Under the pieces are notes generated by a model, which saw only the letters and a program-made list of their open reading frames with translations, had not been told where the DNA came from and did not search any database. Shown here one piece after another: positions 1-33,456 of a DNA stretch of 33,456 nucleotides. The position numbers were made by a program, and so were the translations under genes. The stretch is from contig CAIXPF010000090.1 of assembly GCA_903921205.1 (NCBI GenBank), positions 1 to 33,456 of the forward strand. Reading direction: 5' to 3'. The DNA comes from an uncultured Acidimicrobiia bacterium. Its GTDB lineage: Bacteria; Actinomycetota; Acidimicrobiia; Acidimicrobiales; CAIXPF01. Position 1 is the stretch's first letter. Every line of letters starts with the position of its first letter.

Positions 1-531
1 CCCGGTCTCGGCCTTCTTCACGTCGTAGTCGGCGGCCTGGATCAGCTTCAGCAGGATGTTCTCGACGTCCTCACCGACGTAGCCGGCCTCGGTCAACGCT
101 GTGGCGTCAGCGATGGCGAAGGGCACGTTCAGCATGCGGGCCAGGGTCTGCGCCAGAAGGGTCTTGCCGCAACCGGTCGGGCCGATGAGCAGGATGTTCG
201 ACTTCTGCAGCTCGACGTCGTCAGAGTTCGTTGCCCCGAACTGGACCCGCTTGTAGTGGTTGTAGACGGCGACGCTGAGGATCTTCTTGGCGTGGTCCTG
301 ACCGATGATGTAGTCGTTCAGGAAGGTGAAGATCTCACGGGGCTTCGGCAGTTCGTCGAAGCGGACCTCGGACTGGGCCGACAGCTCTTCCTCGATGATC
401 TCGTTGCACAGCTCGATGCACTCATCGCAGATGTAGACCCCAGGGCCCGCGATCAGCTTCTTGACCTGCTTCTGCGACTTGCCGCAGAACGAGCACTTGA
501 GTAGCTCCGTGCCCTCGCCGAACTTGGCCAC
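1..531 (-). CDS. clpX: ATP-dependent Clp protease ATP-binding subunit ClpX, N-terminal part (cut by window edge)
   Basis: AAA+ unfoldase that feeds substrates to the ClpP peptidase in the cytoplasm. The first 177 codons are visible; the gene continues beyond base 1. Reading the minus strand from GTG at 531 gives an N-terminal zinc-binding domain with CxxC pairs at residues 13/16 and 35/38, then IIGQ at about 75-78, a Walker A motif GPTGCGKT at 117-124 and the pore-loop GYVG at 150-153. All are ClpX hallmarks. The GTG is preceded by a purine-rich GAGGAGA about 8-10 bases upstream, which supports this start. It lies 57 bases after clpP in the order tig-clpP-clpX, so cotranscription is likely. 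Identification is secure; only the truncation is a limit. Confidence 0.97.
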
Positions 532-554
532 CCCGGTCGTCTCCTCGTCCCTCT

Positions 555-580
555 GTCGGCCCGAAGGCCTCTCCCCCGAC
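555..580 (-). other. Intercistronic hairpin between clpP and clpX
   Basis: On the minus strand the clpP-clpX gap holds GGCCTTCGGGCC (558-569), a short stem closed by a C(UUCG)G tetraloop. A second way of folding pairs GTCGG with CCGAC at the outer edges (555-559 with 576-580). No T-tract follows, so this is more likely an mRNA stability or processing element than a full terminator. The fold is inferred from sequence only. Confidence 0.4.
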
Positions 581-588
581 GCTCCGCC

Positions 589-1272
589 TCAGCGGATCGG
601 ACCGGTCCGGTCCACCAGTTCACGCGACGAGAGGATCTCGTCGACGATGCCGTACTCCTTGGCCATCTCGGCCGTCATGACGAAGTCACGATCGGTGTCC
701 TTGGCGATGCGCTCCACCGGCTGGCCGGTGTGGTGCGAGAGGATGCCCTCGAGCTGGGCCTTGAGCCGCATGATCTCCGAGGCGACGATCTCGATGTCGG
801 TCGCCTGGGCGTAGCCGGACTGACCGTGAGGCTGGTGGATGATGACCCGTGAGTGCGGCAACGCCATCCGCTTGCCCTTGGACCCTGCGGCGAGCAGCAC
901 CGCAGCCGCAGAGGCCGCCTGGCCGAAGCAGATCGTCGAGACCTCGGGACGGATGTACATCATCGTGTCGTAGATGGCGAACATCGCGTTGATGTCGCCC
1001 CCGGGGCTGTTGATGTAGATGTTGATGTCCTTGTCGGGGTTCTCCGACTCGAGGTGCAGCAACTGCGCACAGACCAGGTTGCCGATCGTGTCGTCGATCG
1101 GCGTGCCCAGGAAGATGATGGATTCCTTGAGCAGACGGGAGTAGAGGTCGAACGCACGCTCGCCCCGGTTCGTCTGCTCGACGACCGTCGGGACCAGGTA
1201 GTTCATCATCCGCACATCGCGCTCGCTGCGGATCGCGACCTCTGCGAGACGGGCTCCCGGTTGCTTGGTCAC
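589..1272 (-). CDS. clpP: ATP-dependent Clp protease proteolytic subunit ClpP
   Basis: Serine peptidase that forms the double-heptamer barrel used by ClpX (or ClpC). The 227-residue product has the family core [10 protein letters not shown] at residues 24-33, catalytic Ser121 in GQAASAAA and His146 in VIIHQPHG, which are 25 residues apart as in E. coli ClpP. The catalytic Asp lies in the DTDRD stretch at 192-196. The chosen GTG at 1272 overlaps the tig stop codon as GTGA, which suggests translational coupling. An internal ATG pair (residues 22-23) just before NYLVP could be the start of the mature or alternative form. Actinobacteria often carry two clpP genes; only one is in this window. Confidence 0.97.
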
Positions 1273-2654
1273 TCTGCGTCCTCCCCCGGTGCGCCCGGGT
1301 TGTCGTGCTCAGCGGCGTCTGTATCGGCATCGTCGGCGTCGGCCGACAGTTCGAGCGAGGCACGATCGACGACGTTTCCGTCTTCGTCAACGATCTCGAC
1401 CTGCTTGAGCAGCCAGTCGAGCGCCTTGGCCTTCTTGACATCCGAGCGTACAGCCAGCATCTGCCCGGCGCGCTCGAAGTTCACCCGGATCTCCTCGGCA
1501 TCGACACCGAATCGACGGGACAACTCGGCGAAGTGCTGCTCGAGATCCTCGCCGTTCACCTCGTGGCCCTCGGCCTCGGCCACGGCCCGCAGCGCCAGGT
1601 CGACCTTGACCGCTTCCTCGGAAGCGGTGCGCTGTTCGGCGACGAGGTCCTCGGCGGACTGCCCGGTCAGCTGCAGGTAGCGACCGAGGTCCATCCCCTG
1701 GGAACGCATCCGGCTGTCGAGGTTGTTGATCCGGGCCGACAGCTCGTTCTGCACCAGCGCCGGCGGAACGTCCTCGGTGATGAGGGCGATCAGCGCCTCG
1801 GCGGTTTTCTGCTGCAGCGCCATGTTGGCGGCCACCAGCTTCTGGCGGGCCTGCTGCTCACGGAAGGCGGTGCGCATCGCCTCGACGGTGGCGTACTCGG
1901 AGACCTCGGCCACCCAGGCGTCGGTGAGCTCGGGCAGGACCCGGCCACGCACCTCGTGCACCTCGATGGTGAACTGCAGGGGGGCCTCGCCCTCCTCGGG
2001 GTGCTGCGCGTCGAAGGTCAGCTGCGCACCGGCACTCGCACCGCGCAGGTTCTCGTCGATCTCGGGCACCACACCGCCGCTACCGACCTCGTACGCGTAG
2101 TCGGAAGCGGTGAGCCCCTCGACGGCCTCGCCGTCCTGAGAGCCGGCGATGTCGATGAGGACCTGGTCGCCGTCCTCGGCGGGGCGATCGGTCACCTCGT
2201 AGTCGGCGTGTTGGGTCTGCAGTCGCTCGACGCGGGCGTCGACATCGGCTTCGTCCACCGCCGGCGAGGGGATGACGACGCGTAGGTCGCGGTACCCCTC
2301 GAGCGTCAGCAGCGGCCGAGTCTCGACGACGGCCTCGAAGGAGACCCCGCCCTCCTCGGCGCCCGAGATGATCTCGAGTTCCGGAGCGGCGATGGCGTCG
2401 ACCTCGTGGTTCTTCACCGCCTCGGCGTAGTACTCGGGCAGGGACTCCCGAAGGGCGTCCTGCCGGGCTGCACCGATCCCGAGCCGGGCTTCGAGCACCT
2501 TGCGGGGCGCCTTCCCCGGCCGGAACCCCGGCAACCGGACCTGCTTGGCCATTCGACGGAAGGCTTCGTCGACCTGATGGTCGATCTCGGAGGCCTCCAC
2601 CTCGATGAGCAACTTGACCTTGTTTCCCTCGAGGGTTTCCACCGTGCTCTTCAC
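1269..2654 (-). CDS. tig: Trigger factor, ribosome-associated chaperone and peptidyl-prolyl isomerase
   Basis: Binds the ribosome exit tunnel and shields nascent chains. From GTG at 2654 the product is 461 residues, normal for the family. The ribosome-docking signature GFRPGKAP lies at residues 43-50, followed by the FKBP-like PPIase domain (about 150-245) and the helical substrate-binding C-terminal domain. It ends in a strongly acidic tail rich in Asp, Glu and Ala. The open frame extends further upstream, but the extension runs back across the tRNA-Pro locus and does not resemble trigger factor. The GTG has no ribosome-binding site but sits 9 bases after a TACACT hexamer, so the mRNA is probably leaderless or nearly so. 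First gene of tig-clpP-clpX. Confidence 0.96.
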
Positions 2655-2663
2655 AGGGGAGGC

Positions 2664-2669
2664 AGTGTA
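2664..2669 (-). promoter_or_regulatory. -10 element of tig, leaderless type
   Basis: TACACT on the minus strand, 9 bases before the tig GTG. Transcription should start within a few bases of the start codon. No clear -35 is visible; the 6-mer at 17-bp spacing does not resemble TTGACA. Confidence 0.6.
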
Positions 2670-2753
2670 GTGATCGGACCCGGGGTAGCGGGACATGCGG
2701 AGCGCCGGCAGCCGATGGGCCTCGGCGGGCCCATCAGCGACGACCGGGGGCGC

Positions 2754-2759
2754 TAGCGT
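2754..2759 (+). promoter_or_regulatory. -10 element of tRNA-Pro
   Basis: TAGCGT, 11 bases before the first base of tRNA-Pro. The same hexamer precedes two leaderless protein genes in this window (10913 and 17181), which supports its reading as a vegetative -10 box. It is divergent from the tig promoter. Confidence 0.55.
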
Positions 2760-2770
2760 GGGAGTCCGAA

Positions 2771-2844
2771 CGGGGAGTAGCGCAGCCAGGTAGCGCACCT
2801 GCTTTGGGAGCAGGCGGTCGGGAGTTCGAATCTCCCCTCCCCGA
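2771..2844 (+). tRNA. tRNA-Pro, anticodon UGG
   Basis: A full cloverleaf can be folded. The acceptor stem CGGGGAG pairs with CTCCCCG (2837-2843), with discriminator A at 2844. The anticodon arm is CCTGC-TTTGGGA-GCAGG with anticodon TGG, which reads proline codons. The T arm is GGGAG-TTCGAAT-CTCCC. The D loop contains the AGCGCAGCCAGGTAGCGCA pattern. The 3' CCA is not encoded. It is 74 nt long. Confidence 0.95.
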
Positions 2845-2864
2845 CGGCATCGGCGGCGATGCCG
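2845..2864 (+). terminator. Hairpin after tRNA-Pro, probable terminator or processing signal
   Basis: CGGCATCG and CGATGCCG form a perfect 8-bp stem with a GCGG loop, starting one base after the tRNA. There is no following T-run, so termination without U-tract, or 3' processing, is inferred. From here to base 3054 (about 190 bases) I see no gene or clear signal. Confidence 0.45.
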
Positions 2865-3054
2865 ACGGGGTGCCCGCGCCCCCCGGCAGCGATCATTGCG
2901 CCGCAGGGACCACCGGATAAGGTGCACCGCCTGACCTCGTCGGGACGACCGTCGGATGTTGTGGCCGAGGGAGAGACAGCTCTCCGTACCGGTCCACCAC
3001 GCGGCGGACATCGAGGCACTCGACGGAGACCGAGCAGCGAGCACCCCATGGCGA

Positions 3055-3086
3055 TTGACCACCACCAGCGTCCGCTTACCTACGAT
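3055..3086 (+). promoter_or_regulatory. Promoter of the P-loop GTPase gene
   Basis: TTGACC (3055-3060) and TACGAT (3081-3086) are separated by 20 bp, longer than the usual 17-18. A start near 3093 would give a leader of about 26 nt holding GGAGG at 3102-3106 before the GTG at 3119. Unlike most promoters in the window it has a recognisable -35 box. Confidence 0.45.
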
Positions 3087-3118
3087 GAGTGCGTGCCGCC
3101 CGGAGGTCCCCGCCCGCT

Positions 3119-4972
3119 GTGACCGCATCGACGCTTCACTGGCGAGAGCAGCTGCTGCCCGGGCCGTCCTCGTCGGACGGCTATCGGACGGTGCTGATGG
3201 TCGGCACCACCGGGGCCGGCAAGACCACCCTGATCCGCCAGCTCATCGGCACCGACCCCGCAACCGAACCGTTCCCGGCGACCTCGACCTTCAAGACCAC
3301 GACCGCCGAGACCGAGATCCTCTGTGCGCCGGGCGACTTCTACGCCGTCGCGGTCTTTGCCGAGCGGATCAAGGTCAGGGCCGAGATCGAGGACTGTGTC
3401 GTCGCCGCCGCGGCCGCACTGGCCGAGGGCCGGCCCCACGACGTCGCCCGTGACGCCCTCGCCGCCCACACCGACGAGCGTCTGCGGCTCGAGTACGTAC
3501 TGGGCGCCGACTGGCTCGACGCCGCGGTGTCCACCATCGAGTCGGTGCTGCGCCACCGGCCGGCGGCGGGCCTCGACGAGGTCGCCGAGCGGGTCCGGAC
3601 CGAGCCGACCCTGCGGGCCCTGGTGGACCACCTGCTCGCCGATGTCGCCGCCCGGTTCACCACCTTGCGGTTCGGGCAGCTGCTCACCGACGACGACGAG
3701 AGCTGGCCGCGGTGCTGGCAGTTCACGACCGATGAGCGTGCCACGCTGTTCTCGGCCATCCGGCGGCTCGCCGGCAACGAACGGGGCAGCCACGGCACCC
3801 TGCTGTCGCCGATGGTCGAAGCGCTGCGGGTCCGCGGCCCCTTGCATCCGACCTGGGCGAGCGAGATCCCGTACCTGATGGCGGTGGACACCGAAGGGCT
3901 GGGCCACGTGCCGCTCACCGCGGCGTCGCTCCCTCTTGCGGTCATCGAGCAGCTGGAACGGGCCGACCGGATCATCCTCGTCGACGACGCCACCCACCCG
4001 ATGCAGGCGGCCCCGCTGGCGGCGCTGCGGCAGCTGGTCATGGCGGGACACCTCGACAAGCTTGCACTGTGTTTCACCCACGCCGACGGGGTGATCGGGC
4101 CGAACATCGTGACCACGGAGGACCGGGACTCGCTGCTGCGCCGTTCGGTCAACCAGGCCGTGCTGTCGCTGCGCGACGACCTCGGTGAGACGGCCTGGCG
4201 GGCGCTGGCCCACCAGCTCGACGAGCACCACTTCGTGCTCGGCCAGCTCGACCAGCGTCTGGACAGCCGCAACCCCGCGCAGACCGTGGTGATCGCCGAA
4301 CTGCACCGCCTGCTCGGGTGGCTGCGCAAGGAGCGCGTCACCATCGACACGTCCTCGTTGCGGCCGGTGTACCGCCTCAACGACCTGCGCTCCCGCCTGT
4401 TGTCGGTCGCCGAAGCCTTCGCGACCGCCTGGCCGGAGATGTTGGCCAGGACCCACTGGCGTCAGGTGCAGGCCCTCTGCCGGCGGATCGCCGACGGCGG
4501 CGACGGCTATGCCGACCTGCAACCGGTGGCCCAGCTCACGGCGTCGGTGCTCGACGCCATCCGTGACTTCGTCGAGCGGCCGATCCGCTGGACCGACGTC
4601 GTGCCGGCCGACGATCAGCAGCTGGCGTTGTTCGACGGGTTCCTCCGGACGGTGACCGGCGAGGTGCTCGAGGCGTGCCGCAACGAGCTGGCCGGCGCGC
4701 ACCGGGCGGACTGGGAGCACGCCAGCACCCAGGTCGGCATGGCGACCGCGGCGCAGCGCGTGGCCGCGCTGGCCACGACGGTGTTCTCGACACTCACCCG
4801 GGTTGGCACCGACGGCACGTCGCTGGTGGAGGACGTGACCGAGCTGGTGCGCCGGGCCGCGCTGCAGTCCGGCTTCGACATCGGAGACGTGGTGCGGCCG
4901 GCCGGGAACGTGTTCGGGCAGACCCTCAAGCCGGTGCGCCGGCCCGGACTCGCGCACCATCGCGGGTTCTGA
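3119..4972 (+). CDS. P-loop GTPase-like protein of unknown function with a long internal insert
   Basis: Not a family I can name. From GTG at 3119 (GGAGG 12 bases upstream; an in-frame GTG at 3089 is the alternative) the product is 617 residues. A P-loop GTTGAGKT lies at residues 29-36, a Thr-rich stretch that may serve as switch I (TSTFKTTT) at about 54-61, DTEG (DxxG) at 257-260 and THAD at 320-323 in the place of NKxD. About 195 mostly helical residues separate the putative switch I from DxxG. No signal peptide or membrane segment is evident, so it is probably cytoplasmic. The C-terminal half is helical with Arg- and Leu-rich stretches. It stands alone between two tRNAs with its own promoter. 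GTP binding is inferred from motif order only; a general P-loop NTPase is possible. Confidence 0.8.
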   Translation: MTASTLHWREQLLPGPSSSDGYRTVLMVGTTGAGKTTLIRQLIGTDPATEPFPATSTFKTTTAETEILCAPGDFYAVAVFAERIKVRAEIEDCVVAAAAALAEGRPHDVARDALAAHTDERLRLEYVLGADWLDAAVSTIESVLRHRPAAGLDEVAERVRTEPTLRALVDHLLADVAARFTTLRFGQLLTDDDESWPRCWQFTTDERATLFSAIRRLAGNERGSHGTLLSPMVEALRVRGPLHPTWASEIPYLMAVDTEGLGHVPLTAASLPLAVIEQLERADRIILVDDATHPMQAAPLAALRQLVMAGHLDKLALCFTHADGVIGPNIVTTEDRDSLLRRSVNQAVLSLRDDLGETAWRALAHQLDEHHFVLGQLDQRLDSRNPAQTVVIAELHRLLGWLRKERVTIDTSSLRPVYRLNDLRSRLLSVAEAFATAWPEMLARTHWRQVQALCRRIADGGDGYADLQPVAQLTASVLDAIRDFVERPIRWTDVVPADDQQLALFDGFLRTVTGEVLEACRNELAGAHRADWEHASTQVGMATAAQRVAALATTVFSTLTRVGTDGTSLVEDVTELVRRAALQSGFDIGDVVRPAGNVFGQTLKPVRRPGLAHHRGF

Positions 4973-4995
4973 GCCGAGCTCCGGGCCTGTGGCTC

Positions 4996-5017
4996 CGGTA
5001 GCGGTGCGGTAGCGGTG
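4996..5017 (+). repeat. Two tandem 11-bp repeats before tRNA-Gly
   Basis: CGGTAGCGGTG is repeated twice head to tail, ending 17 bases before the -10 box of tRNA-Gly, so it covers the -35 area. Function unknown. Confidence 0.6.
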
Positions 5018-5034
5018 CGGCCCCCGTCCTCCGA

Positions 5035-5040
5035 TAGGCT
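5035..5040 (+). promoter_or_regulatory. -10 element of tRNA-Gly
   Basis: TAGGCT lies 10 bases before the tRNA and matches TAnnnT. The position relative to the mature 5' end mirrors tRNA-Pro. Confidence 0.5.
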
Positions 5041-5050
5041 GGCGGGCGCT

Positions 5051-5121
5051 GCGGGTGTAGCTCAATGGCAGAGCTCCAGCCTTCCAAGCTGGCCATGCGG
5101 GTTCGATTCCCGTCACCCGCT
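5051..5121 (+). tRNA. tRNA-Gly, anticodon UCC
   Basis: Acceptor stem GCGGGTG pairs with CACCCGC (5114-5120), discriminator T. The anticodon arm CCAGC-CTTCCAA-GCTGG carries TCC. The T loop is GGTTCGATTCC. It is 71 nt long, typical for bacterial tRNA-Gly, with no encoded CCA. Confidence 0.95.
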
Positions 5122-5130
5122 CCCCAGAAC

Positions 5131-5167
5131 GCCCTGGTCGGACACCACGTCGGACCGGGGCTTCTTC
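5131..5167 (+). terminator. Intrinsic terminator of tRNA-Gly
   Basis: GCCCTGGTC (5131-5139) pairs with GACCGGGGC (5153-5161) over nine positions with one T-G wobble and a 13-base loop, followed by TTCTTC. It is the best terminator in the window. It lies just outside the stop of the convergent FG-GAP gene and could serve both strands in part. Confidence 0.65.
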
Positions 5168-5187
5168 GTGCGTGGCGCAGCTCGGAC

Positions 5188-8100
5188 TCAGTCGTCGTCG
5201 ATCACCGTGACCGTCGCCCGGTCATCGGCGACGGTGGCCCCGACCACATCGCTCAGCACCAGCTCGAAGGATTCGTCGGATTCGTCGATGCGGTCGCCGC
5301 GCACCAGCAGCGTGACCGTCCGCTTCGTCGCACCGGCGGGGAAACTCACCCGGACAGCGGCTTTGGGCACGAAATCGGTCCCCGCCGCGGCCGTTCCCGC
5401 GACGGTACGCACCACGAAACTCCCCGCCGCCGGTGCCGGCACCGAGAACAGCACCGGCACCACGACCCGCCTCGTCGAGCCGGACGGACCCTCGACCACC
5501 CGCACATCGCCCGCCGCCAGGGCCGGCACCGGGGACCCGACCGGCACGGTGATCTCCGACGCAGCCACCGCACGCGCCCCCCGATCGTCGGTGACGGTCA
5601 ACGTCACCAGGTACGTGCCCGCTCGGGCGAAGCTGTGCTCCACCGTCGGGCCGGTCGCTGTCGTGGCGTCGCCGAAGTCCCAGACCGCCCCGGCGAGCAC
5701 ACCATCGGGATCGCTCGACGCGGAACCGTCGACACGCACCGACAGCGGCGACCCGGGGACGGTCGAGCGCTGCAACCTGGCCACCGGCGGCCGGTTCTTG
5801 CTCGTGCCGTCCCGCGGGCTCTCGGGTGGGCCCTCCCCCACCGGTGCCGTGGTGGAACGGGTGAGGAACAGCTTGTCGAGCAACAGCCCGTCCTCCGCGA
5901 GCCAGACATCGATGGCGTGCTCGCCCGGCGCGGGCACGACCAGGACAGCCGACCGACCGTCGAGGGTGCTGCGGGTCCAGCCGAAGGTCGCCCCGGCCGG
6001 ACGGCTGATCCGGTCCGAACCGGCGAGCGGCTGCCCGTCGAGACCGATGTGCACCACGTTGGCGTTGGCGTCGGGCGCCCTCAGCCGCAGCCACAGCCGG
6101 TAGATGCCGGGCGCGCTGAAGCGCGCCCGGTAATGCAACGATGCCGTACCGTTCGGTACGGTCGAGGCGTTGAGGCCGCGGTCGGGCAGCGCAGCCATCG
6201 CCACCCCTCCGGCGGCCCCCGCCGAAGCGACCGGCGACCAGGTGTGTACCGAGGAGCCCACATCGGACGCGTGGAAGTGCTCGGCCTCGATCGACAACGA
6301 ACCGCCGAGCTCGACAAAGGTGTCCGTACCGGCTGGACGCGGACCCCCGCTCCAAGCCCCCGCCATCGCCTCGGCCCCGTTACGGGTCGAGACCGATACC
6401 ACCGATCCTGACGCCACCGAACCTGTTGGTACCACGTCGATACCAGCTGGTATGGCAGCGTCGGCGGTCTCGACGTAGAGCTGGAGGTGACGGGCGACAC
6501 CGGCCGGCCCGGGCAGGGAGACGCGCACGGTTCCGGCGGCGAACAGCCACGGATCGAAATCGGCTGCCGGGACGAACTGGCGGGCCAGACCCGAGGCCAC
6601 AGCTGCGCCGTGCTCGTCGACCTCCGCCACCCGCAACGAGCCCGGATCGAACCGGCCGGTACGGCCGACGGCCGCCAGCGCATCCGACACGTCGACCCCG
6701 ACCTCGACCCGCACGGTCTCCGCCGAGGGCGCACCCGCCGGGACGAGCACGTTCACCCGCAGCCGGTGCGACGGCTCCAGCCACGGCGAGGCTGCCTCGC
6801 GCAACCCCAGGTTCTCGTGGACGACCACGTTGTTGTGGTTCCAGCCGATGGTGAACACGTCGAGATCGCCGTCGCCGTCGAGATCGGCGAGCTGCATCCC
6901 GTCGTGGTACTCCTCGTCCCGGCTCAACACGTGCGACGCCCACTGCCCGCCACGGCCGTCGACGTTCTCGAGCACCCGGCCCGTGCCGTGGCCGGCGTCG
7001 GCAACATCGTGCTCGCCCACCACCGCATCGAGGTCGCCGTCACCGTCGAGATCGGCCACGTCGAGGCTGAGCAACGGATACGGACCACCCGAGGCCATCA
7101 CGTGACGCACCCACAGACCTGCAGGGTCCACGGGCTGTTCGAACCAGACCACCGAGTTCGCCGGGTCGTTCTCGTGGGTCACCACTGCGTCGAGCCGGCC
7201 GTCGCCGTTGACGTCGGCAGCCACCACCCGGTCGGGCAGCGCCACCGACCCCGGGTCGGCCGCGTCACGGCAGCAGGCGGTCGGGGCGTGCAGATCGACA
7301 CGGACCCAGCGGTCCTCGCCGTCGTTGCGCAGCCACAGGTGGCCCTCGAGCAGGTCGGGATCGCCATCACGGTCGACGTCGGCGAAGGCGATCTGCTCGC
7401 CCTGGGACACCGGGCTCGGACGGTCGAGCATCCAGGTGGCCGACGACGGGTACGCCGGGACGACGAGACGGTTCAGCCCGGCCGCCGCCTCGTGCCAGGA
7501 CAGCCAGACCTCGATCGGACCGCCGGGCCGGGTCCGCCCGATCGCCACGCCCTGCAGGAATCGGCCATCGGGTGAGGCCGGCTCGATGTCGGCGGACACG
7601 ACGAAGTGACCGCTGCCGTCGTTCGCGGCCCAGGCGAAGCGGTGGCCCTCGCCGTCGCTGCCCGCTCCCCGGGTGCCGAACAGGTCGAGGTCGCCGTCCT
7701 CGTCGAAGTCGGCCACCGCGACGACATCGGTGAGTGGATCGCCCACGACATGCGCCGGCCACGGGTCATACGAGCCGCGGTTCTCGTACCACTGGGCACC
7801 GGTGACCAGATCGGCGTCGCCGTCACCGTCGAGATCGCCGTGGCGGATGAACAGCGACGGGCCCGTACGGGTGCCGACCACCCGACGGGCCCAATGGTCC
7901 AACGGCCGGGGCCGCAACAGGTTGCGATAGACGGCGATGCCCGGCGATCCGTCGTCGAAGGGCTTGCTCACCACCTCGAGGTCGCCGTCGGCATCGACAT
8001 CGACCAGCCTCGACTCGTGGTTGTCGACACCGTCGGAGAACCGCTCGACGCTGAACCCACCCGTCCCGTCCCCGAGCAGGACCACCGCCCGGGCCGCTCC

Positions 8101-9201
8101 CGGCGCGCCGAGGGCCATCTCGGCGGCGAAGACATCGAGCCGGCCGTCGAGATCGACGTCGCCGACGTCGAGGCTGTGACCGTGACGCCAAGGACCGGGC
8201 AGTTCCGCGGTGAGCAGGCTGGTGCCCACCCACGCCGAGCCCGACCAGCGGTGCAGCGTCAGGCCGGCGTCGCCGTCGCCGGAGGACGTGACGATCTCAG
8301 GGCGACTGCCGGGCACGAACTGACCGACGACGACCCGGCCCAGGGTGAACCCGGGGTCGAACGCCTCGAAGGACCACCCCGTGTCGTTGCGCCGGAGCCA
8401 GCCGCCGGTGAGCACGATGTCGTCACGACCGTCGACGTCGACGTCGCCGATCGTCAAACCCTCGCCGGGGGTGCTGCCGTCGTACACCCGGGTGACCGGC
8501 CAGGGAACGACCGTCGGATCGGCCGGCACCGTCGCCACGAACACGTCGTCGATCCGGCTGCCGGGGGCACCCTGGTTCCAGAACGCCAGGTCCCGGCGAC
8601 CGTCGCCATCGAAATCGCCGAAACCGAGGTCGTGATGCTGCGGCTCGGCGGTGACCACGATCTCCAGCCGGGGCCACGCTGCGCCCCATCCGGACGGGCC
8701 CGGGTTCCGCCACCACCACACCGAGCTCGACGTGTGATCGCCGGCCAGCACCACGTCGAGGTAGCCGTCGCCGTCGACATCGGCCGCGGTGCCCCCGGCG
8801 TCGAGCGGCAGGGACGCCGGTTCCACCACCGACATCTGCCAACCGGCGTCACCGAGGCGGTACCACGCCAGGGCGTTCGGACCGCCACGGGCCCCGATCA
8901 TGAACTCGCCGCGCCCGTCACCGTCGAAGTCGCCGTCGACGAGCGTCGTCTGGGCGAACGGACCCGGCGGCAGGGGCAGCTCGCCCGACGCGGTGTCGAG
9001 CCGCTCCCAGGCCATCCGGCCCGACGTGGCCCCCGTTGCCGGCGCCGTTCCCGCAGGTACGGTCGACGACGCAGCGGCCGGGCCGGGCGGCCACGCCGGG
9101 AGCGAGCCGGCGGTGGCCGGTTCGACGAGGACGGCAGCCAGGCACGCGAGCACGGCGAAGAGCAACGCCATTGCACCGGCACGATCCCTGACCGGTCCCA
9201 T
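5188..9201 (-). CDS. Secreted FG-GAP/VCBS-repeat protein with PKD and Calx-beta domains
   Basis: Large exported protein of 1337 residues from ATG at 9201. The N-terminus has a short charged stretch, a hydrophobic core (about residues 10-26) and an Ala-rich end (ATA-GS) fitting a Sec signal peptide. Residues about 60-790 hold twelve well-kept calcium-loop motifs of the DxDxDG type (for example DFDGDGR, DVDGDGY, DLDGDGD) and one degenerate one, each followed by a hydrophobic strand. This is the FG-GAP/VCBS beta-propeller pattern. Then come a beta-rich linker, a carbohydrate-binding-like segment (about 960-1120), a PKD domain with WDFGD, and a C-terminal Calx-beta domain ending VTVIDDD. I see no catalytic motif and no LPxTG, GlyGly-CTERM or type IX signal. 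It is probably a calcium-dependent surface or matrix adhesin. It follows the GDT1-type transporter by 43 bases, probably in one operon. Confidence 0.9.
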   Translation of the reverse strand: MGPVRDRAGAMALLFAVLACLAAVLVEPATAGSLPAWPPGPAAASSTVPAGTAPATGATSGRMAWERLDTASGELPLPPGPFAQTTLVDGDFDGDGRGEFMIGARGGPNALAWYRLGDAGWQMSVVEPASLPLDAGGTAADVDGDGYLDVVLAGDHTSSSVWWWRNPGPSGWGAAWPRLEIVVTAEPQHHDLGFGDFDGDGRRDLAFWNQGAPGSRIDDVFVATVPADPTVVPWPVTRVYDGSTPGEGLTIGDVDVDGRDDIVLTGGWLRRNDTGWSFEAFDPGFTLGRVVVGQFVPGSRPEIVTSSGDGDAGLTLHRWSGSAWVGTSLLTAELPGPWRHGHSLDVGDVDLDGRLDVFAAEMALGAPGAARAVVLLGDGTGGFSVERFSDGVDNHESRLVDVDADGDLEVVSKPFDDGSPGIAVYRNLLRPRPLDHWARRVVGTRTGPSLFIRHGDLDGDGDADLVTGAQWYENRGSYDPWPAHVVGDPLTDVVAVADFDEDGDLDLFGTRGAGSDGEGHRFAWAANDGSGHFVVSADIEPASPDGRFLQGVAIGRTRPGGPIEVWLSWHEAAAGLNRLVVPAYPSSATWMLDRPSPVSQGEQIAFADVDRDGDPDLLEGHLWLRNDGEDRWVRVDLHAPTACCRDAADPGSVALPDRVVAADVNGDGRLDAVVTHENDPANSVVWFEQPVDPAGLWVRHVMASGGPYPLLSLDVADLDGDGDLDAVVGEHDVADAGHGTGRVLENVDGRGGQWASHVLSRDEEYHDGMQLADLDGDGDLDVFTIGWNHNNVVVHENLGLREAASPWLEPSHRLRVNVLVPAGAPSAETVRVEVGVDVSDALAAVGRTGRFDPGSLRVAEVDEHGAAVASGLARQFVPAADFDPWLFAAGTVRVSLPGPAGVARHLQLYVETADAAIPAGIDVVPTGSVASGSVVSVSTRNGAEAMAGAWSGGPRPAGTDTFVELGGSLSIEAEHFHASDVGSSVHTWSPVASAGAAGGVAMAALPDRGLNASTVPNGTASLHYRARFSAPGIYRLWLRLRAPDANANVVHIGLDGQPLAGSDRISRPAGATFGWTRSTLDGRSAVLVVPAPGEHAIDVWLAEDGLLLDKLFLTRSTTAPVGEGPPESPRDGTSKNRPPVARLQRSTVPGSPLSVRVDGSASSDPDGVLAGAVWDFGDATTATGPTVEHSFARAGTYLVTLTVTDDRGARAVAASEITVPVGSPVPALAAGDVRVVEGPSGSTRRVVVPVLFSVPAPAAGSFVVRTVAGTAAAGTDFVPKAAVRVSFPAGATKRTVTLLVRGDRIDESDESFELVLSDVVGATVADDRATVTVIDDD

Positions 9202-9244
9202 CCGCCATCCGCCCACTCGAGTCCGGCCCACGCCGGTCCGGGGC

Positions 9245-9889
9245 CTATTGTGGCGAAGAAACCACCGTAAGTGGCGGATAGGTGGACGACGCCGCCGGCC
9301 CGGCCGCGTCGTCCTGCGGCGAGCGCAGGGCCTCGACCAACAGCACCGCACCGAAGACGAAGAACGCCAGCGCCGCACCGATCCGGATGGCCCGCTCCGG
9401 CAGACGGGCACCGAGCACACGGCCCACCACGATGGCCAGCGCGTCCGCCGCGACCATCCCCAGCGTCGAACCGAGCCAGGTCCCGAACCAGCCGTGATCG
9501 GCGGCCAGGGTCACCGTCGCCAGCATCGTCTTGTCCCCGAGCTCGGCCAGGAAGAACACCGCTCCGACGCTGAGCACCGCATAGCGGGCCGGCCGGGCTG
9601 CCCGCTCCTGCTCCTCCTCGGTCAACCGGTCCCCGCGCAGGGTCCAGGCGCCGAACGCCAGGAACGCCACCGCAGCGACCGCCGAGATCGCACGGGTCGG
9701 CAACGCTGCCCCGAGGGCGGCCCCGAGCCCCACCGACAGGGCATGCACGATCGCCGTGGCCACGCCGATGCCGGTCAGCACGGTCAACGGCGGGTAGCGG
9801 GTGGCGAAGGCCAGGGCCATCAACTGGCTCTTGTCGCCCAACTCGGCCACGAAGATCACGGCGAAACTCAGCAGGAAGGCAGCAACCAC
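9245..9889 (-). CDS. GDT1/TMEM165 (UPF0016) family cation transporter
   Basis: Membrane protein of 214 residues made of two homologous halves. Each half carries the family signature ExGD(K/R)(T/S): ELGDKS at residues 16-21 and ELGDKT at 116-121. About six hydrophobic segments flank a cytoplasmic charged loop around residues 85-101. Characterised members move Mn2+ or Ca2+ out of the cytosol, in exchange for H+ in some cases; bacterial members mostly act as Mn2+ exporters. The GTG start at 9889 has GGAGGAG 6-12 bases upstream. It sits between the PhyH-like gene and a secreted calcium-binding protein. No yybP-ykoY manganese riboswitch is recognisable in the short upstream gap. Family assignment is firm; the ion is not known. 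Confidence 0.92.
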   Translation of the reverse strand: MVAAFLLSFAVIFVAELGDKSQLMALAFATRYPPLTVLTGIGVATAIVHALSVGLGAALGAALPTRAISAVAAVAFLAFGAWTLRGDRLTEEEQERAARPARYAVLSVGAVFFLAELGDKTMLATVTLAADHGWFGTWLGSTLGMVAADALAIVVGRVLGARLPERAIRIGAALAFFVFGAVLLVEALRSPQDDAAGPAASSTYPPLTVVSSPQ

Positions 9890-9905
9890 ACCGTTCTCCT
9901 CCGAT

Positions 9906-9932
9906 GGACGGGGCGACGCAGTCTCCCCGACC
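9906..9932 (-). other. Hairpin between the PhyH-like gene and the GDT1-type gene
   Basis: GGTCGGGG and CCCCGTCC pair around an 11-base loop with one T-T mismatch. It lies after the stop of the upstream gene and before the ribosome-binding site of the next, without a T-run. It may be an attenuator or stability element. Confidence 0.35.
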
Positions 9933-9944
9933 GGGGCCGGCGAT

Positions 9945-10748
9945 TCACAACCGACCGGGGCGACGCCACAGCAGCGGGAACAGCGGATGGTCCAGCGGTG
10001 CCCCGACCGCGAGCTCGTCGGCCAGGCCGGGGAACGGAGGCGAGGTCCGCCACGGCCGCGGACGGTGCACCATGTCCTCGCCGAGGAAGCGCACCGACAG
10101 CACCCGGCGCCGGCGCGGACCGGCCACCCCCGCAGCACTGTGCACCGTCAACATGTGGAAGAACACGGCGTCACCGGGCTCGAGCGCCCAGCGCAGCACC
10201 CGGAACCGGCCGGGATCGGCGTCGATGTCGGGCAACTCGGCCAGCGCGCCCTCCGGGAACCAACGGGCCTGCTGGTCGAGGAACGTCCGTGGCAGGTACC
10301 ACGGGCCGAGGTGGCTGCCCGCCACCAGATGCAGGCTGGTGGCGGCGTCGACCGCGTCGACCGGCAGCCACATCGAGATGTTCCGGGCCCCGTCGACGTT
10401 GTAATAGGGCAGATCCTGGTGCCACGGGGTGCGCTGGCGGGTTCCGGGCTCCTTCACCAGCAGATGGTCGTGGAAGAGGCGGACCTCCTCCGCGCCCATC
10501 AACTCGCCGGCTATGGCCGCCGCCGGGGACTGCTCGATGAACCGCCGCAGCGGCTCGATGCGCTGCCACGAGCAGAAGTCCTCGACGAACGCCCCGTCGT
10601 CGGGCGGACTCGCCCGCAAGGCCAGTGGCGACAGGTCGGCAAGGTTGGCCTCGATCGCCTCGCGGGCCAGCGCCACATCCTCCGGCCCGAACGCACCGCG
10701 CACACAGACCGCACCGTCCTCGGCGAACGAACCCTCGACCCTCGGCAC
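9945..10748 (-). CDS. Phytanoyl-CoA dioxygenase (PhyH) family Fe(II)/2-oxoglutarate oxygenase
   Basis: Non-haem iron oxygenase of 267 residues, the usual PhyH size. The iron-binding triad is visible as H110xD112 in WHQD and H203 in LTVHSAAG, with Arg around 213-215 expected to bind 2-oxoglutarate. The double-stranded beta-helix core runs from about residue 88 to 222. The substrate cannot be told from sequence: this family hydroxylates phytanoyl-CoA, but also ectoine precursors and many secondary metabolites. GTG at 10748 has a G-rich stretch (GGGGGA) upstream. A TACGCT -10 box about 55 bases upstream leaves a leader holding a perfect 16-bp palindrome. It heads a probable three-gene operon with the GDT1-type transporter and the FG-GAP protein. 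Confidence 0.9.
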   Translation of the reverse strand: MPRVEGSFAEDGAVCVRGAFGPEDVALAREAIEANLADLSPLALRASPPDDGAFVEDFCSWQRIEPLRRFIEQSPAAAIAGELMGAEEVRLFHDHLLVKEPGTRQRTPWHQDLPYYNVDGARNISMWLPVDAVDAATSLHLVAGSHLGPWYLPRTFLDQQARWFPEGALAELPDIDADPGRFRVLRWALEPGDAVFFHMLTVHSAAGVAGPRRRRVLSVRFLGEDMVHRPRPWRTSPPFPGLADELAVGAPLDHPLFPLLWRRPGRL

Positions 10749-10770
10749 TCGGTCCCCCTGCGGTCACCCC

Positions 10771-10786
10771 GGCGTCGATCGACGCC
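10771..10786. promoter_or_regulatory. Perfect 16-bp palindrome in the PhyH leader, operator candidate
   Basis: GGCGTCGATCGACGCC is an exact inverted repeat with no loop. It lies between the TACGCT -10 box and the GTG start, just after the expected transcription start, a common repressor position. The binding protein is unknown. Confidence 0.5.
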
Positions 10787-10802
10787 CTCCGGCCCCCGGC
10801 GC

Positions 10803-10808
10803 AGCGTA
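10803..10808 (-). promoter_or_regulatory. -10 element of the PhyH-like operon
   Basis: TACGCT on the minus strand. Initiation about 7 bases downstream would give a leader of roughly 50 nt. No convincing -35 box. Confidence 0.45.
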
Positions 10809-10833
10809 GAGCCGACCGGGCCGTGGCCCGGTG

Positions 10834-10876
10834 GCGGCCTGCGGTGCGGCGGCCTGCGGTGGGACGGCGTGCGGTG
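10834..10876 (+). repeat. Three direct repeats with 15-bp period
   Basis: GCGGCCTGCGGTG at 10834 and again at 10849, then ACGGCGTGCGGTG at 10864. The repeats sit 37-80 bases upstream of the flavin reductase -10 box, in the divergent gap shared with the PhyH-like operon. Phased direct repeats can be activator sites, but replication slippage is an alternative. Confidence 0.6.
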
Positions 10877-10912
10877 GGGCAGTCCGCGCCGGAACGCCGC
10901 CCACGTGACCGA

Positions 10913-10918
10913 TAGCGT
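10913..10918 (+). promoter_or_regulatory. -10 element of the flavin reductase gene, leaderless type
   Basis: TAGCGT followed by exactly 7 bases and GTG at 10926. This spacing puts the transcription start on or next to the start codon. Confidence 0.6.
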
Positions 10919-10925
10919 GCCGGAG

Positions 10926-11486
10926 GTGACCCTGCACCTCCTCGCCGTGTCCGGCAGCATCCGCGCCGGATCGTTCAACACCACCCTCGCCCACGCCACC
11001 GCCGCCCTCGCACCCGCCGACGCAACCGTCGAGGTCGTCGACCTCATCCGGGAGCTGCCCTACTACGACCCCGACCTCGACGTGGAGCCCCTGCCGGCCG
11101 CAGCCGCCGATCTGCGTCGCCGGTTCGCCGCCGCCGACGGCATCGTGTTGTTCGCCCCGGAGTACAACTTCGGCCTGCCCGGTGGGTTCAAGAACCTCAT
11201 CGACTGGGCCAGCCGTCCCTACGGCAAGCACTGCCTGGTGGGCAAGCCGGTGTCCGTGGTGGGCGCGAGCCCCAGCGGTGGCGGGGCAGCGCAGGCCGTG
11301 TCCTACCTACGCACCGTGTTGCCGTTGCTCGGCGCGGAACTGGTGGGTGACGAGCTCACCATCGGCAAGGTCAACACCCTGCTCGATCCCGAAACCGGCG
11401 CACCCGGCCCCGAACTGGCCGGGCAACTGGCCGCGATGATCGGCCTGTTGGCATCGACGGCCGCAGCCAAGGCCGAACTAGCCTGA
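10926..11486 (+). CDS. NAD(P)H-dependent FMN reductase family flavoprotein
   Basis: Flavodoxin-like oxidoreductase of 186 residues. The N-terminal strand is followed by SGSIRAGSFN, the FMN phosphate loop of the NADPH-dependent FMN reductase family. PEYNFGLPGGFKNLIDW (about residues 78-94) is the conserved segment contacting the flavin ring, and GASPSGGGAAQA is a further family loop. GTG at 10926 was chosen because it follows the TAGCGT box by 7 bases; in-frame GTGs at 10905 and 10917 are weaker options. It lies 79 bases before cobT. Such enzymes can supply reduced flavin, which cob(II)alamin reduction and the DMB synthase BluB both need. A role in corrinoid metabolism is therefore possible but inferred from position only. 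Confidence 0.9.
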   Translation: MTLHLLAVSGSIRAGSFNTTLAHATAALAPADATVEVVDLIRELPYYDPDLDVEPLPAAAADLRRRFAAADGIVLFAPEYNFGLPGGFKNLIDWASRPYGKHCLVGKPVSVVGASPSGGGAAQAVSYLRTVLPLLGAELVGDELTIGKVNTLLDPETGAPGPELAGQLAAMIGLLASTAAAKAELA

Positions 11487-11493
11487 CCCCGAC

Positions 11494-11509
11494 GGCCGGG
11501 TCCCCGGCC
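11494..11509 (+). terminator. GC-rich hairpin after the flavin reductase
   Basis: GGCCGG-GTCC-CCGGCC forms a perfect 6-bp stem just after the stop codon. It has no T-tract, so it may be only a weak terminator before cobT. Confidence 0.35.
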
Positions 11510-11565
11510 CGGTCCCGGCACCGACCGGTCCCGGCAATCCCCCGAAGACCTGGAGCTGTGCGCCC

Positions 11566-12687
11566 GTGCCCGATCGCGCCCCCACCGACCACCGCAGCTC
11601 CGACCCCGCCGTCGGCGTCGCCGAGCTGGTCGTGACCATCGCCGAGCCCGATGCTCGGGTCGCCGCCGATGCCGCCGCGCTGCAGGACCGGCTCACCAAG
11701 CCGCGCGGGGCGTTGGGCCGGCTCGAGACGCTGGGCATCCGCCTGTGCATCATCAGCGGCGCCGTTCCGCCCCCGGTGCCTGCCAGGCCTGCGGTGGCGG
11801 TGTTCGCCGGCGACCACGGCGTGCTCGCCGAAGGTGTCACCCCCTGGCCCCAGGAGGTGACCGCCCAGATGGTGGCCAACCTCTGTGCCGGTGGCGCAGC
11901 CATCAACGTGCTGGCCCGCCAGGCCGGCGCCGAGGTCGTCGTCGTCGATGTCGGTGTCGCCGGGCCGGTGCTGGACCATCCCGGCCTGCACCGCCGACGG
12001 GTTCGGTCGGGTACCGCCAACCTGGCGCAGGGACCGGCCATGACCGTCACCGAAGCCTGCTCGGCCATCCTGGTCGGCGCCGACGTGGCCGCCGAGTTGG
12101 TGGCCGGCGGAGCCGACCTGCTCGTCGGTGGCGACATGGGCATCGGCAACACCACACCCTCGGCGGCGCTGATCGCGACCATCACCGGGCACGATCCGGC
12201 GGCGGTGACCGGACGGGGTACCGGCATCGACGACGCCATGCTGCAACGCAAGGCCGACGTCGTTGCCGACGCCGTCGCCCGGGTACGGACCGCATCCGGG
12301 TCGGGGGCGACCGGGCTCGACGCCGTCACCCTGCTGGCCGAGATCGGCGGGCTGGAGATCGCTGCGTTGGCCGGGTTCTACCTCGGTGCCGCCGCCGCAG
12401 GGGTGCCGGTCGTCCTCGACGGGGTCATCGCCCTCGCCGCTGCGTGCGTCGCGGTGCAGCACTGCCCGGCCGTCGCCGGCTACCTGATCGCCGGGCACCG
12501 TTCCACCGAGCCGGGAGCCACCGCGGCGCTCGACTGGCTCGGCCTCGAGCCGCTGGTCGATCTCGGCATGCGGCTCGGTGAGGGCAGCGGGGCCATGTCG
12601 GCCGTCCCGCTGGTACGGGCCGCCGCCGCGGTGATGAACGAGATGGCCACCTTCGACAGCGCCGGCGTCGCCGACAAAGCGGAGTGA
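11566..12687 (+). CDS. cobT: Nicotinate-nucleotide-dimethylbenzimidazole phosphoribosyltransferase
   Basis: Makes alpha-ribazole phosphate from nicotinate mononucleotide and a lower-ligand base, in nucleotide-loop assembly of cobalamin. The 373-residue product matches the family throughout: LTKPRGALGRLE near residue 43, FAGDHGV near 85, GDMGIGNTT near 190, and the catalytic Glu339 in LGEGSGA. The GTG start has GGAG about 11 bases upstream. It is the first of three genes with 4-base overlaps (cobT-cobC-cbiB). No cobalamin riboswitch fits in the 79-base gap upstream, so any B12 control must act elsewhere. Confidence 0.95.
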   Translation: MPDRAPTDHRSSDPAVGVAELVVTIAEPDARVAADAAALQDRLTKPRGALGRLETLGIRLCIISGAVPPPVPARPAVAVFAGDHGVLAEGVTPWPQEVTAQMVANLCAGGAAINVLARQAGAEVVVVDVGVAGPVLDHPGLHRRRVRSGTANLAQGPAMTVTEACSAILVGADVAAELVAGGADLLVGGDMGIGNTTPSAALIATITGHDPAAVTGRGTGIDDAMLQRKADVVADAVARVRTASGSGATGLDAVTLLAEIGGLEIAALAGFYLGAAAAGVPVVLDGVIALAAACVAVQHCPAVAGYLIAGHRSTEPGATAALDWLGLEPLVDLGMRLGEGSGAMSAVPLVRAAAAVMNEMATFDSAGVADKAE

Positions 12688-13604
12688 ACGTCACCGCACC
12701 GGGTCCCCACGGCGGCGACGGACGGCGAGTCGCCGCCGCCCTGGGCCTCGACCCCGCCACCGTGATCGACCTGTCGGCCAGCCTCAACCCGTTCGCCCCC
12801 GACGTTGCGGCCCTCGCTGCCACGGTTCTGCGGCAACGACCCGGGGTGGTGGTGGCCTACCCCGATGCCGGCCCCGCCACCGCCGCACTCGCCGCCACCA
12901 TCGGCATCGACGAAGACCGTCTGGTGCTGACCAACGGCGGAGCCGAGGCCATCGCCCTGGTCGCCGCGATCGCCCCGGACGGCGCGATCGCCGAGCCCGA
13001 GTTCTCCCTGTACCGCCGCCATCTGACCACCGTCACGGCCGACGCGCCCCGCTGGCGATCGAACCCGTCGAACCCGTTGGGCACCCTGGCCGGGCCGGAC
13101 GAGCTGGCCGCGGTGTGGGACGAGGCGTTCTACCCGTTGGCCACCGGGCGATGGACCCGCGGCGACGAGCCGGCGTGGCGCCTGGGCTCGCTGACCAAGC
13201 TGTGGGCCTGCCCGGGGTTGCGGCTCGGCTACGCGATCGCCCCCGACCACGCAGCCGCCGCCCGGCTGCGAGCGAGGCAACCACAGTGGGCCGTCAACGG
13301 CCTGATGGCCGCGCTCGTACCGGACCTGCTGGCGGCGACCGACCTGGCCGGCTGGCAGCACGCCATCGGGGTCGCCCGGCAGCGGTTCGCGGCGGAACTG
13401 GGCGCACTCGGCTTCGCGGTGTTCGGCACCGACGCCAACTGGGTCCTGGTCGACGGCGAGAACCTGCGGGCCCGACTGGCCCCCCACGGCGTGGTGGTAC
13501 GCGATCTTGCCTCGTTCGGGATCGCCGGTCGGTTCCGGGTCGCCCTGCCCCGGCCCCGCGACCTCGACCGGGTCCTGGCGGCGTTCGCCGCCGTCGCCCG
13601 ATGA
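12684..13604 (+). CDS. cobC: PLP-dependent threonine-phosphate decarboxylase-like aminotransferase (CobC; Salmonella CobD)
   Basis: Class I/II aminotransferase fold, 306 residues. In cobalamin synthesis this family decarboxylates L-threonine-O-3-phosphate to (R)-1-amino-2-propanol O-2-phosphate, the linker joined to cobyric acid. The PLP lysine is K172 in SLTKLWACPGLRLGY. The N-terminus has the SASLNPF motif common to CobC and histidinol-phosphate aminotransferases. It is shorter than the typical 330-360 residues: the segment between about 120 and 150, where related enzymes have a YxP(N)NPTG loop, reads SNPLGTL and is compact. The GTG start overlaps the cobT stop as GTGA. The neighbours cobT and cbiB make a histidine role unlikely. 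Confidence 0.88.
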   Translation: MNVTAPGPHGGDGRRVAAALGLDPATVIDLSASLNPFAPDVAALAATVLRQRPGVVVAYPDAGPATAALAATIGIDEDRLVLTNGGAEAIALVAAIAPDGAIAEPEFSLYRRHLTTVTADAPRWRSNPSNPLGTLAGPDELAAVWDEAFYPLATGRWTRGDEPAWRLGSLTKLWACPGLRLGYAIAPDHAAAARLRARQPQWAVNGLMAALVPDLLAATDLAGWQHAIGVARQRFAAELGALGFAVFGTDANWVLVDGENLRARLAPHGVVVRDLASFGIAGRFRVALPRPRDLDRVLAAFAAVAR

Positions 13605-14533
13605 ACCGGGCCGCGGCGGTGGCCGCCGGGCTGGTCGCCGACCGATTCCTGGGCGAACCGCCCACGGCATGGCACCCCGTCGCGTGGTTCGGCACGGCCA
13701 TGGGCCGGCTCGAACGGCGCATCCACGCCGACCGGCGACGCAACGGCGTCGCCTACACCACCGCCGGGGTGGCGCTGGGCGCCGGCGCCGGCCTCGCGCT
13801 GCGCCGGATCGCCGGACCGGCGGGGGCAACCGAGGTGGCGACCGGGCTGGCGGTGGCCGGACGGATGCTCGACGAAGAGGCCAACCGAATCGGCGACCGG
13901 CTCCTCGCCGGCGAGCTCGACGGCGCCCGGCGGGCGCTGCGCTCGCTGGTCGGCCGCAGCCCCGACACCCTCGACGAAGCCGCGGTGAGCCGGGCGGTGA
14001 TCGAGTCGGTCGCCGAGAACAGCGTCGACGCCGTCACCGCCGCCGCCTTCTGGGCCCTGGTCGGGGGCGCGCCGGCGGTGCTCGCCTACCGGGCGATCAA
14101 CACCATGGACGCCATGGTCGGCCACCACAACGCCCGCTACGAACGCTTCGGCTGGGCAGCGGCCCGCCTCGATGATCTGGCCAACTGGCTGCCGGCCCGC
14201 CTGAGCGCCGCATGGGTCCTTGCCCCGCTGCTGGTGCGGGGACCCGACCGTGCGGCATTGGTACGGACCGTCCGACGTCAAGCGGCGGCCCACCCCTCCC
14301 CCAACGGCGGACTGATCGAGGCGGCGTACGCCCATCGTCTGGGGGTGACCCTCGGCGGTACCAACCGGTACGGTGAGCGGGAGGAGCACCGTGGCCTGCT
14401 GGGCGACGGCCCCGCAGCCACACCGGCCGACATCGAACGGGCCGTGGCGTTGCGCCGTCGCACCGCGGGGCAACTCACGTTCGCCCTGATCGCACTCACC
14501 CTCCTCCTCCGCCGACGATCCAACCGGCGCTGA
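13601..14533 (+). CDS. cbiB: Adenosylcobinamide-phosphate synthase CbiB (CobD)
   Basis: Integral membrane enzyme that amidates adenosylcobyric acid with aminopropanol phosphate, the product of the preceding gene. The 310-residue protein has DRFLGEPPTAWHPVAWFG near the N-terminus, VSRAVIESVAENSVDAVTAAAFWAL around residues 128-152 and AYRAINTMDAMVGH around 165-178. All are strongly conserved in CbiB. Several hydrophobic segments follow the expected pattern. The ATG start overlaps the cobC stop as ATGA. The cobalamin synthase (cobS) and cobinamide kinase (cobU/cobP) are not in this window. Confidence 0.95.
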   Translation: MNRAAAVAAGLVADRFLGEPPTAWHPVAWFGTAMGRLERRIHADRRRNGVAYTTAGVALGAGAGLALRRIAGPAGATEVATGLAVAGRMLDEEANRIGDRLLAGELDGARRALRSLVGRSPDTLDEAAVSRAVIESVAENSVDAVTAAAFWALVGGAPAVLAYRAINTMDAMVGHHNARYERFGWAAARLDDLANWLPARLSAAWVLAPLLVRGPDRAALVRTVRRQAAAHPSPNGGLIEAAYAHRLGVTLGGTNRYGEREEHRGLLGDGPAATPADIERAVALRRRTAGQLTFALIALTLLLRRRSNRR

Positions 14534-14638
14534 CCGGGCCGGCGACGACCCGGACCGACCGACCGCCAACGCCTGCCGACGCCTGCCGACGCGGTCACGC
14601 CGGCCAACTGACCACCACGACCCAGCCGGACGTCCTCG

Positions 14639-15442
14639 ATGCGCCACGCCGCCAACCTCTCGATGCTCTACCCCCATCTGCCGATGCTCGAACGGCCGGC
14701 CGCTGCGGCCGCCGACGGGTTCAGCGGCGCCGAGATCCTCTTCCCCTACGACCTCGACGCCGGCGCGCTCCGCGCCGCGCTCGACGCGGCGGGCCTGGTC
14801 GCGGTGCTCATCAACACCCCGCCGGGTGCGGGCGACGAACGCGGCCTCGCCGCGGTCCCCGGCGCCGAGGCACGGTTCCGCCGCTGCTTCGAGCAGGCCC
14901 TCGACACCGCCACGGTGCTCGGTGCCGGCAGCGTGCACACCATGGCCGGGAACACAGCCGGGAACACAGCCGGGAACGCAGCCGGGAACACAGCCGACAG
15001 GGACCGGGTCGCCGCCGTCGACACCCTGATCGCCAACCTCCGCTGGGCCGCGCCCCGGGCCGCGCAACGGGGCATCACCCTGACCCTCGAGGGCCTCAAC
15101 CACCACGACTTCCCCGGCTACTGCTACGCCACCCCGGCCCAGGTGTGCGAGGTGCTCGACGCCGTCGACGACGCCAACGTGCGCCTGCAGTTCGACCTCT
15201 ACCACACTGCCCGGGAAGACCTCGACCCCCGAGCGGAGGTCGAGGCGGCACGGCCGTGGATCCACCACGTGCAGATCGCCGGGCCACCGGACCGTCACGA
15301 GCCGACCGCCGGGGACCGGGCCCTGTTCGACGCCGTGGCCTGGCTCGACGCCGACGGGTACGACGGCTGGCTCGGCTTCGAGTACCGCCCCCGGGGCGAC
15401 ACCAGCGCCGGCCTGGCGTGGCGGGCCCTGCTGCCGGGCTGA
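14639..15442 (+). CDS. Hydroxypyruvate isomerase-like TIM-barrel protein (Hyi family)
   Basis: Xylose-isomerase-like TIM barrel of 267 residues. Expected active-site residues are visible: E151 in TLTLEGLNHHD, D186 and H189 in QFDLYHT, Q212 in HHVQIAG and E248 in GFEYRP. This fits hydroxypyruvate isomerase or the related 2-oxo-tetronate isomerase (OtnI); the two cannot be separated here. The N-terminus RHAANLSMLYPHLPML is typical. Residues 103-119 are a low-complexity run of AGNT units from a 12-bp tandem repeat, in a loop after strand 4 that is normally short and conserved, so the insertion is unusual. The start ATG at 14639 has no clear ribosome-binding site. It lies 105 bases after cbiB on the same strand. 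Confidence 0.85.
   Translation: MRHAANLSMLYPHLPMLERPAAAAADGFSGAEILFPYDLDAGALRAALDAAGLVAVLINTPPGAGDERGLAAVPGAEARFRRCFEQALDTATVLGAGSVHTMAGNTAGNTAGNAAGNTADRDRVAAVDTLIANLRWAAPRAAQRGITLTLEGLNHHDFPGYCYATPAQVCEVLDAVDDANVRLQFDLYHTAREDLDPRAEVEAARPWIHHVQIAGPPDRHEPTAGDRALFDAVAWLDADGYDGWLGFEYRPRGDTSAGLAWRALLPG
14945..14992 (+). repeat. Four tandem 12-bp repeats inside the Hyi-like gene
   Basis: Unit GCCGGGAACACA, four copies, the third differing by one base (GCCGGGAACGCA). It is in frame and codes for repeated AGNT. Slippage here would add or remove four residues without breaking the frame. Confidence 0.9.
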
Positions 15443-15464
15443 CCGGCGCAGGGCCCTCACGACC

Positions 15465-16220
15465 TCAGGCCATGGTCAGCCCGCCGGACACCGACAGGGT
15501 CTGGCCGGTGATGAACCCGGCATCCTCCGAGGCGAAGTACGCCACGGCGGAGGCGACCTCGTGGGGCTGGCCGAGACGCTTCATCGGCACCGCGTTGGCC
15601 ATGGCGCCGATCACCTTGTCGCCCGAGGAACTCGCCGCGACGATGTCGTCGAGCAGCGGGGTGGCCGTCGGGCCGGGGCACACGGTGTTGCAGGTGATGC
15701 CCTTGCGGGCCATCTCCCGGGCGATGGTCTTGGTGAACGCGATGACCCCGCCCTTGGCCCCCGAGTACACGGCCTCGAGCGACGAGCCCACCCGGCCGGC
15801 GTCGGAGCCGATGTTGACGATCCGACCCCAGCCTGCCTCAACCATCGAGGGCAGGCAGGCGTGCACGGTGCGCAACACGCCCTTGTAGTTGATCTCGATG
15901 ATGCGGTCCCAGAACGCCTCGTCGGTGGTGAGGAACGGCTTGAGATCGTCCCAGCCGGCGCAGTTCACCAGCACCTCGATCGGGCCGAGCTCGTCGATGA
16001 CCTGCAGGATGCCCTGCTGCACCGAGTCGGAGTCGGTCACGTCCATGGCCACCACGATGGCCGTGCCGCCGGCCTGGCGGATCAGCTCGGCGGTCTCGGC
16101 GGCCTCCTCGGTGCGCAGGTCGGCCACGGCCACCTTGCGCCCGTCGGCCGCCAGCGCCCGGCAGATCTCCCGGCCGATACCCCGGCCGCCACCGGTCACC
16201 ATCGCTACGCGTTCGGTCAT
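15465..16220 (-). CDS. Short-chain dehydrogenase, BadH-like (3-hydroxyacyl-CoA type)
   Basis: Classical SDR of 251 residues with cofactor loop TGGGRGIG at 9-16, N111, S139, Y152 and K156 forming the catalytic set. Several segments closely resemble BadH, the 2-hydroxycyclohexanecarboxyl-CoA dehydrogenase of cyclohexanecarboxylate breakdown as I recall it: NCAGWDDLKPFL, SDAGRVGSSLEAVYSGAKGG and the end FITGQTLSVSGGLTM. D60 and the region after strand 2 (VADLRTEEA) suggest NAD preference. ATG at 16220 has GAGGAG at a good distance. It is 74 bases after a crotonase on the same strand, consistent with hydration followed by oxidation of a hydroxyacyl-CoA. The true substrate is unknown. Confidence 0.88.
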   Translation of the reverse strand: MTERVAMVTGGGRGIGREICRALAADGRKVAVADLRTEEAAETAELIRQAGGTAIVVAMDVTDSDSVQQGILQVIDELGPIEVLVNCAGWDDLKPFLTTDEAFWDRIIEINYKGVLRTVHACLPSMVEAGWGRIVNIGSDAGRVGSSLEAVYSGAKGGVIAFTKTIAREMARKGITCNTVCPGPTATPLLDDIVAASSSGDKVIGAMANAVPMKRLGQPHEVASAVAYFASEDAGFITGQTLSVSGGLTMA

Positions 16221-16294
16221 GTCTGTTCTCCTCGAGTGGTGGTCGGGACCCTTCGTACCGGTCCCGCCCGGGGTTGATCAAGAACGAGGCCGGC

Positions 16295-17080
16295 TCAGTG
16301 CCCGCCGAAGGCAGGGGGCCGCTTCTCCAGGAAGGCGCTGATGCCCTCGACCCGGTCGTCGGTGGCGAACAGCCCGGCGACGGTCTCGCGCTCGAGCACG
16401 ATCGCCGAGGCCAGCGGCATGGTCAGGCCGACATCGACGAGGCGCTTGGCCGCCGCCAGGGAGGCCGGCGGGCCGGCCGCCAAGGACTCACCCAACGCCA
16501 ACGCCGCGCCGACCACGTCGTCGACCACGTCGTTGAGCACGCCGTAGTGCAACGCCCGTCCGGCGTCGATCGGCTCGCCGGTCATCAGCAGGTACTTCGC
16601 CACCGTCACCGGCAACAACCGGCTCAGCCGCTGGGTGCCCGCGGCAGCCGGCAACAGGCCCAGCTTGATCTCGGGCACGCCGAAACGGGCCGAGGGCGAC
16701 GCCAGACGCAGGTCGCAGGCCAGCGCCAGCTCGAACCCGCCGCCGAAAGCCAGGCCGTTCACCGCGGCCACCGACACCACCGGGCAGGCGGCCAGCCGGT
16801 CGAGCACGTCGGTGAGGCCCTTGACGAACCGGGCGAAGTCGGCCGGGCCGGTGAGCCGGTCGAGCTCGGTGATGTCCGCCCCGGCGGAGAACGCCCGGCC
16901 CGCGCCGGTGAGCACGATGGCCCGCAGCTCCGGGTCGGCCTCGATCACGTCGAGCGCGGCGTCGAGCTGCGCCACGGTGTCGCTGCCGATGGCGTTGAGC
17001 CGGCCCGGCCGGTCCACCGTGAGCAGGGCCACCCGGCCCCGTCGTTCCAGATGCAGGACCTCGTCAGCTGCTGCGCTCAT
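16295..17080 (-). CDS. Enoyl-CoA hydratase (crotonase family), canonical active site
   Basis: Crotonase of 261 residues with both catalytic glutamates in place: E117 in FGGGFELAL and E137 in GVPEIKLG, matching Glu144 and Glu164 of rat enoyl-CoA hydratase. The oxyanion-hole segment AFSAGADI lies at 63-70. The C-terminal FLEKRPPAFGG tail is typical. It should add water across a 2-enoyl-CoA, and the BadH-like dehydrogenase just downstream could oxidise the product. ATG at 17080 lacks a ribosome-binding site but follows TAGGGT by 7 bases, so the mRNA is probably leaderless. Confidence 0.93.
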   Translation of the reverse strand: MSAAADEVLHLERRGRVALLTVDRPGRLNAIGSDTVAQLDAALDVIEADPELRAIVLTGAGRAFSAGADITELDRLTGPADFARFVKGLTDVLDRLAACPVVSVAAVNGLAFGGGFELALACDLRLASPSARFGVPEIKLGLLPAAAGTQRLSRLLPVTVAKYLLMTGEPIDAGRALHYGVLNDVVDDVVGAALALGESLAAGPPASLAAAKRLVDVGLTMPLASAIVLERETVAGLFATDDRVEGISAFLEKRPPAFGGH

Positions 17081-17087
17081 CGTTCCG

Positions 17088-17093
17088 ACCCTA
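17088..17093 (-). promoter_or_regulatory. -10 element of the canonical crotonase gene, leaderless type
   Basis: TAGGGT on the minus strand, 7 bases before ATG at 17080. It shares a 113-bp divergent gap with the channel-like gene. Confidence 0.6.
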
Positions 17094-17180
17094 CTTTGTG
17101 GACCGCACCCGACGACCGGAGGAACCCGGGGTTGCCGTCGCCACGGCCGCCCGGCGGCGGTTGGACCGGACCGGTCCCGA

Positions 17181-17186
17181 TAGCGT
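17181..17186 (+). promoter_or_regulatory. -10 element of the channel-like gene, leaderless type
   Basis: TAGCGT, 7 bases before GTG at 17194. The hexamer and its flanks (CGATAGCGTGCCG) match those at the flavin reductase gene nearly base for base. Confidence 0.6.
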
Positions 17187-17193
17187 GCCGTCT

Positions 17194-18336
17194 GTGGACC
17201 CGTTCCTGATCGTGGCCCGGGTGCTCGTCGCCGCCGTAGGTGTCTGGGCCGTCGTGTCGGTCCTGCTGTCGGCCATCCGGACCGTGGTGGTACCGCGGGG
17301 CGAGAGCCTGGCCCTCACCGCGTTCGTCTTCGTCGGGCTGCGCCGCATCCTGCACCCGATCGTCGACCGGATGGGCCCGGCACGCCGGGAACGCGTGCTG
17401 GCCCGCTACGCGCCGCTGTCGTTGATGCTGCTGGCCGCAACCTGGTCGGTCCTGGTCATCGCCGGCTACGCCCTGGTCTTCTGGGCGGTGACGGATCGGT
17501 CCTGGACCGAGTCGCTCGAGGTCTCGGGCTCGTCGCTCACCACGCTCGGGGTCCTGTCGATCCCCGGCACCCCCACGATCCTGCTGTCGGTCAGCGAGGC
17601 GCTCATCGGCCTCGGCCTGGTCGGCCTGCTGATCTCGTTCCTGCCGACGATGTACTCGATCTACAACCGCCGCGAGCTGGCCGTGGCACAGCTCGCCACC
17701 CGGGCCGGCACCCCGCCGTCGGTCCCGGTGCTGGTGTCACGGCTGCACTACATCCGGGGTCTGGAGGAGCTCGACGACCTGTGGAGCGAGTGGGAGGCGT
17801 GGTTCGCCGACCTCGAGGAGACCCATACCTCCTACCCGGCGCTGGTGTACTTCCGCTCCGGTCAGGGACGCAGCTGGCTGACCTCGGCCGGCACCGTGCT
17901 CGACACCGCTGCGGTGGTCACCGCCGCGATCGACGTCCCGGTCCGGCCCCAGCCGCAGCTGTGCCTACGGGCCGGGTTCCTGGCGCTGCGGGAGGTGGCC
18001 GACCACTTCGGGCAGGCCTACGACCCCGACCCCGCTCCGGACGACCCGATCTCGGTGACCCGGGCAGAGTTCGAGGCCTGCCTCGATGAACTGTCCGCCG
18101 CCGGAGTCCCGCTTCGAGCCGATCGCGACCAGGCCTGGCGCGAGTTCGCCGGGTGGCGGGTCAACTATGACGCCGCGCTCATCGCCCTGTGCGCGGTCAT
18201 CGAGCCGCCGACCGCGCCGTGGTCCTCCGACCGGTCGCCGCGCTGGTCGCCGCCGTTCCTGCGCACGGTGTGGCTGGCCCGCACCTCCGGGTTCCGGGAA
18301 TCCCGCAGCATGCGCCGGGCCGAGACCACCGGCTGA
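17194..18336 (+). CDS. Potassium-channel-like membrane protein with a degenerate selectivity filter
   Basis: 380-residue protein. Hydrophobic segments at about 5-28, 74-99 and 127-152 are followed by a soluble domain of some 220 residues. Between the last two segments, residues 108-122 (ending SSLTTLGVLS) look like the pore helix and filter of an Ion_trans_2 channel, where true K+ channels have T(V/I)GYGD or TxGFGD. Here the Tyr/Phe-Gly-Asp is replaced by Val-Leu-Ser, so K+ selectivity is doubtful. A charged Arg-rich linker (residues 60-71) joins the first two segments. The C-terminal domain has paired Trp and acidic residues (ELDDLWSEWEAW) and no motif I recognise. GTG at 17194 is chosen from the leaderless promoter. 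It is monocistronic. It could be a non-selective channel, a sensor, or an inactive relative. Confidence 0.75.
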   Translation: MDPFLIVARVLVAAVGVWAVVSVLLSAIRTVVVPRGESLALTAFVFVGLRRILHPIVDRMGPARRERVLARYAPLSLMLLAATWSVLVIAGYALVFWAVTDRSWTESLEVSGSSLTTLGVLSIPGTPTILLSVSEALIGLGLVGLLISFLPTMYSIYNRRELAVAQLATRAGTPPSVPVLVSRLHYIRGLEELDDLWSEWEAWFADLEETHTSYPALVYFRSGQGRSWLTSAGTVLDTAAVVTAAIDVPVRPQPQLCLRAGFLALREVADHFGQAYDPDPAPDDPISVTRAEFEACLDELSAAGVPLRADRDQAWREFAGWRVNYDAALIALCAVIEPPTAPWSSDRSPRWSPPFLRTVWLARTSGFRESRSMRRAETTG

Positions 18337-18340
18337 TCGC

Positions 18341-18358
18341 CCCGCCGAGGCCGGCGGG
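18341..18358. terminator. Hairpin between convergent genes
   Basis: CCCGCCG-AGGC-CGGCGGG is a perfect 7-bp stem 4 bases after the channel-like gene, in the 96-base gap facing the second crotonase. It has no T-run on either side. It may slow transcription from both directions. Confidence 0.4.
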
Positions 18359-18398
18359 CCGGGCGCACCCGACCGACCGCCCGGCGGCCGGCGACCGA

Positions 18399-18430
18399 CA
18401 GCCGGCAGCCGGCAGCCGGCAGCCGGCAGG
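18399..18430. repeat. Heptanucleotide tandem repeat (CAGCCGG, four copies plus part)
   Basis: Four perfect copies of CAGCCGG then CAGG, in the convergent gap next to the stop of the second crotonase. Each junction contains the palindrome GCCGGC, so single strands can fold in several registers. A slippage hot spot is likely. Confidence 0.85.
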
Positions 18431-18432
18431 GC

Positions 18433-19230
18433 TCAGCGACCGGTGAAGACGGGGGGCCGCTTCTCCAGGAACGAGCGCACGCCCTCGCGATGGTCCTCGG
18501 TGCGGAACAGCTCGCTGAGCGAGGCCCCGACCCACTTCCCCAGAGCCTCCCAGTCGGGATCGGTGGCAAGACGCAGGCCCTCCTTGAGCTTCTGCACCGC
18601 CAGCGGCGGGCGAGCGGCGATCTTCTGCGCCAGCTCCAACGCGGTCGGCACCAGCTCGGCGTGGGGCACGACCCGTCCGACCAGCCCGATCGAACGGGCC
18701 GTCTCGGCATCGATCACATCGCCGGTGAAGAGCAGCTCGGCGGCCTTCTCACGCCCGACGAGCTGAGCCAGACGCCCGATGCCGGCCACGTCGGTGCACA
18801 GCCCGCGCAGCACGAACAGCTCACCGAAGCGGGCGAGCTCGGAGGCGATGCGGAAGTCGGCCATCAGCGCCATCTCCATGCCCCAGCCCACCGCAGCGCC
18901 GTTGACCGCAGCGATGATCGGCACGTCGGTGCGCAGCATGGCCCCCGCAGCGGGGGTGATGCGATGCTCCACCTTCAGCGGCTTGTCGCTGCTGCCGCTA
19001 CCCATGATCTCCTTGACGTCGTCGCCGGAGCAGAACGCCGGATCGGCACCGGTCAGCACGATGCAACGGGCGGTGCTGGTGCGGAACGCCTCCTCGAGCT
19101 CGTCGTAGGTCTGCCAGCGCAGGGCATTGCGCTTCTGCGGCCGGTTGATGGTGATCAGCTCGACCTCGCCGTGGCGTTCGATACTGATGTCTTCGGGCGT
19201 GATGTCTTCGGGCGTGACGGCTTCGGGCAT
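18433..19230 (-). CDS. Crotonase-family acyl-CoA hydratase or isomerase lacking one catalytic Glu
   Basis: 265 residues. The first catalytic Glu is present (E119 in GWGMEMAL), but the position of rat Glu164 is F139 in ELFVLRG. An Asp at 147 (CTDVAG) lies where dienoyl-CoA isomerases have their third acid. It may thus be an unusual hydratase, an isomerase or a lyase rather than a standard enoyl-CoA hydratase. The oxyanion loop AFCSGDDV is at 66-73. The first 15 codons come from three 15-bp repeats (TPEDI units), so the true start may vary; ATG at 19230 has GGAG 7 bases upstream. It is the last gene of the aldehyde dehydrogenase-DUF35-thiolase-like operon, 56 bases after the thiolase-like gene. 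Confidence 0.85.
   Translation of the reverse strand: MPEAVTPEDITPEDISIERHGEVELITINRPQKRNALRWQTYDELEEAFRTSTARCIVLTGADPAFCSGDDVKEIMGSGSSDKPLKVEHRITPAAGAMLRTDVPIIAAVNGAAVGWGMEMALMADFRIASELARFGELFVLRGLCTDVAGIGRLAQLVGREKAAELLFTGDVIDAETARSIGLVGRVVPHAELVPTALELAQKIAARPPLAVQKLKEGLRLATDPDWEALGKWVGASLSELFRTEDHREGVRSFLEKRPPVFTGR
19186..19230 (-). repeat. Three 15-bp repeats at the start of the second crotonase
   Basis: GATGTCTTCGGGCGT (plus-strand reading) twice, then a third copy with three changes that includes the start codon. It codes for repeated TPEDI and keeps the frame. Confidence 0.85.
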
Positions 19231-19286
19231 GGGGCGCTCCGGGGCAGGTTGGGATTTCGCGGACGGGAGGACGGGTTGCGCGCCGG

Positions 19287-20435
19287 TCAGGTGTTGGCGG
19301 CGAGGACGTGCACGACACAGACCGCGCCGATGCCGACCATGTGGGTCAGACCCAGCCGGGCGTTCGGTTGTTGGCGGTCGCCGGCCTCACCGCGCAGCTG
19401 GCGGGTCACCTCGGCCACCTGGCCCACGCCGGTCGGGCCGAGCGGATGGCCCATGGCCAGCAGCCCGCCCGACGGGCTGACCGCACAACGACCGCCGATA
19501 TCGAACGCACCCTGCTCGATGAGCGGGCCGGCCTCGCCGGGGCCGCAGAACCCCATCGCCTCGAGGTAGAGCAGCTCCTCGATGGAGAAGGCGTCGTGGA
19601 CCTCGATCACGTCGAGGTCGGTGGGCGCGACGCCTGCGTCGTCGAAGGCCAGCTTGGTGGTGTGTGCGGTGAGGGTGGCGTCGATCGGCGTCCCCGGCGG
19701 ATACGCCGCCTCGCTGCGGGTCACCGAGGACAGGATGCGCGGCGCACGCCGCGGGTCGATCCCGAAACGGGCCAGGGCCTCGTCGCTGGCCAGGATCACC
19801 GCCGCGGCGCCCTCGCCCACCGGGCAGCACTGCAGGCGGGTCATGCTGCCCGAGATCGGGTCGGCCAGCACCTCGGGGAGGGTGCGCACCTTCTGACGCT
19901 GGGCGTAGGGGTTGCGGGCGCCGTTGGCGTGGTTCTTCACCGCCACCCGGGCCACCTGCTCGGCGGTGGTGCCGTAGCGATGGCGGTAGTCGTCGGCCAG
20001 CAGGGCGAAGTGGGTGAACGGCACCACCGTGCCCGCCTCGTAGTTGCCCAGACCGGCACTGTTGGGGGCGATGCGCCAGCCCTCGGCCTTGTCGACCCCG
20101 ACCGCCAGCACCACGTCGGAGCGGCCCGACGCCACCTCCAGCGCGGCGAGCGCCACCGCGGTCGAGCCCGACGCCGAGGCGTTCTCGACCTGCTGGATGG
20201 CCAGACCGGTCGCACCCAGACGCGACAGCATGACCCGGCCCGGCGCCATACCGAGCAGCGCGGAGCCCACGAAGGCCGCCTCGACATCGGGCCAGCGCAC
20301 GCCGCTGTCGGCCAGCGCCTCACGTACCGCGGTCAGGCCCAGCTCCACGAACGGCGTGGGCGATGCCGCCTGATAGCGATGCAGGCCGATCCCGACCACG
20401 TGGACCGGCCGGTCGGCCAGCGGGTTGCGACCCAT
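19287..20435 (-). CDS. SCP2-thiolase-fold protein with the nucleophilic Cys replaced by Ser
   Basis: Thiolase superfamily, 382 residues, resembling lipid-transfer/SCP2-type thiolases. The segment that normally reads NACASG is NASASG (residues 85-90), so the acyl-accepting Cys is Ser87; the codon is TCG. The other active-site elements are kept: HDAF with its His and AMGHPLGPTG with its His. The CCPVGEGAAA segment is also typical. DUF35-partnered thiolase homologues include the benzoylsuccinyl-CoA thiolase BbsAB and the steroid side-chain aldolase Ltp2-ChsH2. The latter uses a thiolase fold for C-C cleavage without thiolysis. The ATG directly abuts the DUF35 stop (TGAATG), which points to a fixed 1:1 complex. 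Thiolase, aldolase and acyl-transfer roles all remain open. Confidence 0.85.
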   Translation of the reverse strand: MGRNPLADRPVHVVGIGLHRYQAASPTPFVELGLTAVREALADSGVRWPDVEAAFVGSALLGMAPGRVMLSRLGATGLAIQQVENASASGSTAVALAALEVASGRSDVVLAVGVDKAEGWRIAPNSAGLGNYEAGTVVPFTHFALLADDYRHRYGTTAEQVARVAVKNHANGARNPYAQRQKVRTLPEVLADPISGSMTRLQCCPVGEGAAAVILASDEALARFGIDPRRAPRILSSVTRSEAAYPPGTPIDATLTAHTTKLAFDDAGVAPTDLDVIEVHDAFSIEELLYLEAMGFCGPGEAGPLIEQGAFDIGGRCAVSPSGGLLAMGHPLGPTGVGQVAEVTRQLRGEAGDRQQPNARLGLTHMVGIGAVCVVHVLAANT

Positions 20436-20765
20436 TCAGCGCTCCTTCTCGAGCATCAGACGTCCGTCCTGCACCTCGCCCCGCACCCGGTCCCCGATCG
20501 CCACCGGGTCGGAACCGGCGACGAGCACCCCTTTGAGCGCCGGACCGCCGTCGAGGACCACCTCGACCACCGTGAACGGCGTGACCGGCTCGGGCCGGTG
20601 GTGACGATGCACCGTGGCGGTGGCATGCACCACCCCCGACGCCGGGAGCTCGAGCGGTTCCAGGGTGTCGACCAACGCCCCGCAGCGCTCGCAGCCGTAC
20701 GGCTCCGGCGGCGTGGCCACCCGGCCACACGCCGGACAGCGCGTACCGTGCAGTACGGCGCTCAT
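20436..20765 (-). CDS. DUF35 OB-fold protein with N-terminal zinc ribbon, partner of the thiolase-like protein
   Basis: 109 residues. The N-terminus has a rubredoxin-like zinc ribbon CxxC-x11-CxxC (CPACG...CERCG, about residues 10-28), followed by the acyl-CoA-binding-type OB fold DUF35 (about 35-105). Proteins of this kind (ChsH2 C-terminal domain, BbsA) bind to thiolase-fold partners and are needed for their activity or stability. The start ATG overlaps the aldehyde dehydrogenase stop by one base (TGATG) and the stop abuts the thiolase-like ATG. The three genes are therefore translationally coupled. Confidence 0.9.
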   Translation of the reverse strand: MSAVLHGTRCPACGRVATPPEPYGCERCGALVDTLEPLELPASGVVHATATVHRHHRPEPVTPFTVVEVVLDGGPALKGVLVAGSDPVAIGDRVRGEVQDGRLMLEKER

Positions 20766-22195
20766 CAGAAGCTGAGCCCGACGAGCTTGGTGTCGAGGTA
20801 CTCGGTGATGCCGTCCTGACCGCCCTCGCGGCCCAGACCCGAGGACTTCACGCCGCCGAAGGGCGCCGCCGCCCCGGTGGGGTTGATGTCGTTGACGCCG
20901 ACGATGCCGAACTTCAGCTTCTCGATGCTGCGATAGGCCCGACCCAGATCGTTGGTGTAGACGTAGCTGGCGAGGCCGTACTCGGTGTCGTTGGCCATGG
21001 CCAGCACCTCGTCCTCGGTGTCGAAGACGATGACCGGCGCCACCGGACCGAAGGTCTCCTCCCGGTAGATCACCATCTCGTCGGTGACCCCGGTGAGCAC
21101 CGTCGGGGCGAAGAAGTACCCGTCCGCCAACGGCCCGTCGGTCAGGCGCTGCCCGCCGGTGACCACCGTGGCGCCCTTGGCCACTGCGTCGCGCACCTGG
21201 CGGTCGACCTTCTCCAGCGACGGCTGGTCGACCAGCGGGCCGATCTGCACGCCCTCGGTGAACCCGGAGCCGGCCTGCATCTTGCCGATGCGGTCGGCCA
21301 GCGCAGCGATGAAGGCGTCGGCGATGCCCCGCTGCACGTAGAGCCGGTTGGGGCAGATGCACGCCTGACCGGTGTTGAGGACCTTCACCATGGCCGCACC
21401 GGTGGCCGCCCGCTTGGGATCGGCGTCGTCGTACACGATGAAGGGGGCGTGACCGCCGAGTTCCATCGACACCCGCTTCATGGTGGTGGCGGCCTGGGCC
21501 ATCAGCAGCTTGCCCACCTCGGTGGAGCCGGTGAAGGTCAGCTTGCGCACCTCGGGGGCCGACAACAGCTCGGCGCCCACCGGAACCGGGTCGGACGTGG
21601 GGACCAGGTTCACCACGCCGGGCGGCAGGCCCACCTCGTCGAGGATCTTGAACACCTCGATGGCACACAGCGGTGTCTGCTCGGCCGGCTTGAGCACGAT
21701 CGTGCAGCCGGCGGCGAGCGCCGGGCCGATCTTGCGGGTCAGCATCGACACCGGATAGTTCCACGGCGTGATCGCCGCACACACCCCGACCGGCTGGTGC
21801 AGCACCATGAAGCGCTGCTCGGCCCGGTTCGACGGGATGGTCTGGCCGTACACCCGCTTGGCCTCCTCGGCGAACCACAGCAGGAAGTCGGCGGCGTAGC
21901 CGACCTCGATGCGGGCCGCCCGCAGGGGCTTGCCCTGCTCGGAGGTCATCAGCTTGGCGAGGTCCTCACGGCGCTCCAGCATCAGGTGGTACGCGGCGTA
22001 CAGCTTCTCGGAACGCTGGTAGGCGGTCAGGCCGGCCCAACCGTCGAACGCCGCGGCGGCGGCCTCGATGGCCCGCCGGGCGTCGGCGGCTCCGCCGTCG
22101 GCCACGTGGTCCAGCACCTTGCCCGTCGCAGGATCGGTCACGGCGAAGGTCGCCCCGCTCGCCGCCGCCTGCCATTGCCCATCGATGTACAGCAC
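20765..22195 (-). CDS. NAD(P)-dependent aldehyde dehydrogenase, succinate-semialdehyde dehydrogenase-like
   Basis: 476 residues, full-length ALDH fold. The catalytic Cys is in NTGQACICPNRLYV and the general base Glu in SMELGGHAPF. The cofactor segment is ITPWNYPVSM followed by LKPAEQTPL, and FTGSTEVGK is the Rossmann turn. The closest look is to GabD-like enzymes, a group that also includes aromatic and semialdehyde oxidisers, so the substrate is open. GTG at 22195 lacks a ribosome-binding site but follows TAACCT by 7 bases, a leaderless start. It heads the operon with DUF35, the thiolase-like protein and the second crotonase. An aldehyde dehydrogenase in this place would fit an upstream C-C lyase releasing an aldehyde. 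Confidence 0.92.
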   Translation of the reverse strand: MLYIDGQWQAAASGATFAVTDPATGKVLDHVADGGAADARRAIEAAAAAFDGWAGLTAYQRSEKLYAAYHLMLERREDLAKLMTSEQGKPLRAARIEVGYAADFLLWFAEEAKRVYGQTIPSNRAEQRFMVLHQPVGVCAAITPWNYPVSMLTRKIGPALAAGCTIVLKPAEQTPLCAIEVFKILDEVGLPPGVVNLVPTSDPVPVGAELLSAPEVRKLTFTGSTEVGKLLMAQAATTMKRVSMELGGHAPFIVYDDADPKRAATGAAMVKVLNTGQACICPNRLYVQRGIADAFIAALADRIGKMQAGSGFTEGVQIGPLVDQPSLEKVDRQVRDAVAKGATVVTGGQRLTDGPLADGYFFAPTVLTGVTDEMVIYREETFGPVAPVIVFDTEDEVLAMANDTEYGLASYVYTNDLGRAYRSIEKLKFGIVGVNDINPTGAAAPFGGVKSSGLGREGGQDGITEYLDTKLVGLSF

Positions 22196-22202
22196 GGCGC
22201 GC

Positions 22203-22208
22203 AGGTTA
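22203..22208 (-). promoter_or_regulatory. -10 element of the aldehyde dehydrogenase operon, leaderless type
   Basis: TAACCT on the minus strand, 7 bases before GTG at 22195. No clear -35 box. The 94 bases from here to the folD stop hold repeated GGCGGGGTC units (about 22270-22310) and no gene. Confidence 0.6.
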
Positions 22209-22308
22209 GTTGGCGGGCCCGACCGGCGGGGTCGGGACGACGCCGACCGGAGGCAGGCACGGCAGACCCGGCGGGGTCGGCGGGGTCGGCGGCCGGCGGT
22301 CGGCGGGG

Positions 22309-23175
22309 TCAGCGATCGGCGACGGCGCGTTCGGCGGCGATGACCGTGTTGCGCAGCAGCATGGCCACCGTGGTCGGGCCGACCCCGCCGAGGCGCGGGG
22401 TGACCCACGACGCCACCTCGGCCACGTCGTCGGCCACATCGGCGAGCAGCTTGCGACCCGACCAGCTGATCCCACCGTTGACGACCACGGCGCCGGGCCG
22501 CACCATGTCGGCCGTGATGAAGTCGGGGATGCCCACCCCGGTGATGACGATGTCGCCCTGGCGGGTGTAGGCGGCGAGGTCCTTCACCCCGGAGTGCACC
22601 ACGGTGACCGCGGCGTCGGCCCCCGGGCCCTTGGCCGACATCAGCAGCGCCATCGGGCGGCCCAGGGTCGGCCCGCGCCCGACCACCACGACATGGGTGC
22701 CTGCGGTGGGGATGCCGTAGTGGATCAGCATGGCCTGGATGCCGGCCGGGGCGCAGGGCACCGGGGCCTTCTCGCCGAGCACCAGCTTGCCGAGGTTCTC
22801 CGGGTGCAGGCCGTCGGCATCCTTGGCCGGATCGATGGCCGAGAGCACCTCGTCGAGGTCGTAGCCGGCCGGCAACGGCAGCTGCACCAGGTAGGCGTGG
22901 ACCTCGGGATCGGCGTTGAAGGCGGCCACCGCGTCGAGCAACGCTGCCTGGCCGGCATCGCCGGGCAGGTGACGGTGGTGGGAGCGGATCCCGACTGCGG
23001 CACAGGTCTCGTGCTTCTTGCCGACGTAGCCGGCCGAGGGTGCATCGTCGCCGACCAGGATCGTGCCGAGACCGGGCACGACACCGGCCGGGGCGAGCGC
23101 TGCGACGCGGCGGCGCACGTCGTCGAGAACGGCATCGGCGACCGGTTGACCGGCGAGGAGGGAGGCCATGGGCAT
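22309..23175 (-). CDS. folD: Bifunctional methylenetetrahydrofolate dehydrogenase/methenyltetrahydrofolate cyclohydrolase
   Basis: Interconverts 5,10-methylene- and 10-formyl-tetrahydrofolate, supplying one-carbon units. The 288-residue protein has the catalytic Y50xxxK54 in SAGYVGKKHETCAAVGI, VQLPLP near 97, the DADGLHP loop, PCAPAG near 140, the cofactor segment VGRGPTLGRPMALLM and the C-terminal GGVGPTT. All are FolD signatures. The usual GRSxxVGxP reads GRGPTLGRP, so the phosphate-binding Ser is Gly, a mild departure. The start is ATG at 23175 or 23169. A TACACA hexamer 6 bases before the first fits the leaderless pattern except for its last base. A housekeeping gene inside a catabolic stretch. 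Confidence 0.95.
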   Translation of the reverse strand: MPMASLLAGQPVADAVLDDVRRRVAALAPAGVVPGLGTILVGDDAPSAGYVGKKHETCAAVGIRSHHRHLPGDAGQAALLDAVAAFNADPEVHAYLVQLPLPAGYDLDEVLSAIDPAKDADGLHPENLGKLVLGEKAPVPCAPAGIQAMLIHYGIPTAGTHVVVVGRGPTLGRPMALLMSAKGPGADAAVTVVHSGVKDLAAYTRQGDIVITGVGIPDFITADMVRPGAVVVNGGISWSGRKLLADVADDVAEVASWVTPRLGGVGPTTVAMLLRNTVIAAERAVADR

Positions 23176-23181
23176 CAGCCC

Positions 23182-23187
23182 TGTGTA
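23182..23187 (-). promoter_or_regulatory. Weak -10-like element before folD
   Basis: TACACA on the minus strand, 6 bases before ATG at 23175. It departs from TAnnnT at the last position, which is usually well kept, so this is tentative. Confidence 0.25.
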
Positions 23188-23263
23188 GCACCACCGCCGC
23201 CGCTCGGCCTACACCCCTCCGACTGCGCGATGCCCCGTACCGGCGCCGGGGGCCTGCCACGGC

Positions 23264-24493
23264 TCAGGCGTCGGCGGGGCGGATGACGCCGGCGCGGTCG
23301 AGGGCGTCGATCTGCTCGGCGTCGTAGCCCAGCTCGGCGAGCACCTCGTGGCTGTGCCGCCCGAGGTCGGGGGCCGGGCCGCGCACCGCGATGTCGGCAC
23401 CGGCGATATGGAACGGGGTCGCCACCGTGCGGAACGCGAACCCGTGGACGGGGTCCTGCACCGGGGCGAACACCCCCAACGCCTCGGCCTGGGGGTCGGC
23501 GATCACGTCGGGCAGCAACTGCGCCGGCGCCCAGATCACCCCGGCCTCGTCGAGGCGGGTCGCCCACTCGGCGAGGGTGCGCGCCGCGAAGATCTCGTCG
23601 ATGGCGGCGATCAGCTCGGCGGCGTGGCCCAGCCGGGTGGTCACGTCGGCGTAGCGCTCGTCGAAGATCCACTCGGTGCGGTCGGCGGCCACGCAGAAGC
23701 TGTCCCAGTAGTCGCGCGGCCCGGGCATGCACAGCGCCACCCACCGGTCATCCGCACAGCGGTACCGGCAGGTGAGCGGGTTCGGCCAGTCGGCCCGGGC
23801 GGGTTTCGGTGGCTGGGCACCGTCGATGAGGGTCATCGACAGGTCGCTGGCCAGCGTCCACGCCGCCACCTGGAACAGCGCCACCTCGACGCGCTGGAAC
23901 CGGTCGGTCCGGTCGCGTTCGCGCAGCGCGGTCAGTACCGCCGACAGCAACGCCAGGGCGGTGGTGTGATCTCCCTGGCCCGGCCGGAACGCCGGCGGCG
24001 GGCCTCCCGGTTCGCCGATGACCGAGGACACCCCTCCCCGGGCGAAGAACGCCGTCCAGTCGTAGCCCGGCTTGCCGGCCAGCGGCCCGGTGCTGCCGTA
24101 CCCACCGAGCGAGGCGTACACCAGCCTCGGGCAGGACGCCTCGAGGTCCTCGGCCCGCAGCCGGTAGCGGGCGAGACGGTCCTCGGTGAGGTTGGTGACG
24201 AAGATGTCGGCCCCGGCGGCGAGCCGGTGCACGATGTCCACCCCGTCGGACCGGCCGAGGTCGACCACCACCGAGCGCTTCCCCCGGTTGTCGACCGTGA
24301 AGTACCCGTCCGGATGTGGCCCCGGACCGGCGGTGGGATCGATGGGCCGATGCGCGCCGCGCAGGATGTCGCCCGTGGGGGGTTCGACCTTGACCACGTC
24401 GGCGCCGAGATCGGCCATGATCGCCGCCGCCGACGGCGCGGCGATCATGTTGGCCACCTCGACGACCCGGACTCCCGACAACGGACCTGCCAT
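23264..24493 (-). CDS. CaiB/BaiF family (class III) CoA-transferase
   Basis: Moves CoA between carboxylic acids without ATP. The 409-residue protein begins PLSGVRVVEVANMIAAPSA, then ADLGADVVKVEPPTGD and NRGKRSVVVDL, the standard N-terminal blocks. The catalytic Asp is in KPGYDWTAFFARGG, the place of Asp169 in formyl-CoA transferase. The C-terminal block LGRHSHEVLAELGYDAEQI is also typical. The donor and acceptor acids cannot be read from sequence; related enzymes act on carnitine, bile acids, benzylsuccinate and others. ATG at 24493 follows TACGGT by 6 bases and lacks a ribosome-binding site, so it is likely leaderless. It could activate the substrate for the downstream acyl-CoA enzymes. Confidence 0.93.
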   Translation of the reverse strand: MAGPLSGVRVVEVANMIAAPSAAAIMADLGADVVKVEPPTGDILRGAHRPIDPTAGPGPHPDGYFTVDNRGKRSVVVDLGRSDGVDIVHRLAAGADIFVTNLTEDRLARYRLRAEDLEASCPRLVYASLGGYGSTGPLAGKPGYDWTAFFARGGVSSVIGEPGGPPPAFRPGQGDHTTALALLSAVLTALRERDRTDRFQRVEVALFQVAAWTLASDLSMTLIDGAQPPKPARADWPNPLTCRYRCADDRWVALCMPGPRDYWDSFCVAADRTEWIFDERYADVTTRLGHAAELIAAIDEIFAARTLAEWATRLDEAGVIWAPAQLLPDVIADPQAEALGVFAPVQDPVHGFAFRTVATPFHIAGADIAVRGPAPDLGRHSHEVLAELGYDAEQIDALDRAGVIRPADA

Positions 24494-24499
24494 GGCGCG

Positions 24500-24505
24500 A
24501 CCGTA
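24500..24505 (-). promoter_or_regulatory. -10 element of the CoA-transferase gene, leaderless type
   Basis: TACGGT on the minus strand, 6 bases before ATG at 24493. Only 28 bases separate it from the divergent -10 box at 24534, so the -35 regions of the two promoters overlap. Confidence 0.6.
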
Positions 24506-24533
24506 GCGGCACCCGGGCGGGGCCCGCCGCCGG

Positions 24534-24539
24534 TAACGT
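24534..24539 (+). promoter_or_regulatory. -10 element of the EEP-family gene, leaderless type
   Basis: TAACGT, 6 bases before GTG at 24546. It is back to back with the CoA-transferase promoter. Confidence 0.6.
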
Positions 24540-24545
24540 CGGGCC

Positions 24546-25382
24546 GTGCGGGTGGTGTGCTGGAACCTCCGAGGCGGCACCGACGCCAAGTGGGACCTGC
24601 TGCGCGGTCTACGACCCGACGTGGCCGTGCTGCCGGAGGCGGCGCGCCGCCCCCGACGGCTCGAACCGTCGCTGCTCGAGGCCGCCCCGAGCTGGCACTG
24701 GGTCGGCCGCAACCCGGCCAAGGGCCTCGCGGTCGCCACCTTCGGGGCCGAGTCCGGCACCCTGGCCCCCGACGCGACCGGGCGCTGGTCGGTGGCGGCA
24801 CGGCAGGGGTCGCTCACGGTGCTGGGGATCTGGTCCTGTCCCACCGGCGGGCAGTACGCGCTCGAGGTGGAGCGGGCCCTCGACGCCCACGCCCGCTGGC
24901 TCGACCCCGATGGAGAACTCGTCGTGGCGGGCGACTTCAACGTGGCCGGCCGTGGTACCGCGCCGCCGTCGGCGGCCACGGCCCGGCTGTTCGCCCGCCT
25001 CGGCCGGCTCGGGCTCACCAGTGCATACCATACGGTATGGCATGAGGCGCCCGGCGCGGAGTCGACGGCCACCTACTTCCATCACCGCGACCCCGAGCGA
25101 CCCTTCCACATCGACTTCTGCTTCGTGTCGGCGTCGCTGCGCCGAAGACTGGCCGGCGTCGAGGTCGGCTCGTTCGAGGACTGGGTCCGGCCCGGGCACT
25201 CCGACCACTGCCCGCTCGTCGTGGAGTTCGACCCGGCGCCGGCCCGGCGCGCACGCACCGCACCGGCCGCACCGGCTGCGCCACCTGCACCGGCTGAACC
25301 GGCTGAACCGGCCGCACCGGCCGCACTGGCCGGCGGGCACGAGCGGCACGACGGGCTTTCACCCGGCACCGGCGGGCGTTAG
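24546..25382 (+). CDS. Endonuclease/exonuclease/phosphatase (EEP) family protein
   Basis: Mg2+-dependent phosphoesterase fold, 278 residues. Family motifs in order: CWNLRGG near residue 5, LPEA near 29 (metal-binding Glu), VAGDFNVAG near 129 and HIDFCFVS near 186, then GHSDHCPLVVEF near 216 with the catalytic Asp-His. The substrate may be nucleic acid, a nucleotide, an inositol phosphate or a lipid. It has no signal peptide. Residues about 238-262 are an Ala-Pro-Glu repeat made of 9-bp units, a flexible tail not needed for the fold. The leaderless GTG start is divergent from the CoA-transferase. The TAG stop also forms part of the next gene's -10 box. Confidence 0.88.
   Translation: MRVVCWNLRGGTDAKWDLLRGLRPDVAVLPEAARRPRRLEPSLLEAAPSWHWVGRNPAKGLAVATFGAESGTLAPDATGRWSVAARQGSLTVLGIWSCPTGGQYALEVERALDAHARWLDPDGELVVAGDFNVAGRGTAPPSAATARLFARLGRLGLTSAYHTVWHEAPGAESTATYFHHRDPERPFHIDFCFVSASLRRRLAGVEVGSFEDWVRPGHSDHCPLVVEFDPAPARRARTAPAAPAAPPAPAEPAEPAAPAALAGGHERHDGLSPGTGGR
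25258..25325 (+). repeat. 9-bp-unit repeat coding for an Ala-Pro-Glu tail
   Basis: Imperfect tandem copies of GCACCGGCC/GCACCGGCT and GAACCGGCT in frame near the 3' end of the EEP gene. Confidence 0.75.
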
Positions 25383-25385
25383 ATT
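25380..25385 (+). promoter_or_regulatory. -10 element of the RraA-like gene
   Basis: TAGATT, overlapping the TAG stop of the upstream gene. Initiation near 25392 would give a leader of about 95 nt, long for this window. The -35 area holds only TTTCAC at 17-bp spacing. Confidence 0.4.
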
Positions 25386-25398
25386 CCGCCGTCGGGAG

Positions 25399-25437
25399 CG
25401 GGCGCTTCGCCCGGACCCGTCTCCGCGTCGGGAGACG
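25399..25437 (+). promoter_or_regulatory. Two tight hairpins in the RraA-like leader
   Basis: CGGGCG-CTT-CGCCCG (25399-25413) and CGTCTCC-GCGTCG-GGAGACG (25418-25437), both perfect stems, follow each other within 39 bases. The first could end the upstream transcript. Together they make a structured 5' leader that does not match a riboswitch I know. Confidence 0.45.
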
Positions 25438-25486
25438 ACGCCACCGGGCGGCGCACCGACACCGCAGAACGGCCCCAGGGGGACCG

Positions 25487-26212
25487 ATGACCGAATCCGG
25501 GGCGGAACGCCCGTACACCCTCACCGACGAGGTCCGAGCGATCCTCGACTCGGTGTCCACCGCAACCATCACGTCGCAGCTGCAGCGCCGTGGCCTGCGC
25601 AACTGCTTCCTCAACGGCCTCAAGCCCACCCGGCCGGGTGCCCGGCTGCTGGGCTACGCCCACACCGTGCGCTACGTCGCCCTGCGCGAGGACCTGCAGA
25701 AGCAGCAGGGCCTGATGAACGCCCAGCGACGCGCCGTGGAAGCCATTCAGCCCGACGAGGTGCTGGTGATCGAAGCCCGCGGCGAGGCCCATGCCGGCAC
25801 CATCGGCGACATCTTCACCATGCGGGTCAAGGCGCTCGGCGGGACCGGGGTGATCACCGACGGCGCGCTGCGGGACTCCCCCGCCATCCGTGCCATCGAC
25901 CTGCCGGTGTACCACCAGTCGTCGCACGCCGCCACGCTCGGCAAGCTGCACCTACCGTGGGAGACCCAGACCGTGGTCACCTGCGCCGGGGTCACCGTCG
26001 TGCCGGGTGACGTGCTCGTCGGTGACGACGAAGGGGTGGTGGTCATCCCCGCCGCGCTCGTCGAGGAGGTCGCCCGCGACTCCGCCACGATGGAGATCGA
26101 GGAGGAATGGGCCCTCGAGCGGGTCGCCGCCGGGGAGAGCTCGGTGGGGACCTTCCCCATCTCCAAGGACCGCCGCCCCGAGTTCGAGGCCTGGCTGCAG
26201 GCCCGGGGCTGA
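25487..26212 (+). CDS. RraA-like family protein (possible aldolase or decarboxylase-like enzyme)
   Basis: 241 residues with the RraA/HMG-aldolase fold. The core is GTIGDIF near 104-110 and TGVITDGALRD at 120-130, with R129-D130 being the pair that binds substrate and metal in 4-hydroxy-4-methyl-2-oxoglutarate/4-carboxy-4-hydroxy-2-oxoadipate aldolases. The acid two residues further on in RDxxE/D is Ala133 here, so aldolase activity is uncertain. RNase E inhibition (true RraA) is unlikely because the protein is long and carries the enzyme-type N-terminus. ATG at 25487 has GGGGGA upstream. It is followed after 18 bases by a RidA-family gene, probably in one operon. Both face the pob/pca genes. 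Confidence 0.82.
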   Translation: MTESGAERPYTLTDEVRAILDSVSTATITSQLQRRGLRNCFLNGLKPTRPGARLLGYAHTVRYVALREDLQKQQGLMNAQRRAVEAIQPDEVLVIEARGEAHAGTIGDIFTMRVKALGGTGVITDGALRDSPAIRAIDLPVYHQSSHAATLGKLHLPWETQTVVTCAGVTVVPGDVLVGDDEGVVVIPAALVEEVARDSATMEIEEEWALERVAAGESSVGTFPISKDRRPEFEAWLQARG

Positions 26213-26230
26213 CAGGAAACGAGAACCGCC

Positions 26231-26608
26231 ATGGCCCGCCGCTCCATCGACATCGACTCCTTCGCCCACGTCAACCCGATCCCGGCCGCGTCCCGGGTCG
26301 GCCCGTTGGTGGTGTCGAGCATCATCCCGCCGTTCAATCCCGGCGAACGCAAGGTCCCCAAGGACTTCCAGGACTGCGTGCGCAACATCTACCTGCACAT
26401 GGGCCAGATGCTCGACGCCGCCGGCGCCGGTTGGGAACACGTCGCCAAGATCACCTTCCATGTGAGCGACCTCGAGTTCCGGGAGCAGCTCAACGACCAA
26501 TTCGTCGAGCACTTCCCCGACCCGGCGTCACGGCCGGCCCGCTACACGGCGTTGTCCCAGGGCGGACCCAAGGTGTCCGCCGAGTTCATCGCCTACGTCG
26601 AGGACTGA
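26231..26608 (+). CDS. RidA/YjgF family protein
   Basis: 125-residue trimer-forming fold. The C-terminal family block starts at SRPARYTALSQGG, with the Arg that binds carboxylate substrates in RidA, and ends SAEFIAYVED where RidA has (I/V)E(M/V). Characterised relatives deaminate enamine/imine intermediates or act in pyrimidine and aromatic breakdown. The N-terminus is longer than in housekeeping RidA and includes a PIPAASRVGPLVV block. The ribosome-binding area is CAGGAAACGAG. Pairing with the RraA-like gene suggests a shared pathway. The last 16 bases overlap the 3' end of the convergent pcaB gene. Confidence 0.9.
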   Translation: MARRSIDIDSFAHVNPIPAASRVGPLVVSSIIPPFNPGERKVPKDFQDCVRNIYLHMGQMLDAAGAGWEHVAKITFHVSDLEFREQLNDQFVEHFPDPASRPARYTALSQGGPKVSAEFIAYVED

Positions 26609-27996
26609 CGGCCGGGAGCCGACGCGCGGGCCGCTCGGAAGGCCCGGGCGTCGGCGAGGGCACGGTCGATGAAGGTGTCGGTCGAACCGGCGACCGACAC
26701 CGGCGAGAACGCCGCGTCGAGCCCGGCCTCGCCGAGCGCGGCAACGACCTCGGGTCGCTCGCCGAGCACCACCCGCAGCGGCCGACCGTCGGCCAGCGCC
26801 TCGGTGCAGGCCTGCTCGACCGACCGCTGGGCCTCGAGCCGGCCCAACGCCGGGGCCAGCGCCGCGGCCGCCGCCTCGGCGTAGAGCAACCCACCGGTAC
26901 GGGCCAGGTTCGCGGCCATCGCCGTGGGAACCGGTTCGAGGTGCTCGAGCACGTCGACCAGCCACGTCACCGCCGACCCGCTGCTGCGCAACGCCGCGAT
27001 GAGCGGCAGCCACTCGGCGTGCCACGCGCCTGCGGCCCGTTCGTGCTCGTGCGCCATCGACGCGAGCAGGGTGGCCACCTCGCCCGGCACGGTCCGGGCC
27101 GCCGCCAGCACCGACACCGCCGCCACGGGGTTGCGCTTGTGGGGCATCGCCGACGAGCCGCCCCGGCCGGCAGCGGTGTCGCGCACCTCGGCCACCTCGG
27201 TCTGCGCCAGCAGCACGACATCGGCCGCCACCTTGGCCGCCGCGCCGGCGACCAGGCCCAGCACCCCGGCCAGCTCGGCGATCCGGCTGCGCTCGGTGTG
27301 CCACGGCAGGACCGGCTCGGCCAGGCCCACACGACGGGCGAACGCCGCGAGCACCGCCGGGCCCGACGGACCGTAGACCGACAGGGTCCCCACCGCGCCG
27401 CCGAGCTGCACCGCCGGCAGCTCCGCCAGGGCCCGCTCGGCCCGCCGCCCGGCGGCGACCAGGCCCGACGTCCAGCCGGCGGCCTTCAGCCCGAAGGTGA
27501 TGGGGGCGGCGTGCTGACCCAGGGTCCGGCCGGCCATGGCCAGGTGGCGGTGGGTGTCGGCCAGCTGCGCAGCACGGTGCACCGCCCGGCGCAGATCGGC
27601 GACCAGCACGGCGAGGGCCGCCCGGCTGACCAGCATGGCCGCGGTGTCGACGATGTCCTGGCTGGTCGCGCCACGGTGCACCAACTGCGCCGCGGCCGGA
27701 TCGACCGCGGCCACCGCGGCGGACAACGCCCGCACCAGCGGGATCACCGGGTTGGCCCCGTCGACGGCACCGCGGCCCAGCGCCTCGACATCGAAGGCCT
27801 CGGCCCGGCACGCTGCGGCCACCACGGCGGCGTGCGCGGCGCTACCCAGGCCGACGTCGGCCTGAGCCGCGGCCAACGCCGCCTCGGCGTCGAGCATGGC
27901 CTGCAGCCATGCCGCATCGGTGGTGGCGGCGAAGACGCCGCCGCGGGACAGCACAGGGCCGAACAGGCCCCGGTGGCTCGTCGTCGGTTCGTTCAC
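26593..27996 (-). CDS. pcaB: 3-carboxy-cis,cis-muconate cycloisomerase
   Basis: Converts beta-carboxymuconate, the PcaHG product, to gamma-carboxymuconolactone. It belongs to the fumarase/aspartase superfamily and is 467 residues long, with the family signature GGSSAMPHKRNP and HRGATSQDIVDTA around residue 108. Adenylosuccinate lyase is the main look-alike, but position after pcaG and the LFGPVLSRGG N-terminus favour PcaB. GTG at 27996 overlaps the pcaG stop as GTGA. The C-terminal codons run antisense over the end of the RidA-family gene. pcaC and pcaD do not follow; the operon ends here at a convergent gene. Confidence 0.93.
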   Translation of the reverse strand: MNEPTTSHRGLFGPVLSRGGVFAATTDAAWLQAMLDAEAALAAAQADVGLGSAAHAAVVAAACRAEAFDVEALGRGAVDGANPVIPLVRALSAAVAAVDPAAAQLVHRGATSQDIVDTAAMLVSRAALAVLVADLRRAVHRAAQLADTHRHLAMAGRTLGQHAAPITFGLKAAGWTSGLVAAGRRAERALAELPAVQLGGAVGTLSVYGPSGPAVLAAFARRVGLAEPVLPWHTERSRIAELAGVLGLVAGAAAKVAADVVLLAQTEVAEVRDTAAGRGGSSAMPHKRNPVAAVSVLAAARTVPGEVATLLASMAHEHERAAGAWHAEWLPLIAALRSSGSAVTWLVDVLEHLEPVPTAMAANLARTGGLLYAEAAAAALAPALGRLEAQRSVEQACTEALADGRPLRVVLGERPEVVAALGEAGLDAAFSPVSVAGSTDTFIDRALADARAFRAARASAPGRQSST

Positions 27997-28616
27997 AGCG
28001 CGAAGAACACGGTCTCGTCCTCGCCCTGCAGACGCATGGCGAGGTGGTAGCCGTCCTCGGTGGCGGTGGCCACGAGCGTCGGGCGTCGGGCCGGCTCGAC
28101 CAGCTCCGCGAGCACCGGGTCGGCGGCGTTGGCCTCGGCCTCGTCGGCGAAGTAGATCCGGGTCACGACCCGGTCGAGCAGGCCGCGGGCGAACACGGAC
28201 ACGGCAAGGTGCGGCGCCGCCCGACGGCGGCCGGCAGCGGGCACCGGTCCCGGTTTGACGGTGTGGATCGCCCATCGGCCGTCCTCGTCGGTGGGGCACC
28301 GACCGAAGCCGACGAAACCGGCCGGTACGGCGGCATCGCCGGTGCAGGTCTGCCAGGTCTCCACCACGGCATCGGGCACCGGGTCGCCGTTGCCGTCGGT
28401 GACCGTGCCGCGCACCCAGATCCCCCCGACCGTACCGACCGGTACGACAAGGGCCTCGTCGGGATCGCCGAGGGCGAGGTGCAGGAACGGGCCGACGGTC
28501 TGCGACGGCGACACGCCGAAGGTCGCACCGCTGGTCATCACCGTCGGCCGGTGGTGCGCCGAGTCGGGCTGTGCGTGGCCGGGCTGTGCGTGGCCGGGCT
28601 GTTCCAGGTCAGCCAT
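27993..28616 (-). CDS. pcaG: Protocatechuate 3,4-dioxygenase alpha subunit
   Basis: Structural alpha chain of the intradiol ring-cleaving enzyme, 207 residues from ATG at 28616. The typical start block SPSQTVGPFLHLAL is present, but it is preceded by about 30 unusual residues that include GHAQPGHAQP from a 15-bp DNA repeat. A downstream ATG (MTSGATFG) may be the original start. As usual for PcaG, the iron ligands of the beta chain are not all kept. The ATG lies inside the last codons of pcaH (ATGGCTGA), so the two subunits are translationally coupled. The stop overlaps the pcaB start. Confidence 0.93.
   Translation of the reverse strand: MADLEQPGHAQPGHAQPDSAHHRPTVMTSGATFGVSPSQTVGPFLHLALGDPDEALVVPVGTVGGIWVRGTVTDGNGDPVPDAVVETWQTCTGDAAVPAGFVGFGRCPTDEDGRWAIHTVKPGPVPAAGRRRAAPHLAVSVFARGLLDRVVTRIYFADEAEANAADPVLAELVEPARRPTLVATATEDGYHLAMRLQGEDETVFFAL
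28566..28601 (-). repeat. 15-bp tandem repeat in the 5' end of pcaG
   Basis: GGGCTGTGCGTGGCC (plus-strand reading) in two perfect copies and a partial third, in frame, coding for GHAQP units. Confidence 0.85.
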
Positions 28617-29352
28617 GGTCGTCCTCACCGGGCTGTTCGAAGGGGACGGCGAGCGGGCCGCGCAGCACGATGTCCCAACGGAACCCCAACGCCCACTCGG
28701 CCTCGGTCAGGTCGTGGTCGTAGGCGCTGACCAGCCGCCGGCGGGCCGCCGGATCGGGGATGGCCCCGAGGATGGGGTCCTGGAAGAACAGCGGATCGTC
28801 GGGGAAGTACATCTGGGTCACCAGCCGCTGGCTGAAGGACCGGCCGAACAACGACACGTGGATGTGCGCCGGGCGCCAGGCGTTGGTGTGGTTGCCCCAG
28901 GGGTAGGCGCCGGGCCTGACGGTGAGGAACCGGTAGCAGCCCTCGGCGTCGGTCACCGTACGGCCGGCACCGGTGAAGTTCGGGTCGAGCGCCCCCGGCC
29001 AGCGGTCACGGTCGTGGCGGTAGCGGCCCGAGGCGTTGGCCTGCCAGATCTCGATGAGGGTGTCGGGCACCGGTCGACCGTCGGCGTCGACCACCCGTCC
29101 GGCCACCACGATGCGCTGACCCACCGCCTCACCGCTGGGCCCGCGGGTGAGGTCGGCGTCTCCTGGACGCACCCGGTCGGCCCCGAACAAGGGCCCGGTC
29201 AGCTCGTGCAGCCCCGGGGGCAACGGCACCAGCGGACGGCTCGGTGCCCGCCCGCCCGTACTGCGGTAGGCCGGGCTGGCCAGCGGCGCATTGGTTCCCG
29301 GCGCGGGCGGGGCGTACCCGGCCGGCAGCCCGGCGGGTTCGGGTGTGGTCAT
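28609..29352 (-). CDS. pcaH: Protocatechuate 3,4-dioxygenase beta subunit
   Basis: Catalytic chain carrying the Fe(III) that splits protocatechuate between the two hydroxyl-bearing carbons. The 247-residue protein has the ligand set Y111, Y150, H163 and H165, with the same spacing (39, 13 and 2) as Tyr108, Tyr147, His160 and His162 of the Pseudomonas putida beta chain. The N-terminal 45 residues are Pro- and Ala-rich. The start is ATG at 29352 with AAGGAGG 5 bases before it; a GTG one codon earlier is too close to that site. It follows pobA by 58 bases and overlaps pcaG by 8 bases. Confidence 0.96.
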   Translation of the reverse strand: MTTPEPAGLPAGYAPPAPGTNAPLASPAYRSTGGRAPSRPLVPLPPGLHELTGPLFGADRVRPGDADLTRGPSGEAVGQRIVVAGRVVDADGRPVPDTLIEIWQANASGRYRHDRDRWPGALDPNFTGAGRTVTDAEGCYRFLTVRPGAYPWGNHTNAWRPAHIHVSLFGRSFSQRLVTQMYFPDDPLFFQDPILGAIPDPAARRRLVSAYDHDLTEAEWALGFRWDIVLRGPLAVPFEQPGEDDHG

Positions 29353-29410
29353 CACCGCCTCCTTCCCCGGCAGCGGGATGCAACCCGCCGGTCCGGTCCC
29401 CTCGCAGCAC

Positions 29411-30604
29411 TCACCGTCGCTCGAAGGGTAGCCCGACGTAGATCTCCGCCAACGACGTGGCTGCCGCCACCGACGTGGTCACCTGCTCGAGCTCGGCGAG
29501 CTGCAGCTGCCGGGCGAAGCGGTCGCCGCCGTCGAAGCGGTGCAGCATGGCGGTCATCCACGCCGAGAACCGTTGGATGCGCCACACCCGGCGCAGGCAG
29601 ACCGCCGAGTAGCCGTCGAGGCCGCGCGGGTCCCCACGGCGCAGGAACCGCTCCACGGCGTCGGCGAGCACCACCACGTCGGCCACCGCCAGGTTCAGGC
29701 CCTTGGCCCCGGTCGGCGGCACGATGTGGGCCGCGTCACCGGCGAGGAACAGCCTGCCGTGGCGCATCGGCGAGGCCACGAACCCCCGCATGGCGGTGAT
29801 GGCGGTCTCGAGGATCGGTCCCTGGCGCAACTCGAAGCCGGCGTCGGTGGGCAGGCGGGTCGCCAGCTCGTCCCAGATGCGTTCGGCCGGCCAGTGCCCG
29901 ACGGTGTCGTCGGGGGCCACCTGGAGGTACAGCCTGGTGATGGTGGGCGAGCGCATGCTGTAGAGGGCGAACCCCCGCTCGTGGCTGCTGTAGATCAGCT
30001 CCTCGGTGGTGGGCGGGGCCTCGGCCAGGATGCCCAGCCAGGCGAAGGGGTAGTTCCGTTCGGCCACCTCGAGCGCCCCGGCCGGCACCGAGGCCCGACT
30101 GACCCCCTGGAACCCGTCGCAGCCGGCCACGATCGCAGCGTCGAGCCGATGGGATCGGCCATCGGCCCGGTAGGTCACCGACGGGCGGTCACCGTCGGCG
30201 TCGTGGATCACGACGTCGGACACCTCGAAGTGCAGCGCCCCGCCACGGTCCAGCCACGAGGCGATGAGGTCTCTGACCACCTCCCGCTGCCCGTAGACGG
30301 TGATGTGTCTGCCGGTCAGGGCCTCGAAGTCGATCCGTCGGCGCTGCCCGCCGAACGCGAACTCCACCCCACGATGGATCATCGCCTCCCGGTCGAGCCG
30401 ATCGGTGAGGCCCAGCTCCCGCAGCAGCTCGACCGTGGGAAACTCGAGGACCCCGGCCCGCACCCGGCCCTCGACGTGGGCGCGGCTGCAGTCCTCGAGG
30501 ATCACGCAGTCGATCCCGGCCCGGGCGAGGAGATGGGCCAGCACCAGACCGGCCGGTCCGGCCCCGATGATGGCGACCTCGGTGCGCTCGACGACGACCG
30601 TCAC
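29411..30604 (-). CDS. pobA: 4-hydroxybenzoate 3-monooxygenase
   Basis: FAD-dependent aromatic hydroxylase making protocatechuate from 4-hydroxybenzoate with NAD(P)H and O2. About 397 residues, against 394 in Pseudomonas. GAGPAG (residues 14-19) binds FAD. GRVRAGVLE, YSSHERGFALYSMRSP and GDAAHIVPPTGAKGLNLA are PobA-specific blocks, and the C-terminus keeps YVGLPFE. The chosen GTG at 30604 gives the usual short lead-in to the FAD strand; an in-frame GTG at 30631 is possible. Neither has a strong ribosome-binding site. The 108-base gap upstream contains a GC-rich inverted repeat around GGCCG-TGA-CGGCC. It precedes pcaH, so substrate and product steps are adjacent. Confidence 0.96.
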   Translation of the reverse strand: MTVVVERTEVAIIGAGPAGLVLAHLLARAGIDCVILEDCSRAHVEGRVRAGVLEFPTVELLRELGLTDRLDREAMIHRGVEFAFGGQRRRIDFEALTGRHITVYGQREVVRDLIASWLDRGGALHFEVSDVVIHDADGDRPSVTYRADGRSHRLDAAIVAGCDGFQGVSRASVPAGALEVAERNYPFAWLGILAEAPPTTEELIYSSHERGFALYSMRSPTITRLYLQVAPDDTVGHWPAERIWDELATRLPTDAGFELRQGPILETAITAMRGFVASPMRHGRLFLAGDAAHIVPPTGAKGLNLAVADVVVLADAVERFLRRGDPRGLDGYSAVCLRRVWRIQRFSAWMTAMLHRFDGGDRFARQLQLAELEQVTTSVAAATSLAEIYVGLPFERR

Positions 30605-30712
30605 GGCCGGACACCGGTCACGACCCGACACCCGCCATGCCGAACGCCCGGTCCATCGGCCACCTGCAGGCCGGCCGTCACGGCCGCCGGCGTGCGCACC
30701 CGGCCCACCCGG

Positions 30713-31213
30713 TCACGCCGTGCGCCACGGCTTGGCGGTGGCGCGGACCCGATCGAGGCGGCGTTCGTCGAACGGCGCCTGCATCATCGCCGGATAGCCC
30801 GTCGGCTGCAGCGGGGAGGGCAGCCCGAGAGCCCGCTGGACCACGATGTCGCTGTAGTACCCGGTGTAGGCCTGCACCAGCAGGGCGTCGAAGGCGTCGG
30901 GCGCGTCGGTCTCGACCGAGCGCAGCACGCCGTCGCGACCGTCGCCGTCGAGCCCGGCGAAGCCGTCGGGATGGCCGGCTGCAGCGACGCGGATCCGGGC
31001 CAGCGCGGCCAGCACCGGGGGGCGCAATGCCGGCGACTCGGCCAGATAGCGGTCGACGGCGGCAGCCGCTGCGGTGTCGCCCGCAGCGGGCATCGTGCCG
31101 TCACCGGGCAGCAGCCGGTCCAGCACCGCACCCAGCAGGGCCAGGTCGCCGGCGGTGAGCACGGCACCGTGCCCACCGCTGCTCGGTCGGGACGGTTCGA
31201 CGGGCGGGTTCAC
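30713..31213 (-). CDS. Gluconate 2-dehydrogenase subunit 3-like small subunit
   Basis: 166 residues. The pattern (LLGAVLDRLLPGDG near the N-terminus, a helical core, then LLVQAYTGYYSDIVVQRALG and a final TGYPAMM...PFDERRLDRVR segment) matches the small subunit that escorts GMC-type membrane or periplasmic dehydrogenases. Most such subunits carry a twin-arginine signal that exports the folded pair; I see none here, so the complex may be cytoplasmic. GTG at 31213 overlaps the stop of the large subunit as GTGA, which supports a 1:1 complex. No cytochrome c subunit gene is adjacent, so the electron acceptor is unknown. Confidence 0.82.
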   Translation of the reverse strand: MNPPVEPSRPSSGGHGAVLTAGDLALLGAVLDRLLPGDGTMPAAGDTAAAAAVDRYLAESPALRPPVLAALARIRVAAAGHPDGFAGLDGDGRDGVLRSVETDAPDAFDALLVQAYTGYYSDIVVQRALGLPSPLQPTGYPAMMQAPFDERRLDRVRATAKPWRTA

Positions 31214-32841
31214 CGCGCCACCTCCTCGAAGTGTTCGATCAGCCAGTCCGCGCTGCGGCGGGCGAGCGCCTGGATGGTGGAGGTCGGGTTGACCGGGGCG
31301 GAGGTGACGAACACGCTGCCGTCCACGACGAACAGGTTCCCGACGTCGTGGCAGCGGCCCCAACGGTCCACCACCGACGTGGCCGGATCGTCGCCCATGC
31401 GGGTGGTGCCCATCAGGTGCCAGCCCGACACCCGCGTGAACGGATCGACCGTGACGGTGTGGGCACCGCAGGCCTCGAGCAGCTCGGTGGCCCGGGCCAC
31501 CCCGTGCTCGAGCAGTACCCGGCTGTTGTCGCTCAGCGTGTAGGTGACCTTCGGGGCGGCGATGCCGTGGCCGTCGGTCTCGGTGGGTGAGAGCGTCACC
31601 CGGTTGTGGGCCTCCGGCAGGTCCTCGGCGATCACCACCACCGTCACCCCGTGGGAGAACAGCGCCCGGTGCGCCTCGTGATGGGCCGCGCCCCACGGCA
31701 GTCGCTTGCCGGGCCCGTCGCCGAGTGCCAGGCCGAGCGGCAGGTCGTGACGCACCACCTGCAGGGTGAAGCCCCGCGTGGCCCCGCGGTCCGGGTCGGT
31801 CTCGTAGAACTCCTGGCTGTGCAGCAGCGCCCCGTTCGGACCGCGTTCGGTGTCGAGGCGCTGCGGGAAGATGCCCTTCACCGTGGCCACCGGGTGGAAC
31901 ATGAAGTTGCGTCCCACCTGGTCGCTCGAGTTGGCCAGGCCGCCGGGGAAACGGGCCGAGACCGAGTTCAGCAACAGCCTCGGCGTGCCCACCCCGTTGG
32001 CACCGAGCACCACGACCCGGGCCGGTTGCACCTGGAGATGGCCGTCGCGGTCGTAGTAGACGACCCCGTCGACCAGCCCGGTGTCGTCGACGGTGAGCTC
32101 GCGGACCCGCGCCCGGGTGATCAGCTCGGCACCGAGCGCCAATGCGTCGGGCAGGTAGGTGACGTGGGCGCTCGACATCGCCCCGACGGGACACCCCAGG
32201 TCGCACGGCCCGCAGCCGTTGCACGCCGCCCGGGCGGTGTCGCGGGGAGCGGTGATCATCGCCACGTCCGAGGGCCACCAGTGCCAGCCCAGCCGCTCGA
32301 GGCCGCCGACCACGGCCTCGCCGGCCGCGCCGAGCGGCAGCGGGCGGTCGCTGCGGGGAAGACGGGGCGGGTTGGCGGGGTCGCCGTTGAGGCCGGTCAC
32401 GCCGATGGCTGCATCATTGGCCTCGTAGTACGGCTCGAGCTCCCAGTAGTCGAGCGGCCAGTCGTGGCCGACCCCGTCGAGGCTGCGCACCCGGAAGTCC
32501 GACGGCCTGAAGCGCGGGAAGTGGCCGCTCCAGTGGATCGTGCTGCCCCCGACGGCGTTGAACATCAGCGGATCGACCGGGGTGTCGGTCACATCGACCG
32601 GATAGTCCTCGGGCAGCCGGCGCACGTTCGGATCGCGGTTGAACACCGACTGGCGGAAGCGCTCGGCGTCGATGCGGTTCTGCGGGTAGGCCGACGGATC
32701 GATCCAGTCGCCCTGCTCGAGCACCACCACCCGCAGACCGGCGCGGGCCAATGCCCAAGCCGCAGCGGCGCCGGATGCGCCGGCACCGACGATCACGACG
32801 TCGGCCGGCGCGCTCACCCCGTCCGGTCCCGGCTCGGCCAT
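31210..32841 (-). CDS. GMC-family FAD-dependent oxidoreductase, large subunit
   Basis: Flavoprotein alcohol or sugar dehydrogenase, 543 residues. VIVGAGASGAAAA near residue 16 is the FAD-binding turn. A Cys-rich CNGCGPCDLGCPVGAM block in the middle is seen in the dehydrogenase branch that partners with gluconate-dehydrogenase-type small subunits. The C-terminal GWHLMGTTRMG (catalytic His), VVDGSVFVTSAPVNPTSTI (catalytic Asn) complete the GMC pattern. ATG at 32841 has GGGAGAG upstream. It lies just upstream of its small subunit and of pobA on the same strand. Oxidation of an aromatic alcohol to the aldehyde level would fit the context, but sugars or polyols are the known substrates of close families. 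Confidence 0.88.
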   Translation of the reverse strand: MAEPGPDGVSAPADVVIVGAGASGAAAAWALARAGLRVVVLEQGDWIDPSAYPQNRIDAERFRQSVFNRDPNVRRLPEDYPVDVTDTPVDPLMFNAVGGSTIHWSGHFPRFRPSDFRVRSLDGVGHDWPLDYWELEPYYEANDAAIGVTGLNGDPANPPRLPRSDRPLPLGAAGEAVVGGLERLGWHWWPSDVAMITAPRDTARAACNGCGPCDLGCPVGAMSSAHVTYLPDALALGAELITRARVRELTVDDTGLVDGVVYYDRDGHLQVQPARVVVLGANGVGTPRLLLNSVSARFPGGLANSSDQVGRNFMFHPVATVKGIFPQRLDTERGPNGALLHSQEFYETDPDRGATRGFTLQVVRHDLPLGLALGDGPGKRLPWGAAHHEAHRALFSHGVTVVVIAEDLPEAHNRVTLSPTETDGHGIAAPKVTYTLSDNSRVLLEHGVARATELLEACGAHTVTVDPFTRVSGWHLMGTTRMGDDPATSVVDRWGRCHDVGNLFVVDGSVFVTSAPVNPTSTIQALARRSADWLIEHFEEVAR

Positions 32842-32851
32842 CGCGCTCTCC

Positions 32852-32861
32852 CGATCGTTCG
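32852..32861. promoter_or_regulatory. Possible MarR operator half-site before the GMC gene
   Basis: CGATCGTTCG shares CGATCGT with the palindrome upstream of the MarR gene (33445-33454). It lies 11 bases before the GMC start. Tentative. Confidence 0.25.
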
Positions 32862-32944
32862 TCGAGCGTTGCTCCGTCCCGCCGCGGTGGCGCACCCCGG
32901 CAACGCGCCGGTCATGCTGCCATGCCGACCCGGTCGGCGCTCGT

Positions 32945-33433
32945 TCAGATCGCCCCGTCGACCCCGAGCAGGGCGCGCATCGCATCGGCCACGAGCGCGA
33001 ACTGCTCGGCCCCGAGCCGCTCGACCACCGAGCGTCGCAGGAACTCGGCATGATCGGCCGAGGCCCTCCGCACGACGTCGAGACCCGTCCGGGTGAGCTC
33101 GAGCCACACCAGCCGGCGGTCGTGAGGGTCGGCGCGCCGGGCGACGAACCCGCTGCGTTCGAGGCGATCGGCGAGCTTCGTGAACCCACCGCTGGAGTAG
33201 GAGACCTCGCCGGCGAGCTCGCCGGAGGTCTGCCGACGGCCCGGACAGCGGCTCAGCTGGAACAGGACCTCGAAGGACTGGAGGTCCAGCCCGTGCCGGT
33301 CCGCCAGCGCACGTCGTGCTGCGGCGTTGACGCGGGCGCAGGCCACCACCAGCACCGTCCAGTCGCCGATGACCGCATCGTCACGGGCGTCGGGTCCGTC
33401 GACCACCTCGCCGGACCCGACGACCCCGGTCAC
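32945..33433 (-). CDS. MarR-family transcriptional regulator
   Basis: 162-residue winged-helix protein. The recognition region is TSGELAGEVSYSSGGFTKLADRLERSGFVARR, followed by the wing DPHDRRLVWLELT. Flanking helices would form the dimer interface. MarR proteins often bind aromatic acids and lift repression of nearby catabolic genes, so control of the GMC-pob-pca genes downstream is a reasonable inference. The family PobR/PcaU (IclR type) usual in proteobacteria is absent here. The start GTG at 33433 has no strong ribosome-binding site; its upstream region is cut by the window edge after 23 bases, but includes a 10-bp palindrome. Confidence 0.9.
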   Translation of the reverse strand: MTGVVGSGEVVDGPDARDDAVIGDWTVLVVACARVNAAARRALADRHGLDLQSFEVLFQLSRCPGRRQTSGELAGEVSYSSGGFTKLADRLERSGFVARRADPHDRRLVWLELTRTGLDVVRRASADHAEFLRRSVVERLGAEQFALVADAMRALLGVDGAI

Positions 33434-33444
33434 GAACCCATCCA

Positions 33445-33454
33445 GACGATCGTC
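33445..33454. promoter_or_regulatory. Palindrome upstream of the MarR gene, operator candidate
   Basis: GACGATCGTC is an exact 10-bp inverted repeat 12 bases before the GTG. The window ends two bases later, so the full site and promoter cannot be judged. Confidence 0.35.
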
Positions 33455-33456
33455 GG

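Follow-up and report, generated by a model that had tools for sequence, protein, structure and literature searches.

A GDT1-family cation exporter gene adjoins a genus-specific tandem-propeller protein gene in an uncultured Acidimicrobiia bacterium, probably through inherited gene order

Analysis of a 33,456-nucleotide stretch of DNA from an uncultured Acidimicrobiia bacterium (contig CAIXPF010000090.1; the whole stretch is hereafter called the window) indicated that two adjacent genes, both on the minus strand and at the coordinates originally given, encode a cation exporter of a known kind and a genus-specific tandem-propeller protein, which the locus adds as a new member to a known superfamily. 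We consider it probable that an ordinary GDT1-family exporter lies here beside a genus-specific propeller protein, and that the two genes are neighbours by inherited order and not as a pair dedicated to ion delivery. The exporter, judged by its family, would move probably Mn2+, possibly Ca2+, out of the cytosol. The propeller protein is probably secreted, appears to consist of two tandem seven-bladed VCBS propellers followed by C-terminal beta domains, and would most likely acquire its fold extracellularly, using Ca2+ drawn from its environment. Coordinates of the features are given in Table 1.

Table 1. Features of the gdt1-propeller locus (window positions)
Feature	Position	Strand	Remarks
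PhyH-family dioxygenase gene	9945..10748	-	55 bases upstream of gdt1, same strand
gdt1, GDT1/UPF0016 divalent cation exporter gene	9889-9245	-	214 aa, GTG start; Pfam match and motifs
Terminator-like hairpin in the last codons of gdt1	9262..9277	-	weak consensus match
Gap, gdt1 stop to propeller gene start	9202..9244	-	43 bases
VCBS/FG-GAP tandem-propeller protein gene	9201-5188	-	1,337 aa; probably secreted; GH115_C, PKD, Calx-beta
Region of 14 repeats, with loops from about residue 91 to about residue 773	6796..8934	-	12 with Dx[DN]xDG; approximate bounds
GH115_C-like domain, residues 961-1127	5821..6321	-	profile match
PKD domain, residues 1136-1219	5545..5796	-	profile match
Calx-beta domain, residues 1261-1337	5191..5421	-	partial match, profile 40-119 of 119

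The GDT1 protein matched Pfam GDT1 (PF01169) with E=9.3e-43 and 144.9 bits against a cut-off of 27, in two matched stretches, and contains two copies of the E-x-G-D-[RK]-[ST] motif, ELGDKS and ELGDKT; together these confirm the predicted transporter of GDT1/TMEM165 type. Both the Pfam match and the motifs are shared with the GDT1/UPF0016 family (TMEM165, Gdt1p, SynPAM71/Mnx, MneA), here within one protein; the review PMC7380456 gives the family motif as E-x-G-D-[KR]-[ST] in one or two copies. NCBIfam yielded a match below the cut-off only, and a sequence search of solved structures gave no match up to E=0.1. The window genome (G000) carries one gdt1 copy.

Export of Ca2+ or Mn2+ had been predicted. 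In the same review bacterial GDT1 is linked to Mn2+ and not to Ca2+: Mn2+ transport is described there as the sole indication so far for cyanobacterial and bacterial members, and a Mn2+ riboswitch lies upstream of the gene in 328 of 333 screened bacterial cases (PMC7380456). Unlike most of these screened genes, the window gdt1 showed no yybP-ykoY riboswitch (RF00080), with no Rfam match up to E=5 in positions 9150-10250, and none was found with stricter filters in any of the 59 genomes searched. This absence counts against the preferred reading. Since no riboswitch was found, the ion is assigned to the window GDT1 by family membership, and regulation gives the Mn2+ assignment no support at this gene.

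Profile searches with the propeller protein revealed FG-GAP_3 (E=1e-45, 154.6 bits), PKD_4 (4.1e-20), GH115_C (7.6e-11) and Calx-beta (5.7e-09); the last, a domain already predicted, is a partial match that forms the C-terminal end. The protein contains 12 loops of the form Dx[DN]xDGxx[DE], as does each of two orthologs, so that the predicted count of twelve DxDxDG loops stands while their composition is corrected to 11 strict loops and one DVNGDG. The strict DxDxDG pattern also gives 12 matches, one of which (residue 89) overlaps its neighbour (91), DVNGDG at residue 663 being excluded. In 1,000 shuffles of the protein the mean number of DxDxDG matches was 0.18 and the maximum 2, and the abundance of the pattern is therefore not due to chance. 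In our own reading of the repeat register the protein has 14 repeats, a number that fits two tandem seven-bladed propellers by count; the repeats near residue 293 and near residue 552 lack a loop. The tandem 14-repeat layout, the PKD and GH115_C domains and the upstream PhyH gene were absent from the original prediction. The N-terminus, judged by eye, is signal-peptide-like, which makes the claimed secretion a probable one, and the loops would be expected from their pattern to bind Ca2+.

Residues 60-960 were modelled by AlphaFold as nearly all strands (mean pLDDT 70.8, pTM 0.47). The 50 Foldseek matches listed for this model had query TM-scores between 0.23 and 0.35; most were multi-propeller chains of DDB1 and SF3B, and 4a7k (aldos-2-ulose dehydratase) and CRTAC1 were also among them. 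The model makes a propeller fold of this region plausible; the mean pLDDT of the C-terminal part was only 44.5. Searching the sequences of solved structures with the propeller protein matched the PKD and Calx-beta parts only (17 sequences), and NCBIfam holds no family for it. Once folded, the protein would likely act in glycan binding or as an adhesion/scaffold protein, as its domains suggest. The stretch around residues 805-965 is a domain without a Pfam name in the profile search, and recurs elsewhere at G000:C77:3100-3582, on G001:C27 and on G003:C1, in open frames of 922, 922 and 1009 aa respectively.

Near-full-length orthologs of the propeller protein were found, among the 59 genomes searched, in the genomes of a single genus, G000, G001 (87% identity) and G003 (62-63%). 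At the level of the order, the propeller profile exceeded the cut-off in 3 of 397 genomes, all in the genus of the window; this count applies to E <= 1e-20 with at most two candidates per genome scored in the results shown, and weaker relatives such as a 473-aa frame on contig C24 of G002 (E=3.8e-18) fall outside it. A genome-contig scan with the propeller protein returned six relatives, two from the genus and four distant ones (L065, L066, L067 and L068), which are planctomycete or armatimonad records with short propeller proteins. The identity of the latter to the window protein is 35-39% over the best segment of the propeller region, and in three of the four records the open frame has 411-418 codons, which corresponds to one propeller by length. 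Neither GDT1 nor PhyH was matched with an E-value better than 1.1 in the retrieved flanks of these four relatives.

The window protein has in common with the VCBS/FG-GAP propellers, including the bacterial integrin-type ones, its FG-GAP_3 repeats bearing Dx[DN]xDG loops, and tandem copies of seven-bladed propellers are already known in bacteria according to PMC3192720. What sets the window protein apart from the known propellers is that its 14 repeats are combined with GH115_C, PKD and Calx-beta, an architecture that the present searches recovered in full length from this genus alone. The VCBS superfamily, as described in PMC8023676, includes Ca2+-binding, carbohydrate-binding and secreted members, and its loop may hold other cations too.

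Comparison of the gene neighbourhoods showed that gdt1 adjoins the propeller gene on the same strand in G000, G001 and G003, that is, in all three genomes with an ortholog, while in G002, the fourth genome of the genus, gdt1 lies on contig C118 without a propeller neighbour. Of the 62 gdt1 loci scanned, only the three from the genus have a frame with at least two loops beside gdt1, and a profile built from the propeller alignment recovered the same three. No such frame was found near gdt1 in 48 other gdt1 genomes (59 loci, G002 included), and a single loop-like match in a frame occurred at 15 of these 59 loci. The flanks scanned were about 1.5 kb on each side, several kb in six cases, and some were ended by the contig end; the 62 loci include those from a gdt1 search that was positive in 126 of 396 genomes and supplied loci for 30 places. 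The search for the same pair in other genomes, which had been proposed as a check, therefore found it in two more genomes of the genus but neither in G002 nor elsewhere in the 48-genome flank scan of which G002 is part. Lack of conservation had been named as grounds for abandoning the prediction, and adjacency in two further genomes means that the pair is not wholly unconserved. No conservation beyond the background gene order was seen in the order counts, the collinearity or the flank scan.

All 30 query frames of the window matched contig C7 of G001 in window order, between 56.6 and 92.6 kb; some of these frames overlap on opposite strands, and the one at 10927-11486 contains stop codons, which were replaced by X in the query. 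A 10.7-kb contig of G003 preserves the order from the propeller gene through gdt1 to the genes on its right, with another gene in the place of phyH. Since the window is collinear with G001 and partly with G003, adjacency of the two genes is what inherited gene order leads one to expect. Against this reading, the pair has been kept at 62-63% protein identity despite phyH being fragmented in G001, where it matches only as separate pieces, and replaced in G003. Beside the fragmentary phyH, G001:C7 (L051) contains about 4 kb of extra sequence relative to the window, at about 67.0-71.1 kb.

The original prediction held that GDT1 exports the ion needed by a cotranscribed propeller protein, so that ion and protein would be delivered to the outside together. 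A precedent exists in the TerC proteins MeeF and MeeY of Bacillus subtilis, which are reported to load secreted proteins with Mn2+ and to interact with SecYEG (PMC12096827), and the propeller ortholog adjoins gdt1 wherever one was found. PMC7380456 and PMC12096827 assign both TerC and UPF0016 to the LysE superfamily or describe them as related to it, and the shared idea is an exporter supplying metal to exported proteins; TerC is nevertheless a different family from GDT1, and a metalation role for the window gdt1 would be by analogy. The Dx[DN]xDG loops are of the Ca2+ type (PMC8023676), whereas the evidence for bacterial GDT1 concerns Mn2+ (PMC7380456). The distribution of the genes also argues against ion delivery: GDT1 exceeded the cut-off in 182 of the 397 genomes of the order as against the 3 with the propeller profile, so that most gdt1 genomes are without the partner, and the flanks scanned yielded no pair beyond the collinear block. 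The further FG-GAP repeats of the genus lie on other contigs (three in G000, four in G001, one in G003 and seven in G002), and the single gdt1 copy of the window genome thus stands against FG-GAP repeats on three contigs besides its own. Ca2+ is normally available outside cells, which further weighs against a need for its delivery.

Joint delivery of ion and protein is accordingly not supported, in view of the larger collinear block, of G002 and the other scanned flanks without the pair, of the genome-specific gap and, weakly, of the hairpin at the gdt1 end, and we regard ion delivery as very improbable. The stronger proposal that in this genus GDT1 has been recruited to load the large multi-loop propeller with Ca2+ or Mn2+ during its passage through the membrane, the two forming a dedicated pair and a counterpart of the TerC type, is an analogy that we consider remoter still. 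Were the pairing functional, it would carry over to bacterial GDT1 proteins the metalation of secreted proteins by exporters that is reported for TerC; the present data lend weak support to a functional pairing of gdt1 and the propeller gene, in the form of adjacency within one genus. No description of a GDT1 or manganese exporter paired with an FG-GAP/VCBS protein was found among the papers listed in searches of one open-licence library.

Inherited order as the preferred explanation was also weighed against shared regulation without ion delivery, in which gdt1 and the propeller gene, with or without phyH, would belong to one operon since the same conditions call for both metal homeostasis and surface properties. 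The predicted distance of 43 bases between gdt1 and the propeller gene was reproduced, and the three genes lie on the same strand with gaps of 55 and 43 bases, an arrangement compatible with an operon and in this respect unfavourable to the preferred explanation. Because phyH lies so close upstream on the same strand, an operon here may include it as a third gene; in three genomes gdt1 has kept the propeller gene as its neighbour, but not phyH. The corresponding stop-to-start gaps are wider in the relatives (depending on which start codon is taken, about 106-154 bases for G001 and 84-108 for G003), a terminator-like hairpin lies at the gdt1 end (weak), and collinearity already predicts the adjacency. 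Shared regulation is therefore unlikely in our judgement, although cotranscription of gdt1 and the propeller gene is possible, and the two may share a transcript while being neighbours through inherited order. The lesson of the locus is that a short gap and adjacency in relatives must be weighed against background gene order.

Alignment of the gdt1 ends revealed that the last 26 residues of the window GDT1 extend past the end conserved in relatives (beyond VEAL); the stop follows directly after the VEAL codons in G001 and five codons later in G003. The distance from VEAL to the propeller start is 124 bases in G000, 124 to the aligned GTG in G001, and 102 or 121 in G003 according to the start codon chosen. 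As these distances are similar across the relatives, the 43-base gap, particular to the window genome, looks as if gdt1 had grown into an older spacer some 120 bases long. Between G000 and G001 the 124-base spacers share 76 identities, overall not above chance (200 shuffles: mean 68, maximum 78), and a conserved spacer as a whole was rejected on these figures; the likeness is confined to the last stretch before the propeller gene. Counting both strands, the region 5000-10900 contains six terminator-like sites, against a mean of 1.9 (sd 1.6) in shuffles. A sigma-70-like promoter scan of the same region gave no site, and a separate promoter for the propeller gene is likewise without support.

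A GC-rich hairpin with GGGGAGACTG was observed just upstream of gdt1, at 9885-9945 (-) in the window and at 7540-7605 (-) in L051 of G001; GGGGAGACTG was absent from the upstream stretch of G003 inspected, and the hairpin had no Rfam match. Elsewhere in the window, ClpP and trigger-factor genes are located at 589-3128 (-). A tRNA-Pro at 2771-2845 (+) overlaps the upstream part of the trigger-factor frame, and the true start of the trigger factor is therefore probably further in.
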